Shown here piece by piece: positions 1-64,000 of a stretch of DNA of 64,000 nt. The notes beneath the pieces were generated by a model, which was given only the letters and a program-made list of their open reading frames with translations, did no database searches and was not told where the DNA came from. Both the position numbers and the translations under genes were made by a program. Within the stretch, counting starts at the first letter, position 1, and every line of letters begins with the position of its first letter. This stretch comes from Blastococcus haudaquaticus (lineage in GTDB: Bacteria > Actinomycetota > Actinomycetes > Mycobacteriales > Geodermatophilaceae): contig NZ_OCNK01000001.1 in assembly GCF_900230285.1 (NCBI RefSeq), forward strand, positions 186,001 to 250,000. Direction: 5' to 3'.

Positions 1-690
1 GGTGGTGTCGGGGCGGATGCCCTCGTCGTCGGTGAACTCGATCGGGTCGCCCTTGCGCTGCGGGATCAGGACCGGGGTGATGGCCTCGGCGAAGATGCCG
101 TCCTTGTGGGCGCGAGCAGCCTTCTGGTGGCTGGCCGCGGCGAACTCGTCCTGCTCCTCGCGGGTCAGGTCGTAGCGGCTGTTGGCCTTCTCGGTCAGCT
201 CACCCATCGCCACCTGGTCGAAGGTGTCGGAGAGGCCGTCGTGGGCCATCGAGTCGACGAGCTTCGTGTCGCCGAACTTCGTGCCGGTGCGCGAGTTGGC
301 CAGCAGGTGCGGAGCCTGCGTCATCGACTCCATGCCCCCGGCGACGACGACGTCGAACTCGCCGGCGCGGATGAGCTGGTCGGCCATCGCGATGGCGCTG
401 AGGCCGGAGAGGCAGACCTTGTTGATGGTCAGCGAGGGCACCGACATGGGGATGCCACCGGCGACCGCGGCGGGGCGGGCCGGGTTCTGCCCGGCGCCGG
501 CCTGGATGACCTGACCCATGATCACGTAGTCGACCTGGTCGCCGGAGATGCCGGCGCGCTCCAGCGCCGCCTTGATGGCGACGCCACCGAGGTCGGCCGC
601 CGAGAAGTCCTTCAGCGAGCCGAGGAGCCGGCCCATCGGGGTACGGGCGCCGCTGACGATGACGGAGCGGGGTCGGTTGCTCTGGCTCAC
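1..690 (-). CDS. Acetyl-CoA C-acetyltransferase (thiolase), C-terminus beyond the window edge
   Basis: Condenses two acetyl-CoA to acetoacetyl-CoA, or cleaves 3-ketoacyl-CoA. The 230 visible N-terminal residues read continuously from a GTG at 690. They contain the thiolase N-terminal fold, with the acylated cysteine at residue 93 in the context NKVCLSGL, followed by the VAGGMESMT segment. The C-terminal half with the second cysteine lies outside the window. The gene is divergent from the epimerase gene, the same pairing as fadA4 and the epimerase gene of mycobacteria. It supplies the first step of the ethylmalonyl-CoA route encoded nearby. Family assignment is secure. Direction in vivo is inferred. 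Confidence 0.93.
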
Positions 691-901
691 GGGGGCCTCC
701 AGTGCCGGGTCGCCGACGCTGGCGACCGTCTCAACAGGGCAGAACACGCTGACCGCGCAGGGTCCTACTGCCCGACAAGGATAGGACTGCGCTCTTCTCC
801 GGGTCACAACGAGCCACCCGGTCCGGGAGCACGGTCACCCGGGCGTGAACCGTGCCACATCGATGTGACGTCTGAGACGTCTTGACGGCAGGATGCCCCG
901 C
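691..901. promoter_or_regulatory. Divergent thiolase / epimerase promoter region
   Basis: About 210 bp without a gene. Two TAGGAC hexamers face outward as an inverted pair: 762-767 on the minus strand, toward the thiolase, and 782-787 on the plus strand, toward the epimerase. They resemble actinobacterial -10 boxes (TAGRRT) and could be back-to-back promoters. This was judged by eye only. Confidence 0.35.
867..881. promoter_or_regulatory. Perfect 7+1+7 palindrome before the epimerase gene
   Basis: GACGTCT-G-AGACGTC is a perfect inverted repeat ending 20 bp before the GTG at 902. Its size and place fit an operator for a dimeric repressor. No regulator is identified. Confidence 0.4.
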
Positions 902-1360
902 GTGACCACTGACGCGCACACCGGGCTGCCCGGGGAGCTGTTCACCACGATCGACCACGTCGGCATCGCCGTCCCCGACCTGGACGAGGCGATCGCCTTC
1001 TACGCCCAGGCCTTCGGGGTGCACTCCGTGCACGAGGAGACCAACGAGGAGCAGGGCGTACGCGAGGCGATGCTGGCCGTCGGGAACGGTGACACCCGCA
1101 TCCAGCTGCTGGCTCCGCTCACCCCCGAGTCCACGATCGCCAAGTTCATCGGGCGCTCCGGGCCGGGGCTGCAGCAACTCGCGTTCCGCGTCGCCGACGT
1201 CGAGGCGGTCAGCGCGACGCTGCGCGAGCGCGGACTGCGACTGCTCTACGACGTCCCCAAGCGCGGGACCGCCGACAGCCGCGTCAACTTCATCCACCCC
1301 AAGGACGCCGGCGGGGTGCTGGTCGAGCTGGTCCAGCCGGCCGATCACCCGGCTCACTGA
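902..1360 (+). CDS. mce: Methylmalonyl-CoA (ethylmalonyl-CoA) epimerase
   Basis: Interconverts the epimers of methylmalonyl-CoA (and ethylmalonyl-CoA), linking the carboxylase/reductase product to the B12 mutase. It is a 152-residue vicinal-oxygen-chelate protein with the metal-binding His in DHVGIAVPDLDEA near the N-terminus and the C-terminal VELVQP glutamate. The size matches the family. The GTG at 902 was chosen because GGCAGG at 887-892 sits nine bases upstream. An in-frame ATG at 893 would add three residues but leaves no room for a ribosome site. The gene lies about 100 bp upstream of ccr on the same strand. Confidence 0.93.
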   Translation: MTTDAHTGLPGELFTTIDHVGIAVPDLDEAIAFYAQAFGVHSVHEETNEEQGVREAMLAVGNGDTRIQLLAPLTPESTIAKFIGRSGPGLQQLAFRVADVEAVSATLRERGLRLLYDVPKRGTADSRVNFIHPKDAGGVLVELVQPADHPAH

Positions 1361-1377
1361 CCCGACTCGACCACAGG

Positions 1378-1393
1378 GTTACCCATCGGTAAC
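1378..1393. promoter_or_regulatory. Candidate pathway operator upstream of ccr (site 1 of 3)
   Basis: GTTACCCATCGGTAAC is a 6-bp inverted repeat around CATC, 71 nt before the ccr start. Its right arm overlaps TAACAT (1390-1395), a possible -10 box. A related motif occurs upstream of two other genes of the pathway (7791-7806 and 14361-14376). Confidence 0.5.
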
Positions 1394-1464
1394 ATCGCGC
1401 CACCCGCACCGCCGAGCACCGCCCCCCGCAACGCCACCGAGCCGACGAAGACCCGGGAGAACGC

Positions 1465-2796
1465 GTGAACGAGATCAGGGACGCCATCCTCAGCGACCAG
1501 CTGGACGCCGTGGCCGGGCTGGCCGTGCCCGAGTCCTACCGCGCCGTGCTGGTGCGCAAGGACGAGCAGGACATGTTCGAGGGCCTCACCACCAAGGACA
1601 AGGACCCGCGCAAGTCCCTCCACGTGGAGGAGGTCCCGACCCCCGAGCTCGGCCCGGGCGAGGCGATCGTGGCGGTGATGGCGTCGTCGGTGAACTACAA
1701 CACCGTCTGGACGTCGATCTTCGAGCCGGTCTCGACCTTCGGATTCCTCGAGCGGTACGGCCGTGTCTCCGAGCTGACGAAGAAGCACGACCTGCCGTAC
1801 CACGTGGTCGGCTCCGACCTCGCCGGCGTCGTCCTCAAGGTCGGCCCGGGCGTCAACAAGTGGAAGCCCGGCGACGAGGTCGTCGCGCACTGCCTGTCCG
1901 TCGAGCTCGAGGACCCGGCCGGCCACGACGACACGATGATGGACCCGCAGCAGCGGATCTGGGGCTTCGAGACCAACTTCGGCGGCCTCGCCGAGTTGGC
2001 CCTGGTCAAGAGCAACCAGCTGATGCCCAAGCCCGGCCACCTCTCCTGGGAGGAGGCCGCCGCCCCCGGCCTCGTGAACTCCACCGCCTACCGCCAGCTG
2101 GTCAGCCGCAACGGCGCCAACATGAAGCAGGGCGACACCGTGCTCATCTGGGGCGCCTCGGGCGGTCTGGGCTCCTACGCCACCCAGATGGCGCTCAACG
2201 GCGGTGCGATCCCGGTCTGCGTCGTCAGCAGCCCGGAGAAGGCCGAGATCGTCCGCAAGATGGGCGCCGAGCTGGTCATCGACCGCTCCGCCGAGCAGTA
2301 CGCGTTCTGGAAGGACGAGAACACCCAGGACGTCAAGGAGTGGCAGCGCCTGGGCAAGAAGATCCGCGAGCTGACGGGTGGCGAGGACGTCGACATCGTC
2401 TTCGAGCACCCCGGCCGGGAGACCTTCGGCGCCAGCGTCTACGTGGCCAAGAAGGGCGGGACGATCGTCACCTGCGCCTCGACCACCGGCTACATGCACC
2501 AGTACGACAACCGGTACCTGTGGATGAACCTGAAGAAGATCCTCAGCTCCCACTTCGCCAACTACAAGGAGGCGTGGGAGGCCAACCGGCTCATCGACAA
2601 GGGCCTCATCCACCCGACCCTGTCGAAGGTCTACCCGATGGAGGAGGTCGGCCAGGCCGCCCTCGACGTCCACCGCAACGCCCACCAGGGCAAGGTCGGC
2701 GTCCTCACCCTCGCCCCCGAGGAAGGCCTCGGCGTCCGCAACCAGGAGAAGCGCGAGCAGCACCTCGAGGCGATCAACCGCTTCCGCGGGGTCTGA
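1465..2796 (+). CDS. ccr: Crotonyl-CoA carboxylase/reductase
   Basis: NADPH-dependent reductive carboxylation of crotonyl-CoA to ethylmalonyl-CoA, the hallmark enzyme of the ethylmalonyl-CoA pathway and a supplier of polyketide extender units. The 443-residue medium-chain reductase has the expected length. The four residues known to hold CO2 in the Kitasatospora enzyme (Asn81, Phe170, Glu171, His365) are all present here, shifted by two: Asn79, Phe168, Glu169 and His363. This argues for a true carboxylase rather than a plain reductase. The GTG start at 1465 has GGGAGA five bases upstream. A palindromic candidate operator lies 71 nt before the start. Confidence 0.97.
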   Translation: MNEIRDAILSDQLDAVAGLAVPESYRAVLVRKDEQDMFEGLTTKDKDPRKSLHVEEVPTPELGPGEAIVAVMASSVNYNTVWTSIFEPVSTFGFLERYGRVSELTKKHDLPYHVVGSDLAGVVLKVGPGVNKWKPGDEVVAHCLSVELEDPAGHDDTMMDPQQRIWGFETNFGGLAELALVKSNQLMPKPGHLSWEEAAAPGLVNSTAYRQLVSRNGANMKQGDTVLIWGASGGLGSYATQMALNGGAIPVCVVSSPEKAEIVRKMGAELVIDRSAEQYAFWKDENTQDVKEWQRLGKKIRELTGGEDVDIVFEHPGRETFGASVYVAKKGGTIVTCASTTGYMHQYDNRYLWMNLKKILSSHFANYKEAWEANRLIDKGLIHPTLSKVYPMEEVGQAALDVHRNAHQGKVGVLTLAPEEGLGVRNQEKREQHLEAINRFRGV

Positions 2797-2802
2797 CGCC
2801 GC

Positions 2803-2872
2803 ACCCCCGTGCCCGCATCGACCCTGGCTCAGGGGCCGGCCCCGAGCGTGCGAGGGGTGGGGGCACGGGGGT
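2803..2872 (+). terminator. Hairpin after ccr
   Basis: A 12-bp perfect stem (2803-2814 with 2861-2872) encloses a loop that itself contains the palindrome GGGGCCGGCCCC. It starts 6 bp after the ccr stop. There is no T-run, as is usual in very GC-rich actinobacteria. Confidence 0.5.
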
Positions 2873-2943
2873 CCTGGTGCCACCGGCGCCGGATATCTCG
2901 GCGACACGCTGACGAGCGTTTGACCTTCTGCGAGGATGGAGAC

Positions 2944-4212
2944 ATGAGCGACCCGCGCCGCGACCTGCTAGCGCACCACGAGGCCCAGCACTCGTTCGAC
3001 GTGCAACTACGGGGTTACGACCGCAACCAGGTGGCCGAGGCGATCGAGCGGCTCGAGGCCGACTTCCGCATCGCCCTCGCCGACCGCGACGCGGCCGTCA
3101 GCCGCTCCGCGGACCTGGCCGGGCAGCTGTCCGCGCTGCACAACGAGATCGAGTCGCTGCGCCGCAAGGCGGCGTCGGCGTCGGCTCCCACCTTCGAGAA
3201 CATCAGCGAGCGCATCCAGCACATGCTGCAGCTCGCCGAGGAGGAGGCCGGCGAGATCCGCCACGCGGCGGCGCTCGACGCGCAGGCCGTGCGCGAGCAG
3301 ACCGCTGCCGAGGAGCGGGCACTGCTCGAGCGGCACGCCGCGGGTCAGGCCGAGGTGGAGCGGATGCTCGCCGAGGCCCGACAGAACGCCGAGCAGATCA
3401 TGCAGAAGGCGCAGCAGCGCGCCGACGAGCTCGTCGCCATGGCGCAGGAGCGCGTGGCCCGCCTCGACGCCGAGTCCCAGGCACGCCGGGCCAAGGTCGA
3501 GGAGGACTTCGACATCGCCCAGCGCGCCCGCCGCGCGGAGGCGGCGGCGGCGGAGGAGGAGCGCGAGCGCGTCTCCACCCAGGCGGCTCGGCAGCGCATC
3601 GCCGGCGCCGAGCAGCACGCCGCGCAGCTCGTCGCCGAGGCGGAGGCCAAGGCCGAGGCCATCCGCGACGTCCGCGACGAGCTCACCAATCGACTGCTCC
3701 AGGCCCGTCAGCTGCTCAGCAGCCTGCCCGACCTCGGCGACCGCCCGCAGCAGTCCGCGCCCCAGCAGTCCACGAGCCAGCCGTCCGCGCCTCAGCAGTC
3801 GGCACCCCAGCAACAGGCGCCCCAGCAGTCGGCACCCCAGCACTCGGCACCCGCGCCGCAGCAGACGCCGACGAAGGCGGCTCCCGCCGCACAGGGCGCC
3901 ACCGCCACCGGCGCCCAGAACGCCGGACCGGCGTCGAGCGGCACTCCTGCGCAGGCCGCACCGGCCCGCGAGCCCGAGCGCCGTCCGCAGCCCACGCCGC
4001 ACACCGCGTCCGCCACGCCCAGCGGCCCGTCCACGAACCCGCAGACCGCCCCGCGAGGTGAGGGCGAGGCGGCCGCTGCCCGCCAGCCGACGCGTCAGGA
4101 CCCGGTCACCCGCCAGCTGCCCATGCCGCCGCGGCCCGGCGCGACTCCGGCTCCGGTGCAGGGCCCGCCCACCCAGGCCATCGACCAGCCGGTCGGCCAG
4201 GGGCGTTCGTAA
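2944..4212 (+). CDS. DivIVA-like coiled-coil protein with Gln/Pro/Ala-rich tail
   Basis: A 422-residue protein starting at an ATG preceded by GAGGATGGA. Residues about 15-50 (SFDVQLRGYDRNQVAEAIERLE) match the DivIVA N-terminal membrane/pole-binding domain. Residues about 50-260 are predicted coiled coil, rich in Glu, Ala, Gln and Arg. The last ~160 residues are low complexity, with repeated QQSAP/QQ-AP units at 3748-3870. DivIVA-domain proteins act as scaffolds for polar growth and septation in actinobacteria. This one is not the canonical wag31, which lies in the division cluster, so a more specific role is unknown. Confidence 0.8.
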   Translation: MSDPRRDLLAHHEAQHSFDVQLRGYDRNQVAEAIERLEADFRIALADRDAAVSRSADLAGQLSALHNEIESLRRKAASASAPTFENISERIQHMLQLAEEEAGEIRHAAALDAQAVREQTAAEERALLERHAAGQAEVERMLAEARQNAEQIMQKAQQRADELVAMAQERVARLDAESQARRAKVEEDFDIAQRARRAEAAAAEEERERVSTQAARQRIAGAEQHAAQLVAEAEAKAEAIRDVRDELTNRLLQARQLLSSLPDLGDRPQQSAPQQSTSQPSAPQQSAPQQQAPQQSAPQHSAPAPQQTPTKAAPAAQGATATGAQNAGPASSGTPAQAAPAREPERRPQPTPHTASATPSGPSTNPQTAPRGEGEAAAARQPTRQDPVTRQLPMPPRPGATPAPVQGPPTQAIDQPVGQGRS

Positions 4213-4289
4213 TCCCACCCGCTCGACCGACAGCCCGCGCGCCGCGCGACCTCCGGGTCCGCACGGCACGTGGGCTGTTCGTCGTCCTG

Positions 4290-5633
4290 GTGGCGCTGCT
4301 GCTCGCTGCTCCGGCGGCGCCGGCGGCCGGCGCCGCCGAGACGGGGCAGCTGCGGATCGCCCACCTCTCCCCCGACAGCCCGGCGGTCGACGTCGCGCTC
4401 GCACCTCTCCCACCGGGCACGACCGACCCGCTGACCGATCCGGGCGAGGACCTGGCGACGGGGCTGGCCTACGGGACCGTGAGCGACCCGGTCCCGCTCG
4501 CGCCCGGTAGCTACGCGGTGAGCGTGCGCGCGGCCGGTGCCGACCGCACGGTTCCACCGGTGGTCTCCACCCGGATCGACCTGACGTCCGGCGAGGCCCG
4601 CACAGTGACCCTCGGCGGCGCCTTCGCCGACCTGGCCCTGCAGACGCTCACCGACGACCTCTCCGCTCCCCCGGCCGGCTCGGCCCGCGTGCGCGTCGTC
4701 GCAGCGGCCGGGGCGGTGCCCGCGCTGGACGTGGCGGTGCGGGGCGGACCGTCGCTGGTGGCCGACCTGCCCCTGGGCGCGGCCGGCGAGCCGGGGACGG
4801 TGCCCGAGGGGCCGGCCCTGCTCGTCGTCAGCGGCGGAACCGGGCCGGCGACCGAGGTGCCGATCTCCTTCGCGGCGGCCTCGGTCGTGACGCTGCTCGT
4901 CCTCGACTCCCCCGCCGGCGGGCTGCTCGTGCGGCCGGTGGTGGATGCCGCCGCGCCCGCGGTCGTCCCGGTCGGTGGCGTCGAGGCAGGGACGGGACCA
5001 CTGCTCCCCGGCAGCCTGCTGCCCGCGGGGGTCCTCCTCGCCGGGCTCGCGGCGGCCCGCCGGGGCCGCGTGCTGCTCGCCGCCACCGGCGTGGCCGTCG
5101 CCCTCCTCGCCGGGACGCCGGGCACCGCCGGCGCCGTTCCGGTGGCACTCCGCGGCCCCGCCCCACCCGAGGTCGAGGTGGTCGCCGGTGCGCCCGCGCC
5201 CGATCGCCTCGTCGTCCCGTCGGCCGGGGTGGACGCCGCGCTGATCGGGGCCGGGCCCGACGCCGAAGGGGCGCTCGTCCCACCGGCGGACCCGGCGGTC
5301 GCCGGCTGGTACACCGAGGGACCGGCCCCCGGGGAGACCGGCCCGGCGGTGGTCACCGGTCACGTCGACTGGGCCGGGGCGCCGGGCGTCTTCGCCGGGC
5401 TGGCCGCGGTCGACGCGGGCGCGGAGATCCGGGTGGTCCGTGCCGACGGCAGCACGGCGCTGTTCACGGTCACCAGGGTGGAGCGCGCTCCCAAGACGGC
5501 GTTCCCGACCACCGAGGTCTACGGCCCGACGTCGGGGGCCGAGCTGCGGCTGATCACCTGCGGCGGCGTCTTCGACCGCAGTCGTGGCAGCTACGAGGAC
5601 AACGTCGTCGTCTTCGCCCGGGCCGTCGGCTAG
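4290..5633 (+). CDS. DUF4397 protein fused to a class F sortase-like domain; start uncertain
   Basis: Probably an exported, membrane-anchored cell-surface protein. A secretion signal is followed by a DUF4397 domain (LRIAHLSPDSPAVDVAL). Next come hydrophobic stretches at roughly residues 240-285, then a sortase domain with His in TGHVDW, Cys in LITCGG and Arg in RGSYEDN, the class F triad. The GTG at 4290 cuts off the basic n-region of the signal peptide (RTARGLFVV), which is encoded in frame just upstream. No ATG, GTG or TTG exists in frame between 4212 and 4290. An ATC overlapping the previous stop (4212-4214) has AGGGG eight bases before it. The stop interlocks with the next gene in a shared CTAG. 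Confidence 0.8.
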   Translation: MALLLAAPAAPAAGAAETGQLRIAHLSPDSPAVDVALAPLPPGTTDPLTDPGEDLATGLAYGTVSDPVPLAPGSYAVSVRAAGADRTVPPVVSTRIDLTSGEARTVTLGGAFADLALQTLTDDLSAPPAGSARVRVVAAAGAVPALDVAVRGGPSLVADLPLGAAGEPGTVPEGPALLVVSGGTGPATEVPISFAAASVVTLLVLDSPAGGLLVRPVVDAAAPAVVPVGGVEAGTGPLLPGSLLPAGVLLAGLAAARRGRVLLAATGVAVALLAGTPGTAGAVPVALRGPAPPEVEVVAGAPAPDRLVVPSAGVDAALIGAGPDAEGALVPPADPAVAGWYTEGPAPGETGPAVVTGHVDWAGAPGVFAGLAAVDAGAEIRVVRADGSTALFTVTRVERAPKTAFPTTEVYGPTSGAELRLITCGGVFDRSRGSYEDNVVVFARAVG

Positions 5634-5935
5634 CGACGGCGGTCGCGCGCCCGCCAGCAGGTCGTGTGCCAGTGCCGGCGCAGGTCGGCGGCCGACTCGG
5701 TGTCCCAGGGGTCGAGGTCGGAATCGCGGGCGTAGGCGGCCCAGGTCACCACGTGCGGGGTTCCCGGCCGGATCTCCTGGTCGCAGCCGGGGCACCGGTA
5801 GGTCTTGCCCGTCGCCGAACCGGTGACCGGCCGCACCACCCAGTCGCCGTCACCGGCCTGCTCGACGGCGTCGACGCGACGGACGGGCTCCCGGCCCGAA
5901 GGCCTCGAGCCCGCCCGTGGACGGCGTCGGGGCAC
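5630..5935 (-). CDS. Small conserved zinc-binding actinobacterial protein
   Basis: A 101-residue protein with a basic, disordered N-terminus. It has a putative zinc site, CPGCDQEI at residues ~48-55 and HTTCW near residue 90, and ends in basic residues. Orthologues are conserved in actinobacteria (Streptomyces versions share YRCPGCDQEI, PHVV and RRHWHxxCW) and are sometimes labelled ATP/GTP-binding without clear evidence. Function is unknown. It lies directly upstream of nothing on its own strand and is convergent with the sortase gene, sharing CTAG at the stops. Confidence 0.8.
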   Translation of the reverse strand: MPRRRPRAGSRPSGREPVRRVDAVEQAGDGDWVVRPVTGSATGKTYRCPGCDQEIRPGTPHVVTWAAYARDSDLDPWDTESAADLRRHWHTTCWRARDRRR

Positions 5936-5938
5936 GCG

Positions 5939-7720
5939 TCAGCGGCTGGCGTAGTCCCGGAACCCGCGACCGGTCTTGCGGCCCAGGTAGCCGGCGGTCA
6001 CCAGGTGCTCGAGCAGGGGCGCGGGCGCGAACCCCGGCTCGCGGAACTCGGTGTAGAGCTCGCGCTCGATGGCCAGCGACACGTCCAGCCCGACGACGTC
6101 GAGCAGCTCGAAGGGGCCCATCGGGTAGCCGCAGCCGACCTTCATCGCGGCGTCGATGTCGTCGGCGGTCGCGTAGTGCGCCTCGAGCATCTTCACCGCG
6201 TCGTTCAGGTACGGGAAGAGCAGCGCGTTGACGATGAAGCCGGCGCGATCGGTGCAGGACACCGCGTGCTTGCCCAGCTGCGCGCTGACGGCGTGCGCGG
6301 TGGCCGCGACGTCCGGCGCCGTCGAGATGGTGGAGACGACCTCGACGAGCTTCATGACCTGGGCAGGGTTGAAGAAGTGCATCCCGACGACGTCGTCGGG
6401 GCGGCCGCTGGCCTTGGCGCACTCGATGACCGGCAGGCTGGACGTGGTGGTCGCGAGGACGGCGCCGGGCTTGGCGATCTCGCCGAGGTTGGCGAACAGC
6501 GCCTCCTTGACCGACAGCGACTCGACGACCGCCTCGATGATCAGGTCCGAGTCGGCGAGCTCGTCGAGCGACGTCGTCCCGGCGACGCGGGTCAGGATCT
6601 CGGCCTTGGCGCCCTCCTCCAGGCGCCCGCGCACGACCTGCTTGTCCAGGGACTTGGTGAGCGCCGTGGTCACGGCCTCGACCTTCTCGGGGCTGCGGGC
6701 CACGAAGCGGACGTCATAGCCGCCCTTGGCGACGACCTCGATGATGCCGGTCGCCATGGTCCCGGAGCCGATGACGCCCACCGTCCGCACCGGGCGCGCA
6801 CCCTCGGCCGCGCCACCGGCGGCGGGGGTCGCGGCGTCGTCGACGACCTCGGCGGAGCCGGGCTCGGCGTAGGTGTAGAAGCCGCGACCGGACTTACGGC
6901 CGAGCAGGCCGGCGGTCATCATCTGCTTGATCACCGGGCTGGGGGCGTGCAGCCGGTTGCGCGACTGCTTGTACATCGTGTCGAGGATCTCGTAGGCGGT
7001 GTCGATGCCGATGAGGTCCATCAGCGCCAGCGGGCCCATCGGCAGGCCGCACCCCAGCCGCATGGCGGCGTCGATGTCCTCGCGGGTGGCGTAGCGGTTC
7101 TCGTACATGGAGACCGCGTGGTTGAGGTAGCCGAAGAGCAGCGCGTTGGCGATGAAGCCCGCGCGGTCGCCGATGGTGACGTCGACTTTGCCGAGCCGCT
7201 CGGCCAGCGCCTCGACGTCCTCGACGACGGAGGGCTCGGTGACGACCGTCTGCACGACCTCGACCAGCTTCATGACCGGCGCCGGGTTGAAGAAGTGCAT
7301 GCCGATCACCTTGCTCGGCCGGCCGGTGACCACGGAGAGCTCGGTGACCGAGAGGCTCGAGGTGTTGGTCGCCAGGATCGTGTCCGGCGCGCAGATCTTG
7401 TCCAGCCGCGCGAAGACGTCGGCCTTGAGCTCCATGCGCTCGGGCACGGCCTCGATGACCAGTTCGGCGCTCGCCAGGTCCTCCAGCGAGTTGCTGAAGC
7501 GGATCCGCTCGAAGATGGCGTCGCGGTCGGCGGGGTCGAGCTTGCCGCGGCTGACGGCCCGGTCGGTCGACTGCTCCACGTGCCCGCGGCCGCGCGCCAG
7601 CGCCTCGTCGGTGACCTCGACAGCGGTGACCGACAGGCCCGCCCGCGCGAGCACCTCCGCGATGCCGGCACCCATGGTGCCCAGCCCCACGACGCCGACC
7701 TCGTTCAGTTCCCTGGCCAC
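5939..7720 (-). CDS. Tandem-domain 3-hydroxyacyl-CoA (3-hydroxybutyryl-CoA) dehydrogenase
   Basis: Reduces acetoacetyl-CoA to 3-hydroxybutyryl-CoA, or the reverse in beta-oxidation. The 593-residue protein is two complete 3HCDH units in a row. The first has GLGTMGAG at residues 12-18, and the second has GSGTMATG near residue 315. Each is followed by its own C-terminal helical domain (GFIANALLF / GFIVNALLF and MGPLALMDLIG / MGPFELLDVVG). This doubled architecture is known in actinobacteria. GTG at 7720 was chosen for the GGAGGAGA site before it. A longer frame lacks support. A candidate operator lies 70 nt upstream. Confidence 0.93.
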   Translation of the reverse strand: MARELNEVGVVGLGTMGAGIAEVLARAGLSVTAVEVTDEALARGRGHVEQSTDRAVSRGKLDPADRDAIFERIRFSNSLEDLASAELVIEAVPERMELKADVFARLDKICAPDTILATNTSSLSVTELSVVTGRPSKVIGMHFFNPAPVMKLVEVVQTVVTEPSVVEDVEALAERLGKVDVTIGDRAGFIANALLFGYLNHAVSMYENRYATREDIDAAMRLGCGLPMGPLALMDLIGIDTAYEILDTMYKQSRNRLHAPSPVIKQMMTAGLLGRKSGRGFYTYAEPGSAEVVDDAATPAAGGAAEGARPVRTVGVIGSGTMATGIIEVVAKGGYDVRFVARSPEKVEAVTTALTKSLDKQVVRGRLEEGAKAEILTRVAGTTSLDELADSDLIIEAVVESLSVKEALFANLGEIAKPGAVLATTTSSLPVIECAKASGRPDDVVGMHFFNPAQVMKLVEVVSTISTAPDVAATAHAVSAQLGKHAVSCTDRAGFIVNALLFPYLNDAVKMLEAHYATADDIDAAMKVGCGYPMGPFELLDVVGLDVSLAIERELYTEFREPGFAPAPLLEHLVTAGYLGRKTGRGFRDYASR

Positions 7721-7790
7721 GTTGCCATCTCCTCCCACCGCCGGTGATCGCGCGCAGTCTCTCACCCCCCGAGCGCCGCCGCTCCGCGGG

Positions 7791-7806
7791 CCTACCGGTG
7801 GGTAAC
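7791..7806. promoter_or_regulatory. Candidate pathway operator upstream of the hydroxyacyl-CoA dehydrogenase (site 2 of 3)
   Basis: On the minus strand this reads GTTACCCACCGGTAGG, 13 of 16 positions identical to the ccr site. It lies 70 nt before the dehydrogenase start, almost the same distance as at ccr. Confidence 0.45.
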
Positions 7807-7807
7807 T

Positions 7808-8248
7808 TCAGCCGCGGTCCAGGCGCAGGTCCATCCAGGGCAGCCACCGGTCGTCGACCAGCCGCTCCCAGCGCGCGGTCAGGTGGTCGCCGTCCACCCC
7901 GACGCGGAACCAGCTCCGGACACCGTCGCCGTGCAGCAGGAGCACTCCCGGCTCCTCGAGCGTCAGGCGCATGACGCCGGGCTGCTCGGCATCGTCGAAG
8001 GCGTGCATCTGCCAGCCGCCGTCGCCGTGCACGCCGCCGATGACCTCGTGCAGGACGACGCGTTCTCCACCGATGCGCACGTCGACGTCGTGGGCGATCC
8101 AGTGCCCTCCCGGCAGGAGTGCGTAGACATCGGTACCGGCGATGGACGCGGTGGCCTCTCCCGCGTCGTCCAGGACGCTGCCGGACGTCCTCCACCGGCC
8201 CAGGACCGGGGTCAGCGGTTCGAGACGGCTCGCGGGTTCCGTGGGCAT
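7808..8248 (-). CDS. DUF1579-like protein
   Basis: A 146-residue, probably cytosolic beta-rich protein. The LGRWRTSG start, a central GGHWIAHDVDV and the pattern of alternating strands resemble the DUF1579 lipocalin-like family, whose function is not established. It lies 76 bp downstream of nucS on the same strand and 87 bp upstream of the dehydrogenase start. No catalytic motif is evident. Confidence 0.65.
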   Translation of the reverse strand: MPTEPASRLEPLTPVLGRWRTSGSVLDDAGEATASIAGTDVYALLPGGHWIAHDVDVRIGGERVVLHEVIGGVHGDGGWQMHAFDDAEQPGVMRLTLEEPGVLLLHGDGVRSWFRVGVDGDHLTARWERLVDDRWLPWMDLRLDRG

Positions 8249-8324
8249 CGCGGTCCTCTCCTCGGGTGACGAGAGCTACGACGTCCCGGGGAGCTCGCGC
8301 TCATCGGCGGCGGGCCGCCGGTCC

Positions 8325-8996
8325 TCAGAAGAGGCGCTGGGTGGGGTCGTCGGTGCCCTTGAGGACGGCGTAGTCGACGGTGAGGCAGTCGATCCCGCGA
8401 TCCTGAGCGAGCACCCGCGCCTGCGGCTTGATCTCCTGCGCGGCGAAGACGCCCTTGACCGGCGCCAGCAGGGGGTCGCGGTTGAGCAGCTCGAGGTAGC
8501 GGGTGAGCTGCTCGACGCCGTCGATCTCCCCCCGCCGCTTGATCTCCACGGCCACCACGGCACCGGAGGCGTCGCGGCAGAGCAGGTCGACCGGGCCGAT
8601 CGCCGTCGGGTACTCCCGGCGGACCAGCGACCATCCCGCGCCGAAGGTCTCCACGTGCAACGCCAGCAGCCGCTGCAGCTCGGCCTCGACGCCGTCCTTC
8701 TGCAGGCCGGGGTCGACGCCGAGGTCCTGGGAGTGGTCGTGGTCGACGCTCTCGATCGTGATGATCAGCTGCTCGCCGGTCTTGTTGGTGACCGTCCACG
8801 TCCCCGAGCCGTCGACCAGCTCGTCCTTGAGCGTGCAGGGCGGACTCATCCAGTTCAGCGGCTTGTAGGCGCGGTCGTCGGCGTGGATGGACACCGAGCC
8901 GTCGGCCTTCACCAGCAGCAGGCGGGTCGCCATGGGGAGGTGGGCGGTGAGCCGCCCGATGTAATCGACGGAGCAACGGGCGAGGACCAGGCGCAC
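8325..8996 (-). CDS. nucS: Mismatch-specific endonuclease NucS (EndoMS)
   Basis: Cuts both strands at DNA mismatches in the MutS/MutL-independent repair used by many actinobacteria and archaea, loaded by the sliding clamp. It is 223 residues from a GTG at 8996, which gives the family N-terminus [12 protein letters not shown]. The nuclease core is visible as Asp137 (GPVDLL), Glu151 and Lys153 (VEIKRRG). The C-terminus ends in QRLF, the expected clamp-binding tail. It lies near the epimerase and thiolase genes, as in mycobacteria. Confidence 0.96.
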
Positions 8997-9054
8997 GGGC
9001 AGCGACGCTACCGGGCGCGGGAACCCAGCCCGCGCCCCCGTCGTGGGAGGGGGC

Positions 9055-9912
9055 ATGACGATCATGCGGGCGGTCCGGCCGGCGGTGGCGCTCGCGCTGG
9101 CCCTGGGCCTCGCGGCCTGCGCGGAGCGCGATGCCACCGGCGGTCCCGGGGAGTTGCCGGAGTCCTCGGAGGCCGCCGTGGGCGAGGGACTCGTCCTCCG
9201 GGTGGAGCAGACCGGCGGGTTCGTGACCCCCTCGATGCTGGCCGGCCGGCTGCCGATGGTCAGCGTCTACGCCGACGGCCGGGTGATCACCGAGGGGCCG
9301 GTGATCGCCATCCATCCGGGGCCCGCCCTGCCGAACCTGCAGGTGGCCCAGCTGGACCCGGCCGGCGTGCAGGACCTCGTGGACCGCGCCCTCGCCGCCG
9401 GGGTGGACGAGACCACCGACCTCGGCTCACCGCCCGTGGCCGATGCGACGTCGACCCGGTTCACCGTCGTGACCACCGAGGACACCTACGTGCGGGAGGT
9501 CTACGCCCTCTGGGAGACCACGGAGGGCGACGGCCTGACCGACGACCAGGTGGCGGCCCGGGAAGAGCTCTCGGGGCTCCTGGACGCGCTGACCACCCCC
9601 GGTGACGCGGCCACCTCGTCGTTCGAGCCGGAGGCCGTCGCGGCGATCGCCTCGCCGTGGGTCGACCCCGGCGACGGGCTGGTGCAGGCGGAGCAGCCGT
9701 GGCCGGGGCCGGCACTGCCGGGTGAGCCCACCGGCGGGCCGCCGGACGTCACCTGCGTGACCGCCACCGGCGCGCAGGCGCAGGCGGTGCTCGACGCGGC
9801 GGGGGCGGGCAACGCCGCCACCCCGTGGGTGACCGGCGACGGGTCCCGGTGGTCGGTCACCTTCCGCCCGCTGCTGCCGGACGAGACCGGCTGCGCCGAC
9901 CTCGGGGACTAG
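9055..9912 (+). CDS. Putative secreted lipoprotein
   Basis: A 285-residue protein with a short basic start, a hydrophobic segment and a lipobox GLAAC about 20 residues in, followed by an acidic exported domain. No known enzymatic motif was recognised. Two cysteines in the C-terminal part (DVTCVTA and ETGCADL) could form a disulphide. The start could be ATG 9055 or ATG 9064; GGGAGGGGG at 9045-9053 favours the second by spacing. Divergent from nucS. Family unknown. Confidence 0.75.
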
Positions 9913-9923
9913 CCCCGGACAGG

Positions 9924-9963
9924 CGAACGGCCCGGGCCTCCACAGAGAGGACCGGGCCGTTCG
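9924..9963. terminator. Bidirectional hairpin between convergent genes
   Basis: A perfect 12-bp stem (CGAACGGCCCGG, 9924-9935, with 9952-9963) and a 16-nt loop sit between the lipoprotein stop at 9912 and the transporter stop at 9977. It can serve both strands. Confidence 0.75.
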
Positions 9964-9976
9964 TGTGCGGTGCGGA

Positions 9977-11341
9977 CTAGGCGTTGACGGGCTCCGGACG
10001 ACGCAGGTCGGTGTCCACTCCCCCGCGCTCCTCGACCCGCGCGAGCGGGTCGATGGTCGACGTCGACCGGTAACGCTCGACGTCGAGGATGCCCTCGCGC
10101 TTGGCCACGATCGTCGGCACCAGCGCCTGCCCGGCGACGTTCACCGCGGTGCGGCCCATGTCGAGGATCGGGTCGATCGCCAGCAGCAGCCCGACGCCGG
10201 CCAGGGGCAGACCCAGGGTGGACAGCGTGAGGGTCAGCATGACCACCGCGCCGGTGACTCCCGCGGTGGCCGCCGAGCCGATGACGGAGACCAGGGCGAT
10301 GAGCAGGTAGTCGGTGAGGGAGAGGTCCACGCCGAAGAACTGCGCCACGAAGATCGCCGCCAGCGCCGGGTAGATCGCGGCGCAGCCGTCCATCTTCGTC
10401 GTCGCCCCGAGCGGGACGGCGAAGGAGGCATAGGACCGCGGGACACCCAGGTTCTGCTCGGTCACCCGCTCGGTCACCGGCAGCGTGCCGATCGAGGAGC
10501 GGGAGACGAATGCCAGCTGGATGGCCGGCCAGGCACCCGCGAAGTACCGCAGCGGCGAGAGGCCGTGCAGGCGCAGCAGGACCGGGTAGACGACGAACAG
10601 CACGATCGCGAGCCCGGCGTAGACGGCGCCGGCGAACACGCCGAGCGAGCTGAGGGACTCCCAGCCGTAGCTGGCCACGGCGTTGCCGATCAGTCCGACG
10701 GTGCCCAGCGGCGCGAGCAGGATGACCCACCACAGCACCTTCTGGACGATCGCCAGGGCGGCGCGGACGAAGCCGACGAACGGCTCGGCCGCCTCGCCGA
10801 CCTTCAGCGCGGCGATGCCGATGGCGGCCGAGATGACGATGAGCTGGAGGACGTTGAACGACAGGCCGACCGAGCCGTCAGCACCCGCCGACGCCTGCAG
10901 GCCGAAGACGTTGCCGGGCACGATGCCGGTGAGGAAGTCGAACCAGGAGCCGGTGCTCTCCGGGGCGGCCTGAGCGGCGGTGTCGACGGAGCTGTTCCGG
11001 CCCGGCTCGGTGAGCAGGCCCAGTCCGATGCCGATGCCGACCGCGATGAGCGCGGTGATGGCGAACCACAGCAGGGTCTGGCCGGCCAGGCGGGCCGCGT
11101 TGGAGACCTGCTTGAGGTTGGCGATGCTGACGATCACGGCGGTGACGATCAGCGGGGGGACGAGCGTCTTCAGCAGCGTCACGAACGTGCCGCCGATGGT
11201 CTGCAGGGTGCTGGTCAGCCAGTTGGGCGAGCCGTCGGAGACGGTGCCCATCTCACGGGCGACGAAGCCGAGGGCCACGCCCACGACGAGGGCGAGGAGT
11301 ACCTGCGCCGCGAAGGGCACGCGGCGGAGACGAGCGAGCAC
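9977..11341 (-). CDS. Dicarboxylate/amino acid:cation symporter (DAACS family)
   Basis: Integral membrane sodium- or proton-coupled uptake of glutamate, aspartate or C4-dicarboxylates. It has 454 residues with about eight membrane segments plus re-entrant loops. The family hairpin signatures are present: a serine-rich RSSIGTLPVT hairpin and GATTKMDGCAA in the second half, where the usual NMDG reads KMDG. The start is a GTG at 11341 with GAAAGG ten bases upstream. Substrate cannot be fixed from sequence. It is last in a minus-strand run after the mutase and hydratase genes, with a 177-bp gap suggesting its own promoter. Confidence 0.88.
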   Translation of the reverse strand: MLARLRRVPFAAQVLLALVVGVALGFVAREMGTVSDGSPNWLTSTLQTIGGTFVTLLKTLVPPLIVTAVIVSIANLKQVSNAARLAGQTLLWFAITALIAVGIGIGLGLLTEPGRNSSVDTAAQAAPESTGSWFDFLTGIVPGNVFGLQASAGADGSVGLSFNVLQLIVISAAIGIAALKVGEAAEPFVGFVRAALAIVQKVLWWVILLAPLGTVGLIGNAVASYGWESLSSLGVFAGAVYAGLAIVLFVVYPVLLRLHGLSPLRYFAGAWPAIQLAFVSRSSIGTLPVTERVTEQNLGVPRSYASFAVPLGATTKMDGCAAIYPALAAIFVAQFFGVDLSLTDYLLIALVSVIGSAATAGVTGAVVMLTLTLSTLGLPLAGVGLLLAIDPILDMGRTAVNVAGQALVPTIVAKREGILDVERYRSTSTIDPLARVEERGGVDTDLRRPEPVNA

Positions 11342-11518
11342 GGGGATGGAGCCTTTCGGGGATTCGGGAGGGGACGACGAGCACGGCCGGCGTCAACAGC
11401 CGGCGGTCGTCATCCGTCCGAAGTCCAGGGCACGCCGACGCGTGAGCCCCCACAGGTTCTGCACGGACAGGTCAAGGCGCGCAGCGGCGCTGCCATGCCC
11501 GGCTGTGCCCGGACTCAC

Positions 11519-12289
11519 TCAGTCGGTCCAGACCGGGGGCCGCTTGTCCAGGAAGGCGGCCATGCCCTCGCGGGCGCCGTCGAGCTGGCTCGCGGCTGCC
11601 ATGACCTCGACGGCGGTCGTGTAGGCGTCCCGCTCCGGGCGGTCCAGCTGGGCGTACATCGTCTGCTTGCCCCACGCCTTGCTCGCCCGCGAGCCGCGGG
11701 TGGCCCGTCCCATCAGGTCGTCGACCGCCGCGTCCAGCTCGACGTCGGGGACGACGCGGTTCACCAGGCCCCAGTCCAGCGCCGTCGGCGCGTCGATGAC
11801 GTCGCCGGTCAGCGCCAGCTCCATCGCGCGCTTGCGACCCACGTTGCGGGCGATCGCCACCATCGGCGTGTGGCAGAACCAGCCACCCTTGCCGCCCGGT
11901 GCGGCGAACCCGGCCGACTCCGCGGCGACGGCCAGGTCGCAGGACGCCACCAGTTGGCAGCCGGCGGCCGTGGCGAGGGCGTGCACGCGGGCCAGGACGA
12001 CCTGGGGCACGTCCTGGAGGGTCTGCATCAGCTCGGTGCACAGGAGCAGCAGGCTGCGTACCTCGGCCACCGGCTTCCCGGCGACGTCGGCGAAGTCGTG
12101 CCCCGCGCTGAACACCGGGCCCTCGGCGGCCAGCACGATGCCGGTCGCGTCGGTCGAGCCTGCCTCGGTCACCGCGGCCAGCAGCTGCGTCAGGTGCTCA
12201 CGGGAGAGCGCGTTGCGGCGCGCCGCCCGCACCATCGTGATGCGGACGACGTCGCCGTCGCGTTCGACCCGGGGTGCGCCGTCAGCCAT
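11519..12289 (-). CDS. Enoyl-CoA hydratase/isomerase (crotonase) family protein
   Basis: A 256-residue crotonase-fold protein. The oxyanion-hole region (FSAGHDFADV) and the second glycine-rich segment (AAGCQLVASCDLAVAAES) are clear. The usual paired glutamates of true hydratases are not obvious: after the second oxyanion segment the sequence reads GGKGGWFCHTPM. It could therefore be an isomerase or another crotonase activity. It starts 21 bp after the mutase stop, so the two are probably cotranscribed, which suggests acyl-CoA metabolism in the same route. Confidence 0.85.
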   Translation of the reverse strand: MADGAPRVERDGDVVRITMVRAARRNALSREHLTQLLAAVTEAGSTDATGIVLAAEGPVFSAGHDFADVAGKPVAEVRSLLLLCTELMQTLQDVPQVVLARVHALATAAGCQLVASCDLAVAAESAGFAAPGGKGGWFCHTPMVAIARNVGRKRAMELALTGDVIDAPTALDWGLVNRVVPDVELDAAVDDLMGRATRGSRASKAWGKQTMYAQLDRPERDAYTTAVEVMAAASQLDGAREGMAAFLDKRPPVWTD

Positions 12290-12310
12290 GCGACCGACGC
12301 TAGCCGAGGA

Positions 12311-14341
12311 TCAGGCCGGCTCGGGCACCTTCTGCTCGGGATGGGCGGGGAGGTCATTGGCCTCGCGGACGACGTCCACGACCTGGCCCATGATCTCGGT
12401 GAGCCCGAAGTCCTTGGGCGTGAAGACCCGTGCGACGCCCTGCTCGCGGAGCCGGCGCGCGTCGCTGTCGGGGATGATCCCGCCGACGACCACGGGGACG
12501 TCGTCCAGGCCGGCCTCCTTGAGCCCGCGCAGCACGGCCGGCACCACCTGCAGGTGGGAGCCGGACAGCACGGACAGGCCGACGACGTGCACGTCCTCCT
12601 CGACCGCGGCCGAGACGATCTGCGCGGGCGTCAGCCGGATGCCCTGGTAGATCACCTCGAAGCCGGCGTCCCGTGCGCGGACGGCGATCTGCTCCGCGCC
12701 GTTGGAGTGCCCGTCCAGACCGGGCTTGCCCACGAGGAAGCGCAGCCGGCCGCCGAGCTCGTCACCGGTCGCGCGCACCCGCTCGCGGATGTCGACGAGC
12801 GTCTCGTCGGCCTCGCCGCCGCCGGTCGCCGCGGCCACCCCGGTGGGCGCGCGGTACTCGCCGAAGACCTCGCGCAGCACCCCGGCCCACTCCCCTGTCG
12901 TCACGCCGGCGCGGGCGCAGTCGAGGGTGGCGGCCATGAGGTTGACGTCGGAGGCCGCGGCCTCGCGCAGCGCGTCGAGCGCCCTGTCGGCCGCGGCCTG
13001 GTCCCGCTCGGCCCGCCACGTCCGGACCGCTTCCTGCGCCGCGTTCTCCACGGCCGGGTCGACGACCATGATCGCGGTGTCGAGGTCGGCGGTGAGCGGG
13101 TTGGGCTCGGTGGTCTCGAACTTGTTGACGCCGACGACGACGTCCTCGCCGCTCTCGATCCGCCGGCGGCGCTCGGCCAGCGACCCGACCATCGCGCTCT
13201 TCATGTAACCGGACTCCACGGCGGCGACGGCGCCGCCCATCTCCTCGACGCGCGCCATCTCGGCCTTGGCGCCCTGGACGAGCTCCGCGACCTTCTTCTC
13301 GACGACGACGGAGCCGGTGAAGAGGTCCTCGTACTCGAGCAGGTCGGTCTCGTAGGCCAGCACCTGCTGCAGCCGCAGGGACCACTGCTGGTCCCACGGC
13401 CGGGGCAGACCGAGGGCCTCGTTCCAGGCCGGCAGCTGCACGGCGCGGGCGCGGGAGTCCCGGGACAGGGTGACCGCGAGCATCTCCAGCACGATCCGCT
13501 GGACGTTGTTCTCCGGCTGCGCCTCGGTCAGGCCCAGGGAGTTGACCTGGACGCCGTAGCGGAAGCGGCGGTGCTTGGGGTCCTGCACGCCGTAGCGCTC
13601 CGCCGTCAGCTCGTCCCAGAGCTGGGTGAAGGCGCGCATCTTGCACATCTCCTCCACGAAGCGGACGCCCGCGTTCACGAAGAAGGAGATGCGCGCGACG
13701 ACCTCGCCGAACTTCTCCTGCGGCACCTGCCCGGAGTCGCGGACGGAGTCCAGGACGGCGATCGCGGTGCTGATGGCGTAGGCGATCTCCTGCTCCGGCG
13801 TGGCTCCCGCCTCCTGCAGGTGGTAGCTGCAGATGTTGATCGGATTCCACTTCGGCATGGTCGTCACCGTGTAGGCGACCATGTCGGTGATCAGGCGCAT
13901 CGACGGAGCCGGCGGGAAGACGTAGGTCCCCCGCGACAGGTACTCCTTGATGATGTCGTTCTGCGTGGTCCCGGCCAGCTTGCTGACGTCGTGGCCGTGC
14001 TCCTCGGCGACCGCCTGGTAGAGCGCCAGCAGCCACATCGCGGTCGCGTTGATCGTCATCGACGTGTTCATCTCGTCGAGCGGGATGCCGTCGAAGAGGG
14101 CGCGCATGTCACCGATGTGCGTGACGGGGACGCCTACCTTGCCGACCTCACCGACGGCGAGCTCGTCGTCGGGGTCGTAGCCGGTCTGCGTGGGCAGGTC
14201 GAAGGCGACCGAGAGACCGGTCTGCCCCTTGGCGAGGTTCCGCCGGTACAGGGCGTTGGACTCGGCCGGCGACGAGTGGCCGGCATAGGTGCGCATGACC
14301 CAGGGACGGTCGCGCTCCTTCGGCGCTGAAGGGAACGGCAT
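12311..14341 (-). CDS. ecm: Ethylmalonyl-CoA mutase (MeaA-type B12 mutase)
   Basis: Adenosylcobalamin-dependent rearrangement of ethylmalonyl-CoA to methylsuccinyl-CoA. The 676-residue single chain carries a mutase barrel (FDLPTQTGYDPDDE, MNTSMTINATA, NPINICSYHLQEAGA). It ends in a B12-binding domain with LDGHSNG (the DxHxxG cobalt-ligand motif), GLSVLSGSH and VVGGIIPD. Length and sequence follow Streptomyces MeaA rather than the two-subunit methylmalonyl-CoA mutase. The ATG at 14341 gives the family-like N-terminus. A TACACT -10-like box lies 8 nt before it and a candidate operator just beyond. Substrate choice over methylmalonyl-CoA is inferred from the family. Confidence 0.93.
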   Translation of the reverse strand: MPFPSAPKERDRPWVMRTYAGHSSPAESNALYRRNLAKGQTGLSVAFDLPTQTGYDPDDELAVGEVGKVGVPVTHIGDMRALFDGIPLDEMNTSMTINATAMWLLALYQAVAEEHGHDVSKLAGTTQNDIIKEYLSRGTYVFPPAPSMRLITDMVAYTVTTMPKWNPINICSYHLQEAGATPEQEIAYAISTAIAVLDSVRDSGQVPQEKFGEVVARISFFVNAGVRFVEEMCKMRAFTQLWDELTAERYGVQDPKHRRFRYGVQVNSLGLTEAQPENNVQRIVLEMLAVTLSRDSRARAVQLPAWNEALGLPRPWDQQWSLRLQQVLAYETDLLEYEDLFTGSVVVEKKVAELVQGAKAEMARVEEMGGAVAAVESGYMKSAMVGSLAERRRRIESGEDVVVGVNKFETTEPNPLTADLDTAIMVVDPAVENAAQEAVRTWRAERDQAAADRALDALREAAASDVNLMAATLDCARAGVTTGEWAGVLREVFGEYRAPTGVAAATGGGEADETLVDIRERVRATGDELGGRLRFLVGKPGLDGHSNGAEQIAVRARDAGFEVIYQGIRLTPAQIVSAAVEEDVHVVGLSVLSGSHLQVVPAVLRGLKEAGLDDVPVVVGGIIPDSDARRLREQGVARVFTPKDFGLTEIMGQVVDVVREANDLPAHPEQKVPEPA

Positions 14342-14360
14342 ACCGGCGGAGTGTAGGGCG

Positions 14361-14376
14361 GTTACTCGCCGGTAGC
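14361..14376. promoter_or_regulatory. Candidate pathway operator upstream of ecm (site 3 of 3)
   Basis: GTTACTCGCCGGTAGC shares 12 of 16 positions with the ccr site. It lies just upstream of a TACACT -10-like box (14350-14355, minus strand), a position fitting repression of ecm. Confidence 0.42.
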
Positions 14377-14436
14377 AGCCTCGGCCGGGGACCGTGACCG
14401 GTGGCACACTCGAACGTGTCCGGACAGAGGAGGGTC

Positions 14437-14766
14437 ATGCCGATCGGGGCCGGGAGCAGCCTGCACTTCCTCGTGGGGCCGACGATCGCCTTCGTCGCCC
14501 TCGCGCTGCTGGCGCTCTTCATGCGCTGGGCCTTCGGCACCGGCTACGGCCGGTCGAAACCTGCCCAGGAGGCCGACGACGGCCTGCTCACCCGGGTGGC
14601 CACGCTGTCCCGCCGGGAGTCCGCGCTGGCGCTCCGGGCCGTGCTCTCCGACGCGGGCATCCGGTCGACCGTGCGCTGTCCGGCCCCGCACCGGGCCGAC
14701 GTCCTGGTCTTCCCGGAGGACGCCCAGCGGGCCCGGTCCCTCGCCGCGACCTTCCCCGGCGGCTAG
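14437..14766 (+). CDS. Small membrane-anchored protein with DUF2007-like domain
   Basis: A 109-residue protein whose ATG at 14437 follows a strong GAGGAGGG site. Residues ~8-30 form one membrane segment ([18 protein letters not shown]). The soluble C-terminal half ([16 protein letters not shown] and [18 protein letters not shown]) resembles DUF2007-type ferredoxin-like domains. Function is unknown. It is divergent from ecm and convergent with murA, the two stops interlocking in CTAG at 14763-14766. Confidence 0.7.
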
Positions 14767-16043
14767 CCGGGTCGCTCGGTGCGCTCCACGGTGACGCCGA
14801 GACCGCGCAGCTGCTCGACGAAGTCGGGGTAGCCGCGGTCGACGTGGTAGGCGTCCTGCACCTCGGTGACGCCGTCGGAGACCAGCCCGGCGAGCACCAG
14901 TCCCGCCCCGGCCCGGATGTCGGTGGCCACGACGGGCGCGCTGGACAGCCGCTCCCGTCCCCGGACGACGGCGTGATGGCCGTCGATGCGGATGTCGGCG
15001 CCCAGCCGGACGAGCTCGTTGACGAACATGAACCGGCCGTCGTAGACGTTCTCGGTGATGAGGGCAGTGCCCGTCGACACGGCGGCCAGTGCCACCGCCA
15101 TCGGCTGCAGGTCGGTCGGGAACCCCGGGAACGGCAGGGTGACCACGTCGATGCAGCGGGGCCGGTCGGCCATGGCCACGCGGAGCCCCTCGGGCAGCAC
15201 CTCGACGGTGGCCCCGGCGTCGGTCAGCTTGTCGAGCGCCACCGTGAGGTGCGCGGCCACCGCCCGCTCGACGACGACGTCGCCCCGGGTCATCACCGCC
15301 CCGATGGCCCAGGTGCCGGCGACGATCCGGTCGGGAACGGTCGTGTACGTGACCGGCGACAGGGACTCGACGCCCTCCACGGTGATCGTGGACGTGCCCG
15401 CGCCGTCGATGGAGGCACCCATCGCGACGAGCATCGCGCAGAGGTCGACGATCTCGGGCTCGCGGGCGGCGTTGTCGATGACCGTGGTGCCACGGGCGAG
15501 CACCGCCGCGGTGACCAGGTTCTCCGTGGCGCCCACCGACGGGAAGTCGAGCCAGATCGCCGTGCCGGACAGCCGTGGCGCCGTCGCCACGAGGAACCCG
15601 TGCTCGCTCACGATCGTGGCGCCCAGCCGCTCCAGGCCCGAGATGTGCATGTCCAGCCCGCGGGAGCCGATGGCGTCGCCGCCGGGCAGGGCCACGCGCG
15701 CGCTGCCGCAGCGGGCCACGAGCGGCCCGAGCACGTTGATGGAGGCACGCATCTTGCGGACCAGGTCGTAGTCGGTCTCCGTGGACGGCTTCTCCGGCAC
15801 GTCGATGCGCACCCGCCCGCCGCCACCGCCGTCGCCCGCGCGCTCGTACTCCACGTCGCAGCCCAGCCGGCGCAGGACCTCGCTCATGATGGCGACGTCG
15901 AGGATGTCGGGGACCTCGTCGATGACCGTCTGGCCCTGGGCCAGCAGGGCGGCCGCCATCAGCTTCAGCGCGCTGTTCTTGGCACCCGTGACCCGCACCC
16001 GGCCGGTCAGGGCCGTGCCGCCGGTCACCTCGAAGCACTCCAC
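14763..16043 (-). CDS. murA: UDP-N-acetylglucosamine 1-carboxyvinyltransferase
   Basis: First committed step of peptidoglycan synthesis, transferring enolpyruvate to UDP-GlcNAc in the cytosol. The 426-residue EPSP-synthase fold has Lys22-Asn23 in GAKNSALK and the substrate aspartate in FPTDLQPM. The mobile-loop residue that is Cys115 in E. coli is Asp123 here ([10 protein letters not shown]). That change is known from mycobacteria to give intrinsic fosfomycin insensitivity. A short glycine run (DGGGGG, ~71-76) is a local insertion. The GTG start lies exactly 6 nt after TAGGGT with no ribosome site, so the message is probably leaderless. Confidence 0.97.
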
Positions 16044-16049
16044 CGTTCC

Positions 16050-16055
16050 ACCCTA
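16050..16055 (-). promoter_or_regulatory. -10 box for leaderless murA
   Basis: TAGGGT on the minus strand, then six bases, then the GTG of murA. No Shine-Dalgarno sequence lies between. Confidence 0.5.
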
Positions 16056-16101
16056 CGGTGGCTCCCCTCCCGCGCCCGGCCGGAGCGTCGAGCTGAGGTC
16101 A

Positions 16102-16107
16102 TAGGCT
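16102..16107 (+). promoter_or_regulatory. -10 box for leaderless adenosyltransferase gene
   Basis: TAGGCT, then six bases, then the ATG at 16114, the same geometry as the divergent murA promoter 50 bp away. Confidence 0.5.
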
Positions 16108-16113
16108 CCGGTC

Positions 16114-16719
16114 ATGACCGTCCGGCTGACCCGCATCTACACGAAGACCGGCGACGCCGGCCAGACGCACCTCGGCGACATGAGCCGCGTGTCGAAGACC
16201 GATCCGCGCCTGGTGGCCTACGCCGATGTGGACGAGGCCAACAGCGTGATCGGGACGGCGCTGGCACTGGGGGCGCCGGACCCGGCCGTCGCCGACCTGC
16301 TGCGCAGCATCCAGAACGACCTGTTCGACGTCGGCGCCGACCTGTGCACGCCGATCGCCCCCGACCCCCAGTACCCGCCGCTGCGGATCACCGCTGCCTA
16401 CACCGAGCGGCTCGAGGCGGCCTGCGACGAGTTCAACGCGTCGCTGCCGAAGCTGGAGAGCTTCATCCTGCCCGGCGGCACTCCCGCTGCCGCCCTGCTG
16501 CACCAGGCTCGGGTGGTGGCCCGGCGTGCCGAGCGCAGCGTGTGGGCCCTGCTCGAGGTGGACGCGGAGCACACGAACGCGGAGACCGCCCGCTACCTCA
16601 ATCGGCTCTCGGACCTGCTGTTCATCCTCTCGCGGGTGACCAACCCCGATGGCGACATCCTGTGGGAGCCCGGGGCGCACAGCGGTGCCCACGCGCAGCG
16701 CGGCACGACCTCGTCCTAG
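16114..16719 (+). CDS. pduO: PduO-type ATP:cob(I)alamin adenosyltransferase
   Basis: Makes adenosylcobalamin from ATP and cob(I)alamin, the cofactor needed by the ethylmalonyl-CoA mutase encoded 2 kb away. It has 201 residues with the N-terminal ATP-binding segment RIYTKTGDAGQTHLGD, the RVVARRAERSVW helix and the C-terminal NRLSDLLFILSR typical of this trimeric family. It is divergent from murA and convergent with the DUF2550 gene, an arrangement also found in mycobacteria. Its stop interlocks with the neighbour's stop in CTAG at 16716-16719. Confidence 0.95.
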   Translation: MTVRLTRIYTKTGDAGQTHLGDMSRVSKTDPRLVAYADVDEANSVIGTALALGAPDPAVADLLRSIQNDLFDVGADLCTPIAPDPQYPPLRITAAYTERLEAACDEFNASLPKLESFILPGGTPAAALLHQARVVARRAERSVWALLEVDAEHTNAETARYLNRLSDLLFILSRVTNPDGDILWEPGAHSGAHAQRGTTSS

Positions 16720-17117
16720 CTCCCCGGCGGGGCCGACTCCACCCAGGACAGGAAGCCGGTCACCGTCGAGCCGTCCATGGCCAGCTCCCGGGTCCCCTCC
16801 GGGGTGGCGATGGCGAGGACGACGACGTCCGAGGGCAGCGCGAGGTCGTCGCGCCCAGCACTGCGGCGCGAGCCCACCCGCAGCTCGGCCCGGCTGAGGC
16901 GCTCGTGGGGCCGGACGGCCAGCGACAGGCCGCGGTACCAGAGCAGCATGTCCCCGCCGTACCAGGCGACGCCCACCGACCACCGGGGAGAACCGGCCGG
17001 ACGCAGCCACATCGTGACGGCACCGAGACCGGAGAGCAGGAACCGGCGGCGGATCAGGAAGGCGACCGCCAGCACGACGACCAGGACCCCGAGCAGGACC
17101 AGCAGGACCGTGGTCAC
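16716..17117 (-). CDS. DUF2550 membrane-anchored protein
   Basis: A 133-residue actinobacterial protein. It has one N-terminal membrane segment (LLVLLGVLVVVLAVAFLI), a basic RRRFLLS patch and a beta-rich domain (WSVGVAWYGGDMLLWYR, LRVGSRRS, TVTGFLSWVESAP). The family is nearly always next to atpC in actinobacteria but has no established role. The GTG at 17117 has AGGA seven bases upstream. It lies 49 bp after the atpC stop and is probably cotranscribed. Confidence 0.88.
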   Translation of the reverse strand: MTTVLLVLLGVLVVVLAVAFLIRRRFLLSGLGAVTMWLRPAGSPRWSVGVAWYGGDMLLWYRGLSLAVRPHERLSRAELRVGSRRSAGRDDLALPSDVVVLAIATPEGTRELAMDGSTVTGFLSWVESAPPGS

Positions 17118-17166
17118 GATGCGTCCTGGCTCGGCGGAACTGTCCTGACGGGAACGGACCGGTGGT

Positions 17167-17556
17167 TCAGGCGCTCTCGCCGGCTGCCCGCAGGCGGGAC
17201 TGGGCGCGCCGGGCGGCCTCGAGCGCCTCGGGGTCGTCGCCGTTGCCCTCGGCGCGGCGCAGGGCCTCGCGGGCGCGCTCCACGTCGATCTCGCCGGCGA
17301 TCTCCGCCGTCTCGGCGAGGATGGAGACCCCGCTCTCGGTGACCGAGAGGAAGCCACCGTGGGCCGCGACGACGACGTCGTCCCCGGACTCGGTGCGGAT
17401 GGTGACCACGCCACCGCCGGCGAGCTCGCCCAGCAGCGGTGCGTGCCCGGGCAGCACGCCCAGCTCGCCCTCGGTCGTGCGGGCGATGACCATCGTCGCC
17501 TCGCCGGACCAGATCTTCCGCTCGACGGCCACCAACTCGACCTGCAGGGTCGCCAC
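17167..17556 (-). CDS. atpC: F-type ATP synthase epsilon subunit
   Basis: Rotor-stalk subunit that couples and inhibits the F1 motor. It has 129 residues with the N-terminal beta-sandwich ([34 protein letters not shown]) and two C-terminal helices. The GTG start has GAGGAGAG upstream. Normally atpC follows atpD within a few bases. Here 529 bp, two hairpins and a short frame separate them. A TAGAGT box on the minus strand (17590-17595) about 33 nt before the start may provide an independent promoter. Confidence 0.95.
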
Positions 17557-17589
17557 GACTCTCCTCGGGATCCACGGGACGGAGCTGTC

Positions 17590-17595
17590 ACTCTA
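17590..17595 (-). promoter_or_regulatory. Candidate atpC promoter -10 box
   Basis: TAGAGT on the minus strand matches the actinobacterial TAGRRT -10 consensus, 33 nt before the atpC GTG. The -35 region is weak. Confidence 0.4.
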
Positions 17596-17653
17596 TAAGG
17601 ACCCCCTGCACCCCACCCCTCGCGGGCTCGGGGCGGTGCCCGGCCGGGGGCCT

Positions 17654-17836
17654 TCAGGCGGAGCGGCGGTAGAGCAGCGTCCAGCGCCCCACGCGCACCC
17701 AGGGGTGGCGGACGGTGGAGGCCGGTGCCCAGTCGTCGATGCCGAAGGGCTCCCCGTCGACGGGCTCCCATGGTGCGTACGGGGGCCAGGTCCAGCCGGG
17801 TTCGGCCGCACCGGGCATCGCGTCGTTCGCGTCCAC
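17654..17836 (-). CDS. Short hypothetical protein between atpD and atpC
   Basis: A possible 60-residue product starting at a GTG with GAGGA six to seven bases upstream. It is rich in Trp, Pro and acidic residues (GWTWPPYAPWEPVDGEP) and ends in a basic WTLLYRRSA. It was not recognised as a known family. A longer frame to 17929 exists but lacks a ribosome site. It may be a real small gene inserted between atpD and atpC. The rest of the 17557-18085 gap holds only the hairpins and promoter described. Confidence 0.4.
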   Translation of the reverse strand: MDANDAMPGAAEPGWTWPPYAPWEPVDGEPFGIDDWAPASTVRHPWVRVGRWTLLYRRSA

Positions 17837-17999
17837 GTTCGTTCCTCGTCCATCGCCCGGAATCGGGCTCCTGCGTCGGATGGTCGGCACCGACGGCGCC
17901 GGCCAGGAGCGACGGTAGTCCTGTTCCACCCGTCCGGGTGACCCCCGGTCACCCGATCGTGCGCGGCGGGCCGCCGTCGGCGCACCCGGCCCCGGAACG

Positions 18000-18037
18000 C
18001 CGACGGCCGGGCCCTCCGTGAGGGACCCGGCCGTCGG
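18000..18037 (-). terminator. Strong hairpin downstream of atpD
   Basis: A 17-bp stem (18000-18016 with 18020-18037) with a single bulged base and a 3-nt loop. It is the second of two hairpins after the atpD stop, so transcription probably ends or is attenuated before atpC. Confidence 0.65.
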
Positions 18038-18040
18038 TGG

Positions 18041-18082
18041 CCCCGCTGCAGGGTCCCGCGCTGAGCGCGGGGGGCAGCGGGG
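18041..18082 (-). terminator. Nested hairpin immediately after atpD
   Basis: The outer 9-bp stem CCCCGCTGC (18041-18049) pairs with 18074-18082. An inner 7-bp stem joins 18055-18061 to 18065-18071. It begins four bases after the atpD stop. Confidence 0.6.
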
Positions 18083-18085
18083 TCC

Positions 18086-19600
<1,515 letters not shown>

Positions 19601-20572
19601 TCAGTCGCCGGATCCCGCCGAGACCAGCGCGTCGGAGCCACCGACGATCTCGCTGATCTCCTGGGTGATCTCGGCCTGGCGGGCCTGGTTGGCCTGCCGG
19701 GAGAGGTTCTTCGCCAGTTCCTCGGCGTTGTCGGACGCCGACTTCATCGCCCGGCGCCGCGAGGCCGACTCGGAGGCGGCCGCCTCGAGCATCGCCGCGT
19801 AGATCCGGGTGGTGACGTACTTCGGCAGCAGGGCGTCGAGGAGACCCTCGGCGGACGGCTCGAACTCGTAGGACGTCGGGACCCCGGAGTCACCGGCCGC
19901 ACCGCGCTCGCGGTCCTCGCGCTCGTAGTCGAACTCCTCGACCTCCTCGACCTCCAGCGGAGCCATCCGCTTGGCGACGGGGACCTGCGAGAGCAGCGAG
20001 CGGAACTCCGTGTAGACGATGTGCAGCTCGTCGACGCCGAAGATGCCGTCGGCACCGGCGCCGCCGTCCTCGTCGTCCTCACCGGCGGTGAAGACGTCGA
20101 TCAGCGAGGAGCCGACCTTCTGCGCGTCCTCGTAGCCGGGCTGCTCCGAGAAGCCCGTGAAGGTCTCGGCCATCTCGCGGTCGCGGAAGGAGTAGTAGGT
20201 CTCCCCCTTGCGGCCGACGACGTAGAGGACCGGCTCCTTGCCCTCCTTGCGGAGCAGGGAGAGCAGCTCCTCTGTGCGACGGAGCACGTTGACGTTGTAC
20301 GAGCCGGCGAACCCGCGGTCGGAGGTGATCACGAGGACCGCCGCCCGCTGCGGGTTCTGCCGCTCGGTCAGCAACGGGTGGTCCAGCGAGGCCGACGACG
20401 CCAGCGCCGACAGCACCCGCGTGATCTCCCGGGCGTAGGGCTTGGACGCCTCGACCCGGGCCTGGGCACGCACGATGCGGGCACCGGCGATCAGCTCCTG
20501 GGCCGAGAAGATCTTCTTCGTCGACTGGGTGGAGCGGATGCGGCGCCGCAGCGCGCGGAGGGAGGCGGCCAC
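19601..20572 (-). CDS. atpG: F-type ATP synthase gamma subunit
   Basis: Central rotor shaft of F1. It has 323 residues with the N-terminal helix ([20 protein letters not shown]), the Rossmann-like core ([20 protein letters not shown]) and the C-terminal helix ([24 protein letters not shown]). It carries an acidic insertion of about 25 residues ([16 protein letters not shown]), lengthening it compared with E. coli gamma. Insertions here are known in actinobacteria. It begins three bases after the atpA stop. Confidence 0.97.
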
Positions 20573-20575
20573 GGG

Positions 20576-22213
20576 TCAGGCCTTCTTCTTGACCTGGACG
20601 CGCTCCTGGCCACGCTCCGACGCGTCCATGGCCTCTGCCTCGGCCTCGTTCACCTTGAGGGACTCGCCCTCGCCGGTGGTGAACTGGCCGTAGAACGCCT
20701 CGACCGCCTTCTCCAGGTTCTGCACAGTGTCGTCCTCGAGCTTCTTCGACGTCCGGATGGTGTCGAAGATGCCGTTGTCGCCCCGCGAGATGTAGTCCAG
20801 GAACTCCGACTCGAAGCGGCGCACGTCGGAGACCGGCACGACGTCGAGCTTTCCGGTGGTACCCAGCCACAGCGAGACGACCTCCCGCTCGACCGGGTAC
20901 GGCGAGTACTGACCCTGCTTCAGCAGCTCGACGAGGCGCTGACCGCGGTCCAGCGTCGCGCGGCTGGAGGCGTCCAGGTCCGAGGAGAAGGAGGCGAAGG
21001 CCTCCAGCTCGCGGAACTGGGCGAGGTCCAGGCGCAGCCGGCCGGCGACCGACTTCATCGCCTTGATCTGCGCCGAGCCACCGACGCGGGACACCGAGAT
21101 GCCGACGTTGATGGCCGGGCGGACACCGGAGTTGAACAGGCCCGTCTCGAGGAAGATCTGGCCGTCGGTGATCGAGATGACGTTGGTCGGGATGTAGGCC
21201 GACACGTCGTTGCCCTTGGTCTCCACCAGCGGAAGCCCGGTCATCGAGCCCGCACCCAGCTCGTCCGAGAGCTTCGCGCAGCGCTCGAGCAGGCGGGAGT
21301 GCAGGTAGAAGACGTCGCCCGGGTAGGCCTCGCGGCCCGGCGGGCGGCGCAGCAGCAGCGAGACCGCGCGGTAGGCCTCGGCCTGCTTGGACAGGTCGTC
21401 GAACACGATGAGGACGTGCTTGCCCTCGTACATCCAGTGCTGGCCGATGGCCGAGCCGGCGTAGGGGGCGATGTACTTGAACCCCGCGGCCTCGGACGCC
21501 GGCGCGGCGACGATGGTCGTGTACTCCATCGCGCCGGCCTCCTCGAGGGCCGAGCGGATCGCCGCGATCGTCGAGCCCTTCTGGCCGACGGCGACGTAGA
21601 TGCAGCGGACCTGCTGGGCCGGGTCGCCGGTCGCCCAGGCTTCCTTCTGGTTGATGATCGTGTCGGTGACGATCGCCGTCTTGCCGGTCTGGCGGTCACC
21701 GATGACGAGCTGGCGCTGACCGCGGCCGATCGGCGTCATGGCGTCGATGGCCTTGATGCCGGTCTGCATCGGCTCGTGCACCGACTGGCGCTGCACGACG
21801 GTGGGCGCCTGCAGCTCGAGCGCGCGGCGGCCGGTGGTGGCGATCTCCCCGCCGCCGTCGATCGGGTTGCCCAGCGGGTCGACGACGCGGCCGAGGTAGC
21901 CGTCGCCGACTGGCACCGAGAGCACCTCGCCGGTCCGGCGGACCTGCTGGCCCTCCTCGATCCCGGAGAAGTCACCGAGGATGACGACACCGACCTCGCG
22001 CACGTCGAGGTTCAGCGCCAGACCACGCACACCGCTCTCGAACTCGAGCAGCTCGTTGGTCATGACCGACGGCAGACCCTCGACACGTGCGATGCCGTCG
22101 CCGGCCTCGGTGACCGTGCCGACCTCCTCGCGGGAGATGTCGGGGCTGTACTCGGTGACGTAGTTCTGGATGGCACTGCGGATCTCGTCTGCGGAGATCG
22201 TCAGCTCGGCCAT
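20576..22213 (-). CDS. atpA: F-type ATP synthase alpha subunit
   Basis: Non-catalytic nucleotide-binding F1 subunit. It has 545 residues with the P-loop GDRQTGKTA near residue 170, the signature [17 protein letters not shown] and a long C-terminal extension rich in acidic and basic residues ([19 protein letters not shown]...KKKA). Extended alpha tails are known in mycobacteria, where they suppress ATP hydrolysis. Whether this tail acts likewise is inference. It lies 56 bp after atpH. Confidence 0.98.
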
Positions 22214-22269
22214 GGGTCGCGTCCTCTTCCCTGCGGTGGTGTCTGGGGTGGGTCGGTCGGTGGGGGCGG

Positions 22270-23145
22270 TCAGCCGGCCAGTCGCCGTTCGGCGGCTTCC
22301 AGGCGGTGGGCGATGCTGCCGTCGATGACCTCGTCGCCCACCTGCACGACGAGGCCGCCGAGCACGCTCGGGTCGACGGTGACCTGCAGGCCGACGGTGC
22401 GCCCGTAGATCCGCCGGAGGACGTCGGAGAGACGCTGCTCCTGCGCGGCGGTCAGCGCCACGGCCGTGGTCACGCGTGCGACGGACTGCCCGCGGCGCCG
22501 GCTGGCCACCTCCGAGAGCCGCTCCACGGCGTTCTCGGCGGTGCCGACGTGCGGTCCGGTGAGCACGTTGCGCAGCAGTTGCTCGGTGACCGGGCTGACC
22601 CGGCCGGACAGCAGCCGGTCCAGCAGCGCCCGCTTGCCCTCGGTCGAGGCCTTGCGGTCGCTCAGGATCCGGCCCAGCTCACGATCGCCGCCGACGATGC
22701 GTCCGAACCGGAAGAGCTCGTCCTCGACGCCGTCCAGCTCGCCGCGGGCGTCCGCGGCGTCCAGCGACGCCTCGGTCGCCAGTGCGGAGAAGGCGTCCAC
22801 CAGGTCGATCGGGTGCGACCAGCGCAGCCGCGCGACCGTCTCGATGAGGTCGAGCGCCGTGTCGGAGACCTTCGCGCCGAAGAGGCGCTGGGCCAGGGCG
22901 GCCCGGTCATCGGGCCGGCCCGCCGGATCCGACAGCGCCCGGCGCAGCGAGAGCTGACCGTTGAGCAACCGGCCGACGGAGAAGAGCTCGTCGGCGAGGG
23001 CCAGCAGCTCGGGGCCGGTCGCGGCGCGCGACGGCTGCCGGGTCAGGCGGTCCTTCGCCTTCTCCAGCATCCCGGAAGCAGGCCGGCTGAGCTGGTCCAG
23101 GCGCTCGCGCGCCTCGACCAGCGACGCCCGGCTCGAGGCCTCCAT
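22270..23145 (-). CDS. atpH: F-type ATP synthase delta subunit
   Basis: Peripheral-stalk subunit linking F1 to the b-subunit. The 291 residues exceed the ~180 of E. coli delta because of an N-terminal extension of about 100 residues, common in actinobacteria. The family core is in the C-terminal half ([21 protein letters not shown] and [23 protein letters not shown]). The ATG at 23145 shares its A with the atpF TGA, giving translational coupling. Unlike mycobacteria, b and delta are separate proteins here. Confidence 0.94.
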
Positions 23146-23717
23146 CAACGGTTGCTCCCGCCTACGCGGGTCGCGCCGCCGGCACCGTCGCCGGCTGCCG
23201 CCATGCCGTCGAGCTCGGAGAGGAAACGGTCCACCGTGCCGCTGCGCCGGGCGTCCTCGGCGAGGGACTCGCCCACGACCTGGCCGGCCAGCTGCACGGC
23301 GAGCGTGCCGATCTGACCCCGCAGCTCGTTGACCACCTGCTGACGCGCGGTGGCCAGCTGCTCCTCGCCGCGAGCGACGATGCGCTTCTGCTCCTCCTGC
23401 GCCTGGGTCCGCAGCTCCTCGAGGATCTGCTGACCCTCGGCACGGGCCTGGTCGCGGATCTGCGCGGCCTCGCTGCGGGCCTCGGCCAGCTGCGCGCGGT
23501 ACTGCTCCAGCGCCGCCTTGGCCTCGGCCTGCATGGCCTCGGCGCGCTCGATCCCGCCCTCGATCGCCTCGCGACGGGCGACGAAGACCTGCTCGAAGCG
23601 AGGCACCACGTACTTGATCATCACGAAGCAGAGGATCGCGAACGTGATCGTGCCGACGACGATCTCGCCCACGGGCGGGATCAGCGGATTGTGCGACTCC
23701 GCAGCGAGGATGTTCAT
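23145..23717 (-). CDS. atpF: F-type ATP synthase b subunit
   Basis: Peripheral-stalk membrane subunit. It has 190 residues with one N-terminal membrane segment ([22 protein letters not shown]), a long charged coiled coil ([22 protein letters not shown]) and a short hydrophobic patch before a glycine-rich end. The ATG at 23717 was chosen because the membrane helix follows at the right distance. It lies 40 bp after atpE. Confidence 0.96.
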
Positions 23718-23757
23718 GCTCTGCACTCCCTGAGTCAGCTGGACAGGACCGGCTGGC

Positions 23758-24009
<252 letters not shown>

Positions 24010-24049
24010 TCACCCGGGGTCGTCCCGGATGGCTGGCGGGGTGGAGCGG

Positions 24050-24880
24050 TCAGTGGGCGGGTTCGACGGCGCCGTTGAGGTAGGTGGCCGTCAGGACGGT
24101 GAACACGTAGGCCTGGAGGACGATCACGAGCAGCTCGAAGAACGTCATGGCCAGGGCCATGGCGAACGCTCCGACGCTGAAGATCGCCGAGAAGTTGCCG
24201 ACCTGGAGCAGGTAGACGGTGCCGAGCGAGAACACCGCCAGCAGCATGTGGCCGGCGAACATGTTGGCGAAGAGTCGCACGGCCAGCGTGAACGGCCGGA
24301 TGACGAACACCTGCAGCAGCTCGATCGGCGTCACCAGGATGAGCGCGCCGATGGGCACGCCCGGGGGGATCGCGGCGTCCTTGAAGTAGCGGCCGGCCCC
24401 CTGCTCGCGGATGCCCACCCAGTTGTAGATGACCCAGACGATCACCGCGAGGACCAGCGGGAACGCGAACTTCGACATCGGGGAGATCTGCGCCAGCGGC
24501 ACGATCGACATCGCGTTGTTCGCGAGGATGAAGAAGAAGAGCGAGGCGAGGAACGGCGCGAACGGCAGACCCTTGGGGCCGATGACGTCGCGGGCCATCC
24601 CGTCGCGGATGAGGGAGTAGCCGCTCTCACCGATGAACTGCATCTTGCCCGGCACGATGGAGGGCTTGCGCACGGCGGCGACCATGAGGCCGATCATCAC
24701 CGCGGTCGCGAGCCACATGATCAACGTGATGCGGGTGATCTCGAAGGCGACCCCGAAGAGATCGAACTCCGCGATCGGCTCCGGGTAGAACTCCTCGACG
24801 GTCGGAGCCTGGAAGCCGTCGTCCCCGCCGGATCCTTCGGCTGCGAGCACGCTGGCGAGCGCTGAGGCGCTGGAGGTCAC
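24050..24880 (-). CDS. atpB: F-type ATP synthase a subunit
   Basis: Stator channel subunit. It has 276 residues with five to six membrane segments and the essential arginine in the segment RPFTLAVRLFANMFAGH. The GTG start at 24880 overlaps the preceding TGA as GTGA and has AGAAGGGA upstream. A start further upstream would run through the whole preceding gene in another frame and is rejected. Confidence 0.96.
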   Translation of the reverse strand: MTSSASALASVLAAEGSGGDDGFQAPTVEEFYPEPIAEFDLFGVAFEITRITLIMWLATAVMIGLMVAAVRKPSIVPGKMQFIGESGYSLIRDGMARDVIGPKGLPFAPFLASLFFFILANNAMSIVPLAQISPMSKFAFPLVLAVIVWVIYNWVGIREQGAGRYFKDAAIPPGVPIGALILVTPIELLQVFVIRPFTLAVRLFANMFAGHMLLAVFSLGTVYLLQVGNFSAIFSVGAFAMALAMTFFELLVIVLQAYVFTVLTATYLNGAVEPAH

Positions 24881-25215
24881 CGTCGTCCCTTCTGCGTCTT
24901 GCGGTACTCCGGTGGCCGGCTCCGCTGCCCGCCCCGGGTCGTGCTGGTGGGCCGCCCTCCCGGAGGTGGTTCGACGGCCCCGTACTTGACGACCACCAGG
25001 TAGATGGCCACTCCCAGACCGAGGAGGACGCCGACCAGGGTGAAGACCCGCGTCTCCAGCCAGCGGTCGAGCAGCCACCCGACCCCGCCCCAGACGATCA
25101 TCCCCGAGAGCATGGTCCCGGTGATGCCCCAGCCGACGTCCGCTCCACTGGGTGGACGGGCTGGTTCGTCAGGTCGCGGTCGAGCATCCCCGCGAGCAGG
25201 GCTGTTCTCGGCCAT
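24877..25215 (-). CDS. AtpZ/AtpI-like small membrane protein
   Basis: A 112-residue protein with a Pro/Arg-rich N-terminus and two membrane helices (GTMLSGMIVWGGVGWLLDRWL and TLVGVLLGLGVAIYLVVV) followed by a basic tail. The spacing and WLLDRWL motif fit the AtpZ family, which accompanies ATP synthase operons and may help c-ring assembly or ion supply. It overlaps atpB by four bases. Confidence 0.8.
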   Translation of the reverse strand: MAENSPARGDARPRPDEPARPPSGADVGWGITGTMLSGMIVWGGVGWLLDRWLETRVFTLVGVLLGLGVAIYLVVVKYGAVEPPPGGRPTSTTRGGQRSRPPEYRKTQKGRR

Positions 25216-25231
25216 CGGCCCGGACACTATC

Positions 25232-25747
25232 TCAGCCGCGTGACGCGGGCTTTTCCGGGTCCGGCCGCGGCACCCCACCGGCTCCTGCGGCGGACGCCGA
25301 CGGTGCCGCGGAGGGGGGTGACGGAGGGGGTGCGTAGTAGAGCTGGCGGGTCCATACCCACCGGGCCTGGACGCCACTCCAGAGGAACGTCGCCGCGATC
25401 ACGGTCCACGCCAGAGCGAGCCGGTCCAGCCAGCCGTCCTCGGGGATCGACCCGAGGACGAGGAACAGCACCAGCGCCTTGACCAGGAACGTGCCGAGAG
25501 CCGCCGGCAGGGCCAGGCTGTCGTCGATCCGGCCGGCGCGGGCGATCACCACGGCGGAGACGCAGAAGAAGACCGCCACCGTGGCCGCACCGGCCAGCAC
25601 GGCGACCGCGCTCCCCCAGCCGCCGACCACACCGGCGACCGGTGCCGCCACGACCGCTGCAGCGGCAGTGGCCAGCAGGCCCGGCCGCAGGAAGGAGATG
25701 TCCCACGCGGCGTCGCCGCCGGTCGAGCCGCCCGGAGGGCGCGTCAC
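25232..25747 (-). CDS. AtpI-like four-helix membrane protein
   Basis: A 171-residue protein with four predicted membrane helices and a Pro/Ala-rich tail. Position between wecA and atpB matches the conserved membrane protein of mycobacteria (Rv1303 position), an ATP-synthase-associated protein of the AtpI type. Specific function is not proven. The GTG at 25747 overlaps the wecA stop in a GTGA. A long upstream continuation of the frame is antisense-like shadow coding and is not accepted. Confidence 0.78.
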   Translation of the reverse strand: MTRPPGGSTGGDAAWDISFLRPGLLATAAAAVVAAPVAGVVGGWGSAVAVLAGAATVAVFFCVSAVVIARAGRIDDSLALPAALGTFLVKALVLFLVLGSIPEDGWLDRLALAWTVIAATFLWSGVQARWVWTRQLYYAPPPSPPSAAPSASAAGAGGVPRPDPEKPASRG

Positions 25748-26994
25748 CGGAGCACCTGCCCGGCGCCGGCCGGCCGCTGCTCCGACCCGGGGCGCGCACC
25801 GGCCTGCGGCCGGGCACGCACGGCCCGGGCGGTCGGGTGCTCCGCGCGGCTGCGCTCGCGCTGCGCGGCGAGCTCGGCGGCCCGCGCCTCGCGGGCGGCC
25901 CGCCGCGCGCGGGGGCTGAGCACCACCACGACGCCCACCACCAGGAGGACGGCGATGGCCACGAGGAGCTCCGCCTGGCCGCCGGTGATGGACAGCCCGA
26001 CGGCGCCGAAGGAGAGCAGCGCGGCCCAGAAGTACATGACCAGCACGGCCCGGCGGTGGGAGTGGCCGATCGAGAGCAGCCGGTGGTGCAAATGCATCTT
26101 GTCCGGCGAGAACGGCGACTGGCCCTTGCGGGTGCGCCGGATCACCGCCATCAGCAGGTCGACGAAGGGGATGAAGAGGATCGCGATCGGCACCAGCAGC
26201 GGCAGCGTGAGCGGGAGCAGGCTCGCGGCGGAGTCGAAGGACTGGGGGTCCACTCCCCCGGTGGCCGTGACCGCACCGGCCGACAGCATCAGGCCGACCA
26301 GCATGGAGCCGGAGTCGCCCATGAAGATGCGGGCCGGGCTGAAGTTGTGCGGCAGGAACCCGATGCAGGCGCCGGCCAGGACGGCGGTGATGAGCGCCGG
26401 TGCGCTGGCCACGTCGTCGTAGCCGACCACGCCGAGGTGGTAGCTGTAGGCGAAGAAGGCCAGCGCCGCGATGGCCGACACCCCGGCTGCGAGGCCGTCC
26501 AGCCCGTCGATGAAGTTCAGCGCGTTGACCGCCGCGACGGTCAGCAGGATGGTCAGCGGGACGCCGATGTCGGGACCCAGCGAGATGGTGCCGATGTCGG
26601 CGACCGGCAGGAACAGGAACGCCAGCTGCACCCCGAGCAGCACCATGACGCCGGCGGCGGCGATCTGCCCGGTCAGCTTGGTCAGGGCGTCCAGGCCCCA
26701 GCGGTCGTCGAGGACCCCGAGGAGGCAGATCAACCCGCCGGCGACGAGCACGGCGATGGTCTGCGAGTCGTCGAAGGTGCGCTGCAGCGCCGGGAGACGG
26801 GTGGCGACGAGGATCGCCGCGGCCACCCCCAGGTACATCGCCACCCCTCCGCCGCGGGGGGTGGGGATGACGTGCACGTCGCGCTCGCGGGGTGCCGCCA
26901 TCATCCGCGCCCGGATGGCGACCATCCGCACCACCGGGGTGGTCAGGAAGGTGACCAGCGCGGCGGTGAGCAGGACGACGGCGTACTCGCGCAC
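25744..26994 (-). CDS. wecA: WecA/MraY-family polyprenyl-phosphate GlcNAc-1-phosphate transferase
   Basis: Attaches GlcNAc-1-phosphate to the polyprenyl-phosphate lipid carrier to begin cell-wall linkage-unit synthesis. It has 416 residues and about eleven membrane helices. The catalytic motifs are visible: LGVLDDRWGLDALTK, NALNFIDGLDGLAAG, FMGDSGSM and the HLHHRL loop. The C-terminal ~70 residues are a basic, disordered cytosolic tail. The mycobacterial orthologue (rfe) sits in the same place between the threonylcarbamoyl gene and the atp operon. Confidence 0.93.
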   Translation of the reverse strand: MREYAVVLLTAALVTFLTTPVVRMVAIRARMMAAPRERDVHVIPTPRGGGVAMYLGVAAAILVATRLPALQRTFDDSQTIAVLVAGGLICLLGVLDDRWGLDALTKLTGQIAAAGVMVLLGVQLAFLFLPVADIGTISLGPDIGVPLTILLTVAAVNALNFIDGLDGLAAGVSAIAALAFFAYSYHLGVVGYDDVASAPALITAVLAGACIGFLPHNFSPARIFMGDSGSMLVGLMLSAGAVTATGGVDPQSFDSAASLLPLTLPLLVPIAILFIPFVDLLMAVIRRTRKGQSPFSPDKMHLHHRLLSIGHSHRRAVLVMYFWAALLSFGAVGLSITGGQAELLVAIAVLLVVGVVVVLSPRARRAAREARAAELAAQRERSRAEHPTARAVRARPQAGARPGSEQRPAGAGQVLR

Positions 26995-27070
26995 GGGTCA
27001 GACCCCCACTCGATCGACTCGTTGCGGCTACCCGCGACGCCCGGGCGAGCGCGTGGGGATGCAGCAACTA

Positions 27071-27119
27071 TGACACTGCGGTCCTCCCGGACCGCACCGC
27101 CGCCACGTGCCGTCCCTGC
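27071..27119 (+). repeat. Dispersed hairpin repeat, copy A
   Basis: About 49 bp centred on a perfect 8-bp hairpin, TGCGGTCC (27077-27084) with GGACCGCA (27089-27096), followed by CCGCCGCCACGTGCCGT. A closely similar copy lies at 56686-56736. It sits in the 223-bp gap between tsaC and wecA. Confidence 0.6.
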
Positions 27120-27217
27120 TCGTCGGAGGTCGTGCGGTCCCCTCCTCGGGATCTCTGCCCGGCGGCAGCCGACGCCACGAGCCCCCCGCGCGGACCCCGG
27201 AGGCCTGCTCGTCGGGC

Positions 27218-27859
27218 TCAGTCGATGATGTCGGGAACGACGTCCCGGAGCTGCTCGACGGACAGGGCGCCCACCCGCAGCACCCGCGGGACAGGGCCGG
27301 TGCAGTCGACGATGGTGCTGGCGGCCGAGCCCTCGCGGGGCCCGCCGTCCAGGACCACGGCCGCGTGGTCACCGAGCTGCTCGACAGCCTGCTGGGCCGT
27401 GGTCGCGGCCGGCCGGCCGGACCGGTTGGCGCTGGACACGGCGAGCGGCCCCGTCCGGCGCAGCAGATCACGGGCGACCTCGTCGTCGGGCAGCCGGACG
27501 GCGACCGTGCCCTCGGCGTCACCGAGGTCCCAGGCGAGGGACGGCGCGTGCTCGAGCACGAGGGTGAGCCCGCCCGGCCAGAACGCCTGCGCCAGCTCCT
27601 GGGCGACCCGGGGCAGGTTCACCACGAGACCGGCCAGGGTGGACGCCTCGCCGATCAGGACCGGGACCGGCATGGTGCGCCCCCGGTTCTTCGCGGCGAG
27701 CAGCCCGGTGACGGCGGCAGGGGTGAAGGCGTCGGCCGCCACGCCGTAGACCGTGTCGGTGGGCAGCAGCACCAGCTCGCCCCGCGCGATCGCGGCGCCC
27801 GCGGCGTCGATGCCGGCGGCGCGCTCCTCCGGGTCGGTGCAGTCGAAGAGGTCAGCCAC
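27218..27859 (-). CDS. tsaC: Threonylcarbamoyl-AMP synthase (TsaC/Sua5/YrdC)
   Basis: Makes threonylcarbamoyl-AMP for the t6A37 modification of ANN-decoding tRNAs. It has 213 residues with the YrdC-domain signatures ELVLLPTDTVYGVAADA, KNRGRTMPVPVLIG and VAVRLPDDEVARDLL, plus PLAVSSANRSGRPA. It lacks the extra Sua5 domain, so it is the short TsaC form. It lies 27 bp after prmC on the same strand. Family assignment is secure. Confidence 0.95.
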   Translation of the reverse strand: MADLFDCTDPEERAAGIDAAGAAIARGELVLLPTDTVYGVAADAFTPAAVTGLLAAKNRGRTMPVPVLIGEASTLAGLVVNLPRVAQELAQAFWPGGLTLVLEHAPSLAWDLGDAEGTVAVRLPDDEVARDLLRRTGPLAVSSANRSGRPAATTAQQAVEQLGDHAAVVLDGGPREGSAASTIVDCTGPVPRVLRVGALSVEQLRDVVPDIID

Positions 27860-27886
27860 GGGGAGGGAGTCTCCCCCACCGCGGGT

Positions 27887-28723
27887 TCAGACCCGTCGGG
27901 CGGTGGTGAACCGGGGGCGCCCGGCCAGGTCCGGGTGGTCCTCGACGTCGGTGAAGCCGCCGTGCGCCCGGACGACGGCGGGGACCGCGCCGCCCTGCTG
28001 GTCGGCGTGCTCGATGCCGAGCCAACCACCGGGGTGCAGGAGGCGCGCGGCCACCGACAGCATCCCGCGGACGACGTCCAGCCCGTCGGGACCGCCCCAC
28101 AGCGCCAGCGGCGGGTCGTGCTCGGCGACCTCGCGGGGCAGCACGGCGTCGTCGGGGACGTAGGGCGGGTTGGACACGACGACGGTCACCCGGCGGTCGA
28201 GCTCCGGCAGCAGAGCAGGATCGGTCATGTCGCCCTCGACCACGCCGACCGGCGTGTCCCCGGCTGCCACACGTGCCATGGCGTTGTGCCGGGTCCAGGC
28301 GATGGCGCCCGGGTCACGCTCGACCGCGGTCACGCGGGCGCCGGGATGCTCCTGCGCGATGGACAGTGCGAGCGCGCCGGAGCCGCTGCCCAGGTCGACG
28401 ACGATCGGCCCGTCGGTCCCGGCCAGCCGGTCGAGCGCCCAGCCCGCCATGAGCTCGGTCTCCGGCCGCGGGACGAAGACGCCCGGGCCGACCGCCAGCT
28501 CCAGGTGGCGGAACGGCGCCCGGCCGGTGAGGTGCTGCAGCGGCACCCGGTCGGCCCGCTGCTCGACGAGCGCCCCGAAGCGGGCGGCGTCGTCGTCGGC
28601 CACCTCGTCGAGGGTGAGCAGCCGCGCACGCGGGACGCCGAGGACGTGGGCGAGCAGGAGCTCGGCGTCCACGCGGGCGGACTCGACGCCGCCGTCGGTG
28701 AGCCGGCGGACGGCGTCGGTCAC
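27887..28723 (-). CDS. prmC: Peptide chain release factor N5-glutamine methyltransferase
   Basis: Methylates the GGQ glutamine of release factors using S-adenosylmethionine. It has 278 residues with an N-terminal helical recognition domain, a glycine-rich SAM motif (VVDLGSGSGALALS) and the catalytic NPPY at about residues 185-188 (VVVSNPPYVPDD). It directly follows prfA, which encodes its substrate, with a 14-bp gap. Confidence 0.96.
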   Translation of the reverse strand: MTDAVRRLTDGGVESARVDAELLLAHVLGVPRARLLTLDEVADDDAARFGALVEQRADRVPLQHLTGRAPFRHLELAVGPGVFVPRPETELMAGWALDRLAGTDGPIVVDLGSGSGALALSIAQEHPGARVTAVERDPGAIAWTRHNAMARVAAGDTPVGVVEGDMTDPALLPELDRRVTVVVSNPPYVPDDAVLPREVAEHDPPLALWGGPDGLDVVRGMLSVAARLLHPGGWLGIEHADQQGGAVPAVVRAHGGFTDVEDHPDLAGRPRFTTARRV

Positions 28724-28737
28724 CAGGGGCCTGACGT

Positions 28738-29802
28738 TCAGGAGCCGGCCGCCAGCAGCTCGGCGGTGTGCGCGCCGACCAGCGCGTCGATGACGGCGTC
28801 CAGGTCGCCGTCGATCACCTGGTCGAGGTTGTGCGCCTTGTACCCGACGCGGTGGTCGGCGATCCGGTTCTCCGGGAAGTTGTAGGTGCGCACCCGCTCG
28901 CTGCGGTCCATCGTCCGCACCTGGCTGCGCCGCTGGTCGCTCGCGGTGGCCTCGGCCTCCTCGCGGGCGGCGGCCAGCAGCCGCGAGCGGAGCACCCGCA
29001 GCGCGGACTCCTTGTTCTGCAGCTGGCTCTTCTCGTTCTGCGAGCTGACCACGATGCCGCTGGGCAGATGGGTGATGCGGACGGCGGAGTCGGTGGTGTT
29101 CACGCTCTGCCCGCCCGGGCCCGACGACCGGAACACGTCGATGCGCAGGTCGTTGGGGTCGACGGTGACGTCGACCTCCTCGGCCTCCGGCAGCACCAGC
29201 ACGCCGGCCGCCGAGGTGTGGATCCGGCCCTGGCTCTCGGTGACCGGCACCCGCTGCACGCGGTGCACACCGCCCTCGAACTTCAGCCGCGACCAGATCC
29301 CCTCGTCGGTGCGCGACTTCACCGCGACCGCGACGTCCTTGTACCCACCGAGCTCTGCGTCGACGGCCTCGAGGATCTCGGTCGACCAGCCGCGGCGCTC
29401 GGCGTAGCGCAGGTACATGCGCAGCAGGTCGCCGGCGAAGAGCGCCGACTCCGCACCGCCCTCCCCCGCCTTGATCTCGAGGATGACGTCCTTGTCGTCG
29501 TCGGGGTCGCGCGGCAGCAGCTGCTCGTGCAGCCGCGCCTCGAGCTCCTCGACCCGCTGCCCGAGCGTGGTCGCCTCGGCGGCGAAGGACGCGTCCTCGC
29601 CGGCCAGCTCGCGCGCGGTGCCCAGGTCGCCCCGGGCCTCGTCCAGCGCCCGCGCCGTCTCGACGAGCGGGGCGAGCTGGGCGTACCGCCGGCTCAGCCG
29701 GCGGGCCCGTGACTGGTCGGCGTGCACGGAGGGGTCGGCGAGCTCGCGCTCCAGCGACGCGTGCTCGTCGAGCAGGACCGACAGGCGGTCAGGGGTGCTC
29801 AT
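28738..29802 (-). CDS. prfA: Peptide chain release factor 1
   Basis: Recognises UAA and UAG stop codons. It has 354 residues. The stop-codon-reading PxT motif ([13 protein letters not shown]) identifies RF1 rather than RF2, and the hydrolytic GGQ is in [14 protein letters not shown] near residue 230. The ATG at 29802 was chosen for the family N-terminus and a GGGAGG-like site just upstream. It precedes prmC and follows rpmE after a strong hairpin. Confidence 0.97.
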
Positions 29803-29840
29803 CGGGAGGCTCCTCTCGGACGAGCGGGCGGCGGACATGA

Positions 29841-29887
29841 CGACGGCGCCCGTCCCGCCCCGGGAAGGGGCGGCACGGGCGCCGTCG
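29841..29887 (-). terminator. Two-part hairpin after rpmE
   Basis: A 13-bp outer stem (29841-29853 with 29875-29887) is stacked on a 7-bp inner stem (29855-29861 with 29867-29873), starting 6 bp after the rpmE stop. A likely terminator or attenuator before prfA. Confidence 0.75.
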
Positions 29888-29893
29888 GAGGAG

Positions 29894-30142
29894 CTACTTG
29901 CCGGCGGTCTCGGACCCGGTGGCGGCACCGGCGGGGGTGCGCTTGCCGAACCGCTTCTCGAAGCGGGCGACGCGGCCACCGGTGTCCAGGATCTTCTGCT
30001 TGCCGGTGTAGAAGGGGTGGCACGCCGAGCAGACCTCGACGGTCAGCTGACCGGTCGCGGACGTGCTGCGGGTCTGGAACGTGTTGCCACAACCACAGGT
30101 CACCGTGGTGACGTTGTAGGCCGGGTGGATGTCGCTCTTCAT
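29894..30142 (-). CDS. rpmE: Ribosomal protein L31, zinc-binding form
   Basis: An 82-residue large-subunit protein. The four zinc-ligand positions are kept (Cys16 and Cys18 in TCGCG, then CSACHP), so this is the zinc-containing C+ form rather than the zinc-independent paralogue used in zinc starvation. The C-terminal extension ([17 protein letters not shown]) is longer than in E. coli. It lies between rho and prfA as in other actinobacteria. Confidence 0.97.
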
Positions 30143-30268
30143 GGCTGGCGCCTCTTCCGAGAAGTCTCTGGTGTTCGTGTGGTGGAACGCCTGCGGGCGG
30201 GTGGTATTCCGTGCGGTGACGGACGCCGTCGGCGGGGCTCGATCGGCAAGTATCCCCGATGGCCGGGA

Positions 30269-30341
30269 CTAGTCGTCGCTCGGGCCCGGAGCGCTAGTCG
30301 CCGCTCGGGCCCGGAGCGCTAGTCGTTGCCCGGCCCCAGCG
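30269..30341. repeat. 25-bp tandem repeat spanning the rho stop
   Basis: Two 25-bp copies (30269-30293 and 30294-30318) differ at one base and abut a degenerate third copy that contains the rho stop and last codons. Each copy on the minus strand carries GAC-TAG and the imperfect palindrome CGCTCCGGGCCCGAGCG, so it may act as serial hairpins after rho. Confidence 0.7.
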
Positions 30342-32520
30342 TCGTCTTCTGGATCTGCATGAGGAACTCGACGTTGTTGCGCGTCTTCTTCAGCTTGTCC
30401 AGGAGCAGTTCCAGCGCCTGCTGCGGCTCGAGCGCGGCCAGCACCCGGCGCAGCTTGATGACGATGGCCAGCTCGTCGGGGTTCATCAGGATCTCTTCCT
30501 TGCGGGTGCCCGACGCGTTCACGTCGACCGCCGGGAAGACCCGCTTGTCCGCCAGGCGGCGGTCGAGCTTGATCTCCGCGTTACCCGTGCCCTTGAACTC
30601 CTCGAAGATGACCGTGTCCATCGTGGACCCGGTCTCGACCAGCGCCGAGGCGATGATCGTGAGCGAGCCGCCGTTCTCGATGTTGCGGGCCGCACCGAGG
30701 AAGCGCTTGGGCGGGTAGAGAGCAGTGGAGTCGACACCACCGGAGAGGATGCGCCCGCTGGCAGGGGCCGCCAGGTTGTAGGCGCGGCCCAGGCGGGTGA
30801 TCGAGTCCAGGAGGACGACGACGTCGTGACCCATCTCGACCAGGCGCTTGGCCCGCTCGATGGAGAGTTCCGCGACCGTCGTGTGGTCCGCCGGCGGCCG
30901 GTCGAAGGTCGAGGCGATGACCTCGCCCTTCACCGAGCGCTGCATGTCGGTGACCTCCTCCGGACGCTCGTCGACCAGGACGACCATCAGGTGGCACTCG
31001 GGGTTGTTCGTCGTGATCGCGTTCGCCAGCGACTGCAGCACCATCGTCTTGCCGGCCTTGGGGGGCGACACGATGAGCGCGCGCTGCCCCTTGCCGATCG
31101 GCATGACCAGGTCGATGACCCGCGTGGTGAGCAGGTGCGGCTCGGTCTCCAGCCGCAGGCGGTCCTGCGGGTAGAGCGGCGTCAGCTTGGTGAACTCGGG
31201 CCGGTCCCGGGCCTGCTCGGGGTCGAGGCCGTTCACCGTGTCCAGGCGGACCAGCGCGTTGTACTTGTCCTTGCGCTCGCCCTCCCGGGGCTGGCGGACG
31301 GCGCCGGTGATGGCGTCGCCGCGGCGCAGCCCGTAACGGCGCACCTGGGACAGCGACACGTAGACGTCGTTCGGGCCGGTGAGGTAACCCGAGGTCCGGA
31401 CGAACGCGTAGTTGTCGAGGACGTCGAGGATGCCGGCGACGGGCAGGAGGACGTCGTCGTCGCTGACCGTCGGCTCGCCCTGCTCGTAGCGGTCCCGGCT
31501 GCCCGGCGCGTTGCCGCCGCGCTTGTTGCGGTCGCGGTAGCGGCGACCGCGGCGACCGCGGCCACCCTCGAAGTCGTCGTCCTCGTCGTCGTTGGGGCCG
31601 GCGCCACGACCGCCCTCGGCGCGGTTGTCGTTCCGGTTGTCCGGACGCCCACCGCGATCGTTGCGGTCGCCGCGGTCGGGACCCCGGTTGCCGTCGCGGT
31701 TGGCACCGTCACGGGCGTTGCCGTCGCGGGCGCCGCCGTCGCGGGCGCCACTGTCACGGGTGCTGCCGTCGCGGGTGTTGCCGCCGTCCCGGCTGCCCCG
31801 GTCGTTCGCGGGGCGGTCGTTCGCGGGGCGGTCGTTCGCGGGCCGGTCGGTGCCGCCGTCGCGGTCCCGGTCACCGCGGCTGCGGTTCCGGTCGCGGTTG
31901 CGCTGCGGGCGGTCACCGTCGGTGCGCTGGTCGCCGTCGGGCGCGGTCTCGGTGTCGGTGGAGGCGCCGGAGGTCGTGTCCCCTGCCGGCCCCTCGGTCC
32001 GGGCCTCGGTCCGGGCCTCCGTGGTGTCGGCCTCGCGGGGCCCGTCGGTGGACGGGGTCTCGACCGCCGGGGAGCCGGCCGGGCGGCTCGCGCCACGGCG
32101 GGAACGCACCGGGCGCGTGGGCGCCGCGGTCTCGGGCTGACCGGTCAGCGGACCGCCGTTGGCGCCACCGCTGATCGGGGCCTCGAGCGGCGCGGAGGAG
32201 GCAGCAACGCCGCGGGCCACGGGGGCGCCGTCGTCGGTGCCGGTGGTCGGCGCGGCCGGGGCGGCGGCCGGGGAGGACGCGCCCTCGGAGCCGCCGACCT
32301 GGCGGGCGGAGATGGCGGCGACGAGGTCGCCCTTGCGCATCCGGCCGGTGCCGGAGATGCCCAGCTCACCGGCGAGCCGCTGCAGCTCGGGCAGCAGCAT
32401 CCCGGAGAGCCCGTTGCCGCGGCGACGGGGGCTTGCCGTCGTCCCAGAAGCGGCAGGTGCCTCGCCCGGAGCGGCAGCGTCCTGCGTGCCGTTCACGGAG
32501 AGGTCGGTGGTTTCACTCAC
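30319..32520 (-). CDS. rho: Transcription termination factor Rho with long disordered insertion
   Basis: Hexameric RNA-dependent ATPase ending transcription. It has 733 residues against ~420 in E. coli. The Rho N-terminal helical domain (GMLLPELQRLAGELGISG) is followed by about 250 residues of Arg/Asp/Asn/Gly-rich disordered sequence. Then come the RNA-binding cold-shock fold (VAGILDVLDNYAFVRTSGYL) and the ATPase core with PPKAGKTM and the R-loop/Q-loop region. Long insertions are normal for actinobacterial Rho. The insertion contains three exact RPAND repeats. The GTG at 32520 follows GGAAGG. It lies downstream of thrB with a 245-bp leader holding nothing recognisable. Confidence 0.97.
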   Translation of the reverse strand: MSETTDLSVNGTQDAAAPGEAPAASGTTASPRRRGNGLSGMLLPELQRLAGELGISGTGRMRKGDLVAAISARQVGGSEGASSPAAAPAAPTTGTDDGAPVARGVAASSAPLEAPISGGANGGPLTGQPETAAPTRPVRSRRGASRPAGSPAVETPSTDGPREADTTEARTEARTEGPAGDTTSGASTDTETAPDGDQRTDGDRPQRNRDRNRSRGDRDRDGGTDRPANDRPANDRPANDRGSRDGGNTRDGSTRDSGARDGGARDGNARDGANRDGNRGPDRGDRNDRGGRPDNRNDNRAEGGRGAGPNDDEDDDFEGGRGRRGRRYRDRNKRGGNAPGSRDRYEQGEPTVSDDDVLLPVAGILDVLDNYAFVRTSGYLTGPNDVYVSLSQVRRYGLRRGDAITGAVRQPREGERKDKYNALVRLDTVNGLDPEQARDRPEFTKLTPLYPQDRLRLETEPHLLTTRVIDLVMPIGKGQRALIVSPPKAGKTMVLQSLANAITTNNPECHLMVVLVDERPEEVTDMQRSVKGEVIASTFDRPPADHTTVAELSIERAKRLVEMGHDVVVLLDSITRLGRAYNLAAPASGRILSGGVDSTALYPPKRFLGAARNIENGGSLTIIASALVETGSTMDTVIFEEFKGTGNAEIKLDRRLADKRVFPAVDVNASGTRKEEILMNPDELAIVIKLRRVLAALEPQQALELLLDKLKKTRNNVEFLMQIQKTTLGPGND
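31799..31843 (-). repeat. Three tandem 15-bp units within rho
   Basis: Three nearly identical 15-bp units encode RPAND RPAND RPAND in the disordered insertion of Rho. A coding microsatellite likely to vary in copy number between strains. Confidence 0.75.
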
Positions 32521-32765
32521 GTACAGGTCCTTCCCTGCGGTGACCTGCGCCTACCGGCACAGGGGTCCCCCGTCCCCTGGCGGTCCGGCCCGGAGGCGGG
32601 TACGCACGGAGGAACAGGTCGAAAAGATGCGAGGCGGATCAGCGGCGAAGAGAGATCGTCGGCTTCGGCCCCGCGCGAGGCTCGCCCGAGTGGGCGGCTA
32701 CGCCGTGAGCCTAGTCGCAGCTCACGGACTCAGACAACACCGGTGGGTGCGGCGTGTGTTCCTCG

Positions 32766-33686
32766 TTACCGAGAAGATACCTGAGTCCTCGCCTCGAGCA
32801 CCCGGGCTCCGTCGACGTCCACGTCGAGTGCGAGCACCGTCCAGCCGGTCCCGGCCAGCTGCGTGATGCGGTCGACTGCGCCGGGCTCCCGGGTGAGCAC
32901 GAGCACGCTCGGCCCCGCCCCCGAGACGACGGCGGCGTGCCCGTCCGCCCGCAGCTCGTCCAGCAGGGTGGCGGACGCCGGCATGGCGGCGGCGCGCTGC
33001 CGCTGGTGGAGGCGGTCGTCCGTGGCGTCGAGCAGCCGCTCCGGCGCCGCGGTCAGGGCGTGCGTCAGCAGCGCGGCGCGGGCGGCGTTGAAGGCGGCGT
33101 CCGCGTGCGGCACCAGCTCGGGCAGCAGCCCGCGGGCCACGTGGGTGGACAGCGTGGTCTCCGGCACCAGGACGACCGGACGCACGTCGGGATGCACCCC
33201 CAGCCGCTCGGCCCGGGCACCGTCGGCGGCCGTCCAGGAGAGCGTCGCCCCGCCCAGCAGGCAGGGCGCGACGTTGTCGGGGTGCCCTTCGAGCTCCGTG
33301 GTCAGCCGCAGCACGGCCTCGAGGTCGATGTCCCCGACGTCCGGGCACAGCGCCCAGGCGCCCACCACCCCCGCGACGACGGCGGCCGCCGAGGAGCCCA
33401 TCCCCCGGCCCTGCGGGATGCCGTTCTCCGCCAGGACGCGCAGACCGGGCGGCGTCCAGCCCAGGTGCTCGCACGCAGCCCGGAAGGCCCGGACGACCAG
33501 ATGCGACTCGTCCGTGGGCAGCTCCCCCGCCCCGACACCGGACACCTCGACGGTCAGGCCGGCGGGGGCGACGGCGAACTCGAGGACGTCGTACCGGGTG
33601 AGGGCGAGGCCCGCGCAGTCGAACGCGGGACCGAGGTTCGCGCTGGTAGCGGGGACGCGGACCCGGACGGCGTCGCCGCTCACCAT
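32766..33686 (-). CDS. thrB: Homoserine kinase
   Basis: Phosphorylates homoserine in threonine synthesis. It is a 306-residue GHMP kinase with the N-terminal substrate segment VPATSANLGPAFDCAGLAL, the ATP loop GIPQGRGMGSSAAAVVAGV and the C-terminal ADGHAAVVSGAGPSVL. The start is ATG 33686 or the adjacent GTG 33683; GGGAG lies ten bases before the ATG. It follows thrC after 71 bp containing a CGCTCCTCGCTCGTTCCTCG-like low-complexity element. Confidence 0.96.
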   Translation of the reverse strand: MVSGDAVRVRVPATSANLGPAFDCAGLALTRYDVLEFAVAPAGLTVEVSGVGAGELPTDESHLVVRAFRAACEHLGWTPPGLRVLAENGIPQGRGMGSSAAAVVAGVVGAWALCPDVGDIDLEAVLRLTTELEGHPDNVAPCLLGGATLSWTAADGARAERLGVHPDVRPVVLVPETTLSTHVARGLLPELVPHADAAFNAARAALLTHALTAAPERLLDATDDRLHQRQRAAAMPASATLLDELRADGHAAVVSGAGPSVLVLTREPGAVDRITQLAGTGWTVLALDVDVDGARVLEARTQVSSR

Positions 33687-33705
33687 GCCGTCATCGCTCC
33701 CGCGG

Positions 33706-33745
33706 GACGCTCCGCTCCTCGCTCGTTCCTCGCTGCGATGCTCAC
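33706..33745. repeat. Low-complexity CGCTCCTCGCTCGTTCCTCG-type element
   Basis: The thrC-thrB gap carries repeated CTCG/GCTC units with a clear purine/pyrimidine strand bias. Similar elements are scattered between genes in many high-GC actinobacteria. Their function is unknown. Confidence 0.45.
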
Positions 33746-33757
33746 GTCCCTGTCCGC

Positions 33758-34849
33758 TCACAAGCCGAGCTGGGCGGCCGCGGCGGCCGCGTCGACCGGG
33801 ATCGTCAGGGGCGCCGGTGCCCCCGAGATCGCCCACTCCGGGTCCTTGAGCCCGTTGCCGGTGACCGTGCAGACGACCCGCTGTCCCGGCTCGAGCTCAC
33901 CGGCCTCGGCGACCTGCAGCAGCCCGGCGACGGACGCGGCCGACGCGGGCTCGACGAACACCGCCTCGTGCCGGGCCAGCAGCCGGTAGGCGGCCAGGAT
34001 CGCCCGGTCGGTGACCGCGTCGATGCGCCCGCCCGACTCGTCGCGAGCGGCGAGCGCCTTGGTCCAGGACGCCGGGTTGCCGATGCGTATGGCGGTCGCG
34101 ATCGTGCTGGGGTTCTCCACGACCTGGCCGGTGACGATCGGTGCGGCACCGGCGGCCTGGAAGCCCCACATGCGTGGTGTGCGGGTGGCGGGCCCGGGAT
34201 CCTCCGACGTGGTGCAGTACTCGCGGTAGCCCTGCCAGTAGGCGGTGATGTTGCCCGCGTTGCCGACCGGGAGGCAGTGGATGTCGGGTGCGTCACCGAG
34301 GACGTCCACGATCTCGAAGGACGCCGTCTTCTGACCCTCGATGCGGAACTGGTTGACGCTGTTGACCAGGCTGACCGGGTAGTCGATCGCCAGCTTGCTG
34401 GCCAGCGCGAGGCAGTCGTCGAAGTTGCCCTCGACCTGCAGCAGTTGTGCGCCGTGGACCAGCGCCTGGGCGAGCTTGCCCATGGCAATCTTTCCCTGCG
34501 GCACGAGCACGGCGCAGGTGAGCCCGGCGCGGGCGGCGTAGGCCGCGGCGCTCGCGCTCGTGTTGCCGGTCGAGGCGCAGATGACCGCCTTCGACCCCTC
34601 CTCGACGGCCTTGGTGATGGCCATCGTCATGCCGCGGTCCTTGAAGGACCCGGTGGGGTTGGCGCCCTCGACCTTGAGGAACACCTCGCAGCCCGTCCTG
34701 CGGGAGAGCTCGGGCGCCGGCAGCAGCGGCGTCGCCCCCTCCTGGAGCGTCACGACCGGGGTGTCGGCGGTGACCGGCAGGCGCGAGCGGTAGGCCTCGA
34801 TCAGGCCGGGCCAGCGCGGGGACACGGTTCCCTGCAGCCCAGCGCTCAT
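33758..34849 (-). CDS. thrC: Threonine synthase
   Basis: PLP-dependent conversion of phosphohomoserine to threonine. It has 363 residues, fold type II, with the PLP lysine at residue 70 in [11 protein letters not shown], the phosphate-binding loop [15 protein letters not shown] and the [14 protein letters not shown] motif. This is the short actinobacterial form. The ATG overlaps the hom stop in ATGA, coupling translation. In the same frame the open reading continues upstream through hom, but that part is shadow. Confidence 0.97.
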
Positions 34850-36150
34850 GACAGTCCCTCCACGCGCAGGACGCTGGTGACGCCCCGGACGGCGGGCATG
34901 TCCCGCAGCGCGGCGATCGTGGCAGACAGGGAGGCGTCGGGGGCGCTGTGGGTGACGATGACCAGGGTGGCGGCGTCGCCGCGGCCGTTCTGGCGCACCG
35001 TCGAGATGCTCACCCCGTGCTCGGCGAACGCGTGCGCCACGGTCGCCAGGACGCCCGGCTTGTCCGCGACGTCGAGGCTGACGTGGTACCGGGTCGGCGT
35101 CTCGGCCATCGGCCGGACGGCGAGGTCCGCGTAGCCCGAGGGCCCCTGGCCTGCGGCACCGGCCAGCCGGTTGCGCGCCACCGCCACCAGGTCGCCGAGG
35201 ACCGCGCTGGCGGTGGGCTCTCCCCCGGCACCCTGGCCGTAGAACATCAGCTGCCCGGCCGCCTCTGCCTCGACGAAGACCGCGTTGAAGGCGCCGCCGA
35301 CGGATGCGAGGGGGTGGGCGGTCGGGATCATCGCGGGGTGGACCCGCACCGCGACGGAGTCCCCGTCGCCGTTGGGCACCCGCTCGCAGATGGCCAGCAG
35401 CTTGACGGTGCAGCCGATCTCGGCGGCCCGGGCGACGTCGGTGGCCGAGACCGAGGAGATGCCCTCGCGGTGCACGTCCGCCGCGGTCACCGGGGTGTGG
35501 AACGCCAGCGAGGCGAGGATCGCCGCCTTGGCGGCCGCGTCGAAGCCGTCCACGTCGGCGGTGGGATCGGCCTCGGCGTACCCGAGGTCGGTGGCCTCGG
35601 CGAGCGCCTCCGCGAAGCCGGCGCCGGTCTCGGCCATGCGCGACAGGATGTAGTTGGTCGTCCCGTTGACGATGCCGACGACGCGGCGCAGCTGGTCGCC
35701 GGCCAGCGACTCGCGGAGCGGGCGCAGCAGCGGGATGGCACCGGCCACCGCCGCCTCGTAGTAGAGGTCGACGCCGGACTTGGCGGCCGCGGCGTGCAGC
35801 GCGACGCCGTCGTCGGCCAGCAGCGCCTTGTTGGCGCTGACCACCGACTTGCCGGCCTCGAAGGCGGCCAGGATCAGCGTCCGGGCCGGCTCGATCCCGC
35901 CGATCACCTCGACGACGAGATCGACGTCGTCGCGGGTGACCAGCGCGTGGGCGTCGGTGGTGAGCAGGTGCTGCGGGACGTCGGGGTGGTGGGCCGGCCG
36001 GCGCACCGCGATACCCGCGACCTCGACCGGGCGCCCGATGCGGGCGGTCAGATCGTGCGCCTGCTCGGAGATCAGCCGCAGGACGGCGCCGCCGACGGTG
36101 CCGCAGCCGAGCAGCGCGACCCTCAGCGGCCGGATCTCGGAAGCGCTCAC
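34846..36150 (-). CDS. hom: Homoserine dehydrogenase with ACT domain
   Basis: Reduces aspartate semialdehyde to homoserine, the branch point to threonine and methionine. It has 434 residues with the N-terminal Rossmann motif [11 protein letters not shown], the catalytic region ([32 protein letters not shown]) and a C-terminal ACT domain ([23 protein letters not shown]). The ACT domain predicts feedback control by threonine, by inference. The GTG overlaps the lysA stop (GTGA) and its own stop overlaps thrC. Confidence 0.97.
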
Positions 36151-37640
36151 GACTGGGCTCCAACCGGGTGCTCGGGCGCGGGCTGGGACGGCGCCGGCGA
36201 CGGTGCGGGCGAGCCGGCGAGGACGGCGTCGAGGGCGAACACGTCCGACAGTGTCTGACGGCGGACGATCTCCGTCGCCACACCCTCCCGCACGGCCACC
36301 ACCGGCGGCTTGAGCAGGTAGTTGTAGTTGCTGGCCATCGACCAGCAGTAGGCACCCGTGGCCGCGACCGCCAGCAGGTCACCCGGCTGCACGTCGGACG
36401 GCAGCCACAGGTCGCGCACCAGGATGTCACCGCTCTCGCAGTGCTTGCCGACGACCCGGCACAGGGCCGGCGCGGCCTCGGAGGTGCGGTTGGCCAGCAC
36501 GCAGGTGTAACTCGCGTCGTAGAGGGCGGTACGGATGTTGTCGCTCATCCCGCCGTCGACCGAGACGTAGTTGCGCACCAGCGGGGTGCCGGGCGCACCG
36601 CTGGCGCCCAGCCGCACCGGCTTGATGGTGCCGATCTCGTAGAGCGTCACCGTCCCCGGGCCGGCGATCGCGCGGCCCGGCTCCACGGCCAGCCGGGGCA
36701 CGGGCAGCCCGAGCGCCGCGCACTCGGAGGCGACGACGGCGCGTATGCGCTCCGCGACGTCGGCGGGAGGGGTGGGGTCGTCCTCCGGCAGGTACGCGAT
36801 GCCGAAGCCGCCGCCGAGGTTCAGCTCGGGCAGGACCTCCCCGGTGGCCTGGTGCACCTGGCCGAGCAGCCCGACCACCCGGTGGGCGGCGGCGAGGAAC
36901 CCCTCGGAGTCGAAGATCTGCGAGCCGATGTGGCTGTGCAGCCCGGTGAGCTGCAGTGCCGGCTCGCGGATGACGCGCACGGCGGCGGTCAACGCGTCGC
37001 CGGTGGACAGGGAGAAGCCGAACTTCTGGTCCTCGTGCGCGGTGGCGATGAACTCGTGGGTGTGGGCCTCGATGCCCACCGTCGCGCGGATGAGCACGGG
37101 CACGGGGGCGCCCCCCGCGGCCACCCGGGCCTCGCCCAGCGGGACGAGCCGGTCGATCTCGTCGAAGGAGTCCAGCACGACGTGCCCGATCCCCGCGTCG
37201 ACCGCCAGCTGCAGCTCGACCAGCGACTTGTTGTTGCCGTGCAGTGCGATCCGCTCGGCGGGGAAGCCGGCCGCCAGGGCGAGTGAGAGCTCGTTGCCGC
37301 TGCAGGCGTCCAGGTGCAGGCCGTCGTCGGCGATCCACCGGGCCACCTGACCGCAGAGGAACGCCTTCGACGCGTAGTGCACGTCCGCGTCGGTGAAGGC
37401 GTCCGCGAAGTCCGCCGCCCGGCCGCGGAAGTCGCCCTCGTCCAGGACGAACAGCGGCGTCCCGTGGTCGCGGGCCAGCTCGGTGACCGCGCGACCGCCC
37501 AGGTGCAGCACGCCGTCGACCCGCTCGGCCGACCGCGGCCACACCTGCGGGTCCAGGACGCCGAGGTCGCTGGGCGGTGCCCCGGCGGCGGTCGGCTGCT
37601 GGATGTTCCCGTGGAGGGGGCCGGCCGGGTGCGCTCTCAC
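36147..37640 (-). CDS. lysA: Diaminopimelate decarboxylase
   Basis: Last step of lysine synthesis. It has 497 residues, a PLP alanine-racemase-type barrel plus a beta domain. The PLP lysine is Lys92 in [11 protein letters not shown]. The HSHIGSQ and GGGFGIAY phosphate-binding segments follow, and the C-terminal [10 protein letters not shown] (VGKHCESGD) and [10 protein letters not shown] motifs supply substrate contacts. A Pro/Ala-rich tail is added. The GTG at 37640 overlaps the argS stop by four bases. Confidence 0.97.
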
Positions 37641-39298
37641 ATCCGCTCCGGTGCGGTCACGCCGAGGACGTCGAGGCCGTTGCGCAGCACCTGAGCGGTC
37701 GCGGCGCAGAGCCACAGCCGCGCGGTGGTCAGCGCCGTCGCCTCCTCGTCACCGCGCGGCAGGACGCGGCACGAGTCGTAGAAGCGGTGGTAGGTCCCGG
37801 CCAGCTCCTCCAGGTACCGCGCGACGCGGTGCGGCGCCCGCAGCTCGGCGGCGGCCGTCAGCACCCGCGGGAACTCGCCGATCGCCCGGAGCAGGTCGCT
37901 CTCCCGCTCGTGCGCCAGCTGCGTCACGTCCACGCCGTCGGCCTCGCCCAGGGACAACCCCAGGTCGGCCGCGTTGCGCAGCACCGAGGAGATGCGGGCG
38001 TGCGCGTACTGGACGTAGAAGACCGGGTTGTCGTTGGTCTGCCGGCTCCACAGATCGGCGTCGATGTCGATCTGCTGGTCGACCGACGCCCGCGCCAGGG
38101 CGTAGCGCGCCGCGTCGTTCCCGACGGCGTCGACGAGGTCGGTGAGCAGCACGAAGTTGCCCTTCCGCTTGCTCATCCGGACCTGCTCGCCGTTGCGCAC
38201 CAGGTTCACCAGCTGGCCGATCTGGATCTCCAGGTGCGTGGCGGGGTCGTCGCCGGCCGCGGCGACCAGCGCCTTGTAGCGGCCGACGTAGCCGGAGTGG
38301 TCGGCGCCCAGCAGGATGACGACCCGGTCGAACCCGCGGGCCCGCTTGTCCAGGTAGTAGGCGCAGTCGGCGGCGAAGTAGGTCGGCTCGCCGTCGGCCT
38401 TGACCAGCACCCGGTCCTTGTCGTCGCCGAAGTCGGTGGTCCGCAGCCAGACCGCACCCTCGGTCTCGAAGACGTGCCCCTGTTCGCGCAGCGTCGCGAC
38501 GGCCTTCTCCAGGGCGCCGGACTCGTGCAGGGTCCGCTCGGAGAAGAACGTGTCGAAGTGGACGCCGAAACCGTCCAGGGTGCTGCGGATGTCGGCGACC
38601 ATCGCGCCCACGCCGCGCTCGGCGAAGACGGCGAGCTGCTCCTCCTCCGGCTGCTCCAGGAGCCCGGGGACCTCGGCCACCACCTGCTGCGCGACCGTCT
38701 CCACGTAGTCGCCCTGGTACCCGTCCTCCGGGACCGGCCGCCCGAGCGCGACGGCCTGCAGGCTGCGGCCGAACCGCTCGATCTGCGCCCCGGCATCGTT
38801 GACGTAGTACTCGCGGCTGACGTCCGCGCCGCTCGCCTCGAGCAGCCGGGCCAGCGCGTCGCCGACCGCGGCCCAGCGCGTCGACCCGAGGGTGACCGGA
38901 CCGGTCGGGTTGGCCGACACGAACTCGAGGTTGAGCTTCTGGCCGGCGAGCACGTCGGTCCGCCCGTAGGTGGCGCCGGCGGTCACCGCCCGGACGGCGA
39001 TCTGCCCGAGCGCGCCCTGGGCCAGGGTGATGTTGAGGAAGCCGGGACCCGCGACGTCGACGCTCGCGATGCCGGGCTGCGCCGCGAGGTCGGTGGCCAG
39101 CAGGCCGGCGATCTCGCGCGGCGGGCGACCCGCGGCCTTGGCGAGCCGGAGCGCGACGTTCGTGGCGTAGTCGCCGTGCGCCCGGTTCTTCGGGCGTTCG
39201 ATCACGACGTCGTCGGGCACCTCGACCGTGAGCGCGCCGCGGCCGACGGCCGCGGCCACGACGGTCCGGACGACGTCACGCAGCTGCTCAGGTGTCAC
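37637..39298 (-). CDS. argS: Arginyl-tRNA synthetase
   Basis: Charges tRNA-Arg. It has 553 residues, class I, with the HIGH-equivalent motif in the segment [12 protein letters not shown], a KMSKS-like loop VRMSKRKGN and the C-terminal anticodon-binding helices. The GTG at 39298 lies six bases after a TACGCT -10-like box and has no ribosome site, so the operon argS-lysA-hom-thrC-thrB probably begins with a leaderless message. A longer open frame upstream is rejected. Confidence 0.97.
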
Positions 39299-39304
39299 CG
39301 CACG

Positions 39305-39310
39305 AGCGTA
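39305..39310 (-). promoter_or_regulatory. -10 box for leaderless argS operon
   Basis: TACGCT on the minus strand, six bases before the argS GTG. It has the same TANNNT-N6-start geometry as murA and the adenosyltransferase gene. Confidence 0.42.
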
Positions 39311-39402
39311 CTGACCGGTCTCCCGGGCCTCGCCGGCCCGTTGCGCGACCAGCAGCGGCCATCCACGGGGCGCGCTCACAGGGACCGCACAGGCGGCCGA
39401 CC

Positions 39403-39408
39403 TAGACT
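39403..39408 (+). promoter_or_regulatory. Candidate -10 box for the DUF3105/DUF305 pair
   Basis: TAGACT matches the actinobacterial -10. It would give an untranslated leader of about 100 nt before the TTG at 39516. Confidence 0.35.
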
Positions 39409-39515
39409 CGCACGGCGGGGGCATGCCCGCGCCCGCGCCGGCGCTGCACCCGCCACAGAGCACCTGCCACAGAGCACCGCCCACGAGCACCCGTACCCCA
39501 GCATGAGGAGAGGCC

Positions 39516-40319
39516 TTGGCCAAGGACCGCAAGCCCGCGAGCGGCAACGGCAGGCCTGCCGGCAAGGGCGGTTCGACCAGCGCGGGCCGGGCCTCGGGCA
39601 CCGGCGGTCGCACCCGCCCCGCGGTCAACGTCGTCGCGCCCGCGCGTCCGTGGGGCCTCATCGCCGCCGCGGTGGCCGTGGTCGTCTTCGCCGCCGCCGT
39701 CATCACCTACGCGGTGGTCCAGGTCAACGCGTCCAACGCCGACAAGGTCGAGTCGATCGACGAGATCTCCGGCGCCGAGAGCTTCGACTACGCGGCCGGC
39801 CAGGACCACGTCACCACGCCGGTCCAGTACGAGGAGTCCCCCCCGGTCGGCGGTCCGCACGACGGCAACTGGGCCGACTGCACCGGCACGGTCTACGACG
39901 TCGACATCCGGCACGAGAACGCGGTGCACAGCCTCGAGCACGGCGCGGTGTGGATCACGTACAACCCCGACGAGGTCAGCGACGCCGACATCGCCACGCT
40001 CGCCGAACTGGTGGACGGCGAGTCCGGCCGGCTGCTCTCCCCGTACGTGGGGCTCGACTCGCCGATCAGCCTGCAGTCGTGGAACCACCAGCTCAAGGTG
40101 GACAGCGCCGACGACATCCGCGTGAAGCAGTTCGCGGACCTCATGACCTACAAGAGCGGCGAGTTCCCCGAGCCGGGCGCCAGCTGCGAGAACCCCGCGT
40201 TCGCCGCCGCCCCGCTCGTCGCCGGCGACGCGAGCACCCCGATCGGCCCGAGCGACATGCCGACCACCGAGGGCGCGACCGGTACCGAGAGCCAGCCGAC
40301 GGAGACCGGCGCCCCCTGA
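39516..40319 (+). CDS. DUF3105 membrane-anchored protein
   Basis: A 267-residue protein with a basic N-terminal stretch, one membrane helix ([22 protein letters not shown]) and an extracytoplasmic DUF3105 domain. The conserved [19 protein letters not shown] and [17 protein letters not shown] segments carry several His and Cys residues that could bind metal. The function is not established. The TTG start follows GAGGAGAGG. Its TGA shares bases with the next ATG, so it is coupled to the DUF305 gene, a pairing seen in other actinobacteria. Confidence 0.88.
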
Positions 40320-41026
40320 TGGGCGCTCCCGTCACCGCGCGCGCACCCGAGGTGGAGGAGGCCGGCGTGACCGTTCCCGCGGGCGACCGGCAGCGTCCCC
40401 TGCGCGTGGTGCTGCTGGCCGTCATCGCGGTCGGTCTGGTGCTGCTCGGTGGCGGGCTGGCGGTGGCGCTCGGGATCGGCCGGACGGAGACCCCGTCCGC
40501 GGACTCCGTGGACGCCGGTTTCTCGCGGGACATGGCCCGCCACCACCTCCAGGGGGTGGAGATGGCCAACCTCGTCGCCGAGCGGAGCACCGATCCGGAG
40601 GTGCGTCAGCTGGCGTTCGACATCTCGGCGACGCAGACCAACCAGGCCGGCCGGATGCAGGGCTGGCTGGCGCTCTGGGGAGTGCCGCAGAGCGGCGGCG
40701 AGACCATGGCCTGGATGTCCGGGGACGGCGGTCATTCCGGGCACGGCACGTCCACGACCGGTTCGCTGATGCCGGGCATGGCGACCGAGGAGGAGCTCGC
40801 CGCGCTGCGCGATCTGCGCGGCACCGCCTTCGACGTCGAGTTCCTGCGCCTGATGATCAGGCACCACCAGGGCGGCCTGGAGATGGCGGAGCACGCCGCC
40901 GAGCACGCCGGCGAGACCGCCGTCAGCCAGCTGGCCGACACGATCGCCCAGACCCAGACCGCCGAGACCGGGACGATGTCGGACATGCTCGCCGCCCGCG
41001 GCGGAACCCCCCTCCCGGCACCGTGA
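40319..41026 (+). CDS. DUF305 four-helix, His/Met-rich exported protein
   Basis: A 235-residue protein with one N-terminal membrane helix (VVLLAVIAVGLVLLGGGLAVAL) and two DUF305 halves containing ARHHLQGVEMA and RHHQGGLEMAEHAAEH. Between them is a Gly/His/Met loop (GDGGHSGHGTSTTGSLMPGM). Paired histidines and methionines fit metal (possibly copper) handling at the cell surface. That role is inferred, not shown. The ATG overlaps the DUF3105 stop as TGATG. Confidence 0.87.
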   Translation: MGAPVTARAPEVEEAGVTVPAGDRQRPLRVVLLAVIAVGLVLLGGGLAVALGIGRTETPSADSVDAGFSRDMARHHLQGVEMANLVAERSTDPEVRQLAFDISATQTNQAGRMQGWLALWGVPQSGGETMAWMSGDGGHSGHGTSTTGSLMPGMATEEELAALRDLRGTAFDVEFLRLMIRHHQGGLEMAEHAAEHAGETAVSQLADTIAQTQTAETGTMSDMLAARGGTPLPAP

Positions 41027-41081
41027 GGGGCTCCCTCCGGACGCGGTCCGGCGGCTGATAGCGTTCTCCTCGTACGGACGA

Positions 41082-41153
41082 GCCCCCGTAGCTCAGGGGA
41101 TAGAGCACTGCCCTCCGGAGGCAGGGGCGCAGGTTCGAATCCTGCCGGGGGCA
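41082..41153 (+). tRNA. tRNA-Arg (anticodon CCG)
   Basis: A 72-nt cloverleaf. The acceptor GCCCCCG pairs with CGGGGGC before discriminator A41153. The anticodon stem CTGCC/GGCAG encloses the loop CTCCGGA (anticodon CCG), and the T arm carries the conserved GGTTCGAATCC. No CCA is encoded. It reads CGG codons, frequent in this GC-rich genome. Confidence 0.97.
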
Positions 41154-41221
41154 CTCGTCCGATCCGCCGCGAGCGGGTCCACCGACATCCGTGCGGGAGT
41201 GACCGGCTAGCGTCCCGGCGC

Positions 41222-42109
41222 ATGACGGACGAGGCGATCCAGCGGGTGCAGGTCGGCGACATCGAGATCGCCTACGAGACCTTCGGCCGGCGCGAGGACC
41301 CGCCGGTGCTGCTGGTCATGGGGCTGGCCACGCAGATGATCGGCTGGCCGGACGAGTTCTGCCGGCAGCTGGCCGACCGCGGCCACTTCGTCGTCCGCTT
41401 CGACAACCGCGACATCGGGCTCTCCACGCACCTGGACGCCGCGGGCGCTCCGGACGTGCTGGCGATCATGGGCGGGGACGTGTCGTCGGTCGCCTACGGG
41501 CTCCCCGACCTGGCCACGGACACGGTCGGCCTGCTCGACGCGCTCGGGCTGGACCGCGTCCACCTGGTCGGCGCCTCCATGGGCGGGATGGTCGCCCAGC
41601 TCGTCGCCGTGCAGGCGCCGGAGCGGGTCCGCAGCCTCACGTCGATCATGTCGACGACCGGCGCGCCCGGCGTCGGCGCCCCGGCCGACGTCGCCGTCCC
41701 CGTCCTGCTGGCCCCGGCCGCCACCGACCGGGAGGGCGCGATCCAGCGGGTCATCGACACCTACCGGGTCATCGGCTCCCCCGGATTCGAGTTCGACGAG
41801 GCCGCGCTGCGCGACCGCGCCGGGCTGTCCTTCGACCGCGCCCACGACCCGGCCGGGGTCGCCCGGCAGCTCGCGGCCATCCTCACCACGCACGACCGGA
41901 CGCCGGACCTGGCGCAGCTCGACGTCCCGACGCTGGTGATCCACGGGTCGCAGGACACGCTGGTCGACGTCAGCGGCGGCCGGGCCACCGCGGCCGCGAT
42001 CCCCGGCGCGGAGCTGCTCGTCGTCGACGGCATGGGCCACGACCTCCCGCGCGAGATGTGGCCGGAGATCCTCGACCGGATCAGCGCCCTGATCGCCCGG
42101 GCGGGCTGA
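41222..42109 (+). CDS. Alpha/beta-fold hydrolase
   Basis: A 295-residue hydrolase of the same general type as esterases such as RdmC. The nucleophile is Ser119 in VGASMGGMV, the acid is probably the Asp in VIHGSQDTLVD, and the base is His in GMGHDLP. Substrate unknown. A TAGCGT box eight bases before the ATG and the lack of a ribosome site suggest a leaderless or near-leaderless message. It lies just after the tRNA and is convergent with the SDR gene (3-bp gap). Confidence 0.88.
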   Translation: MTDEAIQRVQVGDIEIAYETFGRREDPPVLLVMGLATQMIGWPDEFCRQLADRGHFVVRFDNRDIGLSTHLDAAGAPDVLAIMGGDVSSVAYGLPDLATDTVGLLDALGLDRVHLVGASMGGMVAQLVAVQAPERVRSLTSIMSTTGAPGVGAPADVAVPVLLAPAATDREGAIQRVIDTYRVIGSPGFEFDEAALRDRAGLSFDRAHDPAGVARQLAAILTTHDRTPDLAQLDVPTLVIHGSQDTLVDVSGGRATAAAIPGAELLVVDGMGHDLPREMWPEILDRISALIARAG

Positions 42110-42112
42110 TCC

Positions 42113-42883
42113 TCAGCTGGTCAGCATCCCGCCCTCGACGGGGATGGTGGTGCCGGTGACGTAGCCGCCGGCGTCGCTGACCAGGAAGATCAGCGCCGCG
42201 GCGAGCTCCTCCGGGTCGCCCTTGCGGCCGACGAGCACCCGGGCCAGCTGGGACTCCAGGTAGCCCTCGGGGTACTGGTCGGTCATCTCCGAGGTGAAGA
42301 AGCCGGGCGCCAGGGCGTTGACCCGGATGCCCTTGCGGCCGGTCCACTGCTGGGCGAGGTCACGGGTCAGGCCGATCAGCCCGGCCTTGCTCGCCGCGTA
42401 CGCCGCCTGCGGGAGGCCGGCCGTGGTCAGGCCGAGGACGCTGGAGATGTTGACGATGGAACTGCCCGGCTGCATGACCCGGCCGCAGGCCTGGGCCATC
42501 CAGTAGCAGCCGTTGAGGTTCACGTCGATGACCTGGCGGAACTGGTCCGGCGCCTCACGGGTGGCCGGTGCGGCCGTCCCGATCCCGGCGTTGTTCACCA
42601 GGATGTCGACCCGGCCGAACTCCGCCATCGTCGCGTCCACGAGCGCCTGGCATGCCTCCGGCTGCGACACGTCGGTCGGGACCGCGATGGCCCGCCGGCC
42701 GGCGGCCTCCACGGCCTGCTGGGTCTCGACCATCCGGTCGGCGCGCCGGGCGCCGAGTGCGACGTCGGCGCCGGCCTCGGCCAGCGTGCGGGCGAAGACC
42801 GCCCCCAGCCCGGAGGACGCCCCTGTCACGACGGCCACCCGTCCGTCCAGTCGGAACATGTCCAGGATCGTGCGGTCGGCCAT
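42113..42883 (-). CDS. Short-chain dehydrogenase/reductase
   Basis: A 256-residue classical SDR of the FabG type. It has the nucleotide motif TGASSGLGA at 20-28, NNAG at 97-100, and the catalytic Ser147/148, Tyr162 and Lys166 (YAASK). The VALGARR segment with basic residues after strand two suggests NADPH preference. The substrate is unknown. Because it lies back to back with the acyl-CoA ligase/PHA operon it might be an acetoacetyl-CoA reductase, but nothing in the sequence proves this. Confidence 0.9.
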
Positions 42884-43000
42884 CGTCGGTGCTCCCCATC
42901 GCTGTCGCCGGTCTGTCCAGCGACCGTAGCCGCGGTGTGGGGTAGGCCACCTCCCGGGCGGGTAGGGCGCTCACCCGGAGCTCGACGAGAGGCGCAGCAC

Positions 43001-44500
43001 ATGCAGAACCTGGCCCAGAACCTCATCGACTCGGCGAGCGCGGCCCCGGACCACCCGGCGCTGCGGATGGACGACGCCGTCCTCACGTACGGCGAGTTCC
43101 GCGACGCGGCACTGAAGGTCGCGGGCTCGCTCACCGCCCGCGGCATCGCCCCGGGCGACCGGGTCGGCCTGGTCCTGCCGAACGTCCTGTCCTTCCCCGT
43201 CGTCTTCTACGGGGCGCTGCTGGCCGGCGCCGCCGTCGTGCCGATGAACCCGCTGCTCAAGGCGCGGGAGGTCGAGTACTACCTGCGCGACTCCGGTGCC
43301 CGGCTGGTGGTGGCGCTCGAGCCGGCCGAACCGGTGGTCGAGGCCGCGGGCACCGTCGGCGTCGAGGCCATCACCGTCGGGCCCGCGTCGCCGGACGCGC
43401 TCATGGACGCCGCCCCCCTCGACGGCCCCGTCGAGCGGTCGGCCGAGGACCTCGCGGTCATCCTCTACACGTCCGGCACGACCGGTCAGCCCAAGGGCGC
43501 CGAGCTCACCCACGCCAACCTGACCGGCAACTGCCGGACGACGGCCGAGACGCTCGCGGAGAACACCGCCGACGACGTGATCATGGGCTGCCTGCCGCTG
43601 TTCCACGTCTTCGGTCTCACCTGTGGCCTCAACACCGCCGTCCTCAAGGGCTCCCTGCTCACCCTCATCCCCCGGTTCGACGGCGCGAAGGCGCTGTCGG
43701 TCATCGAGCGGGACGGGGTGACGATCTTCGAAGGCGTCCCGACCATGTTCGCCGGGATGCTGCACTCGCCCGGCGCGACCGACCCCGACGTGTCCAGCCT
43801 CCGGCTGTGCGTCTCCGGCGGCTCGGCGATGCCGGTCGAGGTCATGCGGTCGTTCGAGGAGACCTTCGGCTGCATCATCCTCGAGGGCTACGGGCTCAGC
43901 GAGACCTCCCCGGTCGCCTCGTTCAACCACCCGCACGCCGAGCGCAAGCCCGGGTCGATCGGCACGCCGATCGCCGGCGTGGAGATGCGCCTCGTCGACG
44001 ACGACGGCAAGGACGTCGCGGGCGGCGAGGTCGGGGAGATCGCCATCCGCGGGGAGAACGTCATGCGGGGCTACTGGCAGCGGCCGGAGGAGACCGCGAA
44101 GGCGATCCCGGACGGCTGGTTCCTCACCGGCGACCTCGCCCGCCTGGACGAGGACGGCTACTTCTTCATCGTCGACCGCAAGAAGGAGATGATCATCCGC
44201 GGCGGCTACAACGTCTACCCGCGGGAGATCGAGGAGGCGCTCTACGAGCACCCCGCCGTCGCCGAGGTCGCCTGCGTCGGCATCGCCCACCCCGAGCTGG
44301 GCGAGGAGGTCGCCGCCGCGGTCGCGCTCAAGCCCGGCGCCACCGCCGAGGTCGAGGAGCTGCGCGAGTTCGTGAAGTCCCGGGTCGCCGCCTACAAGTA
44401 CCCACGGCACGTGTGGCTGGTCGACGCCCTGCCGAAGGGCCCCACGGGGAAGATCCTGCGCCGCTCCGTGGAGGTGCCCGAGCAGGTGGGCACGCGATGA
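43001..44500 (+). CDS. Acyl-CoA synthetase (AMP-forming, long-chain fatty acid type)
   Basis: Activates a carboxylic acid to its CoA thioester via an acyl-adenylate. It has 499 residues with the P-loop-like [16 protein letters not shown] near residue 157, [11 protein letters not shown], the hinge region [24 protein letters not shown] and the catalytic lysine in [12 protein letters not shown]. The ATG at 43001 is preferred. The stop overlaps the next ATG (ATGA). It is first gene of the PHA operon, so it may supply hydroxyacyl-CoA or acyl-CoA monomers (inference). Confidence 0.94.
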
Positions 44501-44937
44501 CTCCCCCGGCCCGCAAGCCCGCCCCCTCGCCGCCACTGTGGCGCCAGGCGTTCGACGCCGCCGAACGCGCCGTCGCACCGCGCGCGGAGGACCTGGTGCG
44601 CAGCGAGTACTTCGCGCTGGCCACCGCCCTCGTGCGGCGCGCGCAGACCGTCGCCGGCGAGTCGGTCCAGGGGCTCTCGGCGCGCGTCTGGCACCTGGTC
44701 AACCTGCCCGCGGGCAGCGACATCACCCGGCTCCGGACCCAGATCGGGTCGCTGGACCGCGAGGTGCGGCGACTGACCCTGCAGCTGGAGTCCGAGCGCC
44801 GCCGCGCGTCCACCACCCCGCCCGCCCCCACCACGTCGACGACGACGGAGGACAGCGATGCCGACCGTGCCCAGCCCGCAGACGGTGCTCGACCGCGTCC
44901 GGCGAGACGTCGAGCGCAACGCCCTGCGCGCCCGTAA
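44497..44937 (+). CDS. Small PhaE/PhaR-like partner of the PHA synthase
   Basis: A 146-residue protein translationally coupled to the acyl-CoA ligase (ATGA), overlapping the phaC start by 80 bp. Residues 15-65 are helical ([20 protein letters not shown]). Residues ~69-100 read [12 protein letters not shown] followed by leucine-heptad coiled coil, the same layout as the C-terminal pairing region of PhaE and PhaR subunits. The last ~45 residues are disordered Thr/Pro/Arg-rich. Class III and IV PHA synthases need such a subunit and no other candidate is nearby. The assignment is inference from layout. Confidence 0.6.
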
Positions 44938-45976
44938 CGGCATCAAGCTGGTCGCCGGGGTCGACCGCCCCGGCGTCGGCCAGACACCCAAGGACGTCGT
45001 CTGGCAGCGCGGGCGCACGCAGCTCTGGCACTACCGCAACGACCCGGAGACCTACGCCGGGGTCCGTTACGGCCCGCCGCTGCTGATCGTCTTCAGCCTG
45101 ATCAGCAAGAGCTACATCCTCGACCTGACCCCGGGCAACAGCTTCGTCGAGCAGCTCCTGAAGGCCGGCTTCGACGTCTACCTGCTCGACTGGGGGGAGC
45201 CCGACGAGCGGGACGCGGAGAACCGGCTCGAGGACTACGCCGACGACTACATCCCGGCCGGCATCGACCGGATCCTGGAGCTCTCCGGCGCCGACGAGGT
45301 CAACCTCTTCGGCTACTGCTTCGGCGGGAACCTCGCACTGCTCTACGCCGCCCACCATCCCGACGCACCGCTGCGCAGCCTCACGGTCCTGGCCACCCCG
45401 GTCGACTTCCGGCACATGGGGCCGCTCGCCGACATCTTCTCCGTGGGCGGGATGGACGTCCGCTCGGTCCTCGGGTCGGACGGCAACGTGCCGCCGTCGG
45501 TCGTCGTCCAGGGGTTCCGATCGCTCACGCCGACGGCCGAGGTGACCCGCTACGTCACCCTGTGGGAACGGCTCTGGAACGACGAGTACGTCGCGTCGTA
45601 CCAGGCGATGACCGGCTGGTCGGACGACCACGTCCCCTTCCCGGGCGCCGCGGCCCAGGAGACCGCCGACATGCTCGTCCGCAACAACGGCATGCTGACC
45701 GACCGGCTCACGGTCGGTGGGGACCCGGTGCACCTGGCCGACATCCAGGTCCCGTTCCTCACCGTCCGCGCCAACCGCGACCACATCGTCCCGCCGGACG
45801 CGACCTCTCCCCTGATCGACCTCGTCGGGTCCCCGGACAAGCACGAGCTGTGCCTGGACGCCGGTCACATGGGTCTCGTCGTCGGGCGGACCGCGGCGAA
45901 GACGACGGTGCCCACGATCATCGACTTCGTCCGCCGGCGCAGCGACGCGCTGCCCGATGACGCCCAGGAGGCCTGA
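44858..45976 (+). CDS. phaC: Class III-type polyhydroxyalkanoate synthase
   Basis: Polymerises 3-hydroxyacyl-CoA into polyester granules. It has 372 residues, the short class III/IV length. The lipase-like box is FGYCFGG with catalytic Cys154, then Asp308 (RANRDHIVPP) and His337 (LDAGHMGLV). The signature YLLDWGEPD is present. The ATG follows GGAGGACAGCG, which supports this start in spite of the overlap with the upstream gene. These short synthases act only with a PhaE or PhaR partner, here probably the preceding gene. Confidence 0.95.
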   Translation: MPTVPSPQTVLDRVRRDVERNALRARNGIKLVAGVDRPGVGQTPKDVVWQRGRTQLWHYRNDPETYAGVRYGPPLLIVFSLISKSYILDLTPGNSFVEQLLKAGFDVYLLDWGEPDERDAENRLEDYADDYIPAGIDRILELSGADEVNLFGYCFGGNLALLYAAHHPDAPLRSLTVLATPVDFRHMGPLADIFSVGGMDVRSVLGSDGNVPPSVVVQGFRSLTPTAEVTRYVTLWERLWNDEYVASYQAMTGWSDDHVPFPGAAAQETADMLVRNNGMLTDRLTVGGDPVHLADIQVPFLTVRANRDHIVPPDATSPLIDLVGSPDKHELCLDAGHMGLVVGRTAAKTTVPTIIDFVRRRSDALPDDAQEA

Positions 45977-45977
45977 C

Positions 45978-46544
45978 ATGCCGGTGGTGCAGCTCGGCCC
46001 CGAGCGGTGCGACGCGCTGCTCGCCTTCTTCGGCTCGCTCCCCGAGGGTGACCGGACGTTCATCAAGGAGGAGGTGACCGATCCCGACACCGTCCGCTCC
46101 TGGGCCACCGACTCCTCCCCCGGCGGCCGCTGGGTGGCCGTCGACACCGGCGGGGAGGGTGGGGACGGCACCGGCGACGTGATCGGCTACGTCGCCGTCC
46201 GGCCGTTGCCCGGCTGGTCCGACCACGTCGGCGAGCTGCGCCTGGTCGTCTCCCCGACGCGGCGCGGGAGCGGGCTCGGACGCGAGCTCGCCCGGCGGGC
46301 CGTCGTGGAGGGGGTGTCGGCCGGCCTGTCGAAACTCGTGGTCGAGGTCGTCGCCGAGCAGGGCGCGGCGCTGGCCCTGTTCACCGACCTGGGGTTCAGC
46401 GGCGAGGCGCTGCTGCGCGACCACATCCGCGACCGCAGCGGTGAGCTCCGCGACCTGATGGTGCTGGCCCACCACGTGTCCGACACGTGGTCGCAGATGG
46501 ACGCGGTCGGCATCGGCGACGAGCTCGACGCGTCCGCGACCTGA
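45978..46544 (+). CDS. GNAT-family N-acetyltransferase
   Basis: A 188-residue acetyltransferase with the acetyl-CoA pyrophosphate loop VSPTRRGSGLGRELARR and the C-terminal ALFTDLGFSGEALLRDHIRD. The ATG at 45978 follows AGGAGG at the right spacing. An earlier in-frame ATG inside phaC is less likely. It lies one base after the phaC stop and so belongs to the same operon. Substrate is unknown. A role in modifying a granule protein or small molecule is speculation. Confidence 0.88.
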   Translation: MPVVQLGPERCDALLAFFGSLPEGDRTFIKEEVTDPDTVRSWATDSSPGGRWVAVDTGGEGGDGTGDVIGYVAVRPLPGWSDHVGELRLVVSPTRRGSGLGRELARRAVVEGVSAGLSKLVVEVVAEQGAALALFTDLGFSGEALLRDHIRDRSGELRDLMVLAHHVSDTWSQMDAVGIGDELDASAT

Positions 46545-46549
46545 GCGGC

Positions 46550-48187
46550 TCAGCGCTCGGTGACCTGCCCGTCGACGACCTCGAGCCGGCGGGTGGTCGC
46601 GACCGCCTCCAGCATCCGGCGGTCGTGCGTGACCAGCAGCAGGGTGCCGGGGTAGCCGGCCAGCGCCTGCTCGAGCTGCTCGATCGCCGGGAGGTCCAGG
46701 TGGTTGGTGGGCTCGTCCAGCACCAGGACGTTGATCCCCCGGGCCTGCAGCAGCGCCAGGCCTGCGCGGGTGCGCTCACCGGGTGAGAGCGTCGCCGCCG
46801 GCCGCAGCACGTGCTCGGCAGTGAGCCCGAACTTCGCCAGCAGTGTGCGCACCTCCGCGGTCGGCCAGTCGGGCACCTCGGCGGAGAACGCGTCGAGCAG
46901 CTGCTCGCTGCCGAAGAACCGGCTGCGCGCCTGCTCGATCTCACCGACCTGCACCGCCGGCCTGAGGGACGCGCTCCCCTCGTCCAGCGGCACCCGACCC
47001 AGCAGCGCCCCGAGCAGGGTGGACTTGCCCGACCCGTTCGCGCCGGTGATGGCGACCCGGTCACCCCAGTCGACCTGCAGGTCCAGCGGACCCAGCTGGA
47101 AGCTCCCGCGCCTGACGACGGCACCGCGGAGGGTGGCGACCACGGCGCCGGCCCGGGGCGCGGCGGCGATCTCCATCCGCAGCTCCCACTCCTTGCGGGG
47201 CTCCTCGACCACCTCCAGACGCTCGATCCGCCGGTCGGTCTGCTTGGCCTTGGCCCCTTGCTTCTCCGAGGTGGCGCGGTGGTGGTTCTTGACGTGCTTG
47301 TCGCCGTCGGACGCCTTCTTGATCGAGTCGCGCACGCCCTTGGCGAGCCAGTTGCGCTGCATGCGTGCCCGCGCCTCGAGCCCGGCCTTGGTGTCGGCGT
47401 ACTCCTCGTACTCCTCGCGCGCGTGCCGTCGAGCGACCTCGCGCTCGGCCAGGTAAGCCTCGTAGCCGCCGTCGACCACCCGGACCAGCTGCTGCGCGAG
47501 GTCCAGCTCGACGACCCGCGTGACCGTCCGGGCCAGGAACTCGCGGTCGTGGCTCACGACGACGATGCCGGCCCGCGCACCCGTCACGAACCGCTCGAGC
47601 TGGTCCAGGCCGGCCAGGTCGAGGTCGTTGGTCGGCTCGTCGAGCAGCAGGACGTCGTAGCGCGACAGCAGCAGTCCGGCCAGGCCGACGCGGGCCGCCT
47701 GCCCCCCGGAGAGGCCGGCGGTGGAGGCGTCGAGCGCGACGCCGGGCGCCACCTCCGAGACAACCTCGACGGCGCGGTCCTCGAGGTCGGCGCCCCCGAG
47801 GGCCAGCCACTGCTCGAGCGCGTCGGCGTAGTCGTCGTCGGCGCCCGGGCGGCCGGCGGTGAGGTCGTCGGTGGCCGCGTCGAGGGTGGCCTGCGCTGCG
47901 GCCACGCCGGTGCGCCGGGCCAGCGCGGCCAGGACGGTCTCCCCCTCGCGGCGCTCGTGCTCCTGCGGGAGGTAGCCCAGGGTGGCGGTCGGCGGGCTGA
48001 CGACGATCGAGCCGGCCTCGGCCGCCAGCTCCCCGGCCAGCGTGCGCAGCAGGGTCGACTTGCCGGCGCCGTTGACGCCGACGAGGCCGACGACGTCACC
48101 GGGGGCGACGACGAGGTCGAGACCGGAGAAGAGGACGCGGGCGCCGTGACCTGCGGAGAGGCCGCGCGCGACGAGGGTGGCGCTCAT
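46550..48187 (-). CDS. ABC-F family ATPase
   Basis: A 545-residue soluble protein with two ABC domains and no membrane segments. The first P-loop is [11 protein letters not shown] and the first signature [12 protein letters not shown]. The second P-loop is [11 protein letters not shown] and the second signature [13 protein letters not shown] charged linker (residues ~240-320, [20 protein letters not shown]) joins them. ABC-F proteins act on the ribosome as translation factors or antibiotic-protection proteins. Which type this is cannot be told from sequence. It is convergent with the GNAT gene. Confidence 0.92.
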
Positions 48188-48283
48188 GGGGAGATGCTCC
48201 TGGTGCGGTGCGAGAGGGCCGGGCGAGGACGGCGATCACTGCAGCGGGAGCACGGACCGACGATAGCCGACGGCTGCGTGGCC

Positions 48284-49387
48284 TCACACCGGCTTTCCGT
48301 CGTCCGGCCCGTCCTGGTCGGCCGAGCCGTCGTCGACGGAGTCCTCGTCGAAGGCGTCCTCGTCGTAGACGTCCGGCGCCGCCGGGTCGTCCCCCGTCGG
48401 GCGGCGTCGCACCAACCACGGCTGGAGGTGGTCGTACCCACGGACCGACACCCGGCGCAGCGGCCGGACCCGGTAGGCGGGGTGCCCCCGGAGCCACTCG
48501 GCGAGGTCGCGGTCGACGAGCACCGTCCCGGGGCGCGCCAGCGACGTCAGCCGGCTCGCCAGGTTCACGACCGGCGAGTAGACGTCCCCGAGCCGGGTCA
48601 GGACCGCTCCGTACGCGGCGCCCACCCGCAGCGGCGGCCGCTCGTCGGTGTCCCACGCGACCGGCAGCGCCAGCCCGATCTCGACGGCGTCGAGCGCGCT
48701 GCCGGCCGTGAACAGGACGCCGTCGCCCACCGTCTTCACGACCCGGCCGTGGTGGCGGGCGATGACCTCGGCGGCGGTGCTCTCGAAGTCCTCGACCATG
48801 GCGCCGAGCTCCCGGCCACCCATCCCCCGGCTCCGCGAGGTGTAGCCGACCAGGTCGGCGAAGCCGACCGCGAGTTCCCGGCGGTCCCCCGGGCCGGTCG
48901 CGGCCATCAACCGGTCGGCGTTGGCCGCGAGGTGCCGCCGCCAGACGTAGTCCTGCACCTTGCGGAGACTCGGCAGCAGGAGGCGTGCGGCGTCGACGGC
49001 CTCGTCCACGGACGCCGTCGGCCGGTCGTCCCGCCCCCCGGCGCGGGCGAGCGCGTCCGCGAGCAGGTCGGTCTGCCAGTCGGCGAGCCGGGACAGCGAC
49101 TGCCCCATCGCACGGGCGATCGAGGCCTCTGTCTCGGGTCCGACGAAGCCGGACTCGATCAGCGACGAGAGGACGCCCAGTGCCTCGACGTCGGCGTCGG
49201 TGAACGTGGGGTCGTCGTCGGCGGCGTCCGGGAAGCCGAGCGCCCGCCAGAGCCGTTGGGTGCGCTCCGGCGCCATGCCCGCGAGTTCGGCGACCTGCAG
49301 CCGGGTGTACCGGCGGGGCCCGTCGAGCAGCAGGCGCTCGAGCGCCTCACGGGCGTCCGGGCCGGCCACCTCCCCCCGGTGGTCCAT
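48284..49387 (-). CDS. Class III adenylate cyclase with pH-sensor-type regulatory domain
   Basis: Makes cAMP from ATP. It has 367 residues. The N-terminal ~150 residues (RYTRLQVAELAGMAPERTQRLWRALGFPD) resemble the regulatory domain of mycobacterial Rv1264/Rv2212 cyclases, which in Rv1264 senses pH. The catalytic domain has metal ligands Asp178 (GFADLVGYT) and Asp222 (VGDGVLF), adenine-selecting Lys218 and Asp268, and transition-state Asn275 and Arg279, so it should be active. An acidic tail follows. It lies 15 bp after the universal stress protein gene. Confidence 0.93.
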   Translation of the reverse strand: MDHRGEVAGPDAREALERLLLDGPRRYTRLQVAELAGMAPERTQRLWRALGFPDAADDDPTFTDADVEALGVLSSLIESGFVGPETEASIARAMGQSLSRLADWQTDLLADALARAGGRDDRPTASVDEAVDAARLLLPSLRKVQDYVWRRHLAANADRLMAATGPGDRRELAVGFADLVGYTSRSRGMGGRELGAMVEDFESTAAEVIARHHGRVVKTVGDGVLFTAGSALDAVEIGLALPVAWDTDERPPLRVGAAYGAVLTRLGDVYSPVVNLASRLTSLARPGTVLVDRDLAEWLRGHPAYRVRPLRRVSVRGYDHLQPWLVRRRPTGDDPAAPDVYDEDAFDEDSVDDGSADQDGPDDGKPV

Positions 49388-49402
49388 GCGCGTGCAGCGA
49401 CC

Positions 49403-49882
49403 TCAGCCGGTGGTGTGCACGACGAGCACGTCGACCTGCGAGCGGCGGGTCGCGTCCGCCGGGACCGAGCCCAGCAGCCTGCCCTTGATCCCGGCCAGCC
49501 CCCGGTTGCCGACGACGAGCAGGTCGGCGTCCTCCCGGCGGACCACGTCGAGCAGCGCTTCCACGGGCGACCCCTCGACGGCCACCGTCCGCACCTTCCG
49601 GGCACCCGCGGCGCCCGCCCGCTCGGCCGCCGTCCGCACCGTGTCCTCGGCGGGGTGCGAGCCGACGACCTGGTAGGCGTCCTCACCGAGGGCGTCCTGG
49701 GCCCGGGCGAACTCGCGGTCGTCGTCCACCGACGGCAGGTAGGCGCACGCGATGACCAGCGTGGCGTCCGACGCGCCGGCGACGGCGCCCGCCCGCGCGA
49801 CGGCGCGGAGGGAGGACTCCGAACCGTCGGTCCCGACGACGACCGTCCGGTAGGCGCTCGAGGTGTCGCTCACGGCGCGCAC
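49403..49882 (-). CDS. Universal stress protein (UspA family, ATP-binding type)
   Basis: A 159-residue single-domain Usp with the N-terminal VVGTDGSESSLRAV and the ATP motif G-x2-G-x9-G-S visible in GNRGLAGIKGRLLGS. Known relatives bind ATP, and some bind cAMP. Its position just upstream of an adenylate cyclase, with 15 bp between them, makes a cAMP or stress-signalling link plausible but unproven. Confidence 0.92.
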   Translation of the reverse strand: MRAVSDTSSAYRTVVVGTDGSESSLRAVARAGAVAGASDATLVIACAYLPSVDDDREFARAQDALGEDAYQVVGSHPAEDTVRTAAERAGAAGARKVRTVAVEGSPVEALLDVVRREDADLLVVGNRGLAGIKGRLLGSVPADATRRSQVDVLVVHTTG

Positions 49883-50035
49883 TCTATGTGACCCCTGTGC
49901 CAGGGGTCATCCCGAGATCAACCTGGGGTTCGCCGTCCGCGGACAGGACGCGCCCACCGTCGTAAAGGGCTCCCTCGCGCACCCCCTGGTGCGCTTGGAT
50001 GGGGACGACCCGCAGGCCCACGACGAGGAGACATC

Positions 50036-50997
<962 letters not shown>

Positions 50998-51001
<4 letters not shown>

Positions 51002-51753
51002 TCCGCCTGGTGCGCGCCGAGTGGACCAAGCTGTTCACCACCAAGGTGTGGCTCGGGCTCCTGCTCGGCGCCTGCGTGATGGTGATCGGCTTCTCGGTCC
51101 TGTTCACCTCGTTCGCGGGCAACGCCGAGAGCGGCATCCCCGCGGTCGGCACGCCGCTCTACGAGAAGCTGGCCCTGGCGACCGGCGCCAACGCCAACAT
51201 CCTCTTCCTCATCCTGGGCATCATCGGGATGACGCAGGAGTACCGGCACCGCACGGCCACGCCCACGTTCCTGACCACTCCCCGCCGCGGTCAGGTGGTG
51301 GTGGCGAAGCTGCTGGCGTACGCGCTGGTCTCCGTCGTGTTCGCATTGATCGTCGTCGCGGTCAACTACGTCACCGTGGTCATCCACGCCGGCGCCCGCG
51401 GAGCCGCCCCGTCGCTGAACGGGGACAACCTCGAGGTCCTGCTCAGCTCCGCGCTCGCGCTGGTCATCTACGCCGTCATCGGCGTCGGTCTCGGAGCGCT
51501 GCTGAAGAACCAGGTCGGGGCGATCGTCGGAGGGCTGGTCTACCTGTTCGTCGTCGAGCCGGTGATCCGCTCGATCCCCGCGACGTCGGGGGCCTACAAG
51601 TGGATGCCGGGCGGCGGCCTCGAGGCGCTGACGGCGACCTTCGAGGGGCCGGAGCTGCTCGGGGCCTGGCAGGGCGCGCTCCTGCTGCTCGGCTACGGCC
51701 TGCTGGCCGCGCTCCTGGGCACGCTGCTGGCGGTGCGCCGCGACGTCGTCTGA
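50998..51753 (+). CDS. ABC-2 type transporter permease
   Basis: A 251-residue membrane partner of the preceding ATPase, with six predicted helices. It has the N-terminal RLVRAEWTKLFTTKVWLGLLLG and the characteristic cytosolic MTQEYRHRTATPTFLTTPRR segment between helices two and three. Exporters of this type move peptides, antibiotics or lipids. The substrate here cannot be told. Translation is coupled to the ATPase through ATGA. Confidence 0.9.
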
Positions 51754-51769
51754 TGGAGGACGATCAGGT

Positions 51770-52576
51770 GTGACCACACGCATGACGGTCCAGCGACTGG
51801 GCCGGCTGATCGCCGACGGCGACACCGGCGCCGTCCGGACCGCGGTCGAGTCCTCTCCGCGGCTGCTCGACCGCACCGTCGAACGGGACGGGCAGGGCGG
51901 CTGGACTCCGCTGCACCTCGCCGTCGCCGAGGGCAGGACCGACGTCGTCCGGGTCCTCGTCGGTGCGGGCGCCGACGTGGGCGCCCGCACCGAGCACCAC
52001 CGCACCCCGCTGCACGTGGCGCTCGAGCACTGCCCCGACCTGGTGCCGGTGCTGCTCGAGCTGGGCGCCGGGCTCGACGCCCCGAGCGCCGCCTACCTGG
52101 GGCGCCGGGACGAGCTGGCCGCCCGGCTCGACGACGGCGCACCGCTCCGCGATCCCGGGTCGGGCGTGGACCTGCTCTCCTGGGCCGCGATGGGCGGTGC
52201 ACGCAGCACGGCCCAGCTGTTGCTCGAGCGCGGAGCGGACGCCGACAGCGGCGCCCTCCACGCGGCCGCATCGGCCGGGCGGCTGGAACTCGTCCGCCTG
52301 CTGCTCGACGCGGGCGCCGATGCCGACCGCCGGGACCCCGACACCGGCCGGGCGCCGCTGCACGCCGCCGTCGCGGCGGGGGCGGACGACGCGCCCGGGA
52401 TCGTGCGGGTGCTCCTGGAGGCCGGTGCTGACGTCGACGCCACGACCAGCGACGGCGCCAGCGCGCTGGACATCAGCCGGGTGGCCGCGGCCCGGCACCG
52501 GCGAGGGGACGCCGGCCGGGCGACGGCCAACGACGCCCTCGTCGATCTGCTCGTCGCGCACGGTGCCGGCGACTAG
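51770..52576 (+). CDS. Ankyrin-repeat protein
   Basis: A 268-residue protein built of about six ankyrin repeats ([28 protein letters not shown], in two parts: [11 protein letters not shown] and [50 protein letters not shown]). It has no signal peptide or membrane segment, so it is a cytosolic protein-binding scaffold. The GTG follows GGAGGA. It lies 16 bp after the permease gene and may be cotranscribed. Partner unknown. Confidence 0.88.
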
Positions 52577-52610
52577 CACGTCATGCCCGGTCGGCACTGC
52601 ACACCCGGCG

Positions 52611-52616
52611 TAGACT
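52611..52616 (+). promoter_or_regulatory. Candidate kgd promoter -10 box
   Basis: TAGACT fits the -10 consensus and would leave an untranslated leader of about 120 nt before the kgd GTG. No riboswitch-like fold was recognised in the leader. Confidence 0.35.
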
Positions 52617-52746
52617 CGACACCCGGTCCAGCCGTGCCCTCAGGTTCCGCAGTCCCGGCCTGCGGCCACGCCGCAGCCGAGACGACGACAGCACCAGACG
52701 GCAGCATCCCGACAGCCGCCCACAGACGAAGAAGGCACTCGACCCC

Positions 52747-55700
52747 GTGGCAAGCGTGAGCTCATCCCGGTCCTCCTCCGCATCCGCCTCCCCGGTGAAC
52801 GGATTCGGCACCAACGAGTGGCTGGTCGAGGAGATGTACCAGCAGTACCTCGCCGACCCGGCCAGCGTGGACCAGGCCTGGCACGAGTTCTTCGCCGACT
52901 ACCGGCCGGGCAGCCCCGTCGGCGGCGGCGAGCAGACCGCGCCGTCCAACGGCGCTGCGGCCGCCGCTCCGGCGCCCGCGCCGAAGCCCGCGGCCCCGGC
53001 TCCCGCTCCCGCGAAGCCCGCCGCCCCGGCCCAGGCCCCGGAGGCGAAGGCTCCTGCCCCGAAGCCCGCCGACCCGGCGCCTGCAGCCAAGCCCGCGGAC
53101 AAGCCCGCGGACAAGCCGGCCGCCAAGACCCCGGTCGCCGCCGGTTCGCAGTCGCCCCTGCGCGGCGCGGCCGCCGCCGTCGTCAAGAACATGAACCTGT
53201 CGCTGACGGTGCCGACGGCGACCAGCGTCCGTGCGGTGCCGGCGAAGCTGCTGGCCGACAACCGGATCGTCATCAACAACCACCTGGCGCGCTCCCGCGG
53301 CGGGAAGATCTCGTTCACGCACCTCATCGGCTACGCGCTGGTCCGGGCGCTCGACGACTTCCCGAACATGAACAGCGCCTACGCCGAGGTCGACGGCAAG
53401 CCGGTGCTGGTCCAGCCCGAGCACGTCAACTTCGGCCTGGCGATCGACCTCCCGAAGCCCGACGGGTCGCGGTCGCTCGTCGTCGCCTCCATCAAGGGCG
53501 CCGAGGAGATGGACTTCGCCGGCTTCTGGGCCGCCTACGAGGACATCATCCGTCGCGCCCGCGCCAACAAGCTGACGATGGAGGACTTCACCGGCACCAC
53601 GATCAGCCTGACGAACCCGGGCACGATCGGGACGAACCACTCGGTGCCGCGGCTCACCGCCGGCCAGGGCGCGATCATCGGCGTGGGCGCGATGGAGTAC
53701 CCCGCCGAGTTCCAGGGGATGAACCCCGACGCGCTGACCGAGATGGCCGTCTCGAAGATCATCACGCTGACCTCGACGTACGACCACCGGATCATCCAGG
53801 GCGCCGAGTCCGGCGACTTCCTCCGTCGCCTGCACGCCCTGCTGCTGGGCGAGGACGGCTTCTACGACAAGGTCTTCCGGTCCCTGCGCATCCCCTACGA
53901 GCCGGTGCGCTGGATGCCGGACGTGCGGATCACGCGCGAGGGGCAGATCGACAAGGAAGCCCGGGTCATCGAGGTCATCGAGTCCTACCGGCGCAACGGC
54001 CACCTCATGGCCGACACCGACCCGCTCGAGTTCAAGGTCCGCACCCACCCCGACCTGGACATCCTCCAGCACGGGCTCACGCTGTGGGACCTCGACCGCA
54101 AGTTCCCGGTCGGCGGCTTCGCGGGCGAGCGGTTGATGGCCCTGCGCGACATCCTCGGCGTGCTGCGCAACTCCTACTGCCGCACCGTCGGCGTGGAGTA
54201 CATGCACATCACCGACCCCGAGGAGCGCGAGTGGCTCCAGAAGCGGGTCGAGGTCAAGCACGAGCAGCCCGACCGCGAGAAGCAGAAGCACGTCCTCGGC
54301 CGGCTCAACGCCGCCGAGGCGTTCGAGACGTTCCTGCAGACGAAGTACGTCGGGCAGAAGCGGTTCAGCCTCGAGGGCGGCGAGTCGCTCATCCCGGTCC
54401 TGGACGAGGTGCTCCTCGCGGGGACCGACCACGGCCTCGACGAAGTTGCCATCGGCATGCCGCACCGTGGCCGGCTCAACGTCCTGGCCAACGTGCTCGG
54501 CAAGAGCTACGCCAAGATCTTCGGTGAGTTCGAGGGCAACATCGACCCCGGCACCGTGCAGGGCTCCGGCGACGTGAAGTACCACCTGGGCGCCACCGGC
54601 AGGTTCCGCAACCCGTTCAAGCCCGAGGCCGAGATCGCCGTCTCGCTGGCCAGCAACCCGAGCCACCTGGAGACGGTCAACCCCGTCCTCGAGGGCATCG
54701 TCCGCGCCAAGCAGGACATGATCGACAAGGGCGAGCAGGGCTTCACGGTGCTGCCGGTGCTGCTGCACGGCGACTCGTCGTTCGCCGGCCAGGGCGTGGT
54801 CCAGGAGACGCTGAACCTCTCGCAGCTGCGCGGCTACCGCACCGGCGGCACCGTGCACGTCGTCGTCAACAACCAGGTCGGCTTCACCACCAGCCCCACG
54901 GCGGCCCGGTCGAGCCTCTACTCGACCGACGTCGCGCGGATGGTCAACGCGCCGGTCTTCCACGTGAACGGCGACGACCCGGAGGCCTGCGTCCGGGTGG
55001 CGCGGCTGGCGGTCGAGTACCGGCAGGAGTTCCGCAAGGACGTCGTCATCGACCTCGTCTGCTACCGCCGCCGCGGCCACAACGAGGGCGACGACCCGTC
55101 GATGACGCAGCCGCTGATGTACGACATCATCGACCGCAAGCGCTCGGTCCGGAAGCTGTACACCGAGGCGCTGGTCGGCCGCGGCGACATCACGCTCCAG
55201 GAGGCCGAGGAGGCTCTCAAGGACTACCGCGGGCAGCTCGAGCGCGCGTTCGCCGAGACCCACGACGCCCAGGAGACCTCCAAGCCCGAGCCGGTGATGG
55301 ACCCGCGGACGCCGCAGGAGTCGCAGGTCGACACGGCGATCACGCCGGAGGTCCTCAAGACCATCGGTGACGCCCACGTCTCCTTCCCGCCGGACTTCAC
55401 GCCGCACCCCAAGCTCCAGAAGATGCTGGAGAAGCGGGCCGCGATGGCCAGCGAGGGCGGCATCGACTGGGCGATGGGTGAGCTGCTGGCCTTCGGCTCG
55501 CTGCTCATGCAGGGCGTCCCGGTCCGGCTCGCCGGCCAGGACTCCCGCCGCGGCACGTTCGTGCAGCGCCACTCGGTGCTCATCGACCGGGAGAACGCCG
55601 CCGAGTACACGCCGCTGCTGAACCTCACCGAGGACCAGGCGAAGTTCTTCGTCTACGACTCGCTGCTCAGCGAGTACGCGGCGCTGGGCTTCGAGTACGG

Positions 55701-56502
55701 CTACTCGGTGGCCAACCCGAAGGCGCTGGTGCTGTGGGAGGCGCAGTTCGGCGACTTCGTCGACGGCGCCCAGATGGTCATCGACGAGTTCATCAGCTCC
55801 GGCGAGGCCAAGTGGGGCCAGCGCTCCGGCGTCGTCATGCTGCTGCCGCACGGCCTGGAGGGCCAGGGCCCTGACCACTCCAGCGGCCGGATCGAGCGGT
55901 TCCTGCAGCTGTCGGCGGAGAACAACATGACCGTCGCCAACTGCTCCACCCCCAGCAACTACTTCCACCTGCTCCGCCGCCAGGCGCTGTCGGACGTGCA
56001 CCGCCCCCTGGTGGTCTTCACGCCCAAGTCGCTGCTGCGGGCCAAGGCGGCGGTCAGCCCGGTGGAGGACTTCACCGAGCAGAACTTCCGCCCGGTGCTG
56101 CCCGACACCGGCGTGGGTGGCGAGCCGCTCGACGGGTCCGCCGTGCGCCGGGTCCTGCTGTGCAGCGGCAAGGTCGCCTACGACCTGATGGCGCAGCGGG
56201 AGTCCGAGGGCACCGCCGACACCGCGGTCGTGCGCGTCGAGCAGCTCTACCCGCTGCCCGCCGAGCAGATCCGGGCGCAGCTGGAGCGCTACCCGAACGC
56301 GAACGACGTGGTGTGGGTGCAGGAGGAGCCGGCCAACATGGGCGCCTGGCAGTTCATGGCGGTCAACCTCCCCGAGCACCTGCCGGAGGGCCGGACCTTC
56401 CGCCGGGTCAGCCGTCGCGCGTCGGCCAGCCCCGCGGTCGGCTCTGCCAAGGTCCACGACGTCGAGCAGCGCCAGCTCGTCGCCGAGGCCTTCGCGGACT
56501 GA
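52747..56502 (+). CDS. kgd: 2-oxoglutarate decarboxylase / E1-E2 oxoglutarate dehydrogenase (Kgd/OdhA type)
   Basis: TCA-cycle enzyme carrying a succinyltransferase (E2) domain in front of a thiamine-dependent E1. It has 1251 residues: the N-terminal [19 protein letters not shown] segment; an Ala/Pro/Lys linker (~70-135); and the E2 core ending in the catalytic [11 protein letters not shown] near residue 345. The E1 follows, with the thiamine/Mg region [14 protein letters not shown] and [12 protein letters not shown]. There is no lipoyl domain, as in other actinobacterial Kgd, so it borrows one from a separate E2. The start is a GTG. Confidence 0.97.
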
Positions 56503-56508
56503 GGGTCG

Positions 56509-56688
56509 ATGTACTTCACCGACCGAGGTCTGGAGGAGCTCACCGACCGGCGGGGCGAGGAGCAGGTCAGCCTCGCCTGGCTGGCCGGTCAGATGCAGGC
56601 GTTCGTCGACCAGAACCCGGAGTTCGAGGTGCCCGTCGAGCGGCTGGCCACCTGGCTGGCCCGCGGCGGCACGGACGACGACGAATGA
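56509..56688 (+). CDS. DUF6104 small protein
   Basis: A 59-residue acidic protein beginning MYFTDRGLEEL and ending in GGTDDDE, with VPVERLATWLAR near its C-terminus. It matches the small conserved actinobacterial protein that follows kgd/sucA in Streptomyces. The ATG lies six bases after the kgd stop, so it is cotranscribed and possibly a partner of the oxoglutarate enzyme (inference). Its TGA is also the first base triplet of the dispersed hairpin repeat. Confidence 0.85.
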   Translation: MYFTDRGLEELTDRRGEEQVSLAWLAGQMQAFVDQNPEFEVPVERLATWLARGGTDDDE

Positions 56689-56736
56689 CCCTGCGATCCT
56701 CCGGACCGCACCGCCGCCAGGTGCCGTTCCCCCGCT
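56686..56736 (+). repeat. Dispersed hairpin repeat, copy B
   Basis: About 50 bp starting at the DUF6104 stop, nearly identical to 27071-27119. The hairpin arms TGCGATCC and GGACCGCA have one mismatch and the loop is one base shorter. It may terminate the kgd transcript. Confidence 0.6.
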
Positions 56737-56854
56737 GAACTGAGCCGTGCCGCGGATCGCAGTGAGGACCCTCCGGGCCCGTCACTGCCATCCGCCGCGC
56801 GAGGGGCCGGTGCGCCTACCGAACGTTGCTCCCCTGAGGCGTCACCCTGAGCGC

Positions 56855-57568
56855 GTGCTCGGTCACTCCCACGCCCTGTCGGGGCTCGCCGTCGGCGCCG
56901 CGACGCTGCCCTGGGCGCCGGTGCACGGCACCGTCGCGCAGGTCGCCTGGATCTCGGCGGCGGGCGGGTTCGCGATGCTGCCCGACCTGGACCAGCAGGG
57001 CTCCACGATCTCGCGGATGTGGGGCCCGGCCACCGACGCGCCCTCGGGGCTGGTGGGCGCGATCGCCCGCGGCCACCGCTGGGGCACGCACGACGCGATC
57101 CTCGGACCCGTCGTCCTGGGCCTCCTCGCCTACCTGGCCGCCGGGGCGTACTGGTCGAGCCTGCTGGTCATGGCGCTCGCGATCGGGCTGGCCCTGCGGG
57201 CGCTGCACTTCGTGATCCCCGGCCGGGCCGAGAACACGGTCATCGGGAACCTGGTCCTGTCGTGGGGCGGGGCGTACCTCCTGCTCGAGCACAGCCCCAG
57301 CCCTGCCTGGCTGCCCTACGCGGTGGCCGTCGGGGTGCTGACTCACATCGCGGGCGACTTCCTCACCAAGGAGGGCGTGCCCGTCCCGCTGTTCTGGCTG
57401 ATCCGCCGCAGCCGCCTGGCACCGATCCACCTACGCACGGGCGCGTTCGTGGAGCAGGCGATCCTGGTGCCGGCGTTCCTGATCGCCATCGCCGTCTTCG
57501 TCTACCTCAACACCTCGGCCGGCACCGCCATCGACCCGCTCGTGGAGCGCATCCTCAGCCTCGGCTGA
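56855..57568 (+). CDS. DUF457/YdjM-type membrane-bound metal-dependent hydrolase
   Basis: A 237-residue inner-membrane protein with four to five helices. The N-terminal LGHSHALSG, the MLPDLDQQGSTISR motif and THIAGDFLTKEGVPV give the His/Asp pattern of the DUF457 (LexA-regulated, YdjM-like) family, thought to be metal-dependent hydrolases of unknown substrate. The GTG at 56855 gives the family start. A longer frame from 56747 runs through the repeat region and is rejected. Confidence 0.85.
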   Translation: MLGHSHALSGLAVGAATLPWAPVHGTVAQVAWISAAGGFAMLPDLDQQGSTISRMWGPATDAPSGLVGAIARGHRWGTHDAILGPVVLGLLAYLAAGAYWSSLLVMALAIGLALRALHFVIPGRAENTVIGNLVLSWGGAYLLLEHSPSPAWLPYAVAVGVLTHIAGDFLTKEGVPVPLFWLIRRSRLAPIHLRTGAFVEQAILVPAFLIAIAVFVYLNTSAGTAIDPLVERILSLG

Positions 57569-57617
57569 GGCGTACCCTTCGTCCCCCGAGGCGACCGACC
57601 GGTACGGTGCCGAACCT

Positions 57618-58958
57618 GTGACCGCCGTCTCCCCCGCCGCGCGCCTCACCCGCGGCACGCACGTGGGCTACGCGCTGGGCTCGATCGGGACGGCGGCGTT
57701 CGGCACCGTGCCCGGACTGCTGCTCCTCTACTACCTGACCGACGTCCTCGGTGTGGCCGCGGGCATCGCGGGTCTCGTGGTGTTCCTGCCGAAGGCCTGG
57801 GACGTCGTGCTGAACCCGTGGATCGGCAGCCGCTCCGACCGCACGGCGAGCCGGTGGGGGCCCCGCCGACCCTGGATGCTGGCCGGCGGGCTCAGCCTGC
57901 CGCCGCTGTTCGTGCTGATCTTCGCGGGACCCGGCGCTCCCCCGCCCCTCGCCGCCGGCTGGGTCGCGGTCACCTTCCTGCTGGCGGCCACCGCGTACGG
58001 GTGCTTCCAGGTGCCCTACGTCGCCCAGCCGGCCGAGATCACCGACGACCCGGGCGAGCGCTCGACGCTGATGTCCTGGCGGGTCGCGGCCCTCGCCCTG
58101 GGCATCCTGCTGGCGGGTGCCGGGGCGCCCGCCGTCGTCGACGCCTTCGGGGACGGGCGCAGCGGCTACCTGGCGATGGCCGTCTTCGTCGCCGCACTGC
58201 TGGCCCTCGGCATGCTCGGCGCCGTCGCCGGCACCCGGCGGGCGCCGACGCTGACCCGGGTGCGCAGCGAGGGCCGGCTGCTGGAGACCCTGCGGCTGGC
58301 CTGGGCGTCACGGGCGTTCCGGGTGCTGCTCGTCGGCTTCGTCGTCCAGGCGCTCGGGATCGGCGTGATGCTCGCCGGGGTCCCCTACTTCTCGCGCCAG
58401 GTGCTCGGCGACGAGGCGGCCGGCACGCTGCTGTTCGGCGCACTGGTCGGACCGGCGATCCTGGTCATGCCGCTGTGGCTGCGGGTCGGCCGCAGGCTCG
58501 GCAAGCGCACCGGTCTGCTCGTGTCCTCGGCGCTGTTCGCGATCGGCGCGGGCCTGCTCGCGCTGGTGCCGGCCGGCGGGACCGGCGTCGCCGTGGCCCT
58601 CGTCGTGCTCGTCGGCACCGGCTACGCGGGCATGCAGATGTTCCCGCTGTCGATGCTCCCCGACGTCATCGCCGCCGACGAGTCGGCGAGCGGCGAACGC
58701 CGCGCGGGGGTCTTCACCGGTGTCTGGACGGCGGCGGAGACCCTCGGCCTGGCCGTCGGCCCGGGCCTCCTCGGCGGCCTGCTCGCCGTCGCCGGGTACG
58801 TGTCGTCCACCGGCGAGGAGGTGGTCGCCCAGTCCGACGCCGCCGTCCTGGCCGTGCGGCTCGGCTTCACCGTCCTGCCCGCGCTGCTCGTCCTCGTCAG
58901 CCTGCCCGTGCTGGCCCGCTACCGGCTCGACCCGCTTTCCCAGGAGACCGCCGCATGA
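57618..58958 (+). CDS. MFS transporter of the GPH (glycoside-pentoside-hexuronide) type
   Basis: A 446-residue permease with twelve predicted helices. The GPH pattern is clear: YALGSIGTAAFGTVPGLLLLYYLTDVLG at the start (helix one), the conserved DVVLNPWIGSRSDRT loop and WGPRRPWMLAG. Such carriers take up sugars or related compounds with a cation. The stop overlaps the next ATG as ATGA, so transporter and decarboxylase are translationally coupled and probably act on related compounds. Confidence 0.9.
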   Translation: MTAVSPAARLTRGTHVGYALGSIGTAAFGTVPGLLLLYYLTDVLGVAAGIAGLVVFLPKAWDVVLNPWIGSRSDRTASRWGPRRPWMLAGGLSLPPLFVLIFAGPGAPPPLAAGWVAVTFLLAATAYGCFQVPYVAQPAEITDDPGERSTLMSWRVAALALGILLAGAGAPAVVDAFGDGRSGYLAMAVFVAALLALGMLGAVAGTRRAPTLTRVRSEGRLLETLRLAWASRAFRVLLVGFVVQALGIGVMLAGVPYFSRQVLGDEAAGTLLFGALVGPAILVMPLWLRVGRRLGKRTGLLVSSALFAIGAGLLALVPAGGTGVAVALVVLVGTGYAGMQMFPLSMLPDVIAADESASGERRAGVFTGVWTAAETLGLAVGPGLLGGLLAVAGYVSSTGEEVVAQSDAAVLAVRLGFTVLPALLVLVSLPVLARYRLDPLSQETAA

Positions 58959-60394
58959 CCCCCGACCAGGTCCTCGCCGAGCTCACCGCGCTCCAGACCG
59001 GGGACGTGCCCACGCACGGCGGCGCCACGATGGCCTACGTCTACGACTCCGGTCGCCCGGAGGTCGAGGACCTCGCCGCCCGGGCACAGGCGGCCTTCCA
59101 GTGGACGAACGCGCTCGACCCGACGGCGTTCCCCAGCGTGGCCAGCATCGAGAACGACCTGGTGGGGGCAGCGATCGGTCTCCTCGGTGGCGACGCGGCG
59201 ACCGTCGGGACGCTGACCAGCGGTGGCACCGAGAGCTGCCTGCTCGCCGTCCTCGCCGCCCGGGAGCGGTGGCGCCGGCGCGGTGGGACGGGCCGCCCGC
59301 GGCTGCTGCTCCCGGTCACCGCGCACGCCGCGTTCCGCAAGGCCGCCCACCTGTTCGACCTGGAGGTCGCCGACGTCCCGGTGGACCCGGACACCTGCCG
59401 GGCCGGGCCGGCAGCCGTCGCGGACCTGCTCGACGACCGGACGGCGCTGGTCGTGGTCAGCGCGCCGTCGTACCCGCACGGGGTGCTCGACCCGGTCGGC
59501 GAGGTGGCCGCGCTGGCCGCCGCGGCCGGCGTCCCCTGCCACGTCGACGCCTGCATCGGGGGCTGGATCCTGCCCTTCCTCGACGACGTCCCCGAGCCGT
59601 TCGACCTCTCCGTCCCGGGGGTCACCTCCCTCTCGGTCGACCTGCACAAGTACGGCTACGCACCCAAGGGCGTCTCCGTGCTGCTGACCGCCGACCCGGA
59701 GCTGCGCCAGGAACACTGGTTCGCCACCGCCGGATGGCCCGGCTATCCCGTCGTCAACCCCACCCTGGCCGGCACCCGCCCGGCCGGGGCCATGGCCGCG
59801 GCCTGGGCGGTTCACCGCTGGCTCGGCACCGACGGCTACCGGGCGCTCGCTCGTCAGGCGCACGAGGCCACCCGTGCACTGGCGACGGGGATCGCGCGCA
59901 TCGACGGGCTCCGCGTGGTGGGCGACCCGGTCACCACGCTGGTCGCGGTGGCGCAGGACGGACCCGAGGGGGTCGACGTGCTGAACCTCGCGGACGAGAT
60001 GACCGCCCGCGGCTGGCTGCTGCAGCCCCAGCCGCCCTTCGCCCAGCCCGGCGGCGACCTGCCCGCCACGCTGCACCTGACGGTCACCGGTGCGACGGCG
60101 GACCGGGTGGACGCGCTCCTGTCCGACCTCGCCGAGGCGGCCCGGACCGCGGCCGCGCTCCCCCGCCCGGTCGCCGACCCCGACCTGGTCGCGGCGGCGG
60201 CGACGATCGACCCGGGGACCCTCACCGTGGCCGAGGTCGACGGGCTGCTCGAGCTCGCCGGGGTCGGCGGCGGCCGGCTGCCCGAGCGCATGGCGCCGGT
60301 GCACGCCCTCGTCGCCGCGCTGCCGCGGCCGGTGGCCGAACGGCTGCTGGCCGGCGTCCTCGACCTGGTCTACCGGCCCGCGCCTAGCGGGTGA
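58955..60394 (+). CDS. PLP-dependent decarboxylase/lyase (group II, SPL/GAD-like)
   Basis: A 479-residue fold-type I PLP enzyme with the cofactor lysine at Lys232 in VDLHKYGYAPKG, the pyridine-ring Asp in CHVDACIGGWILPF and the phosphate loop TSGGTESCLLA. It resembles sphingosine-phosphate lyase and glutamate/tyrosine decarboxylases of this superfamily. The substrate cannot be assigned. It is coupled to the upstream GPH transporter. Its end overlaps the convergent malic-enzyme gene by 11 bp. Confidence 0.88.
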   Translation: MTPDQVLAELTALQTGDVPTHGGATMAYVYDSGRPEVEDLAARAQAAFQWTNALDPTAFPSVASIENDLVGAAIGLLGGDAATVGTLTSGGTESCLLAVLAARERWRRRGGTGRPRLLLPVTAHAAFRKAAHLFDLEVADVPVDPDTCRAGPAAVADLLDDRTALVVVSAPSYPHGVLDPVGEVAALAAAAGVPCHVDACIGGWILPFLDDVPEPFDLSVPGVTSLSVDLHKYGYAPKGVSVLLTADPELRQEHWFATAGWPGYPVVNPTLAGTRPAGAMAAAWAVHRWLGTDGYRALARQAHEATRALATGIARIDGLRVVGDPVTTLVAVAQDGPEGVDVLNLADEMTARGWLLQPQPPFAQPGGDLPATLHLTVTGATADRVDALLSDLAEAARTAAALPRPVADPDLVAAAATIDPGTLTVAEVDGLLELAGVGGGRLPERMAPVHALVAALPRPVAERLLAGVLDLVYRPAPSG

Positions 60395-61580
60395 TGCCCT
60401 GCTCCCGCGCGCAGGAGGCGACGGCAGCCGCCACGGCCTCAGCAACCCGACGGTCGAGGGGGCTCGGGACGATGTAGTCGGCGCGCACCTCGTCGCCGAC
60501 GACGTCGGCGATCGCGGCGGCCGCGGCCAGCTTCATGTCCTCGGTGATGGCCCGGGCGCCCGCGTCGATGGCGCCGCGGAAGATGCCCGGGAAGGCCAGC
60601 ACGTTGTTGATCTGGTTGGCCAGGTCGCTGCGGCCGGTGGCGACGACGGCGGCGTACTTCGCCGCCATCTCCGGGTCGACCTCCGGCGTGGGATTGGCCA
60701 GGGAGAACACGATGCAGCCGGGCGCCATGGAGGCGATCGCCGCCTCCGGGACCGAGCCGCCCGACAGACCCAGGTAGACGTCGGCGCCCTCGAGCGCGCC
60801 CACCATCGTCCCGGCGTACCCGGCCCGATTGGTGTTCTCCACCAGCCACTGCTTGATCGGGGTCAGGTCCGCGCGCCCGGCGTGCAGCACGCCCTTCGAG
60901 TCGGCCACCGCGATGTCGCCGACGCCGGCCTCGAGCAGGATCTTGGTGCAGGCGACGCCCGCCGCCCCGGCCCCGGCGACCACCACCCGCAGGTCACCGA
61001 TCGGCCGGCCGACCACCTTCGCCGCGTTCCGCAGCGCGGCCAGGACGACGATCGCCGTCCCGTGCTGGTCGTCGTGCATGACCGGGATGTCCAGGCGCTC
61101 GCGCAGGCGGGCCTCGATCTCGAAGCAACGCGGGGCGCTGATGTCCTCGAGGTTGATGCCGCCGAACGACGGCGCGATCGCGGCCACGGTCTCGACGATG
61201 GTGTCCACGTCCGTCGTCGAGAGCACCACCGGGACGGCGGAGAGGCCGGCGAACTCCGTGAAGAGGCAGGCCTTGCCCTCCATGACCGGGAGCGACGCCG
61301 TCGGTCCGATGTCCCCGAGCCCGAGCACCGCCGTCCCGTCGGAGACGACGGCCACCACGCGCGGGGCCCAGGTGAACCGGCGCGCGAGCTCCGGCTCGGC
61401 GGCGATGGCGCTGGAGACGCGGGCCACGCCGGGCGTGTAGGTGAGGGCGAGGTCGGCGATGGTCTCGATGGCGCGGGTGGAGGTCACCGAGAGCTTCCCG
61501 CCCTCGTGGACCGCGAACGCCGGGTCGTCGGCGAAGCGGTCGGTCGTCGGCTCGCCGATGGAGTTGCCACCCATGGACAC
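60384..61580 (-). CDS. NAD(P)-dependent malic enzyme
   Basis: Oxidative decarboxylation of malate to pyruvate. It has 398 residues, the short bacterial form without a phosphotransacetylase domain. Visible motifs are LTYTPGVARVSSAIA, MEGKACLFTEFAG, the metal-binding EDISAPRCFEIE and HDDQHGTAIVVLAAL, and the Rossmann motif VAGAGAAGVAC. The start is GTG 61580 or ATG 61574. Together with the ethylmalonyl-CoA route it allows C4 acids to be drained to pyruvate. Confidence 0.95.
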   Translation of the reverse strand: MSMGGNSIGEPTTDRFADDPAFAVHEGGKLSVTSTRAIETIADLALTYTPGVARVSSAIAAEPELARRFTWAPRVVAVVSDGTAVLGLGDIGPTASLPVMEGKACLFTEFAGLSAVPVVLSTTDVDTIVETVAAIAPSFGGINLEDISAPRCFEIEARLRERLDIPVMHDDQHGTAIVVLAALRNAAKVVGRPIGDLRVVVAGAGAAGVACTKILLEAGVGDIAVADSKGVLHAGRADLTPIKQWLVENTNRAGYAGTMVGALEGADVYLGLSGGSVPEAAIASMAPGCIVFSLANPTPEVDPEMAAKYAAVVATGRSDLANQINNVLAFPGIFRGAIDAGARAITEDMKLAAAAAIADVVGDEVRADYIVPSPLDRRVAEAVAAAVASCAREQGITR

Positions 61581-61630
61581 CGAGCGTAATCGGGGGTCGG
61601 TCGTCCCAGCTCGGTCAGGGCCCTCGGCCC

Positions 61631-61987
61631 TCAGATCGGCTGCTCCCAGATCGGTGGCGCAGCGGGGAGCCGCCCGGGCCGCGGCCAGAGGCGAATCACG
61701 ACCCGGCCCACGACGACGGCAGGTCCGAAGGACCGGCTGTCGTCGGTGGCGAACTCGTTGTCCCCCTCCAGCCAGTGTCCGCCCGGGACCGCCCGGCGCA
61801 CGCGCTTGACGACCAGCAGCTCCGGCCGGGACGGGAACCGGGCGAGGACGACGTCCCCCGGTGCGACGCGGCCCGACGGCCGGACACGTCGGACGAGCAG
61901 CCGGTCACCGTGCCGCACGGTCGGCGACATGGACGGGCCGGTCACCCGGGCCACCTTCCACGGGGCGTCGAGACCGTGAACGGGCAC
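61631..61987 (-). CDS. sodX: S26-family protease for nickel superoxide dismutase maturation
   Basis: Removes the leader of Ni-SOD so that nickel can bind at the new N-terminus. From GTG 61987 it has 118 residues with catalytic Ser19 (TGPSMSPTVRHGD) and Lys61 (LLVVKRV), then the box WLEGDNEFATDDSRSFG. A start at GTG 62023 is also open but has no ribosome site, while GGGAG lies upstream of 61987. It is divergent from sodN, the normal pairing. Confidence 0.88.
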   Translation of the reverse strand: MPVHGLDAPWKVARVTGPSMSPTVRHGDRLLVRRVRPSGRVAPGDVVLARFPSRPELLVVKRVRRAVPGGHWLEGDNEFATDDSRSFGPAVVVGRVVIRLWPRPGRLPAAPPIWEQPI

Positions 61988-62074
61988 GTGAGCCCCGTCT
62001 CCCGCCCTGTCGCCGTGGATCACCGCGAGTAGGGTTCCAGACGACACAACCCCACGACATCCGGAGGCACCTCC

Positions 62075-62494
62075 ATGCGTCTCACCCGCATGTTCTCCGC
62101 CCGCGTCGTCCAGGTGCTGGAGGCCACCGCTCACTGCGACCTCCCCTGCGGCGTGTACGACCCGGCACAGGCCCGCATCGAGGCGGAGTCGGTCAAGGCC
62201 ATCCAGGAGAAGTACCAGGGCAACGAGGACCCGGTCTTCCGCACCCGCGCCATCCTGATCAAGGAGCAGCGGTCGGACCTGGTCAAGCACCACCTGTGGG
62301 TGCTCTGGACCGACTACTTCAAGCCCCCGCACTTCGAGAAGTACCCGCAGCTGCACGAGCTGTTCAACAAGGCCACCAAGCAGGCCGGCGCGGCCGGCGG
62401 CAAGGGCAGCATGGACCCGGCCGAGGGGCAGAAGCTCCTCGACTACATCGCCGAGATCGACAAGATCTTCTGGGAGACCAAGGCTGCCGCCTAG
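62075..62494 (+). CDS. sodN: Nickel superoxide dismutase precursor
   Basis: Dismutates superoxide in the cytosol. The 139-residue precursor has a 19-residue leader followed by the nickel hook HCDLPCGVYD, where His20, Cys21 and Cys25 become His1, Cys2 and Cys6 after cleavage. The rest is the four-helix bundle (SVKAIQEKYQGNEDPVF, HHLWVLWTDYFKPPHFEKYP). The leader is a few residues longer than the 14 known in Streptomyces. The ATG follows GGAGG with eight-base spacing. Confidence 0.97.
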   Translation: MRLTRMFSARVVQVLEATAHCDLPCGVYDPAQARIEAESVKAIQEKYQGNEDPVFRTRAILIKEQRSDLVKHHLWVLWTDYFKPPHFEKYPQLHELFNKATKQAGAAGGKGSMDPAEGQKLLDYIAEIDKIFWETKAAA

Positions 62495-62511
62495 TCTCCT
62501 CAGTTGCACCC

Positions 62512-62549
62512 GCGCTGCCGGGTCGTCCTCCGGGACGGCCCGGCAGCGC
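62512..62549 (+). terminator. Long hairpin after sodN
   Basis: A 17-bp stem (62512-62528 with 62533-62549, one G-T pair) and a 4-nt loop lie 17 bp after the sodN stop. Confidence 0.8.
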
Positions 62550-62590
62550 CGTGCTGTGACAGCACCTCCCACGGCGTCCGCGCATGCGCC

Positions 62591-62596
62591 TAGGGT
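62591..62596 (+). promoter_or_regulatory. -10 box for the PP2C phosphatase gene
   Basis: TAGGGT, then six bases, then ATG 62603, giving a potential leaderless start. A second ATG at 62624 has GGAGG five bases upstream, so both start modes are possible. Confidence 0.45.
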
Positions 62597-62602
62597 CTGC
62601 CA

Positions 62603-63850
62603 ATGCGCGGCTCGGAGGACCTCATGATCGACGTCGGCGCACTCTTGGAGAAGGTCGAGGCGGCCGCCCCCATCGACGCCGTGGGCGCGGTGGCCGCCGA
62701 GCTCGGCCGGATGGTCGACGCCACGGCGGTGACGCTGCTCATCGCCGACTTCAGCGGCCGGGCCGTGGTCCGCCTGACCTCGACGGACTTCGTCGAGGGG
62801 GCCCGGACGCACGGTCCGGAACGGGCGGAGACCCTGCCGCTCCCCGGCACGCTCTACGAGCGGGTCCTGCGCACCCAGCAGGCCGACGTCGAGCCGGTCG
62901 ATGACGGCGCCCGCATGGTCGTCCCGGTCACCGACCGCGGTGACGCCATCGGCCTCCTCGAGCTCGACCTCCCCCGCTTCCCCTCCGACGACGAGGTCAC
63001 CGACATCAGCAGCGCCGCGCACGCGCTCGCCTACGTGATCATCGCGGCCCGCCGGCACACCGACGTCTTCGAGTGGGGGCAGCGCTCGGCGCCGTTCGAG
63101 CTCGCGGCCGAGATCCAGCGCCGGCTGCTGCCCACCTCCTACACCTGCGAGGCCGGCCAGTTCACCCTCGCCGGCTGGCTGGAGCCGGCCGCCTCCGTGG
63201 GTGGCGACACCTTCGACTACTCCCTGGACCGGGACACGCTGCTCATCTCCATCACCGACGCCGTCGGCCACCAGGTCCCCGCGGCGCTCGTCGCCACCCT
63301 GCTCGTCGGCGCGCTCCGCAACGCGCGCCGGCGGGGCCTGAGCCTGGCCGAGCAGGCGAAGTACGCCAACGAGTCGCTGCTGGAGAACGCCGAGGCCGGC
63401 CAGTTCGTCACCGGGCAGCTGCTGCAGGTCGACCTGCGCGCCGGAACGGCAGCGATCATCAACGCCGGCCACACCTGGCCGCTGCGCCTGCGCGACGGCC
63501 GGGTCGAGGAGATCGAGCTGGTCGTCGAGCCGCCGTTCGGCGTCATCCCTGGGCGGTCCTTCCAGGTGCAGACTTTCCCTTTGGAGCCGGGCGACCGACT
63601 CATCTTCCTCACCGACGGCATGCTCGAGCGCAACGCCGCCGCACTCGACGTCGCGGCCGCCCTGGCCGACAGTTCAGAGCTGCACCCGCGCGAGGTCGTC
63701 CACGAGCTGGGCTCGGCGGTGCTCCGGGCCACCGGCGGCGACCTGAAGGACGACGCCACGATGGTCTGCCTGGACTGGTACGGCGGCCCTCGCCGCGACC
63801 GGGTCACCGAGTTCGGCGCCGACACCGACCGCGCGTCCGCGCCGGTCTGA
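62603..63850 (+). CDS. GAF-domain PP2C (SpoIIE/RsbU-type) serine phosphatase
   Basis: Probably dephosphorylates anti-sigma antagonist proteins in a partner-switching stress pathway. It has 415 residues (408 from ATG 62624): a GAF-like sensor (~20-150), a helical linker (FELAAEIQRRLLPTSY) and a PP2C/SpoIIE domain with metal-binding aspartates in SVGGDTFDYSLD, SITDAVGHQVPAAL, FLTDGMLER and DDATMVCLD. The family usually acts on STAS proteins. No antagonist or anti-sigma gene is in the window, so the partner is elsewhere. Confidence 0.92.
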   Translation: MRGSEDLMIDVGALLEKVEAAAPIDAVGAVAAELGRMVDATAVTLLIADFSGRAVVRLTSTDFVEGARTHGPERAETLPLPGTLYERVLRTQQADVEPVDDGARMVVPVTDRGDAIGLLELDLPRFPSDDEVTDISSAAHALAYVIIAARRHTDVFEWGQRSAPFELAAEIQRRLLPTSYTCEAGQFTLAGWLEPAASVGGDTFDYSLDRDTLLISITDAVGHQVPAALVATLLVGALRNARRRGLSLAEQAKYANESLLENAEAGQFVTGQLLQVDLRAGTAAIINAGHTWPLRLRDGRVEEIELVVEPPFGVIPGRSFQVQTFPLEPGDRLIFLTDGMLERNAAALDVAAALADSSELHPREVVHELGSAVLRATGGDLKDDATMVCLDWYGGPRRDRVTEFGADTDRASAPV

Positions 63851-63898
63851 TCCACCCGTCGGACGTCCTCCGGCCGGGCCGGTACCGTTCGGCACACC

Positions 63899-64000
63899 AT
63901 GCGCATCGACCGGGCCGGGTGGCCTTTCATCACCGGACCGCTGGCCCCCGCGGCCGTGGCAGCCGTCGCCGGACGCCGGTGGGCGGCGTGGCCGTTCCTC
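63899..64000 (+). CDS. psd: Probable phosphatidylserine decarboxylase, N-terminus only
   Basis: The last 102 bases encode 34 residues, MRIDRAGWPFITGPLAPAAV continuing into a hydrophobic segment with GRRWAAWPFL. An aromatic/Gly/Pro start (AGWPFI-GPL) followed by a membrane stretch is typical of actinobacterial Psd proenzymes. The diagnostic FFRDPER and LGST motifs lie beyond the window, so this is a tentative call. A TACCGT box at 63883-63888 may be its promoter. Confidence 0.5.
   Translation, partial: MRIDRAGWPFITGPLAPAAVAAVAGRRWAAWPFL

Follow-up and report, generated by a model that had tools for sequence, protein, structure and literature searches.

Three palindromic sites in Blastococcus haudaquaticus, located upstream of ccr, a 3-hydroxyacyl-CoA dehydrogenase gene and an acyl-CoA mutase gene, are real and not a product of chance. 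They probably serve as operators for a regulon of acyl-CoA catabolism that extends across the genome, at which a dimer of a FasR orthologue would occupy the palindrome GTTACYSRYSRGTAAC and repress transcription until long-chain acyl-CoA lifts the repression. The sites, their conservation, the gene content of the regulon and a further site in the fasR promoter were all established computationally. The window, i.e. the whole stretch of DNA analysed, comprised 64 kb (GCF_900230285.1, NZ_OCNK01000001.1, positions 186,001–250,000 of the forward strand). Comparisons used a family sample of 57 Geodermatophilaceae genomes and a wider phylum sample of 296 Actinomycetota genomes.

A shared palindrome at three promoters

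The predicted ccr operator (GTTACCCATCGGTAAC, 1378..1393, + strand) lies 71 nt before the GTG start of the gene, which encodes crotonyl-CoA carboxylase/reductase (1465..2796, + strand; NCBIfam TIGR01751, 606.8 bits against a cut-off of 378.55). Its right half overlaps a −10-like hexamer, TAACAT (1390–1395), and a possible −35 element, TCGACC (1367–1372), is found at a spacing of 17 bp from this hexamer. The second predicted operator (GTTACCCACCGGTAGG, 7791..7806, − strand) precedes the gene for a 593-aa 3-hydroxyacyl-CoA dehydrogenase with two tandem 3HCDH copies (5939..7720, − strand; Pfam 3HCDH_N and 3HCDH, two stretches each), which exceeds the cut-off of the NCBIfam 3-hydroxybutyryl-CoA dehydrogenase model. 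The distance of 70 nt presumes a GTG start at 7720, gene starts having been assigned by us. No −10 hexamer overlapping this site was seen. The third gene encodes a 676-aa acyl-CoA mutase that belongs to the methylmalonyl-CoA mutase family and carries a fused B12 domain (12311..14341, − strand; Pfam MM_CoA_mutase and B12-binding). The protein scored 562.6 bits against the methylmalonyl-CoA mutase equivalog, under its cut-off of 876, and its best solved relatives are methylmalonyl-CoA mutases; judging by size and context, it is probably of the ethylmalonyl-CoA mutase/MeaA type. Its predicted operator (GTTACTCGCCGGTAGC, 14361..14376, given on the + strand; GCTACCGGCGAGTAAC on the gene's own strand) lies 19 nt before the ATG, directly upstream of a −10-like TACACT (14350..14355, − strand) that is itself 8 nt before the ATG, and the transcript presumably has a short leader or none.

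The positions and sequences reported for the three sites in the initial annotation were exact, as were the three distances and the match of the second and third sites to the first at 13/16 and 12/16 positions. Its comparison with TetR-type operators also held, the site being a 14–16 bp inverted repeat near a promoter. The claim that the sites overlap or abut −10-like boxes held for ccr and the mutase gene, but not for the dehydrogenase gene.

One palindrome, GTTACYSRYSRGTAAC, with the core TAC-N6-GTA, covers all three sites. Within the window, a degenerate pattern built from them and allowing up to two mismatches recovered those three places only; 0.32 matches were expected in the shuffled window, and 0/100 shuffles reached the four strand-matches observed. 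Across the whole genome, the strict 16-mer with at most one mismatch occurred at eight places (control, 0), and GTTACYSRYSRGTAAC matched 361 times in the 57 family genomes versus 11 times for the backward control. A looser pattern, TTACYSRYSRGTAR, was found exactly at 12 places (on at least one strand) and within one mismatch at 27 places. The assertion that no other full match exists was therefore correct for the window, but not for the genome. Taken alone the looser pattern is noisy, as its 46 strand-matches compare with 24 for the backward control.

The three promoters were compared in 20 of the 52 family relatives with a ccr match, picked for long contigs and spread, none of them from genera g6, g9 or g11. 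The ccr site scored at least 14/16 in 20/20 relatives, each with TANNNT over the right half, a check of one base only because TA already belongs to the palindrome. The mutase site was kept in 19/20, 16–19 nt before the start, with TANNNT at most 14 nt downstream in 19/19 of these promoters, and the dehydrogenase site scored at least 13/16 in 15/20. The flanks drifted while the sites stayed. This bears out the expectation that all three would be conserved in orthologous promoters. Among the 54 sites at ccr, dehydrogenase and mutase genes that scored at least 13/16, TAC and GTA never varied, partly as a result of that selection. More broadly, 76/80 named ccr loci carried a site of at least 13/16, compared with 0/240 control stretches, and TAC-N6-GTA was present at 73/80. 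Amongst random 220-nt stretches of family loci, true sites included, 167/4000 reached 13/16. Outside the family, the site preceded only 9/27 ccr genes and was absent from the other 18, and a ccr-linked site was found in 0/11 genomes of f5 (probably Streptomyces).

A FasR orthologue as the candidate regulator

The probable regulator, a TetR protein encoded outside the window (L039, C2:323831–324469), is predicted from sequence to be the orthologue of Mycobacterium tuberculosis (Mtb) FasR. Its best PDB match was Mtb FasR 6o6p (E = 1e-56), the two proteins share 49% identity over 199 residues, and the stretch VSKPVLYQHF is identical. In the reverse search, FasR of the mycobacterium-like genome G094 best matched L039 among the 39 TetR loci of B. 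haudaquaticus (49.5%), so that the best protein matches agree in both directions. The protein scored 246.7 bits against the NCBIfam FasR model NF053731, under the equivalog cut-off of 330. Residues of the acyl-CoA tunnel, amongst which we count L185, are kept or conservatively replaced (L98→L, L106→M, F123→Y, V163→I, L185→L). A DUF3107 gene (PF11305) adjoins fasR, presumably in the position of Rv3208A in the Mtb gene order, and a similar small protein, judged by eye, is encoded beside fasR at L155, L162, L179 and L181.

The palindrome accompanies fasR itself. The gene was found in 56/57 family genomes, and at the best-scoring 30 of these 56 loci (own included, all Geodermatophilaceae) a site of at least 13/16 lay 11–12 nt before the ATG in 26/30, with TANNNT over its right half in 26/26. 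The left half of all 26 sites lacks TAC and reads AAC or GAC, which makes this presumed site of autoregulation imperfect and weaker than those at the target genes. A site before a TetR gene, as the initial annotation had anticipated, thus exists, albeit outside the window and with an altered left half in Geodermatophilaceae. Distant FasR-like genes carried a site of at least 13/16 in 9/10 cases, 2–126 nt upstream; four genomes of this set were chosen for a site seen beside fasR and seven for a FasR-like gene plus sites, with L241 left out because its reading frame was wrong (n = 10). At fasR loci of other families, 6/29 scored at least 13/16 upstream, and 11 more of the 29, all from f5, kept TAC-N6-GTA around another centre.

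Occurrence of the site followed that of FasR across the phylum. FasR-like genes (E ≤ 1e-30) were present in 70/296 genomes, and two or more sites occurred in 65 of these 70 compared with 12/226 genomes without such a gene (raw counts, shared ancestry ignored). The next-best FasR relative in B. haudaquaticus, L038 (C6:583096), has counterparts in 75/296 genomes (E ≤ 1e-30); genomes with FasR and no L038 had two or more sites in 22/24 cases, those with L038 and no FasR in 2/29 only. In a phylogenetic tree, FasR-like proteins grouped with Mtb FasR (82/86), apart from L038 (99/95). The operator in the Mtb FasR crystal also holds AACTCGCCAGTA, an 11/12 match to the core equalled by 0.19% of shuffled oligonucleotides, as well as TAC-N6-GTA. 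The left half of AACTCGCCAGTA is AAC, as in many Geodermatophilaceae fasR-promoter sites.

A different TetR protein, either of the FdmR type or another of the organism's own, might bind the operators and leave fasR as merely one of its targets. We consider this unlikely. FdmR (Rv0238) is described as a long-chain acyl-CoA-responsive TetR repressor of fadE5 and other degradation genes in mycobacteria (PMC12403877, PMC9262360), G094 carries a perfect site before fadE5, and the site in the Geodermatophilaceae fasR promoter is weaker than those at the other targets. However, no FdmR orthologue was found in B. haudaquaticus or the 57 family genomes. The sole match to FdmR at E ≤ 1e-6 among the 39 TetR loci was FasR itself (29%), and the FasR locus was likewise the best match in 54/57 family genomes (26–31% identity); in the other three a different locus matched best, with identity of 30% at most. 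Nor does the occurrence of L038 follow the site: 0/30 L038-like loci, sampled over the phylum, had a site of at least 13/16 upstream and none lay near L038 itself. L226, another TetR gene, had no site nearby, and at L054 (TetR) a site lies 36 nt past the stop codon, not before the start.

Regulon content and proposed mode of action

In the B. haudaquaticus genome, sites also mark etfBA, fadA, fadD, the genes for an EtfD-like protein and for acyl-CoA dehydrogenases of the FadE5 and other types, an mcl-like lyase gene and an mce/YrbE operon. The 12 exact TTACYSRYSRGTAR places comprised the three window sites, six at other β-oxidation, ETF or lipid-transport genes, and three elsewhere with no obvious lipid gene. 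At C2:401893, C2:592733, C5:816954 and C2:1151328 the ORF was called too long and its opening codons contain the site, which was taken to lie at the true start. Of five loci in relatives that hold fadA or the ABC ATPase gene, three have the called start downstream of the site; in one the start coincides with the last base of the site, and in one it lies upstream. Sixteen of 20 further loci, selected from the listed sites outside the ccr region of four relatives, had a homologue in the B. haudaquaticus regulon (fadE5, EtfD-like, fadA, ABC ATPase, mutase, acyl-CoA dehydrogenase or etfB). In distant genomes, etf genes and genes for acyl-CoA dehydrogenases retained a site upstream. The etf promoter of G094 carries the palindrome, as its fadE5 promoter does, so that in this genome FasR and FdmR may have binding sites in common.

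The position of the sites on or beside −10 boxes suggests a repressor of β-oxidation and acetyl-CoA assimilation that is released by acyl-CoA; FasR binding, the sign of control and the ligand are predictions from sequence. When fatty acids are absent, the FasR-orthologue dimer would sit on GTTACYSRYSRGTAAC on or beside the −10 of ccr, the mutase gene, fasR and other targets and block RNA polymerase. Accumulated long-chain acyl-CoA would then fill the FasR tunnel and the protein would leave the DNA, derepressing the β-oxidation genes (fadD, fadE, fadA and 3-hydroxyacyl-CoA dehydrogenase) together with those for electron transfer (etfBA, EtfD-like) and acetyl-CoA assimilation (ccr, mutase, mcl-like lyase). 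TetR-type, acyl-CoA-responsive repressors of β-oxidation include FadR (Bacillus, Thermus) and PsrA, whose operators differ from the present palindrome.

That FasR instead activates its targets here, as it does in mycobacteria, or regulates in both directions appears improbable. Mtb FasR is reported to activate fas-acpS, and the dehydrogenase site falls on no visible −10; against this, 20/20 ccr and 19/19 site-keeping mutase promoters have a −10-like hexamer within or next to the operator, and an operator in that position usually blocks the polymerase. It is very improbable that the repressor serves the ethylmalonyl-CoA pathway alone, as the initial annotation had proposed. The three window sites, and one at the mcl-like lyase gene, do precede genes assigned to that pathway, and a shared operator, with repression as the simplest reading, stands. 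Dedication is ruled out by the regulon content, since sites also mark general β-oxidation and ETF genes (etfBA, EtfD-like, fadE5, fadA), and distant genomes keep their etf and acyl-CoA dehydrogenase sites while 18 of the 27 ccr genes examined outside the family have none. Chance palindromes or a non-regulatory repeat can practically be discounted: some matches lie away from lipid genes and the looser pattern is noisy, yet the strict pattern already refutes chance and the sites persist amid drifting flanks and at nearly all named ccr loci.

Relation to known systems and significance

The initial annotation knew of no described regulator with this site, which proved too strong. For mycobacteria, McGuire et al. 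(2012) reported a TAC-N6-GTA palindrome upstream of desA3, Rv3230c and fas, in closely spaced clusters before fatty-acid genes and linked to palmitate-induced genes; the core is the same as here, and the passages on it name no regulator (PMC3388012). The core also lies in the Mtb FasR crystal operator (PMC7382501). Mtb FasR (Rv3208; PDB 6o6n, 6o6o, 6o6p) is described there as an activator of FAS-I (fas-acpS), and FasR is reported to be essential in M. smegmatis. Sequence identity, the DUF3107 neighbour, the tunnel residues and the partial operator match liken the B. haudaquaticus protein to Mtb FasR. The two differ in that the latter activates FAS-I, whereas the present sites mark β-oxidation and ethylmalonyl-CoA genes, on or beside −10 boxes, and in the score under the FasR equivalog cut-off. 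FdmR resembles the present regulator in its proposed working mode, but is only distantly related to it and has no Geodermatophilaceae orthologue. Streptomyces coelicolor FasR (SCO2386) has the same name and likewise functions in fatty-acid synthesis, but is cited as a regulator of a novel class that activates the fabDHPF operon. Our literature search returned no account that we recognised of the present regulon or of FasR in β-oxidation, although we do not claim its absence from print.

We are evenly divided on a broader reading, in which FasR would be an ancient, phylum-wide and self-regulating repressor of acyl-CoA catabolism, its activation of FAS-I in mycobacteria would have come later, and several lineages would have added the ethylmalonyl-CoA pathway. 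The ancestor of FasR, known as a FAS-I activator, may have been a protein that repressed fat breakdown. For Geodermatophilaceae and their relatives, the analysis provides a testable regulator and site list covering β-oxidation and the ethylmalonyl-CoA pathway. If the proposal is true, the wiring of the ethylmalonyl-CoA pathway into this regulon would let fat-derived acetyl-CoA be assimilated as it is made.

The palindrome at ethylmalonyl-CoA pathway genes and its conservation

The three palindromic sites reported in the initial annotation, upstream of ccr (1378-1393), a 3-hydroxyacyl-CoA dehydrogenase gene (7791-7806) and a mutase gene (14361-14376), were all present as described, the first as a near-perfect palindrome. 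A pattern built from them matched only these three places in the window (0.32 expected from shuffles; 0/100 shuffles reached the observed count). The dehydrogenase gene (5939-7720) is a tandem duplication: its 593-aa product carries 3HCDH twice, with 46-50% identity between the copies, an arrangement also found in the Geodermatophilaceae relatives examined.

Conservation in orthologous upstream regions, a check proposed with the sites, was examined in 20 relatives fetched around ccr, out of 52 possessing this gene. Sites matching at least 13/16 positions occurred at ccr in 20/20, at the mutase gene in 19/20 and at the dehydrogenase gene in 15/20; 167/4000 random 220-nt stretches from the same loci, real sites included, reached 13. 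Flanks varied and the inner six bases swapped among allowed letters, with TAC and GTA invariant in 54 sites, partly a consequence of their selection by score. Across the 57 family genomes, the 16-mer with at most one mismatch gave 361 matches versus 11 for the backward control, with at least one in every genome. Sixteen of 20 further site loci from four relatives held a homologue of a gene carrying a site in Blastococcus haudaquaticus (etfB, EtfD-like, fadE5, fadA, acyl-CoA dehydrogenase, ABC ATPase or mutase). The shared-site observation was confirmed and is stronger than originally supposed.

Among named ccr loci, 76/80, including those of Amycolatopsis, Saccharothrix, Mumia and Aeromicrobium, had a site scoring at least 13/16 versus 0/240 control stretches from the same loci, and TAC-N6-GTA was intact in 73 of the 80. 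The link between ccr and the site is lineage-dependent; in 30 genomes outside the family 9/27 ccr genes carried it, and in family f5 (probably Streptomyces) 0/11 did.

Sites across the genome

The 4.5-Mb genome, in which the window occupies C2:186001-250000 and whose ccr has its nearest counterparts among named loci in Blastococcus, was searched with GTTACYNNNCGGTARS and TTACYSRYSRGTAR; the looser pattern was noisy (46 strand-matches versus 24 for the control). Gene calls and starts at site places were made here and identities were taken from NCBIfam and Pfam, often under the NCBIfam curated cut-offs; the names EtfD, mcl, mce, purE and fadD were assigned presumptively by inspecting the sequences. 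Sites were located at etfB-etfA (C2:151386), an acyl-CoA dehydrogenase gene adjoining purE (C2:401893), the ABC ATPase gene of an mce/YrbE operon (C2:592733), and genes encoding an EtfD-like Fe-S protein (C2:847317), a thiolase (C5:816954), a long-chain acyl-CoA ligase (C3:147252), a malyl-CoA-lyase-like protein of the CitE family (C6:822897) and further acyl-CoA dehydrogenases (C6:824491, C5:538419). A FadE5-type acyl-CoA dehydrogenase gene, whose product matched solved FadE5 structures (E 2e-253), had a pair of sites at a spacing of 23 bp (C2:884036 and C2:884059; L071:4037-4073). Nine of 12 exact fits to TTACYSRYSRGTAR were at lipid or acyl-CoA genes, three being the window sites and two those at fadE5. 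The sites at etfB-etfA, EtfD-like, FadE5-type and thiolase genes contradict the dedicated ethylmalonyl-CoA repressor first proposed; the better reading is a probable FasR-type regulon of acyl-CoA catabolism that includes this pathway.

Other exact TTACYSRYSRGTAR places were at an aldo/keto reductase gene (by eye; C2:1151328), between an AP_endonuc_2 (xylose-isomerase-like) gene and a divergent secreted-protein gene (C2:1198112; L074:3113-3126), and 36 nt past the stop codon of a TetR gene, L054 (C5:572298, or C5:572297 for the 16-mer with one mismatch; L077:12298-12313), with the next called gene downstream ~850 nt away. The C2:1198112 site was kept in a relative (L259:1848-1863), with no clear lipid link. 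Two sites (C5:579211 and C5:580132; L078) flanked a methyltransferase-like gene adjoining a glycosyltransferase-like gene (by eye), and aldehyde-dehydrogenase-like genes (by eye) were preceded by sites at C9:96871 (L086), in a genome of the same genus (L246:1788-1803) and in an f5 genome (L207:1584-1599).

The doubled fadE5 sites were spaced, start to start, by 23 bp in B. haudaquaticus and genome G049 and by 25 bp in the mycobacterium-like genome G094 (L071, L256, L184, L185), where the EtfD-like gene also had doubled sites (25 bp); this suggests two dimers per promoter. In two f5 genomes and genome G248, the palindrome, perfect or with at most one mismatch, lay 170-360 nt before DUF6230 (PF19741) genes (L204:1569-1584, L215:1575-1590 and, doubled, L200:1528-1586; assigned by Pfam for L204 and L200, by eye for L215), and a lipid role is possible for this family of unknown function.

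The FasR orthologue and its promoter site

The genome has 39 TetR_N matches. Judged from its sequence, the protein encoded at C2:323831-324469 is the orthologue of the Mycobacterium tuberculosis activator FasR and the probable regulator; its best PDB match was 6o6p (E 1e-56, 49% identity) and a DUF3107 gene adjoins it, and it scored 246.7 bits, below the NCBIfam FasR model cut-off of 330. Orthologues occurred in 56/57 family genomes. In 296 genomes of the phylum, 70 had a FasR-like gene (E<=1e-30); with kinship ignored, at least two sites were found in 65/70 of these versus 12/226 others, and at least three in 53/70 versus 2/226. The next best candidate regulator, L038 (C6:583096), had a site of at least 13/16 at 0/30 loci and was rejected; again ignoring kinship, at least two sites occurred in 22/24 genomes with FasR and no L038, and in 2/29 with L038 and no FasR. 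In a tree, M. tuberculosis FasR, the family proteins and distant FasR-like proteins grouped together with modest support (82/86), L038 proteins were separate (99/95), and the mycobacterial beta-oxidation repressor FdmR sat on a very long branch, its placement unsure. FdmR was absent from the Geodermatophilaceae genomes examined.

Twelve nt upstream of the fasR ATG lies GGAACCCGCCGGTAAC (C2:323803-323818; L039:1398-1413), whose right half and next two bases form a -10-like TAACAT. Among 30 family fasR loci, 26 scored at least 13, all 11-12 nt before the ATG, and four scored 11 or 12. Because the left half lacks TAC in 26/26, reading AAC or GAC with the right half kept, the site is a conserved, weakened form of the target site, perhaps for weak autoregulation; AAC also occurs in one half of the M. 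tuberculosis FasR crystal oligo. At 29 fasR loci of other families, six scored at least 13 and 11, all f5, shared GTTACYSAAAAGTACG, which retains TAC-N6-GTA. Nine of ten readable distant FasR-like genes, from genomes selected for a site seen beside fasR or for a FasR-like gene plus sites, had a site of at least 13, all TAC-N6-GTA, 2 to 126 nt upstream.

Mycobacterial counterparts and a proposed mode of control

The 25-bp crystal oligo contains TACCCGTACGTA, matching the core TACYSRYSRGTA at 10/12 positions, and AACTCGCCAGTA, matching at 11/12, which 0.19% of shuffled oligos reach. M. tuberculosis FasR is an activator of fas-acpS that recognises three inverted repeats, and acyl-CoA of at least C16 releases it from DNA (PMC7382501). 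Clusters of a TAC-N6-GTA palindrome were reported upstream of fas, desA3 and Rv3230c (McGuire 2012; PMC3388012). G094, whose FasR groups with that of M. tuberculosis, had sites at fadE5, the EtfD-like gene, etfB, an acyl-CoA dehydrogenase gene adjoining purE and near the citrate synthase gene start (L195:1571-1586), plus seven places at other genes; given those at fadE5, EtfD-like and etfB, FasR and FdmR may share sites in this genome.

The right operator half formed part of a -10-like hexamer at ccr in 20/20 relatives and at fasR in 26/26 (TANNNT, with TA inside the palindrome, so that one base is tested), and the mutase operator lay just upstream of the -10 in all 19 relatives keeping it. 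The dehydrogenase site overlapped no -10, so the mode there may differ. The tunnel residues with which M. tuberculosis FasR senses acyl-CoA are kept or conservatively replaced in the orthologue. Given the operator positions and these residues, the most likely mode of control is repression relieved by long-chain acyl-CoA: a dimer at or beside the -10 would block RNA polymerase, and its release would jointly induce beta-oxidation, electron transfer through ETF and assimilation of acetyl-CoA, with the weaker site tuning fasR itself.
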